This document shows, in pieces, positions 1-64,000 of a DNA stretch of 64,000 nt. The stretch comes from Monoglobus pectinilyticus. GTDB taxonomy: Bacteria > Bacillota > Clostridia > Monoglobales > Monoglobaceae. Every line of letters begins with the position of its first letter. Position 1 is the first letter of the stretch. The notes beneath the pieces were generated by a model, which was not told where the DNA came from, did not search any database, and saw only the letters and a program-made list of their open reading frames with translations. A program made the position numbers and the translations under genes. The stretch covers positions 2,518,451 to 2,582,450 of the forward strand of contig NZ_CP020991.1 in the NCBI RefSeq assembly GCF_002874775.1, in the 5' to 3' direction.

Positions 1-128
1 TCCTTTCCGGCAGATTATCAAGCACAATATAGCATATATAATTAAATTTGTCAATAACATTTTTATAAATTTTTTTAAATCTAGGATATAAAAATAATAT
101 GTACTAATTCAAATAATTATAACAAAAT

Positions 129-2069
129 TTATTGCACAGGTTCATATACAGCGTCACATCGGGTAAAATCTGAGAATATAGTATTTTTGTATTCTCCGTT
201 TACCATTGACCGGTAGTATGGTTTGCCGCGGTATAAGAGAGAACCGTCTGTTTTTATAATATATATAATCGAACTCCCTCCCGCAAAGTCTTTAACATCA
301 TCTGCGATTTTGACCATGTTTAGCACATTCTTTTCATCACTGCCGGTGAGAATGTGACCATATTCATTTTCTCCTGCTCCCCAAAGAGAACCGTCAGATT
401 TTAACGCATAACAGACATTGTTTGCTGCCTTGACATTGATGAATCCGTCTCCCAGCTTGACAGGAGAGGTGTAGTTGTACATCGATGATAAATAATCATA
501 TGTCTCGAAACTGTATGTTTCAATATATCCCAGTTGTCCGCCGTAGCTTGCGCCGAATCCCCATAAGCTGCCGTCTTGCTTTATGTAGTAGTATGTGTTG
601 CCGTCAGTCGCAACTGACATAGCATTGTCGGCACGCTTTACCGGAGCTGAGTAGTCCTTTTTGTCTATCCATTCGCTTCCCGGACCGGGCGCGCTTCTAT
701 ATGTCCAAACGCTTCCGTCATTTTTTAGATAAATAACATAGCTTTGGCCGGAAAATTGTTTTACATTACTGTCTATTTTTTTATATCCGTATCCAACATC
801 TTCCCAAAGTGTTCCGTCGGTATCAATGTAATTTTGGTATGAAGCGGAGACGGCGTTTTCAACAGTGCACACGTCTTCAGTATCATCATTCGATGTTTTT
901 ATATACAGTTTATTGTCTTTAGCCAGCAGCCAGTTTTCGCTGTAGTTTCCGTCAAGTATATTTCTTCGTCTGTATACGGCGTTTTTATATGAGTCAGTAG
1001 AAAACGGTGCGGTATATAAATTATCATTTTCATCTATTACAGATATTTCTGAATAATTGTTTGTTCCGAATCTGTCAAACTTGGGCAAATAATCGCATTT
1101 TGAAACATTTAAATCACCGTTGTTTATAACGCTAAGGTCTGAAACGTTTATACCATACAGATAGCTGCTGTCAATAACAGCGGAACGAATAAAACCATCG
1201 CGCCTGTCAATGGTTGAAGTGGTTGAATCGTTGACTGTAGGCCGAAAATGATATGTGCTGTATGAATGCTGGAATCCTAAATTATCACCAAGCTCCTTAT
1301 TGCCGAATGTAATATATTCGTCTTTAGCAATATAACTTCCGATTGTGTATTCCTCGGTACCGGATTCATAATAAAATCCGTTTTCGGTGCCTTCAGTAAA
1401 ATAGCCCAAATATTCCATGTCAGAAATTGTACCCGGAAATTCAGACATTACGCTCTTATCAAATCTTTTTCCTATACCGTGAGGAACACCGTTTTTGGTT
1501 TGTCCGTAATAAGTAATTCCGTTTCCCAATACAAGTTCGGTTTTATTTTCAGCGGTTTCAAAAGCATTATCCAATTGATACTTTACTGTGTTTAATTTAG
1601 CAAGACGGCTGTTGTCGTCGTATTCAACATAACCATATTTATTTAAAGCCGAAAGCTGTATCAGAGTTTTACCGTCTATATTACAGGCTTCGGTAAGTTC
1701 GCCGCTTAAATAAGTTTTTATATCGGTTGAATATACCTCTGCAATTTTAGTGTATAACGGAATATCAGACTTTAAAATGTTTATTTCATCTTTGCTTAGC
1801 GATGTTCGGTCGATGCTGTTGTTTTTCTCGATACTCAAAGTTCTGAGTTCATTGTTCCAATCCACATCAAAGCCGTAACCGCGCAAATCTTCCGCGCATA
1901 TATAGGTATGGTCCTGATAATTGTATGACTTGATTGGCTGCTCGTCAATCAACGCTCCGATATCTGTAGTGTAGACGTCGCCGTTCTTCTCAAAGGCTGA
2001 AACAGGAGCGTTAACACAACTGCATAATAGAATTGTTAATATAATAACTATGGATATTATTTTTTTCAT
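129..2069 (-). CDS. Exported protein with stalk-like domain, MORN-like motif and C-terminal RCC1-type repeats
   Basis: Protein of about 646 aa, probably acting at the cell surface. The N-terminus is a signal peptide (MKKIISIVIILTILLCSC) that could be cleaved after the VSA motif or, less likely, be a lipobox ending in LCSC. Residues of about 30-75 (LIDEQPIKSYNY..YICAEDL) resemble the copper-amine-oxidase N-terminal 'stalk' domain common in Firmicute surface proteins. A MORN-like stretch (YYGQTKNGVPHGIGK) lies near 190. The C-terminal third has at least three RCC1-like units built on DGSLWGFG / DGSLWGAG / DGSL. I chose the third in-frame start because AAGGTG lies 6 nt upstream; a GTG at 2078 would overlap that ribosome site. 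It belongs to the same exported RCC1 family as the subtilases at 18-27 kb but lacks a protease domain. Ligand and function are unknown. Confidence 0.8.
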   Translation of the reverse strand: MKKIISIVIILTILLCSCVNAPVSAFEKNGDVYTTDIGALIDEQPIKSYNYQDHTYICAEDLRGYGFDVDWNNELRTLSIEKNNSIDRTSLSKDEINILKSDIPLYTKIAEVYSTDIKTYLSGELTEACNIDGKTLIQLSALNKYGYVEYDDNSRLAKLNTVKYQLDNAFETAENKTELVLGNGITYYGQTKNGVPHGIGKRFDKSVMSEFPGTISDMEYLGYFTEGTENGFYYESGTEEYTIGSYIAKDEYITFGNKELGDNLGFQHSYSTYHFRPTVNDSTTSTIDRRDGFIRSAVIDSSYLYGINVSDLSVINNGDLNVSKCDYLPKFDRFGTNNYSEISVIDENDNLYTAPFSTDSYKNAVYRRRNILDGNYSENWLLAKDNKLYIKTSNDDTEDVCTVENAVSASYQNYIDTDGTLWEDVGYGYKKIDSNVKQFSGQSYVIYLKNDGSVWTYRSAPGPGSEWIDKKDYSAPVKRADNAMSVATDGNTYYYIKQDGSLWGFGASYGGQLGYIETYSFETYDYLSSMYNYTSPVKLGDGFINVKAANNVCYALKSDGSLWGAGENEYGHILTGSDEKNVLNMVKIADDVKDFAGGSSIIYIIKTDGSLLYRGKPYYRSMVNGEYKNTIFSDFTRCDAVYEPVQ

Positions 2070-2145
2070 ATTCATCACCTTATAATTAATAATAAAATTA
2101 TTATAACATATAAAATACTGCTAGTCAAAATTGAAAGCTGTATAC

Positions 2146-2176
2146 AAAAAAGACTGCGGTATAAACCACAGTCTTG
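2146..2176 (-). terminator. Rho-independent terminator of rnpB
   Basis: AAGACTGTGGT / ACCGCAGTCTT hairpin followed on the minus strand by a T-run, 10 nt beyond the 3' end of the RNase P RNA. Confidence 0.85.
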
Positions 2177-2185
2177 ATTTTTAAA

Positions 2186-2527
2186 TTAATTGAGCATACA
2201 ATAAGCCGAGTTCTGTCAATGATGATTATCTATCTCGAACGTGTGTCGCCACACGCCTCTAGCCACCAATCTCCGAAGATGCCGGGCCGGCTTAGCCTTC
2301 GATTCAGGTGTTGCTCCGAGTGGGGTTTACAGCATTGATAAGTCGCCATATCAATGGGTGAGCTCTTACCTCGCCTTTCCACCCTTACCTGTTTAAAACA
2401 GGCGGTATATTTCTGTTGCACTGTCCTTAGAGTCGCCTCCACAAGCCGTTAGCTTGCACTCTGCCCTATGGAGCTCGGACTTTCCTCACGGCCGATTAGG
2501 CCGCGCAACCATCTGGTATACTCAATA
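2186..2527 (-). ncRNA. rnpB: RNase P RNA (class A type)
   Basis: Catalytic RNA of RNase P, which removes 5' leaders from pre-tRNAs. Read on the minus strand it has the universal core: GAGGAAAGTCCGAGCTCC (P4 5' side and CR I), AGGGTGGAAAGGCGAGGTAA, GTAAACCCC, and at the 3' end ACAGAACTCGGCTTAT. The outer P1 helix is formed by ATTGAGTATAC (5' end) and GTATGCTCAAT (3' end), which fixes the limits to within a few bases. It lies directly downstream of serA on the same strand and ends at a strong terminator. A short ORF can be read through it (2230-2442) but this is a shadow of the structured RNA. Confidence 0.96.
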
Positions 2528-2550
2528 ATTAACTGAATAAATTCTGCGTT

Positions 2551-3711
2551 TTACAGAAGTGTAACCTTTATAACCCCGTCAATATCTTCAATCTCTTTTG
2601 CGATAGCCGGGTCAATTTTGCCCTGAAGGTCAAGCATTGTATATGCGTAGTCACCGCGGCTCTTGTTGAGCATGGTGTCTATATTAACTCCTTTTGCTGC
2701 AATCAGGTCAGTAATATGCTTCAGCATATTAGGAACGTTTTTGTGAGCCACAGTCATGCGCTCGCCGTTCTTTTCGCCCATGTCACAGTTAGGATAGTTT
2801 ACGCTGTTTATAATATTTCCGTTTTCCAAAAAGTCTTTTATCTCATTAGAAGCCATAACAGCACAATTTTCTTCACTTTCAGGAGTAGAAGCGCCGAGAT
2901 GCGGCATGCAGATAACCTTGTCGTTATTGAGAAGGTCGGCCGTGGCAAAGTCTGTTACGTAACATGAAACAGTACCGTCTTCTAAAGCCGCCTGAATATC
3001 GGTTGTATCAACCAAGGTGTCACGTGAGAAATTAAGCAGTCTTGCACCCTTTTTCATTTTTGCAAAAGCCTCGGAATTAAACATGCCAATTGTTGACGGC
3101 AAAGCCGGAACGTGGATAGTAATATAATCCGACTGAGCCAAAAGGTCGTCAAAGCTGGTTGCCTTTTCAGCAAATCTAGTAAGGTGCCATGCAGAGTCAA
3201 CCGAGAGATAAGGGTCGTAGCCCACAACATTCATTCCCAGGTGGTGAGCTGCGTTTGCAACTTTAACGCCGATTGCGCCGAGACCTACAACTCCGAGAGT
3301 TTTTCCGTAAATTTCAGGGCCGACAAAGTTTGACTTGCCTTTCTCAACCAAAGAAGCGGCTTGATCTCCTTCATCTTTTAATGTCTTTGCCCAGTTGATA
3401 CCCTGAACAACTTTTCTTGAGGACAGGAGGAGCGAGCAGATAACAAGCTCTTTAACAGCGTTTGCGTTAGCTCCGGGAGTGTTGAAAACAACAATACCCT
3501 TTTCGCTGCACTTATCAAGAGGGATATTATTAACTCCGGCGCCGGCTCTGGCAACAGCCCTCAGGCTTTCCGGAAGCTCCATATCGTGCATCTTAAAACT
3601 TCTTAAGATGATACCGTCAGGATTTTCACAGTCGTCAGAAATTTCATAATTCTTTCCAAGGATTCCGAGACCCTTTTTTGAGATTTTGTTTAATGTTTTA
3701 ATTTTATACAT
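2551..3711 (-). CDS. serA: D-3-phosphoglycerate dehydrogenase, ACT-domain type
   Basis: Oxidises 3-phosphoglycerate to 3-phosphohydroxypyruvate with NAD+, the first step of serine synthesis. The 386-aa protein is a 2-hydroxyacid dehydrogenase. The substrate domain includes RAGAGVNNIPL at about 55-65, the Rossmann glycine motif GVVGLGAIG lies at 140-148, an arginine in NFSRD is near 230, and the catalytic-type histidine is in MPHLGAST at about 271. Residues of about 320-386 form an ACT regulatory domain. The segment that usually carries the active-site glutamate reads TDFATADLL, so that acid is not obvious. Its ATG shares one base with the serC stop (TAATG), which indicates translational coupling in a serC-serA operon. 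Confidence 0.95.
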   Translation of the reverse strand: MYKIKTLNKISKKGLGILGKNYEISDDCENPDGIILRSFKMHDMELPESLRAVARAGAGVNNIPLDKCSEKGIVVFNTPGANANAVKELVICSLLLSSRKVVQGINWAKTLKDEGDQAASLVEKGKSNFVGPEIYGKTLGVVGLGAIGVKVANAAHHLGMNVVGYDPYLSVDSAWHLTRFAEKATSFDDLLAQSDYITIHVPALPSTIGMFNSEAFAKMKKGARLLNFSRDTLVDTTDIQAALEDGTVSCYVTDFATADLLNNDKVICMPHLGASTPESEENCAVMASNEIKDFLENGNIINSVNYPNCDMGEKNGERMTVAHKNVPNMLKHITDLIAAKGVNIDTMLNKSRGDYAYTMLDLQGKIDPAIAKEIEDIDGVIKVTLL

Positions 3712-4793
3712 TATGAATTCTCCTTTTCAAACTTAGTCATAAAGTCGACCAATGCCTTAACGCCTTCGATAGGCATTGCGTTATATATGCTGGCTCTCAT
3801 GCCGCCAACTGTTCTGTGACCTTTAAGATTAACGAAGCCCTGTGCCTTTGATTCTGAAACAAATTTTGCATTAAGCTCATCAGAATCAGTAACAAACGGA
3901 ACATTCATCAAAGAACGGTCTTTAGGAACAACAGTACCTCTGAACATCTTTGAGTTGTCAAGGAAGTCATAAAGAATCTTTGCCTTTTCAACATTCTTTT
4001 CGTGCATAACCTTAACGCCGCCCATGTCTTTTATCCACTCATATACCAGACCGCAAATATAAATAGCATATGTCGGCGGAGTGTTAAACATAGAGCCGTT
4101 TTTAGCGTGTGTTTCATAATTAAGCATTGTAGGAGTGATGTCCATAGCGTTTCCGATTAAGTCGTCACGTACGACAACAACGGTAACACCGGCCGGACCC
4201 ATGTTTTTCTGAGCTCCCGCATACACAAGACCAAACTTGTTAAAGTCAACTTCTTCAGATAAAATACATGAAGACATATCAGTAACGATTGTGGCGTCTC
4301 CAAAGTCGGGAAGCGTGTTATAGTGGGTGCCATAAATAGTGTTATTATAAGTTATATGTACGTAATCCGCGCCGGGAGTAAGCATACTTTTGTCAACATC
4401 CGGCAGGTAAGAAAATGTCTTGTCAGCGCTTGAAGCAATTTCATTGGCTGTAATATAGCGTTTTGCTTCAGCCAGCGCTTTCTTTGCCCACTGTCCGGTT
4501 GTCACATAATCAGCAACCTTAGACTTGTTTCCGAGATTCATAGGAACCATGGCGAACTGTGTTGACGCGCCGCCCTGTAAGAACAATACTTTGTAATTGT
4601 CAGGTATATTCATGATTTCACGGAAAGTAGCTTCTGCTTTGTCAATGATAGCTTGATATTCGCCGCTGCGGTGGCTCATCTCCATAACGGACTGACCGCT
4701 TCCCCCCATATCAAGCATTTCTTCCTGGGCTTTTTTCAGCACATCCAGCGGAAGCATTGACGGGCCTGCTGAAAAGTTGTAAACTCTACTCAT
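3711..4793 (-). CDS. serC: Phosphoserine aminotransferase
   Basis: PLP enzyme of 360 aa that converts 3-phosphohydroxypyruvate and glutamate to O-phosphoserine, the second step of serine synthesis. It opens with the family signature VYNFSAGPSMLP. It has the ASTQFAMVP phosphate-binding region and the PLP-lysine context YAGAQKNMGPAG. The start is the ATG at 4793, six bases after GGAGGAG; an upstream in-frame GTG at 4808 would sit inside that ribosome site. It is followed with a 1-nt overlap by serA. No phosphoserine phosphatase gene is in the window. Confidence 0.95.
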   Translation of the reverse strand: MSRVYNFSAGPSMLPLDVLKKAQEEMLDMGGSGQSVMEMSHRSGEYQAIIDKAEATFREIMNIPDNYKVLFLQGGASTQFAMVPMNLGNKSKVADYVTTGQWAKKALAEAKRYITANEIASSADKTFSYLPDVDKSMLTPGADYVHITYNNTIYGTHYNTLPDFGDATIVTDMSSCILSEEVDFNKFGLVYAGAQKNMGPAGVTVVVVRDDLIGNAMDITPTMLNYETHAKNGSMFNTPPTYAIYICGLVYEWIKDMGGVKVMHEKNVEKAKILYDFLDNSKMFRGTVVPKDRSLMNVPFVTDSDELNAKFVSESKAQGFVNLKGHRTVGGMRASIYNAMPIEGVKALVDFMTKFEKENS

Positions 4794-5143
4794 TTTTTTC
4801 TCCTCCACAATATATATATTCTTTTATTATTTTTATATTAATATTTCATAAATTATTATTTGGTCATAGGTTTCACCATATAATTATATTTATAAACCTC
4901 AACATCTATTCTAAGTAAAACTTAACTAAATAATTAACTATTACATTATATAACTAAAAATTTAAATCGTCAATATGAATTCGCAATTTTTTTAACAATC
5001 CGACAATTTTCATCAATAAGACTTAAACGGCTTGCGTACCGGTCGTATAATCAGGCGGTTTAACATCCGCAATATTATTGACATTGAAATACTAAAATGT
5101 TATACTTGACAGTAATTAACGGTTGACAATAAGGGTGATGAAT
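4794..5143. other. Divergent intergenic region between serC and dnaE
   Basis: AT-rich, about 350 bp. A TATAAT at 5046-5051 with TTAAAC 17 bp upstream (5023-5028) is a possible weak promoter for dnaE. I saw no T-box or other leader motif before serC. Confidence 0.4.
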
Positions 5144-8100
5144 ATGGCGGAAATAAATGGTTTTGTGCATTTGCATACGCATACGGCCTACAGCCTTTTG
5201 GACGGAGAAGGCACGGTTGAAAAGGTGCTTGACCGAGCTAAAGAGCTTGGACAGGAAGCAATGGCAATAACTGACCATGGAAATATGTATGGTGTTATTG
5301 AATTTTATGAGTATGCAAAAAAAATTGGGGTAAAGCCTATTTTGGGCTGTGAGGTTTATGTTGCCGCCAGAACTAGGTTTGACAAAACCTATGAGCTTGA
5401 TTCGGAGCGGTATCATCTTATTTTGCTTGCCGAAAGTAACACCGGTTATAAAAATTTGATGAAAATTGTGTCTATGGGTTTTATAGATGGATTTTATTAT
5501 AAGCCCAGAATAGATATGGAGCTGCTGAGAGAGTACAGCGAGGGAATTATAGCTCTTAGCGGCTGTATGTTTGGAGTGCTTTCGAGAAAGATTCTTGCCG
5601 GCAATTATGGCGCGGCTATAGAGACAGCGAAAGAGTTTATTGATATTTTTGGCAGAGATAGATTTTTTGTTGAGGTTCAGGACCATGGTCTTTATGATCA
5701 GAAAAAACTTAATGTCGGTTTGATAAAACTTGCCGGAGAACTGGGGCTTGACATAGTCTGCACTAATGATATTCATTATGTGAAAAAAGAAGACGCCGAG
5801 TATCAGGACGTGTTAATGTGCGTTCAGATGGGAAAAACAGTCGATGATGATAAACGGATGAAGATGTCTACTTCTGAACTTTATGTTAAGTCAGAGGATG
5901 AGATGAACGAACTGTTTTCATACATTCCTAAAGCAATACAAAACACTGCTGAAATTGCTGAGAGATGCAATGTGGAGATAGAGTTTGGAAAACTGCATTT
6001 ACCTGAGTTTGATGTGCCCGAGGGTTATAGCGCGTATGAATATTTAACAAAATTATGTTTGGACGGATATAAGAAAAGATATCCAAAAGAGGCAGCAGAT
6101 AGAGACAGTCAGGTATACAGACGGCTTGAATATGAACTTGAGACTATAAAGACCATGGGCTATGTAGATTATTTTCTGATAGTCTGGGACTTTATAAAAT
6201 ACGCCAGAGATAATGATATAATGGTAGGCCCCGGAAGAGGAAGCGCCGCAGGAAGCGTTGTGGCTTACTGTCTTGAAATAACTAACGTTGACCCGATTAA
6301 ATATGATTTGATTTTTGAACGGTTTTTGAATCCCGAAAGGGTCAGTATGCCGGATATTGATATTGACTTCTGCTATGAGCGGAGACAGGAAGTGATTGAC
6401 TATGTCAACCGCAAGTACGGAAGCGACAGAGTGTGTCAGATAATAACGTTCGGAACTTTGGCGGCAAGGCAGGCTATCAGAGATGTTGGGCGTGCTCTGA
6501 ATATGTCGTATGCGTCCGTGGACAGCGTTGCTAAGCAAATACCGTTTGAACTGCATATGACATTGAAAAAGGCGCTTATCTTAAATCCAAAGCTAAAGCA
6601 GATGTATGACGGCGATGAAAATATAAAAAAGCTTATCGACACTGCAAAGGCGCTTGAGGGTCTGCCGAGACATGCGTCCACCCATGCGGCTGGCGTGGTT
6701 ATTACAAAGGAGCCGGTATATAATTATGTTCCGCTTCAAAAAAATGACGATGTTATAACAACACAGTTTACGATGACAACCATTGAGAGACTGGGACTGC
6801 TGAAAATGGATTTTTTGGGTCTCAGGACGTTGACTGTAATACGTGACGCGGCTGATATGGCTGAAAAATCATATGGGATAAAGCTGGATATGAACTCTGT
6901 TCCGCTGGATGACGAAGAGGTCTATAAAATGATTTCAAAAGGTGACAGCGATGGGGTGTTCCAGCTTGAAAGCACAGGAATGAAGCGGTTTATGACTGAA
7001 CTTAAACCTACAAATCCTGAGGATATTATAGCCGGGATTTCTCTTTACCGTCCGGGGCCTATGGAGTCTATTCCGCGGTATGTCGCTAATAAAAACAATC
7101 ATGGCAGTGTCACCTATAAACATCCAATGCTTGAGCCTATACTAAACGTAACTTATGGCTGTATAGTTTATCAGGAGCAGGTTATGCAGATTGTTAGGGA
7201 GCTTGGCGGATATTCGCTGGGCAGAGCGGATTTGGTTCGACGGGCTATGTCTAAGAAAAAAGCTGATGTTATGGCTGAGGAGAAGCATAACTTCGTTTAT
7301 GGGATTGATGACGGTGAAAGCAAGGTGGACGGAGCTATAAAGCGTGGAATAGATGAGGAGACGGCGGTTTCTATCTTTGATGAGATGATGGATTTTGCGT
7401 CATATGCTTTTAATAAGTCCCACGCCGCAGCATATGCAGTTGTGGCATATCAGACCGCCTGGCTGAAATGTCATTATCCGGCTGAATTTTTTGCAGCCCT
7501 TATGAATTCGTTTATTGACAGCGGCGACAGAATAGCTAAATATATACTGATTGCAAAAAAGAACGGTCTTGATATAATTCCTCCGGATATAAACAAAAGC
7601 GGAAGAAAATTTACCGTTGTCAACGGAAATATAGTTTTTGGTTTGGGAGCAATAAAAAACGTTGGCGATGGGGTTGTGGCTGCTATAGAGTCAGAGCGTC
7701 TAATGAACGGAGAGTTTGGCTCTTTTACTGATTTTTGCCGCAGAATGTCAGGGAAGAAGCTGAATAAAAGAGTGGTTGAGAATCTTATACAAAGCGGAGC
7801 CTTTGACAGTTTGAAGATAAAAAGAAGCGTTTTGTTATATGAATATGAGACACTGATAGACAAGCTGGCGGCGTCTGCAAAGAATGAGCTTCCCGGTCAG
7901 ATAAGTCTGTTTGATATAGAAAGCGAAGAAGACGGGCAGGAAGAAACTGTTGAGGCAGATAATTTTGAGGATAGACCTGAACTGCCTATAGAACAGCTGC
8001 TAGCCATGGAAAAGGAGAGTATCGGCATGTATGTGTCCGGGCATCCTCTTGACGAATACAGAGAGTTTCAGTTCAGCGGCAGAGTATCGCCAATATTAAA

Positions 8101-8647
8101 TATTTTGGAGGATGAAGAGCATAAATTTCTTCCCGGAAGTCAGACCGCAGTGTTTGGTATTATAACAAGCGTCAGGGTTAGGCGGACAAAACGGAATGAT
8201 ATAATGAAGTATATTGTTATTGAGGATTTGACAGGAAGTATTGAATGTTTGGTTTTTCCGACCCTGGTGCAAAAGTATGACGACATGTTGGATAAGGACA
8301 GTAAAATTATTGTCAGAGGAGATTTGGATATAAGTGAAGATTCGGCGCCTAAAGTTAGGGTTCAGAGTATTGAAAGACTGCTTCCGGCGGAAAATTTGAA
8401 AGAGAGAAAATACAGTGAAAGCAAGTTATATATAAAATTAAAATCAAACGACAGACAAGCTCTTGGTGATGTTAAAAATGTGCTGTCAGGCACGGGCGGC
8501 AATATTGAAGTTATAATATATTTTGAAGATACAAAAAAGACGTTAAAGGCGCCGGATAGTATGAAGGTGAGTCCTGAAAGCGAAAAGATAAGAATACTTA
8601 AAAATATGCTCGGCGAGGATAACGTGAAGCTTGTAAATAAGTCGTAA
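5144..8647 (+). CDS. dnaE: DNA polymerase III subunit alpha, DnaE type
   Basis: Replicative-type C-family DNA polymerase, 1167 aa, a usual length for DnaE. Domains in order: N-terminal PHP domain (FVHLHTHTAYSLLDG at about 5-20, ITDHGNMYG near 45); the polymerase core with PGRGSAAGS near 360 and the catalytic aspartate motif PDIDIDF near 403; the thumb/fingers region with YQEQVMQI and RRAMSKKK; the helix-hairpin-helix region with ASYAFNKSHAAAYA; and an OB-fold at about 990-1070. It lacks the exonuclease insertion of PolC, which Firmicutes normally encode elsewhere. Start chosen at the ATG after AAGGGTG; the longer reading from a TTG at 5123 would overlap it. birA follows after a 36-nt gap. Confidence 0.96.
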   Translation: MAEINGFVHLHTHTAYSLLDGEGTVEKVLDRAKELGQEAMAITDHGNMYGVIEFYEYAKKIGVKPILGCEVYVAARTRFDKTYELDSERYHLILLAESNTGYKNLMKIVSMGFIDGFYYKPRIDMELLREYSEGIIALSGCMFGVLSRKILAGNYGAAIETAKEFIDIFGRDRFFVEVQDHGLYDQKKLNVGLIKLAGELGLDIVCTNDIHYVKKEDAEYQDVLMCVQMGKTVDDDKRMKMSTSELYVKSEDEMNELFSYIPKAIQNTAEIAERCNVEIEFGKLHLPEFDVPEGYSAYEYLTKLCLDGYKKRYPKEAADRDSQVYRRLEYELETIKTMGYVDYFLIVWDFIKYARDNDIMVGPGRGSAAGSVVAYCLEITNVDPIKYDLIFERFLNPERVSMPDIDIDFCYERRQEVIDYVNRKYGSDRVCQIITFGTLAARQAIRDVGRALNMSYASVDSVAKQIPFELHMTLKKALILNPKLKQMYDGDENIKKLIDTAKALEGLPRHASTHAAGVVITKEPVYNYVPLQKNDDVITTQFTMTTIERLGLLKMDFLGLRTLTVIRDAADMAEKSYGIKLDMNSVPLDDEEVYKMISKGDSDGVFQLESTGMKRFMTELKPTNPEDIIAGISLYRPGPMESIPRYVANKNNHGSVTYKHPMLEPILNVTYGCIVYQEQVMQIVRELGGYSLGRADLVRRAMSKKKADVMAEEKHNFVYGIDDGESKVDGAIKRGIDEETAVSIFDEMMDFASYAFNKSHAAAYAVVAYQTAWLKCHYPAEFFAALMNSFIDSGDRIAKYILIAKKNGLDIIPPDINKSGRKFTVVNGNIVFGLGAIKNVGDGVVAAIESERLMNGEFGSFTDFCRRMSGKKLNKRVVENLIQSGAFDSLKIKRSVLLYEYETLIDKLAASAKNELPGQISLFDIESEEDGQEETVEADNFEDRPELPIEQLLAMEKESIGMYVSGHPLDEYREFQFSGRVSPILNILEDEEHKFLPGSQTAVFGIITSVRVRRTKRNDIMKYIVIEDLTGSIECLVFPTLVQKYDDMLDKDSKIIVRGDLDISEDSAPKVRVQSIERLLPAENLKERKYSESKLYIKLKSNDRQALGDVKNVLSGTGGNIEVIIYFEDTKKTLKAPDSMKVSPESEKIRILKNMLGEDNVKLVNKS

Positions 8648-8683
8648 ATATAAAATCTATCTATATGAACTAAGGTGAAAATT

Positions 8684-9685
8684 TTGGAAAAAAGAAACAC
8701 AAAAGCAGAGGTTCTTGAAATACTTTTAAATTCCGGAGAAACGCCCGTATCAGGGGAACGTTTGGCGGAAAATTTGGGAATATCAAGAAATGCGGTTTGG
8801 AAAGCTGTGACCGCTCTTAAAGAAGATGGATATAATATATCCGCAAAAAGAAATTCAGGTTATATTTTGAATAAAAGCAATGTGTTGTCGGTAATTGAAA
8901 TGAAAAAACACTTAAATAATCCTAAGATTGCTGATAGTATAGAAATCCATCGATTGGTCAGCTCGACTAATAACGTGGCCAAAGAATATGCTTTAAATGA
9001 TAAAACTACTGATGTGCGTATATTTATTTCTGAGGAGCAGAGCGGCGGAAAAGGGAGACGGGGCAGAAGTTTTTATTCACCACCGGGATCAGGCATATAT
9101 ATAAGCTTCCTGTTTCACCCTCAGATAAAGGCTGTAGACGCCGTACGGCTTACAACTGTCACATCGGTTGCGGTATCGAAGGCTATAGAAAAATCCACTG
9201 GGCTGGAACCTCAGATAAAATGGGTAAATGATGTGTTTTTTAATGGCAAAAAAATATGCGGCATATTGACCGAAGCGCTGACCGACCTTGAGACAGGTAT
9301 GGTAGACAGCGTGATTATTGGCATAGGAGTTAATGTGTTTGGCGGCGGATTTCCTTATGAGCTCGCCAAAGTTGCAGGAGCCTTGTCTGATTCTGAGGAC
9401 TGCACGGACATTGACAGAAATGTGATTGCCGCCGAAATTATTAATCAGATGTTGGATTTTGTCCGTTGTGACGACGGTGATTGTGTAATCAAAGATTATA
9501 TTGAAGATTATAAAAGTCGTTCTATGGTACTTGGTGAAAGAATAAAAATATTAAACACGGGAGAGTTTGCATTAGTTCAGGATATAAACGAAAGCGGTGC
9601 TTTGGTTCTAAAGCTGGACAGCGGCGAAAGCAGGATTTTGGACAGCGGTGAAGTAAGTATAAGGGTCAGCGGAACAGAAAAATGA
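8684..9685 (+). CDS. birA: Bifunctional biotin operon repressor / biotin-protein ligase
   Basis: Activates biotin with ATP and attaches it to a lysine of biotin-carrier proteins; the N-terminal domain normally represses biotin genes. Residues 1-60 are a winged helix-turn-helix (GERLAENLGISRNAVWKAV). The ligase core carries the biotinyl-AMP loop GGKGRRGRSF near 120 and KWVNDVFFNGKKICGIL near 180. A C-terminal SH3-like domain ends the protein. Start: a TTG at 8684 lies 5-6 nt after AAGGTGA and gives about 333 aa; a GTG at 8675 is possible but overlaps that ribosome site. No BirA-type operator or biotin gene is visible nearby. Confidence 0.93.
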   Translation: MEKRNTKAEVLEILLNSGETPVSGERLAENLGISRNAVWKAVTALKEDGYNISAKRNSGYILNKSNVLSVIEMKKHLNNPKIADSIEIHRLVSSTNNVAKEYALNDKTTDVRIFISEEQSGGKGRRGRSFYSPPGSGIYISFLFHPQIKAVDAVRLTTVTSVAVSKAIEKSTGLEPQIKWVNDVFFNGKKICGILTEALTDLETGMVDSVIIGIGVNVFGGGFPYELAKVAGALSDSEDCTDIDRNVIAAEIINQMLDFVRCDDGDCVIKDYIEDYKSRSMVLGERIKILNTGEFALVQDINESGALVLKLDSGESRILDSGEVSIRVSGTEK

Positions 9686-9694
9686 GGTTATTTT

Positions 9695-10801
9695 ATGAAG
9701 AAAATCGGAACGGCAGTATTGTTATTTTTGGTTTTGCTCTCTTGTTTTCCTATTTGCGGATACGCGATAGAGTTTGATATGGATGAGATATGCGATTCTG
9801 TGGTGGTTGTTCACTCTATGAATTCAGTTGGAACAGGGTTTGCTATCTCAAAGGATAAGATAGTGACAAACCAGCATGTTGTGAGTACTACAACAACTTA
9901 TACAATTGAGACAAGGGACGGAGGTTTGTACAACGGCCGTCTTATAGCTTCTGATGAGGCTAAAGACTTGAGCCTGATAGAGGTTTTGGGCGGCAATCTT
10001 CCGACAATACCTATGACTGAGGATATTCCGCCTTTGGGCACCGACGTATACGCTGTAGGCTCTCCGCAGGGAATGGGATTTACGGTAAGCCGAGGTATCT
10101 TATCAACAACAGACAGGCAGTTAAACGGAGTGCATTATATTCAGACAGACGCGGCTATAAATCCCGGAAACAGCGGTGGTCCTCTGCTCAATCAAAAAGG
10201 TCAGGTTATTGGTGTCAATAATATGAAGGTTGAAGACGCTGACCGTATATCTTTGGCGATACCCATGAGTTCAGTTGTGACGTTTTTGGAGAACAACGGA
10301 ATAAACGTTCAGCTTTCTGATACTCCTGACGCTGAGCTTGAGGCTCCGGGCAGTGTAGTGATACAAAGTTCTGCCGTATCGGGCGGGATTGAACAGTCAT
10401 ATGAACAGTATTCAAACAGTTTGAGAAATCAGTATACTAAAATATTAGAGACGGTTCAGAATGAAAATAAAATACTTGTTTTGGGACTAATTATTATTGC
10501 GGTTCTTTGTTTTGTATTTATGCTTGTCATGCTTTCACAAAAGGAAAAATTGAAACGTTCTGAGGATAACTTTGAAAGAGCCATAGAGGCACTGAAAAAG
10601 CAGGGAATGCAGATGAAAATGATGCAGAGAATCAGATTTACAAATCAAAGCAGAGAAAGCGAAACCGGTACAAATTCAGCGTCTGATAGAAACTGCGGTG
10701 AATATCAAACTGTACCTGAAATCCGGAGTGCGTTTGTATCAAGAATGCCGAGGAAACGTTCAGAGGAACAGCAGAAAAAGTATAGAAAGAGGCTGTATTA
10801 G
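9695..10801 (+). CDS. Membrane-anchored trypsin-like serine protease (HtrA-like, no PDZ)
   Basis: Protein of 368 aa with an N-terminal signal sequence (VLLFLVLLSCFPICGYA). An S1C/HtrA-type protease domain follows at about 30-205: histidine in TNQHVV (about 70), aspartate in AKDLSLIEV (about 102) and serine in NPGNSGGPL (about 165). No PDZ domain follows. Instead there is a linker, one membrane helix (about 255-280, ILVLGLIIIAVLCFVFML) and a basic, charged tail. The catalytic domain should therefore sit outside the membrane, with the roughly 85-aa tail inside. It starts 9 nt after birA and is followed 5 nt later by a DUF1275 gene. Substrate unknown; envelope quality control is the family-based guess. 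Confidence 0.88.
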   Translation: MKKIGTAVLLFLVLLSCFPICGYAIEFDMDEICDSVVVVHSMNSVGTGFAISKDKIVTNQHVVSTTTTYTIETRDGGLYNGRLIASDEAKDLSLIEVLGGNLPTIPMTEDIPPLGTDVYAVGSPQGMGFTVSRGILSTTDRQLNGVHYIQTDAAINPGNSGGPLLNQKGQVIGVNNMKVEDADRISLAIPMSSVVTFLENNGINVQLSDTPDAELEAPGSVVIQSSAVSGGIEQSYEQYSNSLRNQYTKILETVQNENKILVLGLIIIAVLCFVFMLVMLSQKEKLKRSEDNFERAIEALKKQGMQMKMMQRIRFTNQSRESETGTNSASDRNCGEYQTVPEIRSAFVSRMPRKRSEEQQKKYRKRLY

Positions 10802-10806
10802 AGATT

Positions 10807-11523
10807 ATGATAAATAAAGGTCAAAAAAGATTTTTAGAATGTGAGAGATTGATTATATTTATTGGTCTAATGGGCGTTGGAGGTTTCCTGGGAGCGTATA
10901 CTTACTCAATCCGCGGCGGAGTGTTCTGCAATGCTCAAACGGCTAATTTTGTACTGCTGGCTATGGCGATCGGAAAATGGGATTTGAGCGGTGCGGCATA
11001 TTTGCTGATACCTATTTCTGCATATTTTTTAGGAGCCGTGCTCTCAGAGGCGCTGCCAATTCATGTTAAAAAGTTTGGTTTGGTTCGCTGGGATACTCTG
11101 CTTGTAGGTATAGAGGTTTTAGTAACATTTATGCTTGGTCTGCTTCCTGAAACCGCCCCATATCAGATAACGCAGGTAGCTGTAAACTTTATCTGTTCAA
11201 TGCAGTATAATACGTTTAGACAGGCGGAGGGAACGCCAATGTCGACAACTTTCTGTACCAATCATTTAAGACAGGTTGGTATAAATTTTGTCAAATGGCT
11301 GAGGAAGGGAAAGTCGGATAGTTTGGGCAGAAGTGTTAAGCATTTGTGTATGTTAGGAACCTTTGTGCTTTTTGGTATAATTTCTACTGTTTTATGCAGA
11401 TTATTCTTAGGCAAAGCCATATGGGGAGCCACAATAATCTTGCTAATCGTATTTTTGGACCTGCTTCATGCCGACTTAACCTGCGAGCGTGATTTGCTTA
11501 GTGAAAAACCGTTGGGACATTGA
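10807..11523 (+). CDS. DUF1275 (YoaK family) membrane protein
   Basis: Integral membrane protein of 238 aa with about six hydrophobic helices. It has the DUF1275 features GFLGAYTYSIRGGVFCNAQTAN (first helix and loop) and a conserved NTFRQAEG..MSTTFCTNHLRQ segment near 135-160. The family is widespread and has no settled biochemical function. It is five bases from the protease gene, so the two are probably co-transcribed. Confidence 0.85.
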   Translation: MINKGQKRFLECERLIIFIGLMGVGGFLGAYTYSIRGGVFCNAQTANFVLLAMAIGKWDLSGAAYLLIPISAYFLGAVLSEALPIHVKKFGLVRWDTLLVGIEVLVTFMLGLLPETAPYQITQVAVNFICSMQYNTFRQAEGTPMSTTFCTNHLRQVGINFVKWLRKGKSDSLGRSVKHLCMLGTFVLFGIISTVLCRLFLGKAIWGATIILLIVFLDLLHADLTCERDLLSEKPLGH

Positions 11524-11611
11524 TTGTTAACAGTATGTTCATTGAAATTTTGTTATTAATGTGATATTATTATTTTGTTTGGTGATAGAGTTAGAAAGAG
11601 ATGGTGTGTAT

Positions 11612-12721
11612 ATGAATTTATCTGATGATAATAAAAATGAGATTAAATCTTCGCAAATGAGCGGAGTTTTAGATGAGGTCGATCAGAATAAAACTGACAG
11701 CGTTCAAAATTTATGCGGTATAGCAAAAAAGACGTCTATAGGCGGACAGGCTGTGATTGAGGGAGTTATGATGAGAGGTCCCGAAAAAATTGCTACTGCG
11801 GTAAGGAAGCCCGACGGAGAAATAGTTGTTGATGAACAGCCTCTTGGAAAAGGCAGAAAAAGCAAGTTTGTAAAACTGCCTATTATCCGTGGGTGCGTTA
11901 ACTTTTTTGACTCAATGATTGTCGGCGTAAAATCACTTATGTTTTCGGCTAAGTTTTTTGACGTGGATGACGATGGAAACGAAGTTGAGCAGGAGCCGGG
12001 AAAGTTTGAGGCCTGGCTGGAGAAAAAGCTGGATTCAGAAAAAGCAATGAATGTTATAATTTATTGTTCTGTTATCTTTTCCATGTTTTTATCAATTGGT
12101 TTGTTTATTTTGCTGCCGACATTGATAGCTGGTTTTTTGACTGATTTTATGCAGGTGCATAATAATACGGTTTTGACCCTTATAGAGGGTATTGTAAGAA
12201 TTGCTATTTTTATAGTTTACTTATCATTGGTTGCACAGATGAAAGATATAAAACGTGTGTTTATGTATCATGGTGCAGAACATAAATCTATATTTTGCTA
12301 TGAAAGCGGACTGCCGCTGACGGTTGAGAATGTTCGTATTCAATCAAGACTGCACCCGCGCTGCGGTACCAGCTTTTTGCTGATAGTTATGGTGATAAGT
12401 ATATTGGTGTTTTCGATTATACCGTGGCAGCAGGAAAGCTTTACTCATATCCCTGTGATTGGCGTAATGTTTTCAGCTATGCCGTGGGCAATTTGGAGAC
12501 TTATATTAAGACTGCTTTTACTCCCGATAGTAGCCGGAATTTCTTATGAAATTATAAAGTTTGCGGGACGGCATGACAATTGGTTTACCCGCGCTATAAG
12601 CGCTCCTGGAATGTGGTTTCAGCTTATAACTACCAATGAGCCGGAGGATGACCAGATAGAGGTTGCTATAAGGTCGCTGAAAGCTGTGATACCGGAGGAT
12701 AAGACTGCGGATGTGTGGTAA
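11612..12721 (+). CDS. DUF1385 (YqhQ-like) membrane protein
   Basis: About 369 aa. The family signature SIGGQAVIEGVMMRGP is at about 45-60, and MYHGAEHKSIFCYE and HPRCGTSFLL lie near 215-260. Several membrane helices surround these motifs. DUF1385 proteins are typical of Firmicutes and are often found beside prmC/prfA, as here with prmC 35 nt downstream. Molecular function is unknown. I chose the ATG at 11612; the reading frame is open back to 11561 but has no good ribosome site there. Confidence 0.88.
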   Translation: MNLSDDNKNEIKSSQMSGVLDEVDQNKTDSVQNLCGIAKKTSIGGQAVIEGVMMRGPEKIATAVRKPDGEIVVDEQPLGKGRKSKFVKLPIIRGCVNFFDSMIVGVKSLMFSAKFFDVDDDGNEVEQEPGKFEAWLEKKLDSEKAMNVIIYCSVIFSMFLSIGLFILLPTLIAGFLTDFMQVHNNTVLTLIEGIVRIAIFIVYLSLVAQMKDIKRVFMYHGAEHKSIFCYESGLPLTVENVRIQSRLHPRCGTSFLLIVMVISILVFSIIPWQQESFTHIPVIGVMFSAMPWAIWRLILRLLLLPIVAGISYEIIKFAGRHDNWFTRAISAPGMWFQLITTNEPEDDQIEVAIRSLKAVIPEDKTADVW

Positions 12722-12756
12722 AGGCTGACTCGCATAGTTAGACAGAAGGTGATTTT

Positions 12757-13605
12757 ATGACATTAAAGGAATTGCGCAGAAACGCGCATAATAGATTAAA
12801 AGAACAACCCAATATATCATCTCCTGAGCTTGATGCGGATTTGATAATTATGTTCGTTTTGGATTTAAAAAAGGATGAATTATTAACTAAGGATATATCT
12901 GTGCCGGACGCGCTGGCTATAGAGGTGAACGCGTATTTGAACCGCAGACTGGCAGGTATGCCGGTGCAGTATATAGTTGGAAAAACTGAGTTTATGTCTC
13001 TTGATTTTATCGTTAACAAAAATGTTTTGATACCGAGACAGGATACAGAAATTTTAGTAGAAACAGTGATTGAGAGGTATAAGAACGTATCTGAGCAAAT
13101 CAGGATTTTGGATATAGGAAGCGGCAGCGGATGTGTTGGAATCAGTATGGCAAGATATTTGCCAAACTCCGTTGTGACTGAACTTGATATATCAGAAGAG
13201 GCGCTAAAAGTTGCTGTGCTGAATGCTGAAAAAAATTTGGTGACAAAGCAAATGAATTTTGTCTGCCGAGATATTCGTGATGGAATTTCGGATTTAGAGC
13301 CAAAATTCGATGTGATAGTTTCAAATCCGCCGTATATTAAGACGGATGATTTACTTGAGCTTCAGCAGGAGGTTATAGAATACGAGCCTGTTGCCGCATT
13401 AGACGGCGGAGATGACGGTCTTGATTTTTACCGTATTATAATTAAAAAAGCGGTTCCTAAAAAAGGCGGAATGACAGCGTTTGAAGTTGGGATAGGTCAA
13501 GCCGGTGACGTCGCCGATTTAATGTTTAAGGCGGGATATAGGAATATAGAGATTATTCCTGATTTAGGTGGAATAGAAAGGGTAGTTTTGGGATATGCGG
13601 CTTAA
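12757..13605 (+). CDS. prmC: Peptide chain release factor N5-glutamine methyltransferase
   Basis: Methylates the glutamine of the GGQ motif in release factors RF1/RF2 using SAM. The 282-aa protein has the PrmC N-terminal helical domain. The class I SAM fold follows, with ILDIGSGSGCVGISMA near 112-127 and the substrate-binding NPPY motif (VSNPPYIKTDD) near 189-192. The closely linked prfA gene often seen after DUF1385-prmC is absent; a terminator follows instead. Confidence 0.94.
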   Translation: MTLKELRRNAHNRLKEQPNISSPELDADLIIMFVLDLKKDELLTKDISVPDALAIEVNAYLNRRLAGMPVQYIVGKTEFMSLDFIVNKNVLIPRQDTEILVETVIERYKNVSEQIRILDIGSGSGCVGISMARYLPNSVVTELDISEEALKVAVLNAEKNLVTKQMNFVCRDIRDGISDLEPKFDVIVSNPPYIKTDDLLELQQEVIEYEPVAALDGGDDGLDFYRIIIKKAVPKKGGMTAFEVGIGQAGDVADLMFKAGYRNIEIIPDLGGIERVVLGYAA

Positions 13606-13681
13606 AAATACGTGTTAAAATAATATTTAGCAATGATTATATTATGAAAATTTTTAAAAAAGTATTTGTTATTTAGCATGA

Positions 13682-13720
13682 TACGGTTTCGTCTAATAAT
13701 ATGGGCGGAACCGTTTTTTG
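13682..13720 (+). terminator. Terminator after prmC
   Basis: ACGGTTTCGTC pairs with GGCGGAACCGT (G-T tolerant) and is followed by TTTTTTG. It ends the dnaE-prmC plus-strand run. Confidence 0.8.
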
Positions 13721-14144
13721 TTATGTAGAAAATTATTACGAAGCTGTCTCTGTAATTTTTAGTTATAAGCAACATCTAAACGTTGTCTATAATCAAAAAA
13801 GATTTTGAGAAACGTTTCTGCCAACAGATATAAAATTAATGAAAAGTAAAAAGGCTCCGAGAGACTTAGCACGATAATATCAGAAAAATTGTTAAACTTA
13901 TTTTGGAAAATAAAAAATTTAGTGGAAATTTACAGCAATCAACAGTTGTGATAATGTGATTTTATTATAGCAAAGAAACCGATATTGTGAAAATTATTGT
14001 AAACGACAGTAAAAAAGTTGAAAAGAGAGAAAATATAAAACATTGCAGGTAATAATTGTGAAAATTGTAGGTTTTTATTAAAAATTAAAACGGTTTTAAA
14101 AAATATTATAGAATTGATATTTTAATAAATGCGTTGATGTCAAA
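13721..14144. other. AT-rich intergenic stretch
   Basis: About 420 bp with no ORF of note and no recognisable RNA motif. It may contain decayed sequence, but I could not assign it to any family. Confidence 0.5.
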
Positions 14145-14176
14145 TTAAAAAGGGTTCGATTGAACCCTTTTTAATT
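14145..14176. terminator. Bidirectional terminator-like hairpin
   Basis: AATTAAAAAGGGTTC GAT GAACCCTTTTTAATT: a near-perfect inverted repeat with A/T tracts on both sides, between the prmC end and the convergent deacetylase gene. Confidence 0.75.
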
Positions 14177-14325
14177 AATAAGTTTAAAATTATTTAAATT
14201 TTTTATAGGGAAAGTATAAATTATAATATATCTATTAAATCTAATGATTTTAAGAAATGTAGCATTTACCTTAAATCAATAAAGCTGTCTTCCGTTGCAA
14301 TCAATGATTAGAATACTATTGCATT

Positions 14326-15231
14326 TTATTTTTGTAATAACTGAGCAACCGATTTAGTATTGCTTCTCAAATATCTGGATAAACAATATAATGAATCCGG
14401 GTTACCTTGTGTTATATAGTTATCTTTTTGAAGACAGCTAAGCGTGGCTCTGTATCCCAGCTCTTTTAATATCGCCTCGGAATTTTTGCACATCTCACCG
14501 TATGGATAAGCATATGTCACTGGTGTGATGTCGCAGTTATCTTTTAGCAGCTGTTGGTTTTTTTCTGTGTCGGCTATAAATTTTTCCCTGTATGTTTCGT
14601 CAGACTCGCCGTTTTTTTGCCCCACGCCTTTTCTGTTGTCTTTATTGTTTTTATCACCCGGAAGCATGTGCATATTATAGCTGTGATTGCCTATTTCAAG
14701 CCTGTCGTTGTCCACAAGCTCTTTTATATTGTCCCAGGTAAGATATGCGTATTCAGGATTGCTGTCGTCAATACTGGAAAACTTTTCAGCATATTGACCA
14801 ACGATTGAAACGACCGCCTTCATATCATATTTTTCAAGAAGAGGAAGGCCGTATTCTAAATTATTTTCAAACCCATCGTCAAAAGTTAAAACTATTGGCT
14901 TTTCAGGCAAAGCTTCATTCCCGTCGACGTAATTTATAACATCTTCCATCAAAACAGTAGTGTATCCGTTTTCTTTCAAATATTTTAAATCCTCTTCAAA
15001 TGAAGAGATGGGAATAACGTAAGCGTTTACTTTAGATGGGTTCTTGGTCAATCCATGGTACATAATTATAGGCAGTTCAACTGATGTGCGGTCATCTTCA
15101 GAAAAACTTTCGGCGAAACCAAATTGTGAATCATTATTTCTCAAAGATGAGAATCCCACTATACCGACTACAACTGAAATAATAAATATAACTGAAAAAA
15201 ATACCAGCGTCTTCAGTCTGACAACAAACAT
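14326..15231 (-). CDS. Membrane-anchored polysaccharide deacetylase (NodB/CE4 family)
   Basis: Protein of 301 aa with one N-terminal membrane anchor (about 7-27) and an extracellular NodB homology domain. Motif 1 is TFDDGF at about 118-123 (catalytic and metal aspartates), preceded by IMYHGLT. Motif 2 is GNHSYNMH near 195, the metal-binding H-x3-H type. Motif 3 is YAYPYGE near 245. The family removes N- or O-acetyl groups from peptidoglycan or other envelope glycans in a metal-dependent way. The start is supported by AGGTGA six bases upstream. It is convergent with the prmC run and lies 97 nt from the upstream subtilase gene. Confidence 0.92.
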   Translation of the reverse strand: MFVVRLKTLVFFSVIFIISVVVGIVGFSSLRNNDSQFGFAESFSEDDRTSVELPIIMYHGLTKNPSKVNAYVIPISSFEEDLKYLKENGYTTVLMEDVINYVDGNEALPEKPIVLTFDDGFENNLEYGLPLLEKYDMKAVVSIVGQYAEKFSSIDDSNPEYAYLTWDNIKELVDNDRLEIGNHSYNMHMLPGDKNNKDNRKGVGQKNGESDETYREKFIADTEKNQQLLKDNCDITPVTYAYPYGEMCKNSEAILKELGYRATLSCLQKDNYITQGNPDSLYCLSRYLRSNTKSVAQLLQK

Positions 15232-15328
15232 AAAAAATCACCTCATATATAGATAGTATTAGAGGTGATTGTATTTTATTCAGATTTTTAATGTCAAATA
15301 ATGGAATTTTGGACAAACATATTAAATA

Positions 15329-16981
15329 TTAATATTTTACTTCATATTCATAAGGAGCCATCAGCGGCTGCATGTTATCGTCCCATATAAATACCCTTAT
15401 TAATGAGCGCAAACCTGTCTTATCTACAGGCAGAACAAGCGATGGAAGAGTCTTATGACCGCTTGCCGGAATTTCAACGTCGTTTTTAACTATTGAACCT
15501 GTCACATGTTCAACCAATTCACCATCAGCGTCGCTGGATTCCGTGTATGAAACTACATAGCAGTCTACAAATTTATTTTTATCGGTATCATTATAAAGCT
15601 GAATAGAACTCTTTAATGAATTTAAATCAGCGTCAAATACCAAAGGATATATTTCGGTGTGCAATTCGGGTGAGCTTACAGGGGCAGAGGTAGGAGCCGG
15701 GGCAAAACTTGGACTTAAAGTTTCAATTATATTTTGTATATTGAGAGCTCCGTATCCATATTCAGGATTCTTGCCGTCGTCGCCTAGATGGTCTGAAGTT
15801 TCAGCTATTAATTCAAGAAATTCTGCGGGGGTAATATCCTTATTAAAATATTTTGCTATTGCTGCGGCCGCAGTCACATGAGGTGTAGCGTATGATGTGC
15901 CGGTGCCGCGGGAATAGGAATGTATCAGATTGTTTTTACCGTCTTTAGTTAAAGAACTGCTGTAAATACTTTCACCGGGAGCCATAACATCTACAGAAGA
16001 GTTATATTGGCTGTGTGAAGCCCTCTTTTTGGAATATGTAAGTGAACCAACTCCGATTACATTATCATAGCCGGCAGGATATTTTATTGTAGTAGCTATT
16101 TCTGTTTCTTTATTTCCGTCATTTCCGACCGCAGCAACTACTATGATATTTTTTGACACGGCATGTTCTATAGCATATTTAAAAGATTCTATATAGCTGT
16201 CAAATGTCAGGCTTAGGTTAATTACATCACATTGATAAACATCAACGGCGTCATAAAAGGCTTTGATAACTATAGCGCTGTCAGTTTTTTTCTCTGTAAA
16301 CACTTTGAAGGGTATAACAGTGGAACTTGGAAGAATACCGGCAGTTCCCATAAGATTATTTGTGTCAGAGGCTAATATTCCCGATATAAATGTCGAGTGC
16401 CCATATGTATCATAAATTCCGGTTCCGGTGTAGTCAACTCCGGGCGCAATATTTTGAGTTATGTCAGGATGTCTGTCAGGTGACCCGCTGTCTATTATTC
16501 CTATTTTAATGTTTTTTGTATCCAATCCATATTGCCACCAGTATGGCGACTTTATCATTTCCATATTCCATTGATTATAATAGTATGTATCATTTGGCTG
16601 AGTGAATGAACTGAGACTGTTTAAAACTGCAATATTTGAATTGTTTGATTCAGAAAGAACGTTGATATCAGTTATTTCCTCGTTGTCCGGCAGCGAGATG
16701 ATATAATTAGGCTCTATATACTCAACGTTTTGGTCTTGCATTAGGCTGTCTACAAACTCTTTAGATTCATTTGTAACTGTGTATATATTCTCATCTTTTA
16801 CTATAGGTGAGAGCTGATTGACGTCACTTTCTTCAGCTAGCATTACGGGAGCTGATTTGAACTTTACTATGTATCCATCGTAAGACGTGCCGTCTTCTGC
16901 AAAACATACTGTTTGAAATACAATTATCAGCAGGCATGTAAGAACAGCCGAATATAATATTTTGTTAAAAAATATTTTCAT
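15329..16981 (-). CDS. Secreted subtilisin-like serine peptidase (S8)
   Basis: Protein of about 550 aa with a signal peptide (ILYSAVLTCLLIIVFQTVCFA) and an I9-like propeptide at about 35-95 (YDGYIVKFKS..VEYIEPNYI). The S8 catalytic domain has Asp164 (IIDSG), His195 (YGHSTFISG), the oxyanion Asn near 286 (GNDG) and Ser363 (GTSYATPH). A Pro/Ser/Ala linker near 425 leads to a C-terminal beta-rich domain of about 110 aa. The start is the ATG seven bases after GAGGTG; a TTG at 16996 overlaps that site. Unlike its two larger neighbours it has no RCC1 tail. Confidence 0.9.
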   Translation of the reverse strand: MKIFFNKILYSAVLTCLLIIVFQTVCFAEDGTSYDGYIVKFKSAPVMLAEESDVNQLSPIVKDENIYTVTNESKEFVDSLMQDQNVEYIEPNYIISLPDNEEITDINVLSESNNSNIAVLNSLSSFTQPNDTYYYNQWNMEMIKSPYWWQYGLDTKNIKIGIIDSGSPDRHPDITQNIAPGVDYTGTGIYDTYGHSTFISGILASDTNNLMGTAGILPSSTVIPFKVFTEKKTDSAIVIKAFYDAVDVYQCDVINLSLTFDSYIESFKYAIEHAVSKNIIVVAAVGNDGNKETEIATTIKYPAGYDNVIGVGSLTYSKKRASHSQYNSSVDVMAPGESIYSSSLTKDGKNNLIHSYSRGTGTSYATPHVTAAAAIAKYFNKDITPAEFLELIAETSDHLGDDGKNPEYGYGALNIQNIIETLSPSFAPAPTSAPVSSPELHTEIYPLVFDADLNSLKSSIQLYNDTDKNKFVDCYVVSYTESSDADGELVEHVTGSIVKNDVEIPASGHKTLPSLVLPVDKTGLRSLIRVFIWDDNMQPLMAPYEYEVKY

Positions 16982-17238
16982 AAGCAGGCACCTCAAAATT
17001 TGTAAACTTTCTTAAATATTTGTAATATTTTGATATAAAACCAATTGCAAAAATTATAACATATATTTTTTTCAAATTCAATTATTTTCATAAATATATA
17101 ATAGGAAATTTCGGGGAATTTAGGCTTATAAATTATTAGATTGAGTTTTATTTGCCAACGAAAGAGAAGATACACGAACCACACTTTCATTGGAGGAAGG
17201 ATACTTGATAGCATCGACTAAATTAAAAAATTAAAATA

Positions 17239-18010
17239 TGGATAGTCAACACTAATTTAGACAACTTATTTAAGGTTAGTAAGCCGATATTCTTTCGGGG
17301 TCATATAGCCCAGTGATGAGTGAATCCTGTGATTGTTAAACCAGTTTACAAAATCCGATAATTCATATTGCAATTGTTCTAATGTTTCATATTCTTTACC
17401 TTTTACAAATTCGGTCTTTATGATTTTAAATGTGGCTTCCGTTACCGTATTGTCATAGGGACAGCCTTTCTTGCTCAGTGAGCGGTCGATTTGGAATATC
17501 TCAAGCGTTTATCCAGTGTTCTGTTTTTAAACTCGTTTCCTCTATCTGTGTGAAATATCTGTATTTTCTCCGGATTTATATTTATTCTGCTAAACGCCTT
17601 GACTACCAATGCAGCATCTTTGTTCTTTCCTGCGCTGTAACCTATGATTTCCTAATTAAACAGGTCGACTAGCACACATATGTAATTCTACCTGTTTCCT
17701 GCTCTTACATACGTCAAGTCACTGACTACTATGTTGTATTGTGGTTGGTTGGAAAATTCCCTATTTACTTTGTTTTCCTCTTTGGATTCATTACATTTGT
17801 CTATGTGCTGCTTGTATTGAGGTAGATACGAATCCCTCCTGCTTCATAATCCATCCAATCCGTCTGCGGGATACCGTGTAACCCTTTTCACAAAGCTTCA
17901 CCTTGATTTTTTGGGTCCCATAATTATTCCTACTTTGCCGGAATATTTCCCGAATTTCTGTTGTCAAACCATTTTATTTTGGTATTTGTGGATACTCAAC
18001 ACTAATTTAA
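17239..18010 (-). mobile_element. Decayed IS3-family insertion sequence
   Basis: Remnant of an IS3-type element on the minus strand. The end next to the transposase C-terminus begins TGGATAGTCAACACTAAT. Near the other side the same 20 bases recur in direct, not inverted, orientation (17990-18009, one difference). The second end may therefore come from another, mostly deleted copy. No clear target duplication is visible. Confidence 0.6.
17266..17975 (-). pseudogene. IS3-family transposase OrfB, disrupted
   Basis: Translating the minus strand in pieces gives an IS3-type DDE integrase. From the N-terminal side: RQSRNNYGTQKIKVKLCEK and VSRRRIGWIMKQEG, then VVSDLTYVRAGNR (first D), DLFN-stop-EIIGYSAGKNKDAALV, IFHTDRGNEF (second D), PYDNTVTEATFK (E), and the terminal HSSLGYMTPKEYRL. 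It carries at least two in-frame stops (after GNR and after LFN) and at least two frameshifts (after MKQEG and near the second D). It should be inactive. No intact OrfA is seen. Confidence 0.85.
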
Positions 18011-18173
18011 ATATTCAAAAAATAATTTGTATACTCAATACAAACGTAGTTTGCCGCGTAAGGCGAGCAGCTGCGGAAAAGTATTATGACGAATTGTTAA
18101 TTTTAGAAGAATGCTGTTGTGTTAAAACAGAATAATGAAAATTATTTATTTTCTAATAATATAAGAGATAAAA

Positions 18174-18208
18174 AATAGGACTTCATTATTATTTGAAGTC
18201 CTATTTTT
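18174..18208. terminator. Terminator-like hairpin, bidirectional
   Basis: AATAGGACTTCA / TGAAGTCCTATT with T-runs on both strands, about 125 nt beyond the stop of the 18.3-22.1 kb subtilase. Just to the left, 18040-18080 carries an inverted fragment of the repeat family found at 22.5-23.6 kb. Confidence 0.8.
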
Positions 18209-18332
18209 ATGTACTGTACTATCACATAATCTACAGCTGTTTTTTATAATAGCCTATTTCTATTGTTCAGTCTGCTGTTTTTATCGTATAAATGTAATTG
18301 TCTTTATAGTTTTACGTAATATTAAAAATTTA

Positions 18333-19325
18333 TTAATATATTCCCAGCTGTCCAACGTTATTATTACCGAATACCCATATGTTGTTGTCCTTATCTTTAG
18401 CGATAGTAAAATCGAATCCGCCGTCTATCTTGACAATATTTCTCAAACCGGCAATAAGAGTGGGAGTAAGAGCGGTATTTTGTATTCCTATTCCAAGCTG
18501 ACCTTTGCTGTTGCTTCCGAAACCGTAGATGCTTTCACCGTCGGTATAGAAGCTGTGGTTATATCCGGCACCTATGACTGCGGCGGTTTTTCCGGTTGAC
18601 GTCGGAACGTTTCTGCTTATCTTATCACCCAGTCCCAGCTGTCCTACAGAGTTGTATCCCCATGTAAACAGCTCGTCTGATGTGGATACTGCGAGCATGT
18701 GGCTGTTGCCGGCAGCAATGTCCTTATAGCTGCCCGTGATTGCGGTGGGTGTTGAAGTGCTGTCGTTGGTTCCGCTGCCTAACTGTCCGCTTTCATTATT
18801 GCCCCAGGTGTAAACTGTTTCGCCTGAGAGAGCCGCCATAAACTTCTCTCCGCATGTAACTTTTGATACGTTGCTGAGACCTGTTACCGGCGCAGGAACG
18901 TTTGCTGCGCTTGTTCCGCGGTCACCTAACTTGCCGTCTGTGTTGTTACCCCATGTCCAGAGAGTTCCGTCGCTCTTTATAGCGGCGCTGAATCCGGTGC
19001 CTGCCGTTATATCCGTTATATTGCTAAGCCCTGAAATTTTTGAAGGCACATACACTTTGCCTTTATATGCACCATGAACTTCACCGCTGGAATTGTTGCC
19101 CCAGCCCCATACTTCTCCGTTTACATCGAGAGCCAAAACATGGTGTTTGCCTTTGGCAATTTTAACGATTTCAGGAAGACCTTCAACTTTGACCGGTGTA
19201 TATTGGTTCAGTTTTACCTGTCCCTGACCCAGGTCATAATATGCGCCGTCTCCCCATACATAAACCTCGCCGTCAGCTGTTAAACCAACAGCTGTTTCAC
19301 GCTCCGCGGCAATATCTTTAAATTT
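18333..19325 (-). repeat. RCC1-coding segment shared with paralogue B
   Basis: About 1 kb closely matching 23763-24755 at a constant offset of 5430 bp. Within it 18703-18923 is identical, base for base, to 24133-24353. Upstream of about 19325 the two genes diverge sharply. Confidence 0.9.
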
Positions 19326-22055
19326 TAAATTTGTATTTAATACCGGGGCAGACATCTGTGTTATACACTGTCCGTTGGTATAGACAGAAAAATTAAGTAT
19401 AGACTTAAAGAATAATTGTCCGTTTTTATCTGAATATACGCGTCCGATTGGCATTACGGCATAATCGTCATAATAAACGACAGCTGCGCTGTTGCTGTTA
19501 TACTCGTTAACATTATTTTCCAGCTGATACTGTGCTGCGCCGTTATAGTTAACCTTAACGGTTAAATAGTATTCGCGCTCGGGTTCGTAGTCGTATATGG
19601 CTTCAATAACATCATAACGGAAGTTTCTGCTTGGTACGGTATAGGTTTGATTTTTGCAGACAACGTTTATAGAGTCCGCTTTAAATAAACATTTTTGGAA
19701 ATAAGGACCTTCGTCCGGAGCATACTGTTCCCAGTTTATACCTGTATTCCACCATATATCTTTTCCTGGATATACGACTCCGTCATTTTGATAATATATA
19801 TTATTATTAAACCAAAGTTTTGTTACCAAAAGCTCATAGTTAGGACCATACATAAAATCAAAAATAGGAATTGTGATTCCGTATTGGTCAAAAATAGGTT
19901 TTGGATTATCCCGGTCATACCATGGAAGGTATGTTCCGTATTCAGCAGTGCCGTCCTTGCTGATTCTAACTGCAAGTGCGTTGTAGCGTTCCTGTGCAAT
20001 AGTAGGTGTTTTAGCAGCCGGTCTCATATTTATTGTTTTAGCCGGTACAGTGTAATAATTTCCGTCAGCATAAACCTGCATACCGTCTATATTCAAAGTT
20101 GAATTCGGCTTATTCTCCGGGTCATAAGTCAGGCTGTGGTTCCACCAGGTGTAGTTTGGAACAACCGGTTTAGCGCTGTGTGAGAATAACTGACCGTTGC
20201 TGTCGGAATAAACATCAGCAACCCAGAAAAGCGCATAATCATCAAAATATGCTGTCTTTTTGTTGTCCTGACCCATTTCCAGCTGTCTGTGTCCGGGGTC
20301 GATAAAATATTCAGCCGTGCCGTCATAGGTTACCTTTACACAGAGTTCATACTCGTGGTTTGGCTCATAGTCATAATTCGCCTCAATCACGTCATATTTG
20401 AATGTCTTGGACGGAACTGTGTAGGTTTCATTTTTGCATCTAACATCAATACTGTCTATGTTAAATCTGCACTGCTGCATATATGGCTCGTTTTCATCAA
20501 TACCTGAATATTGATTCCATTCTATGGAAGTTGTCCACCATTCATCCTTACCCGCGTCAAGGATACAGTCGTTTGCAGTTCCGTTTGAGGAAGTAAACAG
20601 GTTAGCCAAATCAAGGCATCCGCCGCTGGATACTTTGTCGGGGTCATTAAAAGATTGTACGCTGGATAAAATTTGCTCTTTCAATTCGGCGGTACTTAAG
20701 CTTGTATTATATCCTTTCAGCAGAGCCGCGGCTCCTGAAACAAAAGGAGTTGCCATAGACGCTCCGCTCAGTGGTGAATAATCATTTCCGGGGAATGTGC
20801 TTAATATATCAGTGCCGGGAGCGGCAAGATCCACTGATACAGCGCCGTAGCATGCGTCATAATTGAGATTGCCGTTTACGTTCATATTTGCTACAGAGAG
20901 TATGTTGTCACAGTCATAAGCTGCCGGATAGAAAGGATGTACATCAATGTCTGTGCCTTCGTTTCCGGCTCCGGCAACAAATAAACCGGGATATCTTTCT
21001 ATTGCGGTTTTCATACCGCCGCCATAAGCGGTGCCGCCAAAGCTTGCGTTAACAATATCAAACCCATGGAATGTAGCGTATGCAAGGGCTTTTATAACTG
21101 ATATGGTGTCTACTTCACTATTTCCGGCGCCTGCGTTTAACGGAGCAATTTTGGTGTTCCAGGCTACACCGCTTATTCCTATTTCATTGTTTCCTTTGGC
21201 TGCAATGATTCCTGATACATGAGTGCCGTGGTATTCGTTATCCATTGGGTCGTTAGTGTTTTTGTAAAAGTGCCAGCCGATAGTATCATCTATGTATCCG
21301 TCCTGGTCGTCGTCAATTCCATTGCCGGGAATTTCTCCTGTGTTTACCCAGATATTGTCAGCCAAATCAGGATGTGTGTAATCAATGCCGCTGTCTATAA
21401 CGCCTACAACGATTTCAGGGTTTCCGGTAAATGTATCCCACGCTTTGGAAGCATGTAATCGGTGCAGACCCCATTGGTCATAATATGACTCATCGTTTGG
21501 AATTGTCTCGCAATATTCATATAAATAATCAGGCTCAGCATATAATACAGCTTCATCTGCTTGAAGCTGATTAACAGCGTCCAAAACCGCCTGTTTTGAC
21601 TGGTCTGATAATTCAAGCAGAAGAATGTCGCCGGCTTCGTCCTCAGTGGTATCGCCGAGCGTCATTATATTATTTTCCGCTGATGAAGAGCTGTTGTTTG
21701 CCGAAGAAATAACTTCAGCGTTTGCAATATCAATTCCGTCAAAAATCGGATTGCTTAAAATTGAATCTTCGTTATTTGAAAATGGAGCGATTCCGTAAGC
21801 GGAAGCAGGGTTTTGTTTCATTGTGACCACAACCCGTCCCGGTAAAAAATCTTCTTCAATTGTTTCCTGAATAACGTCGGATGAAGACTGAGTGTTATCA
21901 CTGTTTTCGGCGCTGACTGCAGTCTCGGCCGGTTCTTCAATATTGATTTCAGTTGAGGATATTTCCTCAGCAAAGATATTGACCGGCAAAACCGCAGTGC
22001 TGATTGACAGCATGCCTGCAAGCAATAAGCTTAGATACTTCTTTGTTTTTTTCAT
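18333..22055 (-). CDS. Secreted S8 subtilase with three WW-type modules and C-terminal RCC1 repeats (paralogue A)
   Basis: Exported protein of 1240 aa. Signal peptide 1-29 ends in IFAEE. A propeptide-like region spans about 70-180 (LPGRVVVTMKQ..VLYAEPDYL). The S8 domain has Asp221 (VIDSG), His276 (HGTHVSG), the oxyanion Asn near 365 (GNEG) and Ser433 (GASMATP). A DDDQDGYIDD calcium-type loop lies near 250. Residues of about 500-890 hold three related modules of unknown family, each opening with a WW pair (WWTTSIEW, WWNHSLTY, WWNTGINW) and containing a YTVP strand. Residues of about 910-1240 form roughly seven RCC1 repeats (DGTLWTWGNN type), probably a beta-propeller for binding. The start has AAGGAG upstream. 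The RCC1 part is almost identical to paralogue B. Confidence 0.92.
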   Translation of the reverse strand: MKKTKKYLSLLLAGMLSISTAVLPVNIFAEEISSTEINIEEPAETAVSAENSDNTQSSSDVIQETIEEDFLPGRVVVTMKQNPASAYGIAPFSNNEDSILSNPIFDGIDIANAEVISSANNSSSSAENNIMTLGDTTEDEAGDILLLELSDQSKQAVLDAVNQLQADEAVLYAEPDYLYEYCETIPNDESYYDQWGLHRLHASKAWDTFTGNPEIVVGVIDSGIDYTHPDLADNIWVNTGEIPGNGIDDDQDGYIDDTIGWHFYKNTNDPMDNEYHGTHVSGIIAAKGNNEIGISGVAWNTKIAPLNAGAGNSEVDTISVIKALAYATFHGFDIVNASFGGTAYGGGMKTAIERYPGLFVAGAGNEGTDIDVHPFYPAAYDCDNILSVANMNVNGNLNYDACYGAVSVDLAAPGTDILSTFPGNDYSPLSGASMATPFVSGAAALLKGYNTSLSTAELKEQILSSVQSFNDPDKVSSGGCLDLANLFTSSNGTANDCILDAGKDEWWTTSIEWNQYSGIDENEPYMQQCRFNIDSIDVRCKNETYTVPSKTFKYDVIEANYDYEPNHEYELCVKVTYDGTAEYFIDPGHRQLEMGQDNKKTAYFDDYALFWVADVYSDSNGQLFSHSAKPVVPNYTWWNHSLTYDPENKPNSTLNIDGMQVYADGNYYTVPAKTINMRPAAKTPTIAQERYNALAVRISKDGTAEYGTYLPWYDRDNPKPIFDQYGITIPIFDFMYGPNYELLVTKLWFNNNIYYQNDGVVYPGKDIWWNTGINWEQYAPDEGPYFQKCLFKADSINVVCKNQTYTVPSRNFRYDVIEAIYDYEPEREYYLTVKVNYNGAAQYQLENNVNEYNSNSAAVVYYDDYAVMPIGRVYSDKNGQLFFKSILNFSVYTNGQCITQMSAPVLNTNLKFKDIAAERETAVGLTADGEVYVWGDGAYYDLGQGQVKLNQYTPVKVEGLPEIVKIAKGKHHVLALDVNGEVWGWGNNSSGEVHGAYKGKVYVPSKISGLSNITDITAGTGFSAAIKSDGTLWTWGNNTDGKLGDRGTSAANVPAPVTGLSNVSKVTCGEKFMAALSGETVYTWGNNESGQLGSGTNDSTSTPTAITGSYKDIAAGNSHMLAVSTSDELFTWGYNSVGQLGLGDKISRNVPTSTGKTAAVIGAGYNHSFYTDGESIYGFGSNSKGQLGIGIQNTALTPTLIAGLRNIVKIDGGFDFTIAKDKDNNIWVFGNNNVGQLGIY

Positions 22056-22483
22056 TTGTACTTTCTCCTTTTAATTATTATTTATAATCAAATATTAAAA
22101 AAATAAATTTTTAATATTAAATCATTATATACATGGTATCATATAAATAAAATAATTACAATACAGAATTATACATAAAAATACATTTAATTTTTTATTA
22201 AACATTAATAAAATAAAAATATATATTTTATTTTATAATATTTAATATGAAATGTATCGCGTATTGTTTGCATTCGAGCGTAATGCTGCGGACGCTATAA
22301 AAATATGCTATAAATTATTTTTTGTCTGTTTATAGTTTGTTGTTTTAATAGTTTAAAATATATTTTAAACGAATAGTAAAACTAAAAGTTTGTTTATGAG
22401 GCCGATGTTATCAAAAATAATGGAAACCTAACAGAAAACCGGACAGAAAAGTCAAGGAGATTTTTGAATAAACATTGGTATGG
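22056..22483. other. AT-rich upstream region of subtilase A
   Basis: About 430 bp, very AT-rich, with no ORF. The 5' leader next to the ATG (AAAAGGAGAA..GTACAA) closely matches that of paralogue B. I see no confident promoter. Confidence 0.4.
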
Positions 22484-22822
22484 TGTGACCACACTTTAAA
22501 AAAGTGTGGTCACAGCCCTACCGAAGCTTGCAAAACTACATTTTTTATAATCTATTATATAATGTTTATCTGATAAGGAGGCGTTTATGGTGAACATCGG
22601 CAGGGCAGACTTTGTCTGCCGCGTTAGGTGAGCTATTATCTCACGCGAAGCGTGAACATATTTAGAACAGTTTGTCATAATCCATTTTATAAAAAACGTT
22701 TCCGCGACTGCGCGCCTTACGAGGCAAACTCTGTTTGCACATCACAACTAAGTCTGATTTATTATATAACAACTAAGTTAATTATTGGCGTTTATAGTTT
22801 GTATAACACAATATAGTTTTTA
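22484..22822 (+). repeat. Structured repeat, copy A
   Basis: First of three tandem units of about 340 bp. It opens with a perfect 14-bp stem (22484-22514, TGTGACCACACTTT / AAAGTGTGGTCACA). Next come AAGCTTGC..TACATTTTTTATAAT and the linker GAACATCGGCAG. Hairpin 1 (GGCAGAC ttt GTCTGCC, 22604-22620) is followed by the linker CGTTAGGTGAGC and hairpin 2 (TCACGC gaa GCGTGA, 22641-22655). A GACTGCGCGCCTTACGAGG block and a paired ACAACTAAGT motif close the unit. A small ORF with a ribosome site (22587-22631, MVNIGRADFVCRVR) runs through hairpin 1. Confidence 0.8.
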
Positions 22823-22826
22823 TAAC

Positions 22827-23165
22827 ATACACTTTAAAAAGTGTAGTCACAGCCCTTCCAAAGCTTGCGAAACTACATTTTTTATAATTTACTATATAAT
22901 ATTTATCTGATAAGGATGTGTTTATGGTGAACATCGGTAGGGCAGACAAAGTCTGCCGCGTTAGGTGAGCTATCATCTCACGCGAAGCGTGAATATGTTT
23001 AGAACAGTTTGTTATAATCATTTTTATAAAAAACATTTCCGCGACTGCGCGCCTTACGAGGCAAACTACGTTTAAACATCACAACTAAGTGATTTATTAT
23101 ATAACAACTAAGTTAATTATTGGCGTTTATAGTTTGTATAACACAATATAGTTTTTATAATATAC
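22827..23165 (+). repeat. Structured repeat, copy B
   Basis: Second tandem unit with the same order of blocks as copy A. Hairpin 1 has the same stem but a different loop (GGCAGAC aaa GTCTGCC, 22940-22956), and the small ORF reads MVNIGRADKVCRVR (22924-22968). The opening hairpin is shorter (ACACTTT / AAAGTGT). Confidence 0.8.
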
Positions 23166-23231
23166 ACTTTTAAACAAAAGTGTAGCCACAATTGACATTG
23201 AAGGTTTAACAATACAAAGGAATTTGTATTA

Positions 23232-23575
23232 CATACACTTTAAAAAAGTGTAGTCACAGCCCTGCCGAAGCTTGCAAAACCACATTTTTTATAATTTACT
23301 ATATAAAGTTTATCTGATAAGGAGGTGTTTATGGTGAACATCGGCAGGGCAGACTTTGTCTGCCGCGTTAGGTGAGCTGTCATCTCACGCGAAGCGTGAA
23401 TTACTTATGGCAGATTATCATAATTTTTTTATTACAAATTTTCCCATGACTGCGCGCCTTACGAGGCAAACTACGTTTGCCATACCGAAGCTTGCGAAAC
23501 TACATTTTTATATAATTTACTATCTAATACGGTGTTTATGGTGAACATCGGTAGGTGTGCCCCACCCTTTAGGCG
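23232..23575 (+). repeat. Structured repeat, copy C with a partial fourth copy
   Basis: Third unit (small ORF 23331-23375, MVNIGRADFVCRVR). At about 23485 it jumps into a partial further copy beginning at the AAGCTTGCGAAACTAC block. There GAACATCGG is followed by a wholly different, longer hairpin (GTGTGCCCCACCC / GGCGGGTGCACAC, 23556-23585). A linking segment at 23165-23230 carries ACACTTTTAAACAAAAGTGT and is shared with 35785-35825. Confidence 0.75.
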
Positions 23576-23619
23576 GGTGCACACATACGAATATAGCTTC
23601 TATATCGAAGCGGCTAAAT

Positions 23620-23666
23620 AAAAAGGCAGGCGCGGTGCTCTTTTACGAGTACGCGCCTGTCTTTTT
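23620..23666. terminator. Strong bidirectional terminator
   Basis: AAAAGGCAGGCGCG / CGCGCCTGTCTTTTT hairpin with T-runs on both strands, about 100 nt beyond the stop of subtilase B. Confidence 0.88.
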
Positions 23667-23762
23667 CTATTCTGTTTTGATGATTTGTTAATAATCGGTT
23701 ACTATACTGTTTTATTACAGAACGTTTATACAGCACAATTTTATTTAAAGATTCTTAAACGA

Positions 23763-24755
23763 TTAGTATATTCCCAGCTGTCCAACGTTATTATTACCGA
23801 ATACCCATATGTTGTTGTCCTTATCTTTAGCGATTGTAAAATCGAATCCGCCGTCTATCTTGACAATATTTTTTAGTCCGGCAATAAGAGTGGGAGTAAG
23901 AGCGGTATTTTGTGTTCCTATACCAAGCTGACCTTTGCTGTTGCTTCCGAAGCCGTAGGTGTTTTCGCCGTCGGTATAGAAGCTGTGGTTATAGCCGGCT
24001 CCAATAACTGCGGCGGTTTTTCCGGTTGAGGTCGGAACGTTTCTGCTTACCTTATCGCCCAGCCCCAGCTGTCCTACTGAGTTATATCCCCATGTGAACA
24101 GCTCATCTGATGTGGATATTGCGAGCATATGACTGTTGCCGGCAGCAATGTCCTTATAGCTGCCCGTGATTGCGGTGGGTGTTGAAGTGCTGTCGTTGGT
24201 TCCGCTGCCTAACTGTCCGCTTTCATTATTGCCCCAGGTGTAAACTGTTTCGCCTGAGAGAGCCGCCATAAACTTCTCTCCGCATGTAACTTTTGATACG
24301 TTGCTGAGACCTGTTACCGGCGCAGGAACGTTTGCTGCGCTTGTTCCGCGGTCGCCTAACTTGCCGTCTGTGTTGCTGCCCCATGTCCAAAGAGTTCCGT
24401 CGCTCTTTATAGCGGCGCTGAATCCGGTGCCTGCCGCTATATCCGTTATATTATTCAGGCCTGAAATTTTTGAAGGCACATACACTTTGCCTTTATATGC
24501 ACCATGAACCTCACCGCTGGAATTGTTGCCCCAGCCCCATACTTCTCCGTTTACATCGAGAGCCAAAACATGGTGTTTGCCTTTGGCAATTTTAACGATT
24601 TCAGGAAGACCTTCAACTTTCAGCGGCGTATATTGATTCAGCTTTACCTGTCCCTGACCCAGGTCATAGTATGCACCGTCTCCCCATACATAGACCTCGC
24701 CGTTATATGTTAAACCGACAGCGGTTTCACGTTCAGCGGCAATGTCTTTAAATTT
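23763..24755 (-). repeat. RCC1-coding segment shared with paralogue A
   Basis: Matches 18333-19325; see that entry. Only about a dozen amino-acid differences over some 330 residues, against clear divergence in the rest of the gene. Confidence 0.9.
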
Positions 24756-27563
24756 CATGGACATAATTTGTGACGGAAATAGCAGCTGTGTTATATTTTG
24801 CCCATTAGTGTAAGTGAAATTATTGAGTTTAGATTTATAAAACATCTGTCCGTTTTTGTCTGAGAATACCCGGCAAATGGGGATAACCGCGTATGTATCA
24901 TTATATACAACCGCTGGACTGTTGCTGTTATTTTCATTGATGTAATCATACAGCTGATATGACGCTGAACCGTTGTAGTCAACCTTTACGGCAAGATATT
25001 TTTCGCTTTTTGCATTATAGTCGTAGATTCCGGCGACCTCACGGTATACGAAAGTTTTGCCCGGCACAGTATATTTGGTGTTTTTACAAGTTACATCAAT
25101 GCCTTCAAGGGTAAATTCACAGCTGGGATAATAGTATTCTTCATCCATCCAGTATTTTTCCCATTCAATTTTTGTTTCCCACCACGAATCTTTTCCGGGA
25201 TAAACGATCCCGTCATTTGGATAATAGATATCGTTTTCAAACCAAAGCTGTGAAACTATAAGGTTATAGTTTGAATCATATTTAAAATCAAAGACAGGAA
25301 TAAGAATTCCGTCGTTGTTATAAATCGGTCCTTTTGTTTCGCGGTCTGCCCATGGCGCATATATTCCATACTCCGCAGTGCCGTTGTTTTTAATTTGCAC
25401 CCCGAGAGAATAGTCACGCTCAGGTCTGAGAGGAGGAGCAGAAAGTGCCGGTCTCAAATTTATTGTTTCGGACGGAACATTGTAATAATTACCATTTGCA
25501 TATACTTGTATGCTGTCAATTTTAAAAGCGGCATTCAGATTATTATCAGGGTCATAGGTTACGCTGTTATTCCACCAGGTATAGTTAGGAACAATAAGCT
25601 TAGCGCTGTCTGAAAACAATTGTCCGTTTTGGTCGGAATAAACATCTGCAATCCAAATAAGCGCATAATCATCAAAATATGCAATATCTTTGTTATCCTG
25701 CCCCATTTCAAGCTGGCGGTCTCCCGGGTCAAGATAGTATTCTGCGGAACCGTCATAGTTAACTTTGGCGCAGAGCTCGTATCTGCTGTTTATCTCATAG
25801 TCATAATTTGCTTCGATAACATCATATTTCAATGTTTTTGCCGGGACAGTATAAGTTTTGTTTTTGCATATAACGTTAACACTTTCAATGTTAAATCTGC
25901 ACTTTTGAAAATACGGTTCATTTTCATCTATACCGGAATATTGTCTCCATTCTATGGATGTTGTCCACCACTCAAGCTTTCCGGGATTCACAACCCCATC
26001 GTTTGCGGTCCCGTCCGCCGTTGAAAGAAGGTTTGTCAGATCAAGGCGGCCTCCGCTGGAAACTTTATCATATTCGGACGAAGTGTATACAGAAGATAAG
26101 ATTATATCTTTTAATTCTGCGCCCCTTAAGCTCGGATTATATCCTTTTAACAGGGCGGCAGCCCCCGCAACACATGGAGCAGCCATAGAAGTTCCGCTTA
26201 AATATTTATATTCTCCGCCGGGAACAGTGCTGTAAATACCTGTGCCGGGAGCGGCAATATCGACTGATACAACACCATAGTTGGAGGTGCTGTTTAAAGA
26301 ACCGCTCTCATCAAAATTAGCTACAGATATTATGTTTTCACATTCAAAGCCGGATGGATAATTCGGAACTACGTCAGTGTCAACTCCTTCATTTCCAGCG
26401 GCGAAAACTAATAGTCCCGGGAATCTTTCAATAGCTGTTTTTTGGGCAAGGCTGCTTGAAGTTCCTCCGAAACTTCCGTTTATTATATCAAAATGATTAT
26501 CTGTGGCATAGTTAATGGCTTTAATAACTGCCGCTGAGCTGATTCTCCTTTCATCAATCCCTACGTTCAGAGCGGCAATTTTTGTTTTCCAGGCAACCCC
26601 GGTTACGCCGATTCCATTGTTTCCGGCAGCGGCGATGATGCCGGCCACATGTGAGCCGTGATAGGCAATATCCATTGGGTCGTTATGATTGAAAGTGAAA
26701 TTCCAGCCGTTAATATCGTCTATATATCCGTTATGATCATCATCAACACCATTGCCGGGAATCTCGTCTTCATTTACCCACATATTGGGAGCCAAATCAG
26801 GATGATTATAATCAACGCCGCCGTCGATAACGCCGACAACAACATCTGAACTTCCGGTAAATTTATCCCATGCTTTCGGTGCGTTTATTCTTTCCATTCC
26901 CCACAGTTCATTGTAAAACTCGTCGTTAGGTATGGTATCATAGAAATATTGTATGTAGTCGGGTTCCGCCCATAGAACGTCTTCATTTGCTTGAAGCTGC
27001 TTAATGGCGTCAAAAACACCTTGTTCGGATTGATTATTTAATTCAATAAGGAATATATCACCGGGCGAGTCTGCTGTATCATCACTTAAAGTCATTATTT
27101 CGTCTTCTTCAGACGCGGGTGAAATCAGCTCAATATCCGCTATATCAATGTTGTCAAAAATAGAGCTGTTTAATACTGCGGTTTTACTATCAACTGAAAA
27201 CGGCGCTTTATATTTGCCGGCGGAATTTTGTTTCAGAGTGACAATAACTTTGCCGGGCAGAATATCATCACAGGTTCCGGCGGAATCCGGCGGAATCTCA
27301 TCATTTAAGCCGGCGTTATTGTTTTCTTCCAGTATCGGGCTTTCCGCAGTTGGAACAGAAGGATCTGCCGTCTGAACGGAAGTTTCGGCAGTTAAAATAT
27401 TGTCTTCTGCCGTTGGAATTGGGGATTTACCAATGGAGCTATCAATGGTTGTTTCTTCCTGCGGAATAGTTTCTTCAGCAAAAGAGTTAATAGGTAAAAT
27501 AACAGTGCTGAGCAGCAGGGCTGCCGCTAAAAGTAAACTTAGATGCTTTCGTACTTTTTTCAT
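23763..27563 (-). CDS. Secreted S8 subtilase with three WW-type modules and C-terminal RCC1 repeats (paralogue B)
   Basis: Exported protein of 1266 aa with the architecture of its neighbour at 18.3-22.1 kb. In order: signal peptide (LLLAAALLLSTVILPINSFAEE); a Ser/Thr/Glu-rich stretch with PTAE/ETSVQTAD repeats at about 45-75; a propeptide-like region (ILPGKVIVTLKQ); and an S8 domain with VIDGG (Asp), YHGSHVAGI (His), AAGNEG (oxyanion Asn) and GTSMAAP (Ser). Three WW modules follow (WWTTSIEW, WWNNSVTY, WWETKIEW), then the RCC1 propeller. The aspartate motif reads DGG rather than DSG, which is tolerated in the family. Likely cell-surface or secreted; substrate unknown. AAGGAG precedes the ATG. 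Confidence 0.92.
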   Translation of the reverse strand: MKKVRKHLSLLLAAALLLSTVILPINSFAEETIPQEETTIDSSIGKSPIPTAEDNILTAETSVQTADPSVPTAESPILEENNNAGLNDEIPPDSAGTCDDILPGKVIVTLKQNSAGKYKAPFSVDSKTAVLNSSIFDNIDIADIELISPASEEDEIMTLSDDTADSPGDIFLIELNNQSEQGVFDAIKQLQANEDVLWAEPDYIQYFYDTIPNDEFYNELWGMERINAPKAWDKFTGSSDVVVGVIDGGVDYNHPDLAPNMWVNEDEIPGNGVDDDHNGYIDDINGWNFTFNHNDPMDIAYHGSHVAGIIAAAGNNGIGVTGVAWKTKIAALNVGIDERRISSAAVIKAINYATDNHFDIINGSFGGTSSSLAQKTAIERFPGLLVFAAGNEGVDTDVVPNYPSGFECENIISVANFDESGSLNSTSNYGVVSVDIAAPGTGIYSTVPGGEYKYLSGTSMAAPCVAGAAALLKGYNPSLRGAELKDIILSSVYTSSEYDKVSSGGRLDLTNLLSTADGTANDGVVNPGKLEWWTTSIEWRQYSGIDENEPYFQKCRFNIESVNVICKNKTYTVPAKTLKYDVIEANYDYEINSRYELCAKVNYDGSAEYYLDPGDRQLEMGQDNKDIAYFDDYALIWIADVYSDQNGQLFSDSAKLIVPNYTWWNNSVTYDPDNNLNAAFKIDSIQVYANGNYYNVPSETINLRPALSAPPLRPERDYSLGVQIKNNGTAEYGIYAPWADRETKGPIYNNDGILIPVFDFKYDSNYNLIVSQLWFENDIYYPNDGIVYPGKDSWWETKIEWEKYWMDEEYYYPSCEFTLEGIDVTCKNTKYTVPGKTFVYREVAGIYDYNAKSEKYLAVKVDYNGSASYQLYDYINENNSNSPAVVYNDTYAVIPICRVFSDKNGQMFYKSKLNNFTYTNGQNITQLLFPSQIMSMKFKDIAAERETAVGLTYNGEVYVWGDGAYYDLGQGQVKLNQYTPLKVEGLPEIVKIAKGKHHVLALDVNGEVWGWGNNSSGEVHGAYKGKVYVPSKISGLNNITDIAAGTGFSAAIKSDGTLWTWGSNTDGKLGDRGTSAANVPAPVTGLSNVSKVTCGEKFMAALSGETVYTWGNNESGQLGSGTNDSTSTPTAITGSYKDIAAGNSHMLAISTSDELFTWGYNSVGQLGLGDKVSRNVPTSTGKTAAVIGAGYNHSFYTDGENTYGFGSNSKGQLGIGTQNTALTPTLIAGLKNIVKIDGGFDFTIAKDKDNNIWVFGNNNVGQLGIY

Positions 27564-28143
27564 TTGTACATTCTCCTTTTAATTTTTATTGATAATTCAA
27601 ATATTACAAAATATTGTCAAATATTGAATTACCATAAAAATCATATCATATTATTAATTTAAATACAATGTTGAATTATAGATAAATATATTAATAAATT
27701 ATTGGTAAATATTAATAAAAATATTATACAAAAGTATTATATAATATGAAATGTGCGATGTGTTTCATACTATTGCATATAAAAGTATAAACGTAAATAT
27801 AAATATATATTTATAAAAAACGAATAACGGAAGAGTGTTATACATCACGATAAAATAGATATTGTAAAATATTAATCAAAAGAGAAATATTATAAGAAAA
27901 GTGTATAGAAATTCATATAAGATATATACTGCGGCTCCGATTATAAAAGTTTTGTTGTAATAAAATAATACTGTATGATTTAATAGATAGAAAATAATGT
28001 AATAAAAATAATTTTTATATTTAAAGAACTAAAATTTAAAGGTGATAAACAAATTGAATTTATGTATCAAAATTTTATCCATATTATAATAAGACAGATT
28101 GTTTTAAGTTGGCAAGGCTGGGTTAAGCATAAATTCTATTATC
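27564..28143. other. AT-rich intergenic stretch
   Basis: About 580 bp of very AT-rich DNA upstream of subtilase B. No ORF, hairpin or repeat that I can support. Confidence 0.5.
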
Positions 28144-28692
28144 TTAATGCTGCACTATAGCCGTACCTGAAACAACATCGTTTTCGATTATGATATCATA
28201 TGTATATGGATCTATATAGCCGTCTCCAATATAGTATTCTAATCTTTTGCCGCTGTAATATGAAACATTTGACGGATGACCAAGAAAATCAATTATTTCC
28301 GTTTCGGTTTTTCCAAAAAATTGGTATTGTTTTTCGAGATCTTCAATCATATAAATTCTAAGATTTGCATTGTTATCCCAATTTTGTCTGCTGTATGCTG
28401 AAACAGAATTTTTAACTATATTGTAAGCCCCTGCGTTAATAAGTGCTGCAGAAAGAATGCAAAATATCAAAATTAAAGGTATTGTCCGGCTTATTTTTAA
28501 TTTTTTTCTGAACAATATCGGTAACATAACAGCGCATATATATAAGGTAAAAAATGAATATATTAATATTCCGTTTTCAAAATTTTGAACTATACTATTA
28601 AATCGAATGAAAACAAATGTTGATAATAAAATACCGCCGCTGATGATTATTATTAATATAAATGATAAATATTTCAATATTTTTGAATTCAT
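28144..28692 (-). CDS. Small membrane protein of unknown function
   Basis: Protein of 182 aa with three hydrophobic segments (about 8-30, 40-60 and 70-92). A soluble C-terminal part contains FFGKTETEIIDFLGHPSNV and a beta-rich end (YYIGDGYIDPYTYDIII). The 'K-T-x-x-E-I-x-x-x-LG-x-P' pattern recalls the small SmpA/BamE-like or KTSC-type folds, but this is only a resemblance. GGGGTG precedes the ATG. I do not recognise the family, and the neighbours give no clue. Confidence 0.65.
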   Translation of the reverse strand: MNSKILKYLSFILIIIISGGILLSTFVFIRFNSIVQNFENGILIYSFFTLYICAVMLPILFRKKLKISRTIPLILIFCILSAALINAGAYNIVKNSVSAYSRQNWDNNANLRIYMIEDLEKQYQFFGKTETEIIDFLGHPSNVSYYSGKRLEYYIGDGYIDPYTYDIIIENDVVSGTAIVQH

Positions 28693-29022
28693 TTTTCACA
28701 CCCCGAAACAATTATATCATATATAAAAATAAAATCAAATAATTGACGTTCTTTTAATATAGCGTGCAGTCTGTGAGTACCGCATAAGTACTTTGGCAGT
28801 CTTATATATACAAATTAATATTTACTTTTTAAACAAAAATCTTAGAAAATTAAAGATAGTTTTAAGAGAATTAAAAATAATCTAAGTATAATTTTAGGGA
28901 AATAAAAAATTTTTAAATGGTTTATAAAATAATCAAATATTTCATATCGCACGTTTATATATACAGCCATTATAAAAAATAATCATAATTTAATTATAAG
29001 TATTACAATTAAATAATAACTA

Positions 29023-29165
29023 AATAAAAGCGGTTAAAGCGAACAACGGCAGTGCAGATATAATATGCATCGTGAGGTGAGCCCCGCCCCGCCTTGAAAA
29101 GGCGGTATGATAAGTCACCATAATTCACCAATGTTTAAGCAAACATAGACCTTTATTGCACGTCT
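29023..29165 (+). repeat. Double-hairpin repeat flanking the restriction-modification cassette (left)
   Basis: AAATAAAAGCGGTTAAAGCG, then GAACAACGGCAG, an imperfect hairpin 1 (TGCAGATAT / ATATGCA), CGTGAGGTGAGCC, and hairpin 2 (CCGCCTT gaa AAGGCGG). A near copy in the same orientation is at 32733-32872. The linkers match those of the 22.5-kb repeats (GAACATCGGCAG, CGTTAGGTGAGC), with different stems. Confidence 0.75.
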
Positions 29166-29256
29166 TCATATATAACGATTCAAAAAATATTATCAAATAT
29201 AATAACCCAAAATTCTAAATAAAAATTTATAAGAAAATATTTTTATAAAAATCATA

Positions 29257-29300
29257 AAAAGCCGCAAACAGCGATTAAATCAGCGTTTGCGGCTTTTGTG
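29257..29300. terminator. Terminator of the restriction-modification operon
   Basis: AAAAAGCCGCAAACAGCG / CGTTTGCGGCTTTT hairpin with T-runs in both directions, about 100 nt beyond the stop of the second methyltransferase. Confidence 0.82.
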
Positions 29301-29398
29301 TCGAATAGAAATAATTGGATAAAACGGTTGTTTTGGTGACAAAATGGTAACAAAACTTCAAAATAAATTATAACAACTTATTATAGAGTTATATAGAG

Positions 29399-30148
29399 TT
29401 ATTTTTTAAATACAAATAAATATTCGTGTGCAATCAATAAAAAATTATATTTTATACTATTGGTTTTCCAATACCCGGTGGCCTTGCAATTATGCTGCTC
29501 TTTTATAATAAGTTCTTTTAATTTGAAGCCTGCATTTTCAAAGATACGCATTACATCAAAAGACATTGGTATCATATGACCTTTTTGTCTTGTATCTCCC
29601 ATAAGCACAGCACAAAACTTGTCCTTTTTAAGTATACGATAACTTTCTGTTGCGACCTTTTTCATTTCTTTGAGAAAGTCTTTTACTTTTAGTTGTGATA
29701 AATCTTCCTCTATGCCATCGCTATACTTGATAATATTAGCATATGGTGGGTGAGTGCATATCAAGTCAATACTGTCATCAGGCAAAAAATCAAGTTTTCT
29801 TGCGTCACCTTTTTTAATATATACTTTTCCATTTGCAGTCTTGTAATCAAAAGCCGTCTTTTCTCTACATCGCTGGAGTGCAACATCATTTACATCTACT
29901 CCAATTATATCACGATTTAATAGTTTTGCTTCTACAAGAGTAGTGCCACCTCCAGCAAACTGATCTAAAACCAAATCGCCCTCTTGGGAATATCTTAATA
30001 TAATATTTCTTGGTATGTACGGCGACCAATTGCCACGCCATTTCGCATCGTGAGTTGCCCAATCTCCACGTTGCGGAAAAGACCAATGTGTTGTCATTTC
30101 AAGCTCAAAATCTTCAGGCTCCCATTTTTTTATTTTCTTTTCCGCCAT
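29399..30148 (-). CDS. Second DNA methyltransferase of the DpnII-type cassette (N4/N6 amino-methyltransferase)
   Basis: Protein of 249 aa. The SAM-binding motif LDQFAGGGTTLVEA lies at about 60-73, followed by IIGVDVN, and the catalytic motif HPPYANIIKYS lies near 120-130. This order (SAM motif first, catalytic motif later) differs from pneumococcal DpnA, the usual second methylase of such systems, which has the catalytic DPPY first. The N-terminal stretch SFPQRGDWATHDAKWRGNW is typical of a Firmicute DNA methylase group. By context it should protect the cassette's recognition site, perhaps on other DNA forms, but its specificity is inferred. Its ATG shares one base with the stop of the endonuclease gene. 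Confidence 0.85.
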   Translation of the reverse strand: MAEKKIKKWEPEDFELEMTTHWSFPQRGDWATHDAKWRGNWSPYIPRNIILRYSQEGDLVLDQFAGGGTTLVEAKLLNRDIIGVDVNDVALQRCREKTAFDYKTANGKVYIKKGDARKLDFLPDDSIDLICTHPPYANIIKYSDGIEEDLSQLKVKDFLKEMKKVATESYRILKKDKFCAVLMGDTRQKGHMIPMSFDVMRIFENAGFKLKELIIKEQHNCKATGYWKTNSIKYNFLLIAHEYLFVFKK

Positions 30149-31011
30149 TATTTAAAAACCTCATTGATTATACCATTTTCTAAATCTTTGATGTTATAAA
30201 TATACTCCATAACATCAAAAGTTTCTTCAAGATTGTTTCTTGCACTTGTCCAACCTTTTCCGTCTGTAAACCAAACAAATGTAAAACCGTTTATTGTATC
30301 GGCTTCCATAGCAAGTGTTTTGTAACTTCGAGCTGTTTCATTTAGTTTAGAACCGTTACTACCATAAAAATTAGTTTCTATACCATAAATCATATTTTCT
30401 GTTTTGATAACGAAATCGAAGCGTTTTTCCATCTTTCCCTGATTTGAAATAGCTGATAAGTCAATATTCCATTTTTCAGTAATTTGATGGATATATATTT
30501 CCTTGAAATATGTTTTATCTTTAGTAAAACCGGCTTTCTTTATAAAGCTCTCGATCAAGTTTTCCATCAAATGACCACCACGATTTTTTCTGCCATTGGA
30601 GTCAAGTCCAGTTTCAACTCCTGTTACATAATCAACAATGTTATTTATAATATGATTAGCCATTAAATCAAACAATCCTGTTTTACGCATAAATACTTTA
30701 TACTGTTCTGCCGACATATTTGGTTTCTTAAACTTATATGTAAATTCTCCGTCACTGTCAATAGCATAAATTTCATTTGATCTAACCGCTAAAAGTAACG
30801 GAATACATTTTAATATTTCGGGATATTTTTCAATTAACGCTTCAAAATCAGCTTCGATATTCTTTGAGCCTATAAGGGAGTTTAATATATTAAGCTCAAC
30901 TTTTATACTCTCAACATTTCTGTGTACCTTTTCAAAATCAATATAGTATTTATAATCTGTAATACTATCACGAAAATCGGATAACCAAGTTGTAAAATCT
31001 CTGTTTCTCAT
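30148..31011 (-). CDS. DpnII/MboI-family type II restriction endonuclease (GATC)
   Basis: Protein of 287 aa that closely follows the R.DpnII pattern over its length. The N-terminus has LNILNSLIGSKNIEADF. The centre has VDYVTGVETGLDSNGRKNRGG and MENLIESFIKKAGF. The nuclease core has KRFDFVIKTENMIYGIETNFYGSNGSKLNETARSYK, in which the aspartate and the E-x-N segment sit where PD-(D/E)xK metal ligands are expected. It should cut unmethylated GATC. It starts 12 nt after the Dam-type methyltransferase gene with AAGGAG as ribosome site. Translation after the methylase fits the need for protection before restriction. Confidence 0.93.
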   Translation of the reverse strand: MRNRDFTTWLSDFRDSITDYKYYIDFEKVHRNVESIKVELNILNSLIGSKNIEADFEALIEKYPEILKCIPLLLAVRSNEIYAIDSDGEFTYKFKKPNMSAEQYKVFMRKTGLFDLMANHIINNIVDYVTGVETGLDSNGRKNRGGHLMENLIESFIKKAGFTKDKTYFKEIYIHQITEKWNIDLSAISNQGKMEKRFDFVIKTENMIYGIETNFYGSNGSKLNETARSYKTLAMEADTINGFTFVWFTDGKGWTSARNNLEETFDVMEYIYNIKDLENGIINEVFK

Positions 31012-31023
31012 ATTAGAAACTCC

Positions 31024-32097
31024 TTAAAAATTTGATATTAATAGTTCTTTTATTTTTCCTCTTGATTTGCCATTACAATTTATCATACGAGTAGCTTCAA
31101 CTCTTTTAATTGTATGTGCAGAGTAAATGTTGTCAAAAAAATCGTCATCTGTATTAGTGTTTTTGGGATCTGAATTACTCACAACGATTTTAGCACCTTT
31201 TTTGTGCATACACTTCACAAATTCAGCAAGCTGAATTTGTGCTTCGTCATTAAATAAATTTTCTGTATATGCCGTAAAACTTGCCGTTTCGGTTAAAGGT
31301 CTGTATGGAGGATCAAAATATACAAAAGTATGCTTATCTATAAATTCAGCGGACTTTCGATAATCTCCGCATATAATTCTTACATTTTGCAGTTTTTCCG
31401 ATACTGTACGAAGATTTTTTTCATCACAGATAAGGGGATTTTTATACGCTCCCATAGGTACATTAAAAAGTCCTTTTTTATTAACCCTGTAGAGTCCATT
31501 GAAGCAAGTTTTATTAAGAAATATCATCAATGCTGCTTTTTCGATATTTTCAACTTCACTGCCATTTATTTTCAAATCGTTAAATTTTTCTCTTTTTGAT
31601 ATATAGTATGACTTTCTATTTCCAGTTTCAAGAGGCACATATTCGTTTTGATATTTATTAAGAAACTCTAGCAGTTCTTTAATATGCTCTCTTATAATAA
31701 CATAAGTATTTATTAGTTCCGTATTTATATCACTGATATATATTTCACTTAAATTGTATTTGCTTAAAATATCAAAAAGCACCGCACCGCCACCTACAAA
31801 TGGTTCGGCGTATTTTGTAATAACACCATTATCAAAAGGATAATAACTTTCTATTTCTTTTAACAACTGCCCTTTGCCGCCTGCCCATTTAAGAAAAGGC
31901 TTAACATTTTTCTCATCTGTTTTATTATTATATCTTGCGCTTCTTGCATCAACAGGCTTTTCAGCATTTATTGGTATAAGCCACATGTTGCCTAACATTT
32001 GCACATTTTTTATTCTATTTTCAGAGCAAAGAACAGCCACTCGTCTTTGAGATATACCCCACTTATCGGCGGCTTCTTTTGCAGACATAACTTCCAT
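31024..32097 (-). CDS. Dam-family DNA adenine methyltransferase (GATC) with N-terminal helix-turn-helix
   Basis: Protein of 357 aa. Residues 1-50 (MSAKEAADKWGISQRRVAVLC..GNMWLIP) form a MerR/excisionase-like helix-turn-helix. A D12-class N6-adenine methyltransferase follows, with KPFLKWAGGKGQLL at about 62-75, EPFVGGGAV near 95, FLNKTCFNGLYR near 190 and the catalytic FVYFDPPYRPL near 250. This is the M.DpnII class, methylating GATC, and it is the first gene of the restriction-modification operon. The extra DNA-binding domain suggests it may regulate its own promoter; a palindrome lies exactly in the promoter spacer upstream. AAGGAG precedes the ATG. Confidence 0.93.
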   Translation of the reverse strand: MEVMSAKEAADKWGISQRRVAVLCSENRIKNVQMLGNMWLIPINAEKPVDARSARYNNKTDEKNVKPFLKWAGGKGQLLKEIESYYPFDNGVITKYAEPFVGGGAVLFDILSKYNLSEIYISDINTELINTYVIIREHIKELLEFLNKYQNEYVPLETGNRKSYYISKREKFNDLKINGSEVENIEKAALMIFLNKTCFNGLYRVNKKGLFNVPMGAYKNPLICDEKNLRTVSEKLQNVRIICGDYRKSAEFIDKHTFVYFDPPYRPLTETASFTAYTENLFNDEAQIQLAEFVKCMHKKGAKIVVSNSDPKNTNTDDDFFDNIYSAHTIKRVEATRMINCNGKSRGKIKELLISNF

Positions 32098-32128
32098 ATC
32101 TAGACACTCCTTGTTTATTATAAATAAT

Positions 32129-32157
32129 ATTATATTCTAAAACTAGAACAAAAGCAA
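32129..32157 (-). promoter_or_regulatory. Promoter of the restriction-modification operon with palindrome in the spacer
   Basis: On the minus strand: TTGCTT (32157-32152), 17-bp spacer, TATAAT (32134-32129). The spacer contains TTCTA-N4-TAGAA (32135-32148), a candidate operator for the helix-turn-helix of the first methyltransferase. Confidence 0.65.
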
Positions 32158-32259
32158 TATTGTTTTTGCGTTTTCTCAGTTTTGTACAAAAATATAAATT
32201 TTGTTTAATTGCAAGCACAGCAAATGAGTACCCGTTTGCGAAAAATATGTTTTGCACAA

Positions 32260-32322
32260 AAAGAACAGATAAGTCAAGAGCGGGCGTAGCTTGTATATTT
32301 ACTCTTGACTTATCTGTTCTTT
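32260..32322. repeat. Perfect 21-bp inverted repeat
   Basis: Arms 32260-32280 (AAAGAACAGATAAGTC...) and 32302-32322, 21 bp with no mismatch, 21-nt loop. On the minus strand it ends in TTTTTG, so it could act as a terminator between the ImmA genes and the methylase promoter. It could equally be the end of a lost mobile element. Confidence 0.8.
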
Positions 32323-32732
32323 CATTCAATATGTCAGTTGAGGGGGAATTAATTCCATACTTTGACTTAATCCCCTTTATTTCAAAATTCAGTTTAAAAT
32401 GTTTAATTTTGATAAAATGTTAATTCATATTTAATTTATTTTTTTGTGTCTTAAAATTAAAAAATCATCAAAAACGCACATTTATACAGCATATTTTTAG
32501 AAGTATAGTCTTTTTGCTTTTTATATAAATTTGATTACAAATAAAATGTTTTTTATATCTGTCATGGTGATAAAATGGTGACAAGCATTACAAAATCAAT
32601 TTATATAAACTTATAACAAAAAAATTATATTATTTTTAAAAACCTTTATTTTACGCTATTTTAAACAATATCATATAATAACTTATAAAAAGTAATATTA
32701 AATTATGGGTCATAAAAAAATATTTAAAACGA
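32323..32732. other. AT-rich intergenic stretch with a short direct repeat
   Basis: No gene seen. 32567-32645 (GGTGATAAAATGGTGACAA...) resembles 29334-29405 (GGTGACAAAATGGTAACAA...), on the other side of the restriction-modification genes. Confidence 0.4.
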
Positions 32733-32872
32733 AATAAAAGCGGTTAAAGCGAACAACGGCAGTGCAGATGAAATCTGCATCGTGAGGCGAGCCCACCCCG
32801 CCTTGAAAAGGCGGTACGATAATTCACAATAATTCACCAATACCTAAATCAATATAAACTGTTATCGCACAT
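32733..32872 (+). repeat. Double-hairpin repeat flanking the restriction-modification cassette (right)
   Basis: Same layout as 29023-29165. Hairpin 1 is a perfect TGCAGAT gaa ATCTGCA (32763-32779). Hairpin 2 is CCGCCTT gaa AAGGCGG (32798-32814). Linkers are GAACAACGGCAG and CGTGAGGCGAGCCC. Confidence 0.78.
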
Positions 32873-32932
32873 CTTACAGAAGAGTGTCAAGCCTTACCAC
32901 GATTGACCAAATACTTAAACTTTCAATATACA

Positions 32933-33550
32933 CTATTCAAAACTTTGAATAAAGTCACGAAAATTATAATATACTGCTTTTTCAAGAAATGTTATAGAAT
33001 GATTATGATTAAAACTCTTTAGATGTATAAGCTTTTTTTCTGATTCTTCATTATCAAGCCCTGTAACCTCCATAAGTTTTTTCTGAGTATTAATGTTTGT
33101 ATCATACAAAACGCAGTCGGGCGCCAGTAAGGTTGAGGCAAAAATGTTAGCGAACATTTCCAGGTCGCTTGGCTCAGCTTTATCGCTGCGGTTCCAAACT
33201 GTGACGCCGTCCATACATGCTAAATTTTCTGTTTCAAGGTGCCCCATAGCTATATGTCCAAGTTCATGCGAAATTGTTAAATGACGTCTTTCTGTTTTAT
33301 CGGAATTAAAAAAAGTATAATATGAATCATTGATTATTGCTGTAAAACCGTCGTTAATCATAAAATTTTCAAGACGCAGGCTAACTATTAAATTTTCAAA
33401 TATTTTATAGCTGCCGAGCCGAACTTTCATTAAACTGCAAAGTCGTGATATATTGATAGGCAGTTTAGAAATTTTATAACGGTATAAAATTTCAAGAGCT
33501 TTTTGATATGCAGTTCTTTTATTATCATAATAATCAAAGTATTTTTCCAC
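32933..33550 (-). CDS. ImmA/IrrE-family metallopeptidase (second)
   Basis: Protein of about 205 aa with the zinc motif HELGHIAMGHLE near 95-105 and a downstream acidic motif (LEMFANIFASTLLAP) that supplies the third ligand in the family. Such proteases cleave the repressor of an integrative element or phage, or a regulator such as DdrO/HdiR. The start is probably the GTG at 33550, six bases after GAGGTG, rather than the upstream TTG. It is the last gene of an operon with a repressor and another ImmA-like protein. Confidence 0.85.
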   Translation of the reverse strand: MEKYFDYYDNKRTAYQKALEILYRYKISKLPINISRLCSLMKVRLGSYKIFENLIVSLRLENFMINDGFTAIINDSYYTFFNSDKTERRHLTISHELGHIAMGHLETENLACMDGVTVWNRSDKAEPSDLEMFANIFASTLLAPDCVLYDTNINTQKKLMEVTGLDNEESEKKLIHLKSFNHNHSITFLEKAVYYNFRDFIQSFE

Positions 33551-33619
33551 TGATAACACCTCATAGGTTATTATCAGCTTTCATACATTAATTATTACTT
33601 TGTTTAAGGATTTAAAGTA

Positions 33620-34285
33620 TTAAAATTTTTCAGGTGATATAAATTCTTGTATAGATTCTGTCTGCCAGTTAGTTTTAAGGCGGCTGACAAAAGGTGAAAA
33701 TTGTTCGCGAACTTTTATTTCCAGCGGCTGTTTATAAAACATATTCCGTTTGTATAATTCTTCAATCCGCTGAGCGCGTTTTTCTGCATAAATATATGGC
33801 AGACGGCACACTTCCATAATTTCTTCAGGAGTGTGGAGGTTAAGTTCTTTAAGAACGCATGCGGGAGACATTATGCGGATTGCAAACATATCCGCTTCTT
33901 TTTCAAGCTGGGAATTCATATTCTTTTTGTTTGTGTAAAGAATTTTACCGTTATTGCTTTCAATCCTCGTTTTATGCCCCAATAAGATATGTGCAAGCTC
34001 GTGAAGAATAACAAAATTTATATTTGCATACGAACGGTAATCGTTTTTGTAAAATATAAACCAGTTTTTGTCGAATAACATACAAAAACCCTCTTCATCA
34101 ACAGTTCGTCCTTGCTGACCGATTATTGAGATTATCTCCGGAAGTTCTTCGTATGACTTAATTTGTATGTTTAGCTGTTCGCAGATTTTAAAAACATCAA
34201 TTGGCAGCTCGCATATATTGAAGTCAATCAGAAACTTCCATGAAGCATTACGAACATTTCTGTATAGACCATAAGAATTATTCAT
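33620..34285 (-). CDS. ImmA/IrrE-family metallopeptidase (first)
   Basis: Protein of about 222 aa with HELAHILLGHKT near 105-115 and the acidic LEKEADMFAIRIMSPA motif near 140. Its ATG (34285) overlaps the stop of the upstream XRE repressor gene by 8 nt, the arrangement of immR-immA in integrative elements. By analogy it should cleave and inactivate that repressor on a DNA-damage or quorum cue. The reading frame is open further upstream (34309), but that would overlap the repressor more deeply. Confidence 0.87.
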   Translation of the reverse strand: MNNSYGLYRNVRNASWKFLIDFNICELPIDVFKICEQLNIQIKSYEELPEIISIIGQQGRTVDEEGFCMLFDKNWFIFYKNDYRSYANINFVILHELAHILLGHKTRIESNNGKILYTNKKNMNSQLEKEADMFAIRIMSPACVLKELNLHTPEEIMEVCRLPYIYAEKRAQRIEELYKRNMFYKQPLEIKVREQFSPFVSRLKTNWQTESIQEFISPEKF

Positions 34286-34640
34286 TTTTTGCACCGTCAT
34301 TTTTGTCAAACTGTTCAGGCATAGCCAGTCTCAGCATTTCTCTGACTCTTTGCAGCTGTTCGGAAGTCAGGTCGATTTTTTCATTGTTTCCTTCAAAGCT
34401 GAATATTAATCCGTTGTCATTTTTTGACTCGGAAGACTCAGAGGCGGGAGGTTCTGACTTTCCAAGCAGATAATCGGTAGTGACGTTAAAATACTCCGCA
34501 AGTCTTTTTATATTATCTAAATTAGGTTCGGTATTTCCATTTTCATATTTGACATAAGTTGTTCTGTCGACACCAAGAAAATCGGCGACTTCCTTCTGTG
34601 TTTTCTTCATAGAAATTCTCAATTCTTTTAACACGGTCAT
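34278..34640 (-). CDS. XRE-family repressor (ImmR/CI-like)
   Basis: Protein of 120 aa. The N-terminal helix-turn-helix spans about 5-58 (LRISMKKTQKEVADFLGVDRTTYVKYENG). A linker follows (PPASESSESKND), then a C-terminal helix region (LTSEQLQRVREMLRLAM), perhaps for oligomerisation or as the protease target. The start is the ATG at 34640, six bases after GAGGTG. It is transcribed away from a smaller XRE gene across a 150-bp region with four operator-like sites, in the manner of a lysogeny switch. Confidence 0.9.
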   Translation of the reverse strand: MTVLKELRISMKKTQKEVADFLGVDRTTYVKYENGNTEPNLDNIKRLAEYFNVTTDYLLGKSEPPASESSESKNDNGLIFSFEGNNEKIDLTSEQLQRVREMLRLAMPEQFDKNDGAKNE

Positions 34641-34658
34641 TTTTATCACCTCTACCCT

Positions 34659-34687
34659 ATTATAAGTGAATATTAATCACCTTTCAA
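34659..34687 (-). promoter_or_regulatory. Promoter of the repressor-ImmA operon
   Basis: Minus strand: TTGAAA (34687-34682), 17-bp spacer, TATAAT (34664-34659). Operator 1 fills the spacer. Confidence 0.75.
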
Positions 34688-34778
34688 AGCGGTGTGCAAT
34701 AAATCCACTTATTTCCAAAAAAACTATTGACAAGTGCAAAAATTTCACTTATAATAAGGGTGTGAATAAATTGCACGA
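34664..34778. promoter_or_regulatory. Four-site operator array of the divergent switch
   Basis: Four dyads of the form GTG-N9-CAC, with outer bases mostly AA/TT. O1 34664-34682 (AAGTG-N9-CACCT), O2 34692-34710 (GTGTG-N9-CACTT), O3 34732-34750 (AAGTG-N9-CACTT), O4 34760-34778 (TGTG-N9-CACG). Centres are 28, 40 and 28 bp apart. O1 fills the spacer of the leftward promoter and O3 that of the rightward promoter. Confidence 0.75.
34727..34755 (+). promoter_or_regulatory. Promoter of the small XRE gene
   Basis: Consensus TTGACA (34727-34732), 17-bp spacer, TATAAT (34750-34755). Confidence 0.85.
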
Positions 34779-34792
34779 TAGAGGTGATAAAT

Positions 34793-35008
34793 TTGAACAG
34801 TATAAAATCTTTTAGAGAAAAGCTGGGTTTAACGCAGCAGGAACTTGCCGACGCTCTTTCAATAGAAAGATCTACTGTTACAAAATGGGAGACCGGCATG
34901 GCAATGCCGCGGGCGAGTAAACTCCCGGATATTGCTGAAATTTTGCATTGTCAAATCAATGACTTATATGTTACAATAGAAGAAGCGAAAGATAAAGCAG
35001 GTGCGTGA
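34793..35008 (+). CDS. Small XRE-family regulator (Cro-like)
   Basis: Protein of about 71 aa, almost entirely one helix-turn-helix (KSFREKLGLTQQELADALS..RSTVTKWETG). The start is the TTG at 34793, six bases after GAGGTGA, mirroring the start of the divergent repressor. It lies under the consensus promoter and between operators shared with the repressor, so it is the likely Cro-like partner. No integrase, excisionase or structural phage gene follows, so the switch appears to be orphaned. Confidence 0.85.
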   Translation: MNSIKSFREKLGLTQQELADALSIERSTVTKWETGMAMPRASKLPDIAEILHCQINDLYVTIEEAKDKAGA

Positions 35009-35010
35009 CA

Positions 35011-35243
35011 GTGGATTTGGATGTTTTTATTGAACCCAGTGAAGACGGGGAAAGTGCTTAAAAGTTGATTTCAGTGAAATTGATAAAGCTGTTGAAAGAC
35101 TGAACCATATGCAGGAGAGTATTTCAGAAGCTAAAGCCGCTGCGGAAGAACTTAAACAGCTTCTTGAGGATATTAAATTCGTGACTGTGTCTGTTAGCAA
35201 AGAAGACAGTAGAAAAGATAACAGTAGAAAAGATAACAGTTAA
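35011..35243 (+). pseudogene. Small acidic/coiled-coil ORF split by a frameshift
   Basis: A GTG three bases after the Cro-like gene opens MDLDVFIEPSEDGESA and stops. The -1 frame then continues as KVDFSEIDKAVERLNH and a heptad-like helix (EAKAAAEELKQLLEDIKF), ending in two copies of SRKDN coded by a 15-bp tandem repeat. Joining the frames at the GGGG run (35047-35050) would give one protein of about 75 aa. Alternatively an ATG at 35109 starts a separate 44-aa peptide. Phage-remnant origin is inferred from position only. Confidence 0.4.
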
Positions 35244-35259
35244 GTATAGAATAAATCGG

Positions 35260-35313
35260 AAGTGAAAATAGTTCAGCAGCCAATAAGAAGCTGAGTTATT
35301 CACTTGTCTTTTT
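35260..35313 (+). terminator. Terminator after the Cro-like operon
   Basis: AAGTGAAAATAGTTCAGC / GCTGAGTTATTCACTT stem followed by TGTCTTTTTAT. Confidence 0.7.
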
Positions 35314-35457
35314 ATATTAAGCCGGCCGCAGTTTTTCGGTTTAAAAGATTTGATTAGTTCACAGTATATTTTTATTATGTATATATATTTCTTGACTCAA
35401 TATATATAACTTTTTTACACAATTATATTTGTGCAGACGTCCTTTTGGGGCGTTCGT

Positions 35458-35490
35458 AAAGGGATGTGCGGAATCCGCACACCCCTTTTT
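35458..35490 (+). terminator. Terminator-like hairpin
   Basis: GGGATGTGCGGA / TCCGCACACCCC followed by TTTTT. No gene ends immediately before it, so it may belong to a lost gene or small RNA. Confidence 0.6.
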
Positions 35491-35644
35491 GCTATAGTTT
35501 TATTTAGTCAATTTTTAAAAAGAGTATATATAAAATAGGGATAGTTTCATTAAACAGTTGTCTTAAAAATATTGCTAATTAAATATATTAACAATACTTA
35601 AAATGAGTAATGAAATTTGCTGTCCATTTTATTGTCTGTTTTCT

Positions 35645-35850
35645 ATGTATATTCACGTTTCGCGTGAGATGGTAGTCACCTAACGCGGTGTGCAAGTAAA
35701 TATATCACAACTAAGCAATTTATTATATGACACCTAAGTTAATTATTGGAGTTTATAGTTTGTATAACATTATATGGCTTATATAACATACACTTTTAAA
35801 CAAAAGTGTAGCCACAATTGACACTGTAGATAATGGCAAAACAAGTTATT
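35645..35850. repeat. Rearranged copy of the 340-bp structured repeat
   Basis: 35645-35690 is hairpin 2 plus the CGTTAGGTGA linker in reverse orientation (TTCACGTTTCGCGTGA.. CACCTAACGCG). It is joined to the downstream blocks in forward orientation (ATCACAACTAAG.., TTAATTATTGG.GTTTATAGTTTGTATAAC, ACACTTTTAAACAAAAGTGT). This indicates an inversion or mosaic assembly. Confidence 0.65.
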
Positions 35851-35855
35851 TAGTA

Positions 35856-35882
35856 TCACACCCACCTGAAAGGTGGGGTCAC
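35856..35882. repeat. Palindromic repeat resembling the IS110 target
   Basis: ATCACACCCACCT gaa AGGTGGGGTCAC. The left arm ACACCCACCT is the same 10-mer that lies at the left junction of the adjacent IS110 element (35921-35930). Confidence 0.75.
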
Positions 35883-35954
35883 AGGCCTTGCAGGTTCATC
35901 AATACAAACTACTTTGCATCACACCCACCTCGTATAATAAAGTAGTAGTTAATA

Positions 35955-35984
35955 TTGTTCGATTTTAAGGGCATGTGCTATAAT
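35955..35984 (+). promoter_or_regulatory. Promoter of the IS110 leader RNA
   Basis: TTGTTC (35955-35960), 18-bp spacer, TATAAT (35979-35984) with an extended -10 TG (TGCTATAAT). Confidence 0.75.
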
Positions 35985-35990
35985 GTTATT

Positions 35991-36160
35991 AGATACTGTG
36001 GATTAGTTACACCCACCTACCACTTGATGGTTTCTTGAAGGCTCTAACCACAGTCTCTTTATACATTTGTTAATTAGTTAGATACCGCACGACGGTTTAT
36101 TTAGAACGAGGTTACAATCGTAAAGAGTATCTGTGGTCTAAAAACAGTATCAAATATTTT
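35991..36160 (+). ncRNA. Putative IS110 bridge RNA
   Basis: In IS110-group elements the 5' non-coding region encodes a bridge RNA with a target-binding and a donor-binding loop. Here stem-loop 1 is closed by ACTGTGGATTAG / CTAACCACAGT (35995-36006 / 36044-36054). Its loop holds ACACCCACCT (36009-36018), identical to the left target flank including the CT core. It also holds TGAAG (36036-36040), complementary to core plus right flank CTTCA. Stem-loop 2 is closed by CTCTTTA / TAAAGAG. Its loop holds AGTTAG (36076-36081), identical to the element's right end, and ACGAG (36106-36110), complementary to core plus left end CTCGT. The 5' end follows from the promoter; the 3' end is approximate. Confidence 0.65.
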
Positions 36161-36177
36161 TCAAAGGAGTTTTTAGT

Positions 36178-37350
36178 ATGATTTTTGTTGGTATCGATGT
36201 TGCAAAGGACAAGCACGACTGCTTCATTTGCAATTCTGACGGCGAGGTTTTATTTAATGCTTTTACTATTCAGAACACTATAGAAGGTTTTAATTCTCTT
36301 TATCAAAGAATTGAATCTGTTTCAAAAGATTTTAACAAAGTAAAAGTAGGGCTTGAAGCTACAGGACATTACTCATACAATCTTTTGGGTTATCTTCTTG
36401 ATAAAGGTTTGACTACCTTTGTTATCAATCCATTAAATACCAATCTCTTCAGAAAGTCTCTCAGCCTCAGAAAGACTAAAACGGATAAAATTGATGCCCA
36501 TACAATCGCTATGATGTTAATGTCTAATGTAGACTTAAAGTCCTACTCAGATATATTATATCACAACGAAGAATTAAAGTCACTAACCAGATACAGATTT
36601 TATAAAGTTTCTGAAAGAGCAAAACTCAAAACCACTGTTTCCCGGCTTGTGAACATACTTTTCCCGGAACTTGAAAAACTTGTTCCTTCGCTGCATATAA
36701 AATCTGTCTATACTATGCTTTCAGAGTTCCCGTCAGCCCATCATATTGCAGAAGCCCACTTAACGAAGCTTACAAACCTGCTGCATACTGCATCTAGAGG
36801 CAGATATGGCAAAGATACTGCAATTGGTTTTAGGGAAGCCGCAAAAAACTCAATCGGTTCAGACATGCCAGCAAAATCTCTTGAGCTAAAGCATACCATA
36901 AAGCTAATACAAGAACTTACAGCAGAAATTGAGGAGATAGAAGCAGAAATCAAGCATATTATGGATAACATAAACACGCCTATTCTGTCTATCCCGGGTA
37001 TCAGTTACACAATGGGAGCTATGATAGTAGCAGAAATAGGTGATTTCAGTAAGTTTTCATCTCCTGATAAAATACTTGCGTATTCAGGAATGTCACCATC
37101 AACGTATCAGTCAGGACAAATAACCAATAGCTATTCACACATGGAGAAACGAGGATCGCGTTACCTTCGGTACGCATTATACAATGCAGCAAAATATGTA
37201 TGTCATTGGGATGAAACCTTCAAGAATTATCTAGCAAAAAAGCGAACTGAGGGAAAACATTACAATGTTGCAATATCTCATGCAGTAAAAAAGCTAGTGA
37301 GAGTAATCTATCATTTACAGAAAACGGGTCAGAGTTACCAAGCCGTTTGA
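36178..37350 (+). CDS. IS110-family transposase (DEDD recombinase)
   Basis: Protein of 390 aa, complete. The N-terminal RuvC-like domain has the DEDD acids in GIDVAKDKHD (D6), GLEATGHYS (about 63) and KTDKIDAHTIA (about 105). A coiled-coil linker spans about 230-265 (LIQELTAEIEEIEAEIKHIM). The C-terminal Transposase_20 domain has LSIPGISYTMGAMIVAEIG and YSGMSPSTYQSGQ, the latter carrying the serine nucleophile region, followed by KRGSRYLRYAL. AAAGGAG precedes the ATG. It acts as an RNA-guided recombinase with the bridge RNA encoded just upstream. No defect is visible, so it may be active. Confidence 0.95.
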   Translation: MIFVGIDVAKDKHDCFICNSDGEVLFNAFTIQNTIEGFNSLYQRIESVSKDFNKVKVGLEATGHYSYNLLGYLLDKGLTTFVINPLNTNLFRKSLSLRKTKTDKIDAHTIAMMLMSNVDLKSYSDILYHNEELKSLTRYRFYKVSERAKLKTTVSRLVNILFPELEKLVPSLHIKSVYTMLSEFPSAHHIAEAHLTKLTNLLHTASRGRYGKDTAIGFREAAKNSIGSDMPAKSLELKHTIKLIQELTAEIEEIEAEIKHIMDNINTPILSIPGISYTMGAMIVAEIGDFSKFSSPDKILAYSGMSPSTYQSGQITNSYSHMEKRGSRYLRYALYNAAKYVCHWDETFKNYLAKKRTEGKHYNVAISHAVKKLVRVIYHLQKTGQSYQAV

Positions 37351-37493
37351 GTTTATGTAATACTGTATTTTTAATATTATTTTTTTAAGCAATTTACTAT
37401 TGCTTTATTTGACATACAATTTTCTAGTTTCCTTATTTGACCGAAAAGATTTTAACTTTTTTTATTTTTCTATTGACTTTTAATAGTTAGTCT

Positions 37494-37924
37494 TCAGGTG
37501 GAGTCGCACCCTACTGACGTTCACTAAGACGCCCCTTTATTTTTTATATTGAATTTTAGTTTTACAAAAACAAGTTGCTTTGTATAATACACTTCTTACA
37601 AGTGTGGTAATAGTTACATTTTCGATGATTGTTATATTATATTTTATATAATTTTTTTATTTTATACACCCATAATTTTTTCGTCCAATTTATTGTATCC
37701 TATCCACACCTTTAATTTTTTGTCTAGTTTTCTGTTGAATTTCCAAATTAAATATTATGCCTGTATTAAATGTACACGCAATATAACATAATAAATCTTT
37801 GTTCTTTATATTTTCTTTAATTGAGTTTCTAAACTATAGCATTTTACGTTGTCTATATATTAGTAATTTGATATAATTTATAAATACTACAGAGAAAAAA
37901 ACGGAAAATTTTATCCAATAACTA
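37494..37924. other. AT-rich region between IS110 and the cysE promoter
   Basis: Holds the right half of the IS110 target palindrome (37494-37515) and another ACACTT / AAGTGT-type hairpin near 37590-37607 (ACACTTCTTACAAGTGT). Otherwise no gene. No T-box or cysteine-type leader is seen before cysE. Confidence 0.45.
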
Positions 37925-37953
37925 TTGTGCGGTAAGAAGATTAGTGTTATAAT
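37925..37953 (+). promoter_or_regulatory. Promoter of cysE-cysS
   Basis: TTGTGC (37925-37930), 17-bp spacer, TATAAT (37948-37953), about 68 bp before the cysE start. Confidence 0.65.
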
Positions 37954-38021
37954 TGTTGCCAGGTTCAATATAAATATATTATATCAAAAAATTGCCCTGT
38001 TTGGCATAATGGAGTATGTTT

Positions 38022-38711
38022 ATGGGAATTATTAAGTTAATCAAGAATGAAATACATTTGACTTTTGAACGTGACCCTGCGGCTCGTTCCAAAGCTCAAA
38101 TATTCTTTCTTTACCCCGGAGTTAAGGCGATTATATACCATAGAATTGCACATAAGCTGCATGGTATGGGAAGATATTTTTTAGCTGACTGGGTATCTAT
38201 GCACGCTAGAAAAGTTACCGGTATTGAGATTCATCCCGCCGCCCAAATAGGTAAGAATGTGTTTATTGACCATGGTATGGGTGTGGTGATTGGAGAAACT
38301 GCTGTTGTCGGTGATAACTGTACCATATATCAGGGTGTTACTCTGGGAGGAACCGGTAAGGACAAAGGAAAACGTCATCCAACGATAGGTAATAATGTTA
38401 CAATAGGCAGCGGCGCTAAGATTTTAGGACCATTTACCGTTGGGGATAATTCAAAAGTTGCCGCAAATGCGGTGGTTCTCAACGAGATACCGCCGAACAG
38501 CACATGTGTTGGCGTTCCGGCGCATATTGTAAAAAGAGAAGGAGTTAAAATTGCTCCTGCAAAGCATGTTTATGTCGCAGACCTAGACCAAATTCATTTT
38601 CCCGATCCGGTATCTATGGACTTGTGCAGTTTGAGAAATTCTATAGAGCGTTTGTATAGGAAAGTTGAGAATATTGAGTGCGGTGATTATAAAGAAGATG
38701 AAACCGATTGA
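38022..38711 (+). CDS. cysE: Serine O-acetyltransferase
   Basis: Acetylates serine with acetyl-CoA to O-acetylserine, the first step of cysteine synthesis. The 229-aa protein has the SAT N-terminal helical region (RDPAARSKAQIFFLYPG). A left-handed parallel beta-helix follows, with GIEIHPAAQIGKNVFIDHG, VVIGETAVVGDNC and GGTGKDKGKRHP (CoA and active-site region). Start is the second of two close ATGs, 7 nt after GGAG. cysS follows 37 nt later, as in many Firmicutes. Confidence 0.95.
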   Translation: MGIIKLIKNEIHLTFERDPAARSKAQIFFLYPGVKAIIYHRIAHKLHGMGRYFLADWVSMHARKVTGIEIHPAAQIGKNVFIDHGMGVVIGETAVVGDNCTIYQGVTLGGTGKDKGKRHPTIGNNVTIGSGAKILGPFTVGDNSKVAANAVVLNEIPPNSTCVGVPAHIVKREGVKIAPAKHVYVADLDQIHFPDPVSMDLCSLRNSIERLYRKVENIECGDYKEDETD

Positions 38712-38748
38712 TTGGATATAATAAATTAGATGAAAGGGTTTTCTACAT

Positions 38749-40152
38749 ATGAAATTATTTAATACGCTTACTAGAGAAAAAGAGGAATTTGTTCCTATAA
38801 AACCGGGGGAGGTTAAGATGTACTCCTGCGGTCCGACGGTTTATAACTATTTCCATATAGGAAACGCGCGTCCGTTTATAATATTTGATACGTTAAGACG
38901 TTATCTAGAGTATCAGGGATATAAGGTTAGATTCGTTCAGAATTTTACTGATATTGATGATAAGATGATAAACAAAGCCAATGAGCTTGGAATCACTGTT
39001 AAAGAACTGGCTGATAAATATATAGAAGAATATTTTATTGACGCAAAGGGACTGGGAATTCACCATGCAACAGTTCATCCAAGAGCTACTGAAAATATTG
39101 ACGCTATAATAGATATAATTCAAAAATTGGTTGACAGCGGTTATGCGTATAATGTTGACGGAGATGTGTATTACAGCACAAAGAAGTTTAAATCATATGG
39201 AAAACTATCGCACCAGCCGCTTGAGGATTTGGAGAGCGGAGCAAGAATAGAAGTTAATGAGGATAAGCACGAACCTATGGATTTTGCTCTTTGGAAGAAG
39301 CAAAAACCCGGAGAACCTGCATGGGAAAGTCCGTGGGGGATGGGACGGCCGGGATGGCATATTGAGTGCAGCGCTATGGCTAACAAATATCTTGACAAGA
39401 CTATTGATATTCACAGCGGCGGTCAGGACCTTATTTTCCCGCATCATGAAAATGAAATTGCTCAGAGCGAGGCGGCAAATTGCTGTCAGTTTGCGAATTA
39501 TTGGGTTCATAACGGTTATATAAACGTTGACAATAGAAAGATGTCTAAATCATTGGGCAATTTTTTTACCGTACGAGACGTTGCCAAAGAATTTGATTAT
39601 GAAGTTATTCGTTTCTTTATGCTTTCAGCGCATTACAGAAGTCCGATAAACTTCAGTAAAGATTTAATGGAATCGGCAAGTTCTGCTCTAGAGAGAATTT
39701 ATACATGTATGGACACATTAAAATTCTTAAAGGAGACAGCAAGCGGAGAAGACGCGAGACCGGAAGAGATTCCCGTGCTTGAAGCGGTCAATGGTTATAA
39801 GCAGAAATTTATAGACGCTATGGATGATGATTTAAATACAGCGGACGCCATATCAGCTATATTTGAGATAGTATCAGAAGTAAACAAAAATATTACCTCC
39901 GCTTCTGAGCCGAGCGAATATCTTATAGAATATATATTGTCAGTTTTTGACGAGCTTGGCAGCGTTTTGGGAATACTTGGGCGCAAAGAGAAGGAAACGG
40001 TTCCGGATGAAGTAAAAGAGATGCTTGAAGAAAGAAAAAATGCGAGAGCCGATAAAGATTGGGCAAAGTCTGATTTAATCAGGGATAAGCTGAAAGATTT
40101 TGGCTATTCAGTTAAGGATACAGCTCAGGGGCAGCAGTTGATTAAGTTATAA
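38749..40152 (+). CDS. cysS: Cysteinyl-tRNA synthetase
   Basis: Class I aminoacyl-tRNA synthetase of 467 aa. It has the zinc cysteine in YSCGPTVYNYFHIGN, with the HIGH-type motif HIGN at about 35-38. HSGGQDLIFPHHENE near 225 carries further zinc ligands, and KMSKSLGN is near 264. The DALR and C-terminal anticodon-binding parts are present (EERKNARADKDWAKSDLIRDKL). It probably shares the cysE promoter. Confidence 0.96.
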   Translation: MKLFNTLTREKEEFVPIKPGEVKMYSCGPTVYNYFHIGNARPFIIFDTLRRYLEYQGYKVRFVQNFTDIDDKMINKANELGITVKELADKYIEEYFIDAKGLGIHHATVHPRATENIDAIIDIIQKLVDSGYAYNVDGDVYYSTKKFKSYGKLSHQPLEDLESGARIEVNEDKHEPMDFALWKKQKPGEPAWESPWGMGRPGWHIECSAMANKYLDKTIDIHSGGQDLIFPHHENEIAQSEAANCCQFANYWVHNGYINVDNRKMSKSLGNFFTVRDVAKEFDYEVIRFFMLSAHYRSPINFSKDLMESASSALERIYTCMDTLKFLKETASGEDARPEEIPVLEAVNGYKQKFIDAMDDDLNTADAISAIFEIVSEVNKNITSASEPSEYLIEYILSVFDELGSVLGILGRKEKETVPDEVKEMLEERKNARADKDWAKSDLIRDKLKDFGYSVKDTAQGQQLIKL

Positions 40153-40282
40153 TTAATTTAAATTACTGCTTTTGGAAAGTTTAAATAAATTAGTTTTATA
40201 ATAAAATCGGATTTGCTGTTTTAGCTGAATGATAGAATAGCTGTGCGGTAAAACCTGTTTAACTAATTAAATATTATTATAT

Positions 40283-40301
40283 CCGCCTCTTTTTGAGGCG
40301 G
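40283..40301 (+). terminator. Hairpin after cysS
   Basis: CCGCCTC / GAGGCGG with a 5-nt T loop, followed by only a loose T-run (TATTTGTT). It could be a weak terminator or a processing site before mrnC. Confidence 0.5.
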
Positions 40302-40439
40302 TATTTGTTAAAATAAGAAATTAAAATACGATTTGGAGGAACCATCTCTTATAGGGGATACAGAGTGAGATATAAGTGAATAAGTTTTGTAATATAGCAC
40401 AAAATATTATTACGTCTCGGTTTGTAAAAATTAAAAGAT

Positions 40440-40841
40440 ATGATAAATGTTATTTTAGAGAATTTAGGTATAGATAAGCTGCCGCCGGAGCAGTATTCAC
40501 CATTGACCTTAGCTTATTTGGGTGATTGTATATATGAGTTATATGTTAGGAGCTATTTAGTTAAGGATGGAAATGAGAATGTAAACAAGCTTCATAAATC
40601 AGCTACAACATATGTTTGCTGCAAGGGACAGGCGGAGTTTTTCAGGAAAGTAGAAAGTTTGCTGTCAGAAAAAGAAATGTCAGTGTTTAAGCGCGGAAGA
40701 AATACAAAATCACATGTGCCAAAAAATTCTGAAATGTCGGATTACCGTGTGGCAACCGGAGTAGAAGCGCTGTTTGGTTTTCTTTATCTTTCGGGAGAAG
40801 AAGAGCGGATATGCGAATTACTTAAACATATTTTTGATTAA
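40440..40841 (+). CDS. mrnC: Mini-ribonuclease III
   Basis: Protein of 133 aa made of a single RNase III catalytic domain without a double-stranded-RNA-binding domain. Motifs are LAYLGDCIYELYVR at about 26-39 (catalytic acidic residues) and YRVATGVEALFGFLYLSG near 100-117. Mini-III matures 23S rRNA ends in Bacillus. Location beside cysS is typical of Firmicutes. I see no good ribosome site before the ATG. Confidence 0.93.
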   Translation: MINVILENLGIDKLPPEQYSPLTLAYLGDCIYELYVRSYLVKDGNENVNKLHKSATTYVCCKGQAEFFRKVESLLSEKEMSVFKRGRNTKSHVPKNSEMSDYRVATGVEALFGFLYLSGEEERICELLKHIFD

Positions 40842-40944
40842 TAGATTTGCCTGTTTGTTTTTATAACGCAATGAACAATTTGCGTAGGATTTTACATAAC
40901 AATAAAATTAAAGCAATTATTATAAAACAAATGGGGCGGTATAA

Positions 40945-41808
40945 TTGAAAGAAAAAGTTCAGGATATATTGTTAATATTGCTTGGCGGAAGTATTATGGG
41001 TTTTGCTCTGGATTTTTTTCTTGTTCCGTCTCAGGTCACTGCCGGAGGTGTCAGCGGTGTATCAACAGTATTGTATTATTTGTTTAACCTGCCTATTGGA
41101 TTAATGGTATTGGTTCTCAATATTCCTATTTTTATTTTAGGGTTTATAACATTTAATTCTAGATTTTTAATCACTTCTCTGATAGGAACAGTTGCGCTTT
41201 CAGTATCAGCTCAATTTTTTGAACTTGAAATATTCAGGAGCTTTCAGCCAATATCAAATGATATGCTGCTCTGTTCGGTATTCGGCGGCTCAATATATGG
41301 CGTTGGTCTTGGTATAGCTATGCGTTCGGGCGGTACAACTGGCGGTACGGATATACTTTCTCTTGTGCTGAAAAAATGGTTTCCGTCAATGTCTGTAGGT
41401 CAATTTATTATAGCTATTGACGGTATAGTAATACTGGCGGCAGGATTGGCATTTCAGAGATTAGACACGATTTTGTATTCAATAGTTATGCTGTTTGTTT
41501 GCTCGTATGTTTTGGATACAATGCTCGAGGGCGTAAATTTTGCAAAGATTGTGTACGTTATTTCTGACCATAATAAGGAAATAGCCGAAATGATTGCGTC
41601 TGAACTTAACCGCGGTTCAACGGCGCTTTCCGGATTTTCAATGTACAGCGGAAAAAACAGAGACGTTTTAATGTGTGTAATGAGAAAATATCAGCTTCCG
41701 CCGTTGAAAAAAATGGTTATGAATATAGATGAAGGCGCCTTCGTGATTGTAACTGACGCAAAGGAAGTAATAGGACAAGGCTTTAGAATAAGAAACAAAT
41801 TGATATAA
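40945..41808 (+). CDS. YitT-family membrane protein (DUF161/DUF2179)
   Basis: Protein of 287 aa with about five membrane helices in the first 190 residues, including the repeated YitT motifs GGVSGVSTVLYY and SGGTTGGTDILS. A soluble DUF2179 domain follows (about 205-285, IAEMIASELNRGSTALSG). Function is uncertain across the family. The start is a TTG supported by a purine-rich GGGGCGG upstream. Confidence 0.88.
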   Translation: MKEKVQDILLILLGGSIMGFALDFFLVPSQVTAGGVSGVSTVLYYLFNLPIGLMVLVLNIPIFILGFITFNSRFLITSLIGTVALSVSAQFFELEIFRSFQPISNDMLLCSVFGGSIYGVGLGIAMRSGGTTGGTDILSLVLKKWFPSMSVGQFIIAIDGIVILAAGLAFQRLDTILYSIVMLFVCSYVLDTMLEGVNFAKIVYVISDHNKEIAEMIASELNRGSTALSGFSMYSGKNRDVLMCVMRKYQLPPLKKMVMNIDEGAFVIVTDAKEVIGQGFRIRNKLI

Positions 41809-41914
41809 TTTAAGATTATAAAATCCTGTGACTTGTTATGCGGGATTTTATTGTGCTATTATACATCTTGAATCTAAAAGATTTTTGAGTTATAATATCA
41901 AATATATAATTTAA

Positions 41915-43945
<2,031 letters not shown>

Positions 43946-43947
43946 AA

Positions 43948-44032
43948 CCTGCGGTAACCTATGGCTTAAGTTTTGGGATATGGATTCACCGCCCTCTACT
44001 AAGCTTTAAGGGGCTAATATAATATGGAGGTG
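43948..44032 (+). promoter_or_regulatory. Structured rpsO leader, possible S15 autoregulatory site
   Basis: Between promoter and start there are two stems, CGGTAACC / GGATTCACCG and GCCCT / AGGGGC. S15 represses its own mRNA through varied leader structures in many bacteria; whether this leader does so is inference. Confidence 0.4.
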
Positions 44033-44039
44033 ACACAAC

Positions 44040-44303
44040 ATGGATAAGGACATAAAGCAGGAGATTATTGAAAAATACGCTACACACCCGGGCGACACTG
44101 GTTCGCCTGAAGTTCAGATTGCTCTTCTTACACAAAGAATTAATCACTTAAATGAGCATTTGAAGATTCATAAGAAGGACCATCATTCAAGACGTGGTCT
44201 GCTTAAAATGGTCGGTGTTAGACGTAGCTTCTTGAAGTATCTTGAAAAGAAAGATATTACAAGATATCGTGCTATCGTTGAAAAGCTTGGCTTGAGACAT
44301 TAA
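44040..44303 (+). CDS. rpsO: 30S ribosomal protein S15
   Basis: 87 aa, full length. It has the family signature [19 protein letters not shown] and [19 protein letters not shown]. It binds the 16S rRNA central domain early in 30S assembly. A strong GGAGGTGA precedes the ATG. rpsO-pnp is a widely conserved pair and pnp follows here. Confidence 0.98.
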
Positions 44304-44314
44304 AAACAATTGAC

Positions 44315-44352
44315 GGCAGCCTGCGCATTTTTCAGCGTGGGTTGCCTTTGGT
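44315..44352 (+). terminator. Hairpin after rpsO
   Basis: GGCAGCCTGCGC / GCGTGGGTTGCC followed by TTTGGTTTATTTT; probably a partial terminator between rpsO and pnp. Confidence 0.65.
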
Positions 44353-44368
44353 TTATTTTGTAAACAAA

Positions 44369-44448
44369 GAGGTGAGCTCACTTTAGCAGTTAAAAATATG
44401 CATTGGCGCTGATAATGCCTGTTTTTAAGTGCTAAACGGGCCTCTCTT
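44369..44448 (+). promoter_or_regulatory. Long hairpin in the pnp leader
   Basis: GAGG..TTTAGCAGTTAAAAA (44369-44396) pairs with TTTTTAAGTGCTAAA..CCTC (44422-44444), a stem of about 20 bp ending in TCTTTT. It may be an attenuator or, as known for E. coli pnp, an RNase III site for PNPase self-control. Confidence 0.6.
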
Positions 44449-44472
44449 TTAAAATATTTAGGAGGTTTATTT

Positions 44473-46560
44473 ATGTCAAAGATTTATGAAACAGAAGTTG
44501 CCGGAAGACCCCTTTCTTTGGAGTTTGGCAAGGTTGCTGGTCTGGCTAACGGTTCAGTAATAGTAAGATACGGAGACACAGTTGTTATTTCATGTGCTAC
44601 TGCGTCAGACAAGCCGAGGGATGGTATTGATTTCTTCCCTCTCAGCATTGATTATGAAGAAAAAATGTATGCTGTCGGAAAAATTCCGGGAGGATTTAAC
44701 AGACGTGAAGGAAAGCCGTCAGACCACGCTATATTGACGTCGCGTGTTATAGACAGACCTATGCGTCCTTTGTTTCCAAAGGATTTGAGAAACGATGTTT
44801 CTATTGTTTCAACAGTTGTTTCGGTTGACCAGGATAATTCGCCGGAATTCTGTGCTATGATAGGTTCATCTATAGCTGTCAGCGTTTCAGATATACCGTT
44901 TAACGGTCCTGTTGCAGCTGTATATGTCGGAATGATAGACGGTGAGTTTATTATAAATCCGAATGTTGAGCAGAGAGAAGAAAGCGATCTTAACCTTGTT
45001 GTTTCAGGAAGCGCTAAGAAAGTTGTTATGATAGAAGCCGGCGCCAATGAGGTTTCTGAGACTGATATGTATAACGCTATTATGTTTGCTCATGAAGAAA
45101 TCAAGAAGATTTGTGCCTTTTTGCAAAAGATAGTTGACGAAATCGGAAAGCCGAAATTTGAATATGAGCATGTTACAGTTGATCAGGCTTTGTTTGACGA
45201 TATAAGAGACTATGCAGAGGAGCAGGTTAAACAGGCGCTTGACACGGATGATAAGACTGTCAGAGACGCAAGACTTCTTGTTGTATATGAAGATGTTTAT
45301 GTTCATTTTGAGGATAAATATCCGCAGGAAGAATATAAAGACCAAATTGATGAAGCTCTTTATAAGCTCCAGAAGACAATAGTTAGAAACTGGATAATGT
45401 ATGAAAAGAAACGTGTAGACGGCAGGGGAATCCTGGAACTTAGACCTCTTTCATCAGAAGTTGGTCTTTTGCCTAGAGTGCACGGAAGCGGTTTGTTCAG
45501 CAGAGGACAAACCCAGTGTTTGTCTGTAACCACATTGGCTCCTATCGGAGACGCTCAGACAATTGACGGTGTTGGTCTTGAAGAATCAAAACGTTATATG
45601 CACCAGTATAACTTCCCGTCATACAGCGTTGGTGAAACCAGACCGTCACGCGGTCCGGGAAGACGTGAAATCGGACACGGCGCTTTGGCAGAACGCGCGC
45701 TTTTGCCTGTACTGCCTAGCGTGGATGAGTTCCCGTATGCTATTCGTGTAGTATCTGAGGTTTTGAGTTCAAACGGTTCAACTTCACAGGGCAGTATTTG
45801 TGGTTCTACATTATCATTAATGGATGCAGGCGTTCCGATAAAGGCACCTGTAGCCGGTATTTCTGTAGGTCTGATAACCGATCCTGAAGATGATGATAAT
45901 TTTATTACAATGGTAGATATTCAGGGATTAGAGGACTTTTTCGGCGATATGGACTTTAAAGTTGCCGGCACTAAGAAAGGTATAACCGCAATTCAGATGG
46001 ATCTTAAGGTTGACGGTCTTACACCTGCTATTATCAAAACAGCATTAGAACAGACAAGAAATGCCAGATTCTATATTCTTGATGAAGTTATGCTTAAAGC
46101 TATAGCTGAGCCTAGAGAAAATATTTCAGAGTATGCTCCTAAAATCATTAATATGGCTATACCGGTTGACAAAATCCGTGAGGTAATAGGCAGCGGCGGT
46201 AAAGTTATACAGGGTATTGTTGCCGATACCGGAGCAAAAATTGATATTGAAGAAGACGGTCGTATTTATATAGCAGCCGTTGACACAAAAGCCGGCGAGC
46301 TGGCTAAAAAGATGATAGAGGATATAATTAGGGAACCCGAAGTCGGAGAAATATATGACGGTAAGGTTGTTAAGATTATGGACTTTGGCGCATTTGTTGA
46401 AATACTTCCCGGAACTGACGGTCTTGTCCATATTTCAAAGCTGGCAAAAGGCAGAGTTGAAAAAGTGACTGACGTCGTTCACGAGGGCGATATGATTAAA
46501 GTTGAAGTTATTGAGATTCAGCCGAATGGTAAAATAAATCTGAGAAAGATTGAAGATTAG
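44473..46560 (+). CDS. pnp: Polyribonucleotide nucleotidyltransferase (PNPase)
   Basis: Phosphorolytic 3'-5' exoribonuclease of 695 aa. It has two RNase PH domains; the second carries the RPSRGPGRREIGHG region near 390-405 and MVDIQGLEDFFGDMDFKVAG near 477-496. An alpha-helical linker joins the two domains, and a KH domain (IREVIGSGGKVIQGI, about 570) and an S1 domain (FGAFVEILPGTDGLVHIS, about 635-655) close the protein. AGGAGG precedes the ATG. It forms trimers and degrades mRNA. Confidence 0.97.
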   Translation: MSKIYETEVAGRPLSLEFGKVAGLANGSVIVRYGDTVVISCATASDKPRDGIDFFPLSIDYEEKMYAVGKIPGGFNRREGKPSDHAILTSRVIDRPMRPLFPKDLRNDVSIVSTVVSVDQDNSPEFCAMIGSSIAVSVSDIPFNGPVAAVYVGMIDGEFIINPNVEQREESDLNLVVSGSAKKVVMIEAGANEVSETDMYNAIMFAHEEIKKICAFLQKIVDEIGKPKFEYEHVTVDQALFDDIRDYAEEQVKQALDTDDKTVRDARLLVVYEDVYVHFEDKYPQEEYKDQIDEALYKLQKTIVRNWIMYEKKRVDGRGILELRPLSSEVGLLPRVHGSGLFSRGQTQCLSVTTLAPIGDAQTIDGVGLEESKRYMHQYNFPSYSVGETRPSRGPGRREIGHGALAERALLPVLPSVDEFPYAIRVVSEVLSSNGSTSQGSICGSTLSLMDAGVPIKAPVAGISVGLITDPEDDDNFITMVDIQGLEDFFGDMDFKVAGTKKGITAIQMDLKVDGLTPAIIKTALEQTRNARFYILDEVMLKAIAEPRENISEYAPKIINMAIPVDKIREVIGSGGKVIQGIVADTGAKIDIEEDGRIYIAAVDTKAGELAKKMIEDIIREPEVGEIYDGKVVKIMDFGAFVEILPGTDGLVHISKLAKGRVEKVTDVVHEGDMIKVEVIEIQPNGKINLRKIED

Positions 46561-46573
46561 TTTTTAAATATTT

Positions 46574-46617
46574 AAGCGGTCGAGTTTAACATCTTTGTTA
46601 TACTTGACCGCTTTTTG
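46574..46617 (+). terminator. Terminator after pnp
   Basis: AAGCGGTCGAGT / ACTTGACCGCTT stem followed by TTTTTGT. Confidence 0.88.
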
Positions 46618-46667
46618 TCATTGTGATACAATTACAATAAATATATTTTGTTTTAGGGGTGGATTTT

Positions 46668-47072
46668 ATGCTATATAAGATAAATATACACACAGGAAGA
46701 GGAGACCAAATGATAGATATTACCGGAAAGGTTCAGGAATCGGTTAAGGATTCAGGCGTTAATTCAGGTCTTTGCACCGTCTATGTTCCTCATACCACCT
46801 GTGGATTGACTATAAACGAAAATGCCGACCCTGATGTGCAAAGGGATATTTTGATGACTTTAGATAGGCTTGTGCCATATGATGACCCCAACTTTCATCA
46901 TTATGAAGGAAATTCAGCAGCTCATATTAAGTCAGGGCTTTTTGGCTTTTCACAGAATATTATTATAGAAAACGGACGGCTGCTTCTTGGAACTTGGCAG
47001 GGGATTTATCTATGTGAGTTTGAAAGGGTTAAGACTTCAAGAACGGTATATGTGAAAATAATGGAAGGATAA
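46668..47072 (+). CDS. YjbQ/UPF0047 family protein
   Basis: Protein of about 134 aa. Family motifs are VPHTTCGLTINENADPDV near 40-58, a histidine-rich HHYEGNSAAHIKS near 85-97, and LGTWQGIYLCEFE near the end. Members have weak thiamine-phosphate synthase activity in some assays and are now often called secondary thiamine-phosphate synthase enzymes; the true role is unsettled. Start at the ATG after GGGGTGG rather than the GTG inside that site. Confidence 0.9.
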   Translation: MLYKINIHTGRGDQMIDITGKVQESVKDSGVNSGLCTVYVPHTTCGLTINENADPDVQRDILMTLDRLVPYDDPNFHHYEGNSAAHIKSGLFGFSQNIIIENGRLLLGTWQGIYLCEFERVKTSRTVYVKIMEG

Positions 47073-47254
47073 ACAGTTATCCTAAGAATTACTAATGAGT
47101 AATGGATATAAGATGTTTATCTTAATATTTTTATATGTTAAAAAACTCTGTCATTGATGTTAAGGGAACGTTCTTTTACTACTATGACTAGAGGTCTAAA
47201 GAATTGGCTTTTGCGCATATTACAAAAACTTTTATACTTTAATAACAGTCTAAT

Positions 47255-47290
47255 ACGCCATTGTGGAATATTCCGCAATGGCGTTTGTTT
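47255..47290 (+). terminator. Terminator-like perfect hairpin
   Basis: ACGCCATTGTGGAAT / ATTCCGCAATGGCGT (one G-T) followed by TTGTTTTC, between yjbQ and the convergent SDR gene. Confidence 0.75.
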
Positions 47291-47360
47291 TCAGTCTGAG
47301 ATTGCTGATAAGCAAGCTATTATTGCAAATTAATTATTAGTATAAATGCTATATAAAAAT

Positions 47361-48122
47361 TTAACCTTTGCTTCTTTGAATATTGTATGCGACTTTTGCG
47401 GCGAGCCTGTCAGATAAAAACCTAAGGCCGAATTTTCCTAGTTTCATTGTGGTTCCGGGTATTATGACAGTCTTTTTCTTAAACATTTTCTTAACTGCGT
47501 ACGAAGCCACGTCAGCGCTCTTAAGTCCTTTAATAGCAAATTTTACTCCGGCGGTGTTGTTGAAACTTGTGTTTACCGGACCGGGGCATAACGCGCCAAT
47601 GTAAACATTTGAACCGCTCTGCCTGAGTTCCATAGCTATAGCTTGGGTAAGTCTGAGCACATATGCTTTGGTTGAATAATAAGTTGCCATCAGCGGTCCC
47701 GGCATAAAAGCAGCAGAAGAGGCCACATTTAAAATATATCCCCTGTCTTTTTTTATAAAATCGTTTAGAAATAATTTTGTTAGTATATGAAGTGCGGTAA
47801 TATTGGTATCTATCATATTAAGTTCAGTATTTATATTTGTATTGTTAAACTCTCCGAATAAACCAAATCCAGCATTATTAATGACTATTTCCAAATCGTC
47901 TTCATTAGCGATTCCCTGAACATTTTGATATAATTCAAGGCAAGCGTTTTTGTCCGACAAATCAGAGGATATTATATATGATTTCGTTTTAAGCGAATCC
48001 GCTGTTTTTTGAAGTCTTTCATTATTTCTTCCGACAAGTATAATATCATAACCTAAATCACTTAATTTCTCGGCTATATCACGTCCTATACCGGAACTTG
48101 CACCTGTAACCAACGCTTTCAT
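47361..48122 (-). CDS. Short-chain dehydrogenase/reductase
   Basis: Protein of 253 aa with a classical SDR fold. The cofactor motif TGASSGIG is at 7-14, NNAGFGLFGE near 85, and the catalytic YSTKAYV (Tyr-x3-Lys) near 150 with an upstream serine in NVASSAAF. The C-terminal part (RFLSDRLAAKVAYNIQRSKG) resembles DltE/YqjQ-type SDRs. Substrate is unknown. The start is the ATG after AGGAGGAG; the reading frame upstream is open to 48155. It is the last gene on the minus strand after ileS, with a hairpin in between. Confidence 0.9.
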   Translation of the reverse strand: MKALVTGASSGIGRDIAEKLSDLGYDIILVGRNNERLQKTADSLKTKSYIISSDLSDKNACLELYQNVQGIANEDDLEIVINNAGFGLFGEFNNTNINTELNMIDTNITALHILTKLFLNDFIKKDRGYILNVASSAAFMPGPLMATYYSTKAYVLRLTQAIAMELRQSGSNVYIGALCPGPVNTSFNNTAGVKFAIKGLKSADVASYAVKKMFKKKTVIIPGTTMKLGKFGLRFLSDRLAAKVAYNIQRSKG

Positions 48123-48147
48123 AAAACTCCTCCTAAAGTATAAAATC

Positions 48148-48184
48148 AGGGTCACATAATAGAAAAAATTCTATCGGTGACCCT
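48148..48184 (-). terminator. Hairpin after ileS
   Basis: AGGGTCACC / GGTGACCCT with an inner ATAGAA / TTCTAT stem; the minus-strand T-run is short (GATTTTA), so termination may be partial. Confidence 0.6.
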
Positions 48185-48208
48185 TAGATTATTTATTATA
48201 CTATTATA

Positions 48209-51200
48209 TTATACTTTTTCAACTGAGATTATAACTTTTTCACCGTTAATATCCCATTCTTTTCCGTCATTTTCTTGATTTTGAATTTCATCAGCTAAAG
48301 TCTGTGTTTTTATTTCATCAGCAAATTTAACGAATATATCATTTATTTTATTGCTTCCGCTAAAGTAGATATTTATACGGTCTTTTACTTCAAATCCGGA
48401 ATCTTTACGCATTGTCTGAAGTTTGCTTATTATCTCACGAAGGAAGCCTTCCTCAATCAAAGCGTCGTCAAGATTTGTGTCAAGAATTACGGTAAATCCA
48501 CCGTCACTGTCTGAAACAAGCCCATTCATTTGCTGGGTTTCAATCAAAACGTCATCTTTTGTTATTTCAACGTCAGTGCCTTGTACATTGAGCTTCAGCG
48601 GGCTTCCTGAATTTAGAACAGACATAACCTCTGCTCCATCCATCTTAGCCACCTCGTCAAATATAGGACGCATTAGCTTACCATACTTCGGACCCATTGT
48701 TCTCATCTGAGGCTTAAATTTGTATGATATAAATCCGCTGGCGTCTTCAACAAACTCAACTTCTTTAATATTGAGTTCATCGAGAATTATATAAATATAG
48801 TCCGGATTAATTTCAGTATTTGATTGAATATACAGTTTTTTAAGCGGCTGACGGTTTTTTATGTTAGCTTCATTACGGCATGCGCGGCCAAGCATTACCA
48901 CCTTTCTGACAGCGTCCATATCTTTCTCAATTTCAGGGAAAGACAGCTTTTCATCCATAGACGGATAATCACAAAGGTGAACGCTTTCTGGAGCGTTTTT
49001 ATCAACCGACAATACTAGGTTCTGATATATTTGCTCAGTCATAAACGGTACAAAAGGAGCGCACACTTTAGAAAATTCTACCAAGACAGTATAAAGCGTC
49101 ATATATGCGTTAATTTTGTCCTGAGTCATTTCAACCGTCCAGAATCTTTCACGGCTGCGGCGGACATACCAATTGGACAGCTCGTCTGTAAATTGTGTTA
49201 TAGCCCTGGCTGACTCAACAATTTTATAATTGGCAAGGTTATTGTCAACCTCTTTTATTACACCGCTTAATTTAGAAAGAATCCATTTATCCATCACTGA
49301 AAGTTTATCAATATCCAGTGTGTATTTTGTCGGGTCAAATTCATCTATATTTGCATAGAGAACATAAAAAGCATAAGTGTTCCATAGAGTACCCAGGAAT
49401 TTTCTTTGTGACTCAGACACGTTCTTTTCTGAGAAACGGTTCGGCAGCCAAGGAGCAGAGTTGGAATAGAAGTACCAGCGTATAGCGTCGGCGCCCTGCT
49501 GATTTAGAACATCCATCGGAGCGACAACATTGCCGAGGTGCTTGCTCATCTTCTTTCCGTGTTCGTCCTGAACATGTCCCATTACAACAACGTTTTTATA
49601 AGGAGATTCATCAAACAGCAATGTGCTTATTGCCATTAATGTGTAGAACCATCCTCTGGTTTGGTCTATAGCTTCACTGATAAAATCAGCCGGAAAGTGC
49701 TTTTCAAACAGCTCTTTATTCTCAAATGGATAATGCAGCTGTGCAAACGGCATAGAGCCGGAATCGAACCAGCAGTCAATAACCTCAGGAACTCGGGTCA
49801 TTTCACCGCCGCATTCCGGGCATTTTAATTTAACTTCATCAACATATGGCTTATGAAGCTCAATATCATCAGGGCAGTTTATTCCCATTTCTTTAAGCTC
49901 TTCTATTGAGCCGATAACATGTTTATGTCCGCATCCGCATTCCCAAATAGGCAGTGGGGTTCCCCAATATCTCGAGCGTGACAGACCCCAGTCAATAATA
50001 TTTTCCAGGAAGTTACCAAAACGTCCGTGTTTAATATTGTCAGGCATCCAGTTTACGGTCTCATTATTAGCGAGAAGTCTGTCGCGTACGGCAGTCATTT
50101 TTATAAACCATGTGTCGCAAGCGTAATACAGAAGAGGGGTGTCACATCTCCAGCAGAACGGATAGCTGTGTTCAAAAGGTATTACTGAAAAAGCTAAGTT
50201 TCTGTCCTTTAGATTACGAATTATAAGCTTATCCGCATCCTTAACAAAAAGTCCGCTAAGGTCTCCTGTGCCGTCAACAAACTTACCCTGACTGTCAACA
50301 AGATTTATAAAAGGAAGGTTGTTTTCAACTCCGACGCGGTTATCATCTTCACCGAAAGCCGGCGCTGTATGTACTATACCGGTACCGTCTTCCATAGTGA
50401 CATAATTATCAGCAACAACCCTATATCCGTCTCCCTCAGGCTTTGCAAAATCAAACAATGGTTCATAATGCATACCGCACAGGTCTGTGCCAATATATTC
50501 TTCTAAAATTTTATATTCGCAGTCCTTAGGCAGAACCTTTTCAAGCAGGGCTTTTGCCAAAATATACTTTTCATCTCCGCATTCGATTTTAACATATTTC
50601 TCTGACGGATTCACGCATAGGGCAACATTTGAGGGAAGGGTCCATGGCGTGGTAGTCCATGCGAGAATATACTCGCCTTTAGGAGCGTCTTTTATTTGAA
50701 ACTTTACTATAATAGAATTTTCTTTAACGTCTTTATATCCCTGTGCAACTTCATGGCTGGACAGAGCGGTTCCGCAGCGAGGACAATAAGGCATGATTTT
50801 ATGACCTTTATAGAGAAGTCCCTTATCCCAGATTTGTCTGAGAGCCCACCAAACCGACTCAATATAATCATTGTGGTATGTTACATATGGGTTGTCCATA
50901 TCGGCCCAAAAGCCAACGCGGTCACTCATTTCTTCCCAATCGCTTTGATAAACAAAGACGCTGTCTTTACACTTTTTGATAAAGTCTTCAACGCCATAAT
51001 TTTCTATTTGAGGCTTGCCGCTGATGCCAAGGCTTTTCTCAACCTCGAGTTCAACTGGCAGACCGTGGGTATCCCAGCCGGCTTTTCTCTCAACCAAGTA
51101 TCCCTTCATCGTGCGGTACCTTGGAATCAAATCCTTAATTGCACGAGTAAGAACATGACCTATGTGAGGTTTTCCATTTGCGGTAGGCGGTCCGTCAAAA

Positions 51201-51328
51201 AAAGTAAAGATTTCGGCTCCTTCACGATTCTTTATACTCTTTTTAAATATATCGTTTTTCTTCCAAAAGTCAACGATTTCCTTCTCTCTGTCAACAAAAG
51301 AAAGGTCGGTTGATACTTTGCGATACAT
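48209..51328 (-). CDS. ileS: Isoleucyl-tRNA synthetase, long (type 2-like) form
   Basis: Class I synthetase of 1039 aa, against roughly 930 aa for the common bacterial type 1. HIGH motif PPTANGKPHIGHVLTR near 45-60 and KMSKHLGN near 590. The editing domain includes the segment from WTTTPWTLPSN onward. Zinc-type cysteines occur in internal pairs (CPRCGTALSSHE, CPECGGE). The overall pattern (YRKVSTDLSFVDREKEIVDFWK start, GWDTHGLPVELEVEK) is that of the eukaryote-like IleRS. That form is known in some bacteria for natural tolerance of mupirocin. No T-box leader is present; a consensus promoter lies upstream. Confidence 0.96.
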   Translation of the reverse strand: MYRKVSTDLSFVDREKEIVDFWKKNDIFKKSIKNREGAEIFTFFDGPPTANGKPHIGHVLTRAIKDLIPRYRTMKGYLVERKAGWDTHGLPVELEVEKSLGISGKPQIENYGVEDFIKKCKDSVFVYQSDWEEMSDRVGFWADMDNPYVTYHNDYIESVWWALRQIWDKGLLYKGHKIMPYCPRCGTALSSHEVAQGYKDVKENSIIVKFQIKDAPKGEYILAWTTTPWTLPSNVALCVNPSEKYVKIECGDEKYILAKALLEKVLPKDCEYKILEEYIGTDLCGMHYEPLFDFAKPEGDGYRVVADNYVTMEDGTGIVHTAPAFGEDDNRVGVENNLPFINLVDSQGKFVDGTGDLSGLFVKDADKLIIRNLKDRNLAFSVIPFEHSYPFCWRCDTPLLYYACDTWFIKMTAVRDRLLANNETVNWMPDNIKHGRFGNFLENIIDWGLSRSRYWGTPLPIWECGCGHKHVIGSIEELKEMGINCPDDIELHKPYVDEVKLKCPECGGEMTRVPEVIDCWFDSGSMPFAQLHYPFENKELFEKHFPADFISEAIDQTRGWFYTLMAISTLLFDESPYKNVVVMGHVQDEHGKKMSKHLGNVVAPMDVLNQQGADAIRWYFYSNSAPWLPNRFSEKNVSESQRKFLGTLWNTYAFYVLYANIDEFDPTKYTLDIDKLSVMDKWILSKLSGVIKEVDNNLANYKIVESARAITQFTDELSNWYVRRSRERFWTVEMTQDKINAYMTLYTVLVEFSKVCAPFVPFMTEQIYQNLVLSVDKNAPESVHLCDYPSMDEKLSFPEIEKDMDAVRKVVMLGRACRNEANIKNRQPLKKLYIQSNTEINPDYIYIILDELNIKEVEFVEDASGFISYKFKPQMRTMGPKYGKLMRPIFDEVAKMDGAEVMSVLNSGSPLKLNVQGTDVEITKDDVLIETQQMNGLVSDSDGGFTVILDTNLDDALIEEGFLREIISKLQTMRKDSGFEVKDRINIYFSGSNKINDIFVKFADEIKTQTLADEIQNQENDGKEWDINGEKVIISVEKV

Positions 51329-51407
51329 TTAAATCCCTCCAATTCTATAATAAATTAATTCTTAACAAAATATATACTCATTAATTTTTTCGATAATTAA
51401 CCTTAAT

Positions 51408-51436
51408 ATTGTATACTAATTTAAAGGATGTGTCAA
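51408..51436 (-). promoter_or_regulatory. Promoter of ileS
   Basis: Minus strand: TTGACA (51436-51431), 17-bp spacer, TACAAT (51413-51408), about 80 nt before the ATG. Confidence 0.75.
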
Positions 51437-51896
51437 GGGCTGTAAAGAGGTTTTTTAAGCCTCTGAAATTTGAATTAAATTAGATAAAAAGCCGCTTAAT
51501 TTATTATAGACTTTCAAATGTTTGCGGACAATACTGGAATGTGTATTTTACAATTTAGTTTATTGTATTATATCTTTAAGGCTAATATTTTGAAGACGAA
51601 ATAATATTTTTTTATGATATATTATAACATGAACAGCGTTAATATAAAAATGAAAAGGGTAAAAAACCTAAAAAATCTACTGTACTGCATTTCCAATCTA
51701 AAGTTCAAAGTGTCCATTAAAATATATATAATATTTTTTGTGTTTGGGTTACAGATATTTTAGTAGTAATATAAGAAAATTAGTGTATATAATACACTTA
51801 AGATGAAGGTGTTATTATTGTCTGACTTAAACTTTTTACGTATCTTTTTAGAAATTAAAATATAGATATAATAATTTTGAATTGAATATATAAATT
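51437..51896. other. AT-rich intergenic stretch
   Basis: About 460 bp; nothing supportable beyond a short AGAGG / CCTCT hairpin next to the ileS promoter. Confidence 0.4.
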
Positions 51897-51930
51897 AAAA
51901 GCACCGGAACATATATAGTTCGGTGCTTTT
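51897..51930. terminator. Bidirectional terminator
   Basis: AAAAGCACCGGAAC / GTTCGGTGCTTTT with T-runs on both strands, three bases beyond the stop of the 338-aa membrane protein. Confidence 0.85.
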
Positions 51931-51932
51931 GA

Positions 51933-52949
51933 TTAAAATAAATCTTCGTTTCTGCTTGCAATCTCTTCAGCGTGGGAGGCTTTTAACTTTGCCAGTTCCA
52001 GCGCTCTTTTATTTTTAACTTGCTTTCTGTTTTGAATTTGATTTTTACTTGAATATGTTTTGCTATAATCTGGAGCAGCATTTCTTTTTGAAAATAACGC
52101 CTTGTTCTCCTCATCCGCCTGCATATTTGCAAGCGCTTCAGCATGTTCTCGTTTGGCTAAAGCAAGCTCTAAAGCTGTTAGCTTTTTTGTCGGCGGTGTT
52201 ATTGTAACAGGCTCAGTTTTTTTCTTTCTCTTTTTTTTCTTTACGGCTTTTTCAGCTTTTTTAGCTTTTTTCAAGATTTTTGGCTCCGAGACAGTAACAT
52301 ACTTTTTCTTTTTTAAAGGAGTTTTGGCACGGAATAATGCTTCTGTGTTATCATCCTTTTTAAAAGTTCTCAAAAAGTATTTAGGATTCAGAGCGGCGCC
52401 GATAGTTCTGAAAAATCTTCCCTCAGCCAAAGCGTAGTCAGGCATTTTGGCAAAAGCATATGTAAACAGCGTTCCGATTAAGAAAAATATCGGTGGCAGC
52501 CAAATTGACGCATATGGCTGAAACTCTAAAATTTCACCAATTTCAGATGAATTTATGCTTGAAATACCAAGTGTAACCAATACAGAAAATCCTATGCTCA
52601 AAAGTGTTCCAACGGCCGATACACAAAAGTTTATAACCTGAATAAGTCTAAATCCAAATAAAGACATTATAAGAGCAGCAAGACCAAAGACGAGGAGCAC
52701 TATACAGCCTATCATCAAAAGCTGTATTTCAGGCGGAGTAGTCACACCAAAAAAGTCAAAAAACTTTGAAACCATACCAAAAGCGATTGATGAAATGCTG
52801 AACCCTTCAGTTACATCATTCAGTTCAATCGAATTTATTCCAAACATCGGCAAGCGCTGTGAGATAAACAATAAAATATAGGCAGCAATCGCAAATGCTT
52901 TAAAACTAACTTTCTGCAAAGCTGTTATGAAAAGCTTTTCTGTTTTCAT
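51933..52949 (-). CDS. Four-helix membrane protein with a lysine-rich, repeated cytoplasmic tail
   Basis: Protein of 338 aa, family not recognised. Four hydrophobic helices lie in the first 170 residues. A very basic tail follows, with runs such as KKKK and KKKRKKK at about 205-240. Two copies of a helical motif lie in the tail: ALELALAKREHAEALAN (about 260) and ALELAKLKASHAEEIAS (about 315). The tail is rich in Ala/Lys/Glu and may bind nucleic acid or anionic polymers; this is inference. It is followed at once by a terminator and preceded by a Wzy-like gene on the same strand. Confidence 0.7.
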   Translation of the reverse strand: MKTEKLFITALQKVSFKAFAIAAYILLFISQRLPMFGINSIELNDVTEGFSISSIAFGMVSKFFDFFGVTTPPEIQLLMIGCIVLLVFGLAALIMSLFGFRLIQVINFCVSAVGTLLSIGFSVLVTLGISSINSSEIGEILEFQPYASIWLPPIFFLIGTLFTYAFAKMPDYALAEGRFFRTIGAALNPKYFLRTFKKDDNTEALFRAKTPLKKKKYVTVSEPKILKKAKKAEKAVKKKKRKKKTEPVTITPPTKKLTALELALAKREHAEALANMQADEENKALFSKRNAAPDYSKTYSSKNQIQNRKQVKNKRALELAKLKASHAEEIASRNEDLF

Positions 52950-53034
52950 TCGTTAACCCTCCTTGCCTACGTATGTTTTATTATAATAAAAATAACTTGT
53001 TTCGTCAATACATAATTAGAAATTTTGTCGGTTT

Positions 53035-54459
53035 TTAGTCTAATACCCCAAGTTTTATAATTCTTCCGGAGCGAAGGAGCCCCAGCATAGCCCAATACAT
53101 TATAAGAATACGAGGTTCAAACAAGTTAGAATCCAGCAGTGAAGAAATAGAAATTCCAAGCAGAGCGGCAAGTCCGGCGGCAAATATAATTTTTTGGCGC
53201 GGTGTGGCTCTGAACATACATGTTATGGAAGAGTGTGCAATTCTTAAAATATAATACATAAATCCAATCATAAATACAGCGCCGACATCTATGAGAATGT
53301 TAAAGTACACAGCGCTGATGTGAAGGTTGGGTATGTTTATCAAAGTGCCGCCTTCCCCGTAATGCTGAGCTGTGGAATTATATATGTTGACAAAGTTGTC
53401 TGTACTCACTCCAAATCCATTTGTCCAGAAATTTCTCAAAGTATAGACAATGTTTTCAATAATATTTCCGTTATTGCTGCCGTTTTGCCACATTAATATA
53501 ATGTTGTTGAGTACGCGTCCTGAAAAGAACGGCGTCAAAAACAGAATCATTGGTATATAACGTCTGTCAGTCAAAATGATTACGATAACAAGCTCAATAA
53601 AATAAGCAATGAACGCGGCTTTAGACTGTGTGGCCGAGATAACCCAAAAAGATACTCCCATAACCAGTATTGAATATATAAACCGTCTGATTTTAGATTC
53701 TAAAGTTATGGGATAAACAAATGCGAAAGGAAAAAGCAGCACCAATATTTCGGCAAAAATTGTCGAATCCCCGTAAACGCCTTGTATAGCTATGCTCGGA
53801 TTGTCGGCATGATAAGCCTGAACTATCCCGGTTATACACAAAACGACCATTGCCAGGAAAAGAGACATTAAAATTAATTCTAAATCATCCTGAGTTCTGA
53901 CTGTGAATGATATCAGAAAAAATAAATCAACAGCCAATAAAAAGTATGAAAGGGATTTGCAAGCCGCAATCGGTATTGACATGCTCATCATAGCTATAAA
54001 CATGAATATAATTATGTTTATCAGAATAAATATAACGCCTGTGCGCTGAGTGGAGTTATGAGAAATATAAATCAGCGATACGAGCATGAAAGCCGGGACC
54101 ATATAAAAATTATCCCATAGAGATGATGGGAATAAAAGCACAAACAGCAGAAACACACCTATATATATAGGATGAAACTTGAGCCTTGAACGGGGAATAT
54201 AAAAAGCAAACCGGCGTATGCCTATTGTGGTATATCTGTAAAACGCACTTGCATACCAGGCTTCGCCGACAACTTTAGTATTAAAAAATATTTCAAGATA
54301 CTTATTATTCATAATTTTTTTTTCAAACCAAGTTATAATTGCTAAAGTCTTACTATGAATAAAATCGTATTTCAGACGCGGAATCAGAATATTTGTGATC
54401 CACATAATTATCTCATATAAAAAACTGTTTTTATATATGTCTATTATCTCTTGTCTCAC
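53035..54459 (-). CDS. O-antigen ligase / Wzy-like polysaccharide polymerase family membrane protein
   Basis: About 474 aa with ten or more membrane helices. A large extracytoplasmic loop near 340-400 (IENIVYTLRNFWTNGFGVSTDNFVNIYN) has the GxG...N pattern typical of the Wzy_C/O-antigen-ligase family, which joins or polymerises undecaprenyl-linked glycans. Start: a GTG at 54459 has GGAGG eight bases upstream. The ATG at 54483 overlaps the stop of the DUF4330 gene by one base but lacks a ribosome site. Both are plausible. The pairing with DUF4330 suggests a joint envelope-glycan role. Confidence 0.8.
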   Translation of the reverse strand: MRQEIIDIYKNSFLYEIIMWITNILIPRLKYDFIHSKTLAIITWFEKKIMNNKYLEIFFNTKVVGEAWYASAFYRYTTIGIRRFAFYIPRSRLKFHPIYIGVFLLFVLLFPSSLWDNFYMVPAFMLVSLIYISHNSTQRTGVIFILINIIIFMFIAMMSMSIPIAACKSLSYFLLAVDLFFLISFTVRTQDDLELILMSLFLAMVVLCITGIVQAYHADNPSIAIQGVYGDSTIFAEILVLLFPFAFVYPITLESKIRRFIYSILVMGVSFWVISATQSKAAFIAYFIELVIVIILTDRRYIPMILFLTPFFSGRVLNNIILMWQNGSNNGNIIENIVYTLRNFWTNGFGVSTDNFVNIYNSTAQHYGEGGTLINIPNLHISAVYFNILIDVGAVFMIGFMYYILRIAHSSITCMFRATPRQKIIFAAGLAALLGISISSLLDSNLFEPRILIMYWAMLGLLRSGRIIKLGVLD

Positions 54460-54482
54460 ATTTATATCCTCCAAAAATCTCA

Positions 54483-55001
54483 TTAACGAATATCGCTGAT
54501 ATAGACATCAAAAATTACGTCACCAATAATGATTTGAGCAGATTGACCCATCAAATAAATGTTTTTATCAATTTTTATACCGTGGTCTGTCTTCATACAT
54601 TCAACCGTTGTAACAAATTCTGCTTTAGCCCGAACAGGCTCAGGCGTTGGAAAAGGTGTGGGAGACGGCTGGTCTTCATCATCGTTTTCATTATTTTCAG
54701 CGCTCCCGTTTGATATTGCGGCTACGGAATAATTTTCAGTTATTGGAGTAAGATTTATATTATCAAGCACACCTATTTCATTACCATAGCTTCCGTCAAT
54801 GCAAATGTCGCCGTATTCAACTTTGTTTAACAGGTCGATTGGCGAGCTTTCACATACATAGGTAATAGTGTAGGTTTCATATTTATTGTTTCCCCTGCCC
54901 CAAGCTGATTTGTATATAAGAGCGGCGACGCTGAGAATAATGATTGCAAGCAGCAAGATATCTATTATATTTAATTTCCAGATTATTTTTTTCGAAAGCA
55001 T
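54483..55001 (-). CDS. DUF4330 family membrane-anchored protein
   Basis: Protein of 172 aa with one N-terminal helix (IDILLLAIIILSVAALIY, about 12-30). An extracellular beta-rich domain follows, with YTITYVCESSPIDLLNKVEYGD typical of DUF4330. It is interrupted by a low-complexity acidic/proline stretch (ENNENDDEDQPSPTPFPTPEPV, near 105-125). DUF4330 genes usually accompany O-antigen-ligase-like genes in Clostridia, as here. Molecular role unknown. Confidence 0.78.
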   Translation of the reverse strand: MLSKKIIWKLNIIDILLLAIIILSVAALIYKSAWGRGNNKYETYTITYVCESSPIDLLNKVEYGDICIDGSYGNEIGVLDNINLTPITENYSVAAISNGSAENNENDDEDQPSPTPFPTPEPVRAKAEFVTTVECMKTDHGIKIDKNIYLMGQSAQIIIGDVIFDVYISDIR

Positions 55002-55333
55002 AATTTATCTCCTATATATGTTTAAATTGCCACATTAATACATTATATATTATATCGCTTTTTGATATTTTTTTCAATCCATATTTTTAGTTTTAATATT
55101 ACAAAATATTTACTAATATTATTTAAGATAGAATTTTAAAATCTTTATATGATTTATTTGAAGATTTTATCATTCCGATTACAGAAAGAAGCGGCGGTAG
55201 ATGTTTTATAAAGTTTTATATTAGAAAAAATTGTTTACATTTCAACTGCGACAAACAATTTTGATCTGACAATGCTTGTATAAATACAATACTTTTTCAA
55301 TTATATTAAATTTAAAACGAAAGATTAGTATCA
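55002..55333. other. AT-rich intergenic stretch
   Basis: No gene, hairpin or promoter that I can support in this 330-bp region. Confidence 0.4.
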
Positions 55334-55500
55334 GAAGGTGTTTTTAGTGAACATCGGCAGGGTGTGCGTAAGCACACCTCGTTAGGTGAGCTATAATATC
55401 ACGCTTAGCGTGAAAATATTTAAAACTATTTGTTATAAATATTTTTACTAATAAATTTTTCCGATATTGAGTACTTTACGCAGCAAACTGCTTTCGCACT
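55334..55500 (+). repeat. Divergent copy of the structured repeat
   Basis: AGAAGGTGTTTTTAGTGAACATCGGCAG, then hairpin 1 with a wholly different stem (GGTGTGC gtaa GCACACC, 55362-55379). CGTTAGGTGAGC and hairpin 2 (CACGC tta GCGTG, 55401-55413) follow, then TTCCGA..ACTTTACGCAGCAAAC. The small ORF has lost its ATG (GTG start, VNIGRVCVSTPR). Confidence 0.75.
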
Positions 55501-55717
55501 GCGTATTTAAAAGAAATTGATAAGTGTCGTGAAAGATGAGTGGTAACGGGAATTATTTTAATTATAGTTAACTTCTATATCATAAAAACATATGTCATCT
55601 ATTGTTAAATTTCAGAATTTATAAGATAGTTTATCTAAACAATAAGTTAGATAAAAGTTTAACAAAGCGGCTGATTTGTCATAATTATTTTTTGTGAAAA
55701 ATGTTTTTTAAATTGGA

Positions 55718-55735
55718 TTGACAAATATTTAACAA
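55718..55735. promoter_or_regulatory. Rex-type operator 1 at adhE
   Basis: TTGACAAATATTTAACAA fits the Rex pattern TTGTTAA-N4-TTAACAA with two left-arm differences. It covers the -35 box, so Rex would block transcription when NADH is low. Confidence 0.75.
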
Positions 55736-55746
55736 GTGTGTATAAT
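55718..55746 (+). promoter_or_regulatory. Promoter of adhE
   Basis: Consensus TTGACA (55718-55723), 17-bp spacer, TATAAT (55741-55746). The 5' leader of roughly 230 nt before the ATG has no recognised riboswitch. Confidence 0.85.
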
Positions 55747-55762
55747 GTGTATTGTAAAGAGA

Positions 55763-55780
55763 TTGATAAATATTTAACAA
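55763..55780. promoter_or_regulatory. Rex-type operator 2 at adhE
   Basis: TTGATAAATATTTAACAA, 45 bp after operator 1 and just past the expected transcription start. Confidence 0.72.
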
Positions 55781-55981
55781 TTTATTCCGTAATAAAGAAT
55801 AAAAGCAAAACACTTTAGTCTGTGAATCTCATTAATTATTTATAGTAAAAGTTAAGTTTTTATAATATTTACAGAAAAGTGATTTATGATTAGCATATTA
55901 TGGATATAATTGTTATTAGGCCTAATTTAGGCTTCACTAAGAAAATTAATTAATTTATATATCTGAGAGGAGTAAGAACTT

Positions 55982-58564
55982 ATGGTAAGTACAGTTCAGG
56001 AACTTGAGCAGGAAATAAAAAAGGTAAGGAAAGCTCAGCAGGAGTTTGCGAAGTTCTCACAGAAACAGGTTGATGAAATATTTAAGGCTGCTGCTATAGC
56101 CGCCAATAAACAAAGACTGCCGCTTGCAAAGCAGGCGGTTGCAGAAACCGGAATGGGAGTAGTTGAGGATAAAGTAATAAAAAACAACTATGCAGCCGAG
56201 TATATTTACAATAAATACAAGAACACAAAAACATGCGGTGTTATTGAAGAAGATTCCGCTTATGGTACAAAGAGAATAGCTGAACCAATAGGCGTAATAG
56301 CTGCAGTAATACCGACTACTAACCCGACTTCAACAGCTATTTTTAAGACTTTGATTTCTTTAAAGACAAGAAACGGTATTATCATAAGCCCTCATCCCAG
56401 AGCAAAGCAATGTACTATTGACGCGGCGAGAATTGTATATGAAGCCGCTGTAAAAGCGGGTGCGCCTGAAAATATTATTTCATGGATAGATGTTCCGTCG
56501 CTTGAGCTCACAAACATGCTTATGGGAGAAGCTGATACTATTTTGGCAACCGGTGGTCCTGGAATGGTTAAGGCCGCATATTCATCAGGAAAGCCGGCGC
56601 TCGGTGTCGGAGCCGGAAACACACCTGCGATTATAGATGATACTGCCGACATTCTTTTGGCAGTTAGCTCAATAATTCATTCAAAGACTTTTGACAATGG
56701 TATGATTTGTGCTTCTGAGCAGTCGGTTATCGTACTTGATTCCGTATATTCAAAGGTTAAAAAAGAGTTTGCCGACAGAGGATGTTATTTCCTCAAAAAG
56801 AATGAGATTGACAAGGTTAGAAAGACCATTTTGATAAATGGAGCGCTTAACTCAAAGATTGTTGGTCAGTCTGCTTATACAATAGCGAAACTTTCAGGAG
56901 TTGATGTTCCTGAAACTGCTAAGATATTAATTGGTGAGGTCAGCAGTGTTGAACTCAGCGAAGAGTTTGCGCATGAGAAACTGTCTCCTGTTCTTGCGAT
57001 GTATAAAGCGAAAGATTTTGATGAAGCGATAGGAAAGGCGGAGCATTTGATTGCTGACGGCGGATATGGACACACCTCAAGCGTTTATCTGAATGCGGTT
57101 ACTGAAAAAGATAAACTCAACAAGTTCCAGGCCGCTATGAAAACCTGCCGTATATTGGTTAATACCCCGTCATCTCACGGAGGTATAGGAGACCTGTATA
57201 ACTTTGATTTAAACCCGTCACTAACGTTGGGATGCGGTTCATGGGGCGGCAACTCTGTGTCCGAAAATGTAGGAGTTAAGCATCTTATTAATATAAAAAC
57301 TGTTGCTGAGAGGAGAGAGAATATGCTTTGGTTCAGGGCTCCTGAGAAGGTTTACTTTAAGAAAGGCTGTCTGCCGGTAGCTCTTGAAGAGTTAGGCGTT
57401 ATGGGTAAGAAAAAGGCGTTTATTGTTACTGACAGTTTTCTGTACAGCAATGGTTATACCGACCCGGTTACAAACAAGTTGGATGAAATGGGGATTAAAT
57501 ACAGCGTATTTTCAGATGTAGCGCCTGACCCGACCCTTGCCTGCGCTATCGACGGCGCCAAAGCTATGACGGCGTTTGAGCCTGATTGTATTATAGCAAT
57601 CGGAGGCGGAAGCGCAATGGACGCTGGTAAAATTATGTGGGTTCTGTATGAACATCCTGAGGCTGACTTTATGGATATGGCAATGAGATTTATAGATATT
57701 CGCAAGCGTGTGTACACATTCCCGAAAATGGGAGAAAAGGCTATGTTTGTAGCAGTTCCGACATCTGCCGGTACCGGAAGTGAAGTTACTCCTTTTGCAG
57801 TAATAACCGACGGCGACAGCGGTGTTAAGTATCCGCTTGCTGATTACGAGCTTATGCCGAATATGGCTATTGTTGATGCTGATATGATGATGAATGCGCC
57901 CAAAGGTTTAACGAGCGCGTCAGGTATTGACGCTGTTTCACATGCTCTTGAAGCTTATGCTTCGGTTATGGCAACTGATTATACTGACGGTTTGGCTCTG
58001 CGCAGTCTTAAAATGATATTTGAATATTTGCCGAGAGCCTATGATAATGGTCCAAATGACCCGGTAGCGCGTGAAAAAATGGGAAATGCCGCTACTATGG
58101 CAGGTATGGCGTTTGCTAATGCTTTCTTAGGTATCTGTCACTCTATGGCGCATAAGCTTGGAGCCTTCCATCATCTGCCGCACGGTGTTGCAAACGCATT
58201 GATGCTTGAAGAGATTATGAGATTTAATGCTAGTGAAGTTCCTACAAAGATGGGAACGTTCTCGCAGTATGACCACCCTCATACTTTGGCAAGATATGCA
58301 GAAGTTGCTGATTATCTGGGATTTGGCGGAAAGACTGATGAAGAAAAACTTGAGAATCTTATCAAAGGCATAAATGAACTGAAAGAGAAAATAGGAATCA
58401 AGAAGACAATAAAAGATTATGGAGTGGACGAAAAAGTATTTTTGGATACGCTTGACGAAATGGTAGAGCAGGCATTCGATGATCAGTGCACCGGAGCAAA
58501 TCCGAGATATCCGCTTATGAAAGAAATTAAAGAGATGTATTTAAGGGCTTACTACGGCAAATAA
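55982..58564 (+). CDS. adhE: Bifunctional acetaldehyde-CoA / alcohol dehydrogenase
   Basis: Protein of 860 aa that reduces acetyl-CoA to acetaldehyde and then to ethanol, regenerating NAD+. The N-terminal half is a CoA-acylating aldehyde dehydrogenase, with the catalytic cysteine in NGMICASEQSV near 243 and ATGGPGMVKAAYSSGKPA near 197-214. The C-terminal half is an iron-containing alcohol dehydrogenase, with GGGSAMDAGK near 540 and metal histidines in HSMAHKLGAFHHLPHG near 720-735. AGAGGAG precedes the ATG. Two Rex-like sites over its promoter imply control by the NADH/NAD+ ratio, as in other fermentative Clostridia. Confidence 0.97.
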   Translation: MVSTVQELEQEIKKVRKAQQEFAKFSQKQVDEIFKAAAIAANKQRLPLAKQAVAETGMGVVEDKVIKNNYAAEYIYNKYKNTKTCGVIEEDSAYGTKRIAEPIGVIAAVIPTTNPTSTAIFKTLISLKTRNGIIISPHPRAKQCTIDAARIVYEAAVKAGAPENIISWIDVPSLELTNMLMGEADTILATGGPGMVKAAYSSGKPALGVGAGNTPAIIDDTADILLAVSSIIHSKTFDNGMICASEQSVIVLDSVYSKVKKEFADRGCYFLKKNEIDKVRKTILINGALNSKIVGQSAYTIAKLSGVDVPETAKILIGEVSSVELSEEFAHEKLSPVLAMYKAKDFDEAIGKAEHLIADGGYGHTSSVYLNAVTEKDKLNKFQAAMKTCRILVNTPSSHGGIGDLYNFDLNPSLTLGCGSWGGNSVSENVGVKHLINIKTVAERRENMLWFRAPEKVYFKKGCLPVALEELGVMGKKKAFIVTDSFLYSNGYTDPVTNKLDEMGIKYSVFSDVAPDPTLACAIDGAKAMTAFEPDCIIAIGGGSAMDAGKIMWVLYEHPEADFMDMAMRFIDIRKRVYTFPKMGEKAMFVAVPTSAGTGSEVTPFAVITDGDSGVKYPLADYELMPNMAIVDADMMMNAPKGLTSASGIDAVSHALEAYASVMATDYTDGLALRSLKMIFEYLPRAYDNGPNDPVAREKMGNAATMAGMAFANAFLGICHSMAHKLGAFHHLPHGVANALMLEEIMRFNASEVPTKMGTFSQYDHPHTLARYAEVADYLGFGGKTDEEKLENLIKGINELKEKIGIKKTIKDYGVDEKVFLDTLDEMVEQAFDDQCTGANPRYPLMKEIKEMYLRAYYGK

Positions 58565-58594
58565 ATATTGATTAACCGTTGTTGGTTTGTTATA

Positions 58595-58696
58595 ATTAAT
58601 TTAAGAGAATCCCGCCGTTGGCGGGCTCCGCTTAAATTTTCAGCGTCGAAAATTCGCCGCTGAAACATTGAATAACGGGGCAAAACCCCTTATTGA
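58595..58696 (+). repeat. Three-hairpin element, copy 1
   Basis: Unit of 102 bp. Hairpin a: TTTAAG / CTTAAA closing CCCGCCG ttg GCGGG. Hairpin b: TTTTCAGCGTCG / CGCCGCTGAAA. Hairpin c: AATAACGGGG caaaa CCCCTTATT. It follows the adhE stop by about 30 bp; hairpin c may contribute to termination. Confidence 0.75.
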
Positions 58697-58798
58697 ATTA
58701 ATTTAAGAGTATCCTGCCGTTGGCAGCTCCGCTTAAATTTTCAGCGCCGCAAACCGCCGCTGATACATTGGATAAAGGGCAAAACCCATTATTTGATA
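58697..58798 (+). repeat. Three-hairpin element, copy 2
   Basis: Direct tandem copy at a 102-bp period. Stems are kept but bases change on both sides. Hairpin a: TTTAAG / CTTAAA closing CTGCCG ttg GCAG. Hairpin b: TTTTCAGCGCCG / CGCCGCTGA. Hairpin c: AAAGGG caaaa CCCATT. It ends about 45 bp before the next gene. Confidence 0.75.
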
Positions 58799-58842
58799 TT
58801 GTTAACAATAGGTCACGTTGATTCTGAAAGGAGCAAACAATT

Positions 58843-59592
58843 ATGAAGTACGAAAAAATTCTTGCCGAGAGACCCGATAAGGTTATTTATAAAGACGGCG
58901 AAAATGCTTTAAAAGTTTTTAATTCCAATTATTCTAAAGCAGATATATTGAACGAAGCGTTGAATCAGGCCAGAGTTGAGGAAACTGGATTAAATATACC
59001 TGCGCTGAACCAGGTTACAATGATTGACGGACAGTGGGTTATTTCCACAAAATTTATTGAAGGAAAAACGCTTGCCCAGTTAATGGATGAGAATCCTGAG
59101 AAACTTGATGAATATCTTAACTTATTTGTTGATTTGCAGCTGGAAATGAATAAGGAGACTGTTCCTCTTTTGAACAAGTTAAAAGATAAGATGAACAGAA
59201 AAATAAGCGAGTCCGGGTACGACGCTACTACGAGATATGAGCTGCACACCCGCCTTGAGAGTATGCCAAAGCATACAAAGCTTTGCCATGGTGATTTTAA
59301 CCCGAGCAATATTATTGTCACCGATAACGGAACCCCATATATTCTTGACTGGTCACACGCTACACAAGGAAATGCCAGCGCTGATGTTGCAAGAACATAC
59401 TTGCTGTTTTGTTTAGACGGCAAAGAGGAGCTTGCTGACAAATATCTTGATTTGTTCTGCAAAAAGAGCGACACAGCAAAACAGTATGTTCAGAAATGGA
59501 TGCCTGTTGTTGCGGCATCGCAGTCTGTAAAGGGCAAGCCTGAAGAAAAGGAATTTTTAGACAGATGGGTTAACGTGGTAGAGTACGAATAA
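58843..59592 (+). CDS. APH/choline-kinase-like phosphotransferase
   Basis: Protein of 249 aa with a protein-kinase-like fold. The nucleotide-binding start is KVIYKDGENALKVFNSNYSK, with the usual lysine near 25. The catalytic loop is LCHGDFNPSNII near 147-158 (HxDxxxxN type), and the metal aspartate is in ILDWSHAT near 168. Such proteins phosphorylate small alcohols (aminoglycosides, choline, thiamine and others); the substrate here is unknown, and resistance should not be assumed. AAAGGAG precedes the ATG. It sits directly after the duplicated three-hairpin element. Confidence 0.85.
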   Translation: MKYEKILAERPDKVIYKDGENALKVFNSNYSKADILNEALNQARVEETGLNIPALNQVTMIDGQWVISTKFIEGKTLAQLMDENPEKLDEYLNLFVDLQLEMNKETVPLLNKLKDKMNRKISESGYDATTRYELHTRLESMPKHTKLCHGDFNPSNIIVTDNGTPYILDWSHATQGNASADVARTYLLFCLDGKEELADKYLDLFCKKSDTAKQYVQKWMPVVAASQSVKGKPEEKEFLDRWVNVVEYE

Positions 59593-59652
59593 GAAATAAG
59601 TTTTGGAAACTCTAAAAGGACTGTAAAAAGTCATTTTTAAGAAAAACAATAA

Positions 59653-59698
59653 AAACCATTGTAAAAAGACTTTTATTGTCTAAATACAATGGTTTTTT
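59653..59698. terminator. Terminator after the APH-like gene
   Basis: AAACCATTGT / ACAATGGTTT outer stem with an inner AGAC / GTCT, then TTTT. Confidence 0.82.
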
Positions 59699-59818
59699 AT
59701 TATTTATATATTTTATTGTGCTGTATGACAATCTGATTATAGTCTTTTTATATTCTGTTTGGTTCTTTTTAATTTATTATATTTTTTAATATAATAACAG
59801 ATTCAATAATATTTTTTG

Positions 59819-60223
59819 TTACAGTGCAACATTCATTAACGTTAGTATAAATATTATTATCAAAGCACAGATATATAATTTAGCTTCTTTTCGTATTGCC
59901 TTTAAGTTTGGGTCGTTTTCATAATCCGTATTAAATAAAGTTTGAAGACCAATGAAAATAGGACGTTTAACTTCTTTCTTTCCGGTGACAAGAACGTTAT
60001 AATATCTGTCATATAGGTCGTGATGATAAGTCTTTATGTATTTATCCCCTTTTTTTGCGATGTCAAAATATGCAAACACCATTACCATTAATGATAAAAA
60101 GAAATAAACGCCTTTAAACCATCCTTGTAAATCTCCGCCGCTTCTGAGAGTAGAAAAGACTACGTACAATGCTCCGCAGATTATTAAATATACGTATAAA
60201 TGTGATTTATATCTTGTTTCCAT
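59819..60223 (-). CDS. Small membrane protein of unknown function
   Basis: Protein of 134 aa with three or four hydrophobic helices (about 8-28, 36-55 and 112-132). A soluble middle part contains YHHDLYDRYYNVLVTGKKEV. GGAG lies eight bases before the ATG. It is isolated between the APH-like gene and the hydrogenase operon and points the other way. No family recognised. Confidence 0.65.
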   Translation of the reverse strand: METRYKSHLYVYLIICGALYVVFSTLRSGGDLQGWFKGVYFFLSLMVMVFAYFDIAKKGDKYIKTYHHDLYDRYYNVLVTGKKEVKRPIFIGLQTLFNTDYENDPNLKAIRKEAKLYICALIIIFILTLMNVAL

Positions 60224-60514
60224 TTTGTTTTCTCCATTTCATAATACATCATGTGAGATTATTTTAACATCAAGGCAAAAGCTTGTCAACCTTAATTATA
60301 TTTTAGTTATATTATTTGTATTGAAGGTATATATATTATTTTAATTTATAAAAAGTAATGTGTTAAATATATAACATATAATTAAAAATCAGTGTTGCAA
60401 AAGGTAATTTTTTGTGATACACTTATAAAGTCTGGGCTATGTTGTGAATGTGGTTTTCAGACCATTCTAAATATAGGAAATACAGTAAATATTACATACG
60501 GGAGGTCTCATAAA

Positions 60515-60994
60515 ATGGCTATACCATTTAAGGGAACAAAGGAACAAGAGGAACAGCTGAAAGCGGTGATTGAATCTCATAAGGGAGAGAAAGGTGCCAC
60601 TATTCCGGTGCTTCACGAAGCCCAGGAGATATATGGCTATCTTCCTATTGAGGTTCAGGAAATGATTTCTGAGGGTCTTGACGTGCCTCTTGCAGAAATA
60701 TATGGAATCGTTACTTTTTATACCCAATTTTCTCTTAATCCTAAAGGGGTTTATCCTATAGGAGTCTGTCTTGGAACAGCCTGTTATGTCAAGGGCAGCG
60801 GAGAAATACTTGATAAAATGAAGGAAATATTAGGCATAGATGTTGGAGAATGCACAGCTGACGGCAAGTTCTCATTGGACGCTACCAGGTGTATAGGAGC
60901 GTGCGGCTTAGCTCCTGTTATTACTATTGGTGACGATGTTCACGGCAGATTGACCGCCGACCAGGTTGAGGATATATTAAAACAGTATCAGTAG
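60515..60994 (+). CDS. nuoE: NuoE/HndA-like [2Fe-2S] subunit
   Basis: Thioredoxin-like [2Fe-2S] protein of 159 aa, the 24-kDa subunit class of NADH dehydrogenases and NAD(P)-linked [FeFe] hydrogenases. Cluster cysteines are in GVCLGTACYVKG (about 83 and 88) and CIGACGLAP (about 125 and 129). The N-terminal helical part (LHEAQEIYGYLPIEVQEMI) is typical. The start is the ATG after GGGAGG; the frame is open upstream to 60392 without support. It opens a gene run with hydrogenase-related regulators, so it most likely serves an electron-bifurcating hydrogenase whose other subunits lie beyond this window. Confidence 0.92.
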   Translation: MAIPFKGTKEQEEQLKAVIESHKGEKGATIPVLHEAQEIYGYLPIEVQEMISEGLDVPLAEIYGIVTFYTQFSLNPKGVYPIGVCLGTACYVKGSGEILDKMKEILGIDVGECTADGKFSLDATRCIGACGLAPVITIGDDVHGRLTADQVEDILKQYQ

Positions 60995-61001
60995 AATAAA
61001 A

Positions 61002-61064
61002 GTTAATGCATAATTTATAATTCATTTTTATATATGAATTATGAGTTGTGAGTTGTGCATTAAG
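61002..61064. repeat. Palindromic element between nuoE and the DRTGG gene
   Basis: TTAATGCATAA..ATAATTCAT / ATGAATTAT..TTGTGCATTAA, an imperfect hairpin of about 63 nt with no T-run. It resembles small dispersed palindromes but no other copy was seen here. Confidence 0.5.
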
Positions 61065-61123
61065 TTAATATATTTGTTCAAATTTTTGAACTCTGTTTAT
61101 AACCAAGTATAAAGGGGTGGCTT

Positions 61124-61492
61124 ATGCTATTATCTGATGTTAAAGCGGAAATAAATGCTCAGGTCTTGACCGGAGAAAATGATGAAAGCCTTGGAGCGGT
61201 TGATATACATAACGCTTGCGGCAGTGATTTGATGAGCGACGTGTTGGCTTTTGTTAAAGACCAAAGTCTCTTGCTTACCGGGCTTGTTAATCCACAGGTC
61301 GTTAGAACTGCAGAGATGATGGATATCATAGCTATATGTTTTGTTAGAGGAAAAACTCCGCCCGAAAGTCTTATTGAGCTTGCGAAAGAGCAGGGAATAG
61401 TCCTTCTGAGCACAAAGCTGCCTATGTATACCGCATGCGGCAGACTTTACAGAAAGGGTTTGGAGGGCAGGAAAGATGCAGAAACATTATGA
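61124..61492 (+). CDS. DRTGG-domain protein
   Basis: Protein of 122 aa consisting of a single DRTGG-type domain (VNPQVVRTAEMMDIIAICFVRGKTPPESLIELAKEQGI). This domain is known from phosphotransacetylase and CBS proteins and is common as a stand-alone gene in clostridial hydrogenase loci. It probably binds a small ligand; function unknown. It overlaps the next gene by 17 nt, indicating coupling. Confidence 0.8.
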   Translation: MLLSDVKAEINAQVLTGENDESLGAVDIHNACGSDLMSDVLAFVKDQSLLLTGLVNPQVVRTAEMMDIIAICFVRGKTPPESLIELAKEQGIVLLSTKLPMYTACGRLYRKGLEGRKDAETL

Positions 61493-61886
61493 TGTAGACG
61501 GCCATGATTTTTCGATAGCAGGGGAAGCTTCCAGCAATTTTAAAAGTTATCTTAAGAAGCTGGGTATAGCGCCTGAGGTTATACGCCGAGTTGCCATAGC
61601 GATGTATGAAGCTGAAATAAATACAATAATACACGGCGGCGGCGGAATATGCGACGCCGAGGTGTCAAAGGACAGAATTACGATTACTTTCAGAGACCAT
61701 GGTCCCGGAATTAAAGATATAGATTTAGCCATGCAGGAAGGGTATTCAACCGCCAGCGACCAAATTCGTGAAATGGGTTTCGGCGCCGGAATGGGGCTTC
61801 CTAATATAAAAAAATATACGGACGGCATGAATATAGATTCAAAAGTTGGGGTAGGTACAACGGTAGAACTTATTATAAATATATGA
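61476..61886 (+). CDS. HATPase-domain protein (RsbW/SpoIIAB-like)
   Basis: Protein of 136 aa with a GHKL ATPase fold. N box EAEINTIIHG near 48-57, G1 box DHGPGIKDID near 72-81, and G2 box GFGAGMGLPNIKKY near 100-113. It is small like anti-sigma kinases and lacks a histidine-phosphotransfer domain. In this operon type it is thought to act as a redox-linked signalling kinase with the adjacent [FeFe]-hydrogenase-like protein; partners are not proven. It overlaps the DRTGG gene and is 9 nt before the next. Confidence 0.88.
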   Translation: MQKHYDVDGHDFSIAGEASSNFKSYLKKLGIAPEVIRRVAIAMYEAEINTIIHGGGGICDAEVSKDRITITFRDHGPGIKDIDLAMQEGYSTASDQIREMGFGAGMGLPNIKKYTDGMNIDSKVGVGTTVELIINI

Positions 61887-61895
61887 GGTGAGGGT

Positions 61896-63188
61896 ATGTC
61901 ATACTTTCATTCCGTCACACTTGATAAAGATAAGTGCAGGGGCTGTACAAATTGTATAAAGCGCTGCCCTACTGAAGCTATCAGAGTCAGAGGCGGAAAA
62001 GCCAAGATAATAAAAGGCCGCTGTATCGACTGCGGCGAATGTATTAGGGTTTGCCCATACCATGCAAAACGGGCGGTAACAGATGATTTTGAGGAACTGA
62101 AAAATTATAAATATAATATCGCCTTGCCTGCGCCTTCTTTATACGGACAGTTCAGCGACATAAGCGATATAAACGTTATACTCACCGGCCTTTTAAAAAT
62201 AGGATTTGACGATGTTTTTGAGGTTGCCAGGGGCGCTGAGTATATAAGCGCGGCGACGAAAGAGATATATAAAAACCGGAGCGGTTCAAAGCCGTTTATA
62301 AGCAGCGCGTGTCCGGCTGTTATAAGGCTTATCAGGGTCAGATTCCCTAATCTGATTGACAGCATTATTGACCTTATTTCACCAATGGAAACTGCCGGCC
62401 GTTTAGCAAGGAAAGAAGCCGTCCAAAAGACCGGACTTAAAAATGAAGAAATTGGGGTGTTTTTTATAACCCCATGTCCAGCCAAAATGACCAGTATAAA
62501 ATCTCCGTTGACTTTGGATAAATCTGAAATAAGCGGGGCAATATCAGTTAATGATGTGTTTGCAAAGCTTTTTCCGATTATAGGAGATATAAAGGAGCCA
62601 AAAGCTCTTATGAAATCTTCCCTGAGCGGAGTATATTGGTCCAGAAGCGGAGGGGAAGCGGACGGCGCGGCTATAGAAAATTATATAGCTGTTGACGGAA
62701 TTGAAAATGTTATTAAAATACTTGAGGAAATCGAAGACGATAAGGTTTCCGGTATTGACTTTATTGAACTGTCAGCTTGTCTCGGCGGATGTGTGGGCGG
62801 CGTTTTGAATGTTGTCAATAGCTATGTAGCTAAAAATCATATAAAGAATATATCAAAAACTTTACACAACAGACCATGCGAAACAAAAGATATAGATTTG
62901 GGTTCTCTGTCATGTTCAAAAAAGCTGGAGTATGAGCCGGTTATGGAACTGGATGATGATTTTGACAAGGCTATGGAAATGATGGATGAGCTTGAGAAAA
63001 TATATGATTCTCTGCCTCAGCTGGACTGCGGATCATGCGGCGCTCCGTCCTGTAAAGCTTTGGCCGAGGATATAGTGAGAGGTTTTGCCGATGAGAGTTT
63101 TTGTATAGTAAATATGAAAGCTAAGGTTCAGGAACTTGCTACTGAGCTTTTGGCGTCAGATAAAGATAACCGTGAAGAGGAGGAGTAA
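61896..63188 (+). CDS. Ferredoxin-[FeFe]-hydrogenase-like protein, probably sensory
   Basis: Protein of 430 aa. N-terminal 2x[4Fe-4S] ferredoxin domain (CRGCTNCIKRCP, CIDCGECIRVCP; about 14-55). The H-cluster-type domain has cysteines in SSACPAV (about 138), ITPCPAKMTSI (about 193) and ELSACLGGCVGG (about 294-298). A C-terminal four-cysteine Fe-S domain (DCGSCGAPSCKALAEDI..SFC) lies near 375-408. All H-cluster cysteines are present. The surrounding motifs are simpler than in catalytic HydA (no TSCCPxW, and the last motif has GGVLN instead of GGGQ), and there is no PAS domain. A redox or H2 sensor acting with the neighbouring HATPase is the likely role. Confidence 0.88.
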   Translation: MSYFHSVTLDKDKCRGCTNCIKRCPTEAIRVRGGKAKIIKGRCIDCGECIRVCPYHAKRAVTDDFEELKNYKYNIALPAPSLYGQFSDISDINVILTGLLKIGFDDVFEVARGAEYISAATKEIYKNRSGSKPFISSACPAVIRLIRVRFPNLIDSIIDLISPMETAGRLARKEAVQKTGLKNEEIGVFFITPCPAKMTSIKSPLTLDKSEISGAISVNDVFAKLFPIIGDIKEPKALMKSSLSGVYWSRSGGEADGAAIENYIAVDGIENVIKILEEIEDDKVSGIDFIELSACLGGCVGGVLNVVNSYVAKNHIKNISKTLHNRPCETKDIDLGSLSCSKKLEYEPVMELDDDFDKAMEMMDELEKIYDSLPQLDCGSCGAPSCKALAEDIVRGFADESFCIVNMKAKVQELATELLASDKDNREEEE

Positions 63189-63192
63189 CTCT

Positions 63193-63534
63193 ATGAAAAT
63201 ATCAGATTTAGTTAAATTTGGCGAGTATGAGATTTTAACCAATCCTGACTATGAGGATAAAGAAATCACAGGCTGTTATATAGGTGATTTGCTTAGCTGG
63301 GTAATGGGCAGAGCTAACAGCGGAGATATGTGGATTACAGTTATGAGCAATATAAATATTGTTGCTGTTGCCACATTGTCAGACGCTTCATGTATTGTTC
63401 TTGCCGAGGATGTGGATGTTGAAAGCGGAATTATAGATAAGGCCAATTCCCAAAACGTTGTTATTTTGAAGACAGCAAAAACGAGTTATGAAGCGGCTGT
63501 TGATTATTATAAATTAAGCAGTAAAAATGTTTAG
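63193..63534 (+). CDS. Second DRTGG-type domain protein
   Basis: Protein of 113 aa (MKISDLVKFGEYEILTNPDYEDKEITGCYIGDLLSWVMG). It is similar in kind to the DRTGG proteins of hydrogenase loci, with the ligand-binding-type segment VAVATLSDASCIVLAE. The start is the ATG after GGAGGAG; the frame is open upstream inside the hydrogenase-like gene. It overlaps the PHP gene by 8 nt. Confidence 0.78.
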   Translation: MKISDLVKFGEYEILTNPDYEDKEITGCYIGDLLSWVMGRANSGDMWITVMSNINIVAVATLSDASCIVLAEDVDVESGIIDKANSQNVVILKTAKTSYEAAVDYYKLSSKNV

Positions 63535-64000
63535 CTATGATTTTCATATTCATTCGGCATTGTCGCCCTGCGGCAGTATGGATATGACTCCGGGCAATAT
63601 AGTTAATATGGCTAAGCTTTTAGAGATTGACGCCATAGCTGTAACTGACCATAACACTATTGGAAATGCTGAAGCTGTTATGAAGGCAGGAAAAAGTATA
63701 GGCGTATCTGTTGTTCCGGGTATGGAGGTGGAAACTTCCGAGGGTGTTCATGTGCTTACTCTGTATCCGAATATGGAGCGTGCTAGGGAAGTTTCGAATT
63801 TTGTATACAGCCGGCTTCCGGATATAGAAAATAAGCCGGAGATTTTTGGAATTCAGGCTTATATGGATGAAAACGACAATATTATTGACTATGAGAAAAA
63901 ACTGCTCATATCGTCGGCTTCTATATCTATAAGCGAGCTTTTTTATATTGTTAATGAAGCGGGCGGATTGTTTTCGCCGGCCCATGTCGATAGGGATTCA
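63527..64000 (+). CDS. PHP-domain metal-dependent phosphoesterase (partial, runs off the window)
   Basis: The first 158 residues are visible. It starts MFSYDFHIHSALSPCG, the first PHP metal motif (HxH). AIAVTDHNTIGN near 40 is the second motif, PGMEVETSEGVHV near 66-78 the third, and FSPAHVDRD at the very end the next histidine. PHP proteins of this kind hydrolyse phosphodiesters or nucleotides. Its ATG overlaps the previous stop by 8 nt, so it is part of the hydrogenase-associated operon. Confidence 0.88.
   Translation, partial: MFSYDFHIHSALSPCGSMDMTPGNIVNMAKLLEIDAIAVTDHNTIGNAEAVMKAGKSIGVSVVPGMEVETSEGVHVLTLYPNMERAREVSNFVYSRLPDIENKPEIFGIQAYMDENDNIIDYEKKLLISSASISISELFYIVNEAGGLFSPAHVDRDS

Follow-up and report, generated by a model that had tools for sequence, protein, structure and literature searches.

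An IS110-group insertion sequence of Monoglobus pectinilyticus with a putative two-loop bridge RNA and a candidate competing fold in its leader

Results

The element and its recombinase

The DNA analyzed here (the window, a stretch of 64,000 nucleotides from Monoglobus pectinilyticus) contains at positions 35929-37493 an insertion sequence of 1565 nt, both CT cores included. The element and its flanking repeats are arranged as follows.

35857..35882, plus strand: uninterrupted target repeat (CACACCCACCT-GAA-AGGTGGGGTCAC), upstream of the insertion
35921..35930, plus strand: left target ACACCCACCT, including the CT core (35929-35930), common to three copies
35931..36177, plus strand: left non-coding end (LE), starting CGTATAAT; borders from three identical copies
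36178..37350, plus strand: IS110 recombinase gene, 390 amino acids; PF01548 and PF02371, NF033542
37351..37491, plus strand: right non-coding end (RE), ending TTGACTTTTAATAGTTAGT; -35-like TTGACT at 37473-37478
37492..37493, plus strand: CT core, right end
37494..37508, plus strand: right half of the interrupted repeat (TCAGGTGGAGTCGCA)

The left end, which lies upstream of the recombinase gene and includes the predicted two-loop RNA, is long (247 nt, against 141 nt for the right end), as expected for the IS110 group rather than for IS1111. The recombinase has the DEDD RuvC domain PF01548 at its N-terminus and PF02371 at its C-terminus, and it scores 206.5 bits with NF033542, for which the cut-off is 140. 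Two distinct sequences in the PDB match it at E-values up to 0.01, namely those of ISCro4 and IS621. Judged by motif position and by alignment with ISCro4, the predicted catalytic residues D7, E60, D103, D106, and S312 fall at the expected places, the last having been assigned from sequence through the aligned Y-x-S-G.

Of the 37 other genomes of the family, 36 lack the recombinase at an E-value of 1e-100, and the remaining one, which belongs to the same genus, has a partial match (75%); at 1e-150, none was found in 50 other genomes of the order. The host genome, a single contig of 2,757,678 bases, holds three copies of the element: W1 (the window copy), W2 (locus L002), and W3 (locus L003). 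They are identical from core to core over all 1565 nt, and the sequence outside them differs. Two partial matches in the same genome represent decayed remnants of a related element at separate places, one a left end with another sequence in its target-binding loop (L005) and the other a 3' gene fragment (L004).

The target repeat and the borders of the element

The left border is alike in W1, W2, and W3. Each is preceded by ...TTTGCATCACACCCACCT, and the left target ACACCCACCT, common to all three, lies inside one family of palindromic repeats. Past the core, the right flanks are unlike (TCAGGTGG, TATACAGGTGGGG, and GTAAAGGTGGGG). Joined together, the flanks of each copy make up one uninterrupted repeat that has a loop and a right arm of its own and that the element splits exactly at the core. 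W2 and W3 have in common a longer identical left repeat half, and their left sequences diverge further out.

An empty site would read ACACCCACCT followed directly by TCAGG, TATACAGG, or GTAAAGG. The string CACACCCACCT occurs at eight places in the genome (its reversed control at none). Three of these are left borders of the element, and the other five are uninterrupted repeats with the structure CACACCCACCT-loop-AGGTGGGGTCAC. A looser pattern yields six uninterrupted repeats, one of them (L109) outside the first list. From ACCCACCT through AGGTGGGGTCACACCT, L109 is the predicted empty site of W2; further left the two differ by one base, inside the 10-nt left target (CATACCC in L109, CACACCC in W2). 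The search for empty sites that the first-pass annotation had proposed thus succeeded in part: paralogous repeats show the predicted joined structure, L109 with its one deviating base among them, but none of the eight CACACCCACCT places is the exact empty site of W1 (ACACCCACCTTCAGGTGG). Eleven other genomes of the genus were searched, none of which has the repeat pattern or yielded an orthologous empty site; the DNA to the right of the element has a match of useful length in only two of these 11, mainly in its coding part. The borders, which had been proposed without recourse to inverted repeats, hold good, with the ends placed by paralogous rather than orthologous empty sites.

A putative bridge RNA with four candidate guides

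The leader in the left end is predicted to form two stem-loops. Loop 1 corresponds to the target (about 8 nt and the CT core on the left, up to about 5 nt on the right), and loop 2 corresponds to the element's own ends.

35995..36054, plus strand: target-binding stem-loop of the putative bridge RNA; 4 of 11 outer pairs changed on both sides
36009..36018, plus strand: left target guide ACACCCACCT, identical to the left target
36036..36040, plus strand: right target guide TGAAG, fitting the right flank of the window copy only
36057..36125, plus strand: donor-binding stem-loop of the putative bridge RNA, from the consensus fold
36075..36081, plus strand: left donor guide TAGTTAG, identical to the right end at 37484-37490
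36106..36110, plus strand: right donor guide ACGAG, complementary to the left end; 78 of 79 elements agree

The four string pairs that the first-pass annotation had read here are all present. ACACCCACCT at 35921-35930 recurs over its 10 nt at 36009-36018; TGAAG (36036-36040) is complementary to CTTCA (37492-37496); AGTTAG (36076-36081) is identical to 37485-37490, a match of 7 nt with the preceding T; and ACGAG (36106-36110) is complementary to CTCGT (35929-35933). The left-target match alone is unlikely to be due to chance, because of 8913 10-mers sampled elsewhere in the window only 6 occur in the leader. Singly, the three short matches would be insufficient, and it is the relatives that add force to them.

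For this comparison, 80 relatives were taken with their flanks, the best of 288 and 69-81% identical in protein sequence; together with the three own copies they make 83 elements. A left border was recognized in 79 (the others being L057, L063, L070, and L074), and the target loop could not be parsed in L007, L025, and L062. Among 60 non-redundant elements, defined by a left flank of at least 12 nt and distinct guides, the left guide shares 5.82 of 8 non-core positions with its own left flank and 3.73 with the flanks of other elements, the signal running from -1 to about -8. In 52 of these, the right guide agrees with its own right flank at 3.88 of 5 positions and with other flanks at 2.24, with a signal from +1 to about +5. 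None of 20,000 permutations was as high in either test, the permutations disregarding shared ancestry among the relatives. Loop 1 therefore changes with the target on both sides, as the first-pass annotation had anticipated for homologous elements at other targets.

The donor guides were compared with the element ends. In 78 of 79 elements, the right donor guide is consistent with the dinucleotide that follows the left core (CG in 56, TG in 13, AC in 8, GC in 1), and the exception, L081, would form a G-T wobble. The left donor guide, a match of 6-7 nt here, is short and nearly invariant among elements, and its pairing is for this reason the least tested of the four. By eye, the four elements whose right end reads AGTTAAT, probably a single lineage, all have AGTTAA in the loop.

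The fit of the right target guide in the host's own copies is uneven. Counted on strings, it matches 4 of 5 non-core positions in W1 and 2 of 5 in both W2 and W3, which is about the level of mismatched pairs; W3 is mismatched at +1, where 98% of the 52 elements match. Of the four pairings originally proposed, then, that of the left target is found in all copies, but that of the right target in the window copy only. This would mean that the left guide is sufficient or that W2 and W3 had another origin. The right guide seems to tolerate mismatch here, and it is probably the left target guide that accounts for most of the recognition of the repeat.

Some relatives have unusual flanks. In L059, the left flank holds, 89 nt upstream of LE, a second LE with a partial bridge RNA, which breaks off precisely at the core of its own left target guide. 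An insertion of the element into another element's copy of the guide would leave such a picture, and so would an assembly artefact; the bridge RNA is not resumed in the right flank. In L032, L040, and L044, both the right guide, ATACGAG, and the right flank, CTCGTAT, correspond to the left end found in the main group (CTCGTATAAT). Inspection by eye shows no second element following in these three, whose own left ends read CTACTATTA or CTGCTATTA.

Conservation of the bridge-RNA fold

A consensus of 67 leaders contains two stem-loops with large internal loops, and 7 of its 29 pairs are changed on both sides in at least one sequence. In this alignment, identical sequences were entered once, L007 was removed by hand (deletion), and seven loci lacking a found 3' end (L024, L034-L037, L076, and L078) were left aside. 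In a second alignment of 51 of the 70 distinct leaders, hand-picked to limit its size, 98.6% of cells pair, against 32-47% in slid controls; four of five measures exceed all 500 shuffles, and the fifth (further pair types) was reached by 109 of the 500. Consensus folding of the relatives' leaders thus recovers the two internal loops expected of a bridge RNA. Folded singly, the window RNA (35992-36142) is no better than its shuffles (z -0.16), and the single-sequence minimum-energy fold was dropped as evidence on that account. Rfam yielded no match in the leader at gathering cut-offs.

Between LE and the target loop, the relatives have by eye a hairpin in two forms, of the GAGTCCCTCTCCAAGGACT type or of the CATAGTC...GACTATG type, and sometimes both. 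At L123 (recombinase 66% identical), the target-binding stem-loop is present and no donor-binding loop is seen by eye; a search of the gene's strand at that locus for four donor-guide-like strings found none of them.

Candidate promoters

35933..35938, plus strand: TATAAT, would-be -10 box at the circle junction, 17 nt after the right-end TTGACT (read from the sequence only)
35979..35984, plus strand: internal extended -10-like box (TGCTATAAT); the RNA would start near 35991-35992

Joining the ends gives TTGACT-17-TATAAT, a predicted strong junction promoter. The spacing at the junction is 17 in 62 and 20 in 9 of 71 distinct leaders. A sigma-70 scan of 35850-37600 called 11 promoter-like sites (6.2 in shuffles), none of them a plus-strand site within the leader. 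The internal TATAAT (35979-35984) has a weak TTGTTC 18 nt upstream and no convincing -35 box. By a lenient list of eight hexamers, applied without a control, a -10-like hexamer lies 6-7 nt before GATAC in all 71 distinct leaders, and TG precedes it in 36. The claim that the leader has its own promoter is not confirmed in that form: what the leader has is a conserved -10-like box, and the sigma-70 scan called no promoter there. Because insertion splits the junction promoter, either this internal box or an outside host promoter would have to drive the RNA in the inserted element.

A competing fold in the leader

Four segments of the leader can pair in more than one way.

35992..35998, plus strand: segment 1, GATACTG; may pair in the target-loop stem or with segment 4
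36048..36053, plus strand: segment 2, CCACAG; 3' arm of the target-binding stem
36131..36136, plus strand: segment 3, CTGTGG; alternative partner of segment 2, with 92.5% of cells paired
36145..36151, plus strand: segment 4, CAGTATC; partner of segment 1, 11 nt before AAAGGAG (36163-36169)

Segment 1 comprises the first 7 nt of the predicted RNA. In the helix of segments 1 and 4 (1:4), 99.7% of 357 cells are paired. Paired cells, cells changed on both sides (15), and the covariation score are all above every one of 500 shuffles; the number of pairs changed on both sides (2, reached by 80 of 500) and of pair types (8, reached by 143 of 500) is not beyond them. The helix of segments 2 and 3 (2:3) shows no covariation at its 92.5% pairing. 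Part of the covariation of segment 1 could serve either fold, because this segment also pairs within the target stem.

For the full W1 leader, the form with 1:4 and 2:3 is predicted at -38.3 kcal/mol and that with the target stem forced at -33.3 kcal/mol; in an RNA cut before segment 3, the target stem has a probability of 0.85-1.0 per pair. We scored 69 of 70 leaders (L025 was dropped) by the best pair of each helix. At a probability of at least 0.5, the full-length RNA is predicted to form 1:4 in 60, 2:3 in 58, and the target stem in 8 of the 69, and the target stem is formed in all 69 when the RNA is cut before segment 3 and in 48 when it is cut before segment 4.

More distant relatives were drawn from 28 new loci (L114-L141), 25 of which were read; L126, L130, and L132, matches without a gene start, were omitted. 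Nineteen of the 25 entered a test of segment 1 against its own tail and those of others, from which L117 (no leader start), L123 (no donor loop and no segments 3 and 4), and, by choice, L120, L122, L134, and L141 were excluded; the parsing rule gave L133 a longer tail than the others. Segment 1 pairs with its own tail at a mean of -12.1 kcal/mol and with other tails at -8.9 kcal/mol, and the 13 leaders whose recombinases are 40-55% identical give -12.1 and -9.0 kcal/mol, with 0 of 20,000 permutations as extreme for both the 19 and the 13. The competing fold thus has the support of covariation down to recombinases of about 40% identity, and in the full leader it would dismantle the target loop. 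The lack of a donor loop and of segments 3 and 4 in L123 counts against its generality. A hairpin covering the ribosome site of W1 in the guide fold was also considered and dropped, since it is not conserved by eye.

What the relatives target

Read on the other strand, the left flanks of many relatives present a Shine-Dalgarno-like site followed by a start codon. In 66 relatives with a left flank of at least 450 nt, an ATG 8-18 nt from the core that opens a reading frame of at least 50 amino acids is found in 43, compared with 135 of 1518 control positions taken from deeper in those flanks; with ATG, GTG, or TTG in the same window, the counts are 47 of 66 and 267 of 1518. These limits were set post hoc, after misses in a first test (start codon at 3-13 nt, frame of at least 60 amino acids, own copies included; 34 of 69 versus 221 of 1380), and the test, unlike its control, also took short frames running off the contig. 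By eye, several more distant relatives have similar flanks. The left guide of the ribosome-site elements often ends CTCCT. The guide of the window element reads ACACCCACCT, and its location is a palindromic repeat rather than a ribosome-binding site.

Discussion

The evidence gathered here leaves us very nearly certain that, as far as sequence can tell, the window holds an intact IS110-group insertion sequence with a two-loop bridge RNA carrying guides to its target and to its own ends. The first-pass annotation had offered this reading from the window alone, and comparison with relatives supports it. Following the mechanism published for IS621 and ISEc21, the recombinase would excise the element as a circle; end joining would create TTGACT-17-TATAAT, from which the bridge RNA would be transcribed; the RNA would pair with the repeat and with the circle junction, and the recombinase would exchange strands at CT.

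Could the identity between loop 1 and the left flank instead be a leftover duplication or a chance event, with the leader no more than a 5' untranslated region that has structure? In favour of such an account are the small size of three of the four matches (5-7 nt), the failure of the single-sequence fold to rise above shuffles, and the prediction of another fold for the full leader. Yet loop 1 tracks both flanks (0 of 20,000 permutations each), fading at about -8 and +5, and the right donor guide agrees in 78 of 79 elements. On the permutations, this agreement, and the 10-mer control, we rejected a chance origin of the matches, and we find the account as a whole scarcely credible. A spread of the copies by homologous recombination between repeats, with left flanks identical through copying of flank and element together, deserves more weight, though we still deem it improbable. 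The identity of the three copies, the longer left repeat half that W2 and W3 have in common, and the misfit of the right guide in both speak for such a route, but joining the flanks of any one copy restores a single repeat, complete with a separate loop and right arm and split exactly at the core, and the left sequence is unlike further out. Moreover, guide-target agreement in the relatives favours insertion guided by the bridge RNA as the normal route.

The element is of a known IS110 type, and the competing fold is the newest part of the finding. We suggest that the leader may have two states. A short RNA ending before 36131 would be the bridge RNA; a longer one, extending into the transposase gene, would form 1:4 and 2:3, with the target loop open and the ribosome site free, such that one molecule would serve as guide or as messenger leader and not as both, across this IS110 branch. 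This proposal is tentative, and we rate it somewhat short of an even chance. Keeping guide and message apart is the function that the modelled fold suggests; were the fold real, it would explain the separation of the guide RNA from the transposase message. A literature search from 2024 on for bridge RNA, transposase mRNA, and leader found no paper.

Among known systems, IS621 of E. coli is similar in its IS110 grouping, its left-end RNA with a target loop followed by a donor loop, its CT core, its circle-junction promoter, and its insertion into repetitive extragenic palindromes (PMC11208160 and PMC11208158, in part). The guides, host, and repeat of the present element are unlike those of IS621, and its right guide is poorly matched in two copies. 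No alternative fold like GATACTG/CAGTATC is described in the portion of the IS621 account drawn on here (PMC11208160). ISEc21 and ISMch6 are likewise of IS110 type with an upstream RNA, and ISMch6 is a case of natural redirection through changed guide bases (PMC11187229, in part); here, by contrast, redirection extends across dozens of relatives, from ribosome-binding sites to a repeat. ISPpu9 of Pseudomonas putida, counted in the IS110 family (PMC11208160, in part), also resides in repetitive extragenic palindromes, and the structure of its 5' leader sets translation of the transposase (PMC8450116, in part). That system employs an antisense RNA and a second small RNA (PMC8450116, in part), whereas the fold proposed here competes within the bridge-RNA leader itself.

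IS900 of Mycobacterium avium subsp. paratuberculosis also belongs to the IS110 family. According to the title of a 1997 paper, listed among the references of PMC8141618, it reportedly targets translation initiation signals. In the present group, the relatives have a guide segment that matches a ribosome-binding site, and the window element targets none. Ribosome-site guides were not encountered in the titles and opening lines of the literature on IS110 with Shine-Dalgarno sites or bridge RNA, a scope that leaves their absence unproven, and the part of an M. avium genome paper drawn on here (PMC7823733) has nothing on target sites.

The locus illustrates that raw sequence can be enough to recognize an IS110 bridge RNA, with covariation as a subsequent check. 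The relatives form a natural series of reprogrammed guides, many of them at ribosome-binding sites and the window element at a dispersed palindrome, a series that makes natural redirection and the weight of the right guide testable. These guide changes and the leader switch are the points of specialist interest.

Elsewhere in the window, a bacterial RNase P RNA of class A lies on the minus strand at 2187-2524. Two consecutive open reading frames on the minus strand at 32933-34649 have a HELGH/HELAH-type motif, which we take to be that of a metallopeptidase, and they adjoin what is presumably an XRE-like regulator.
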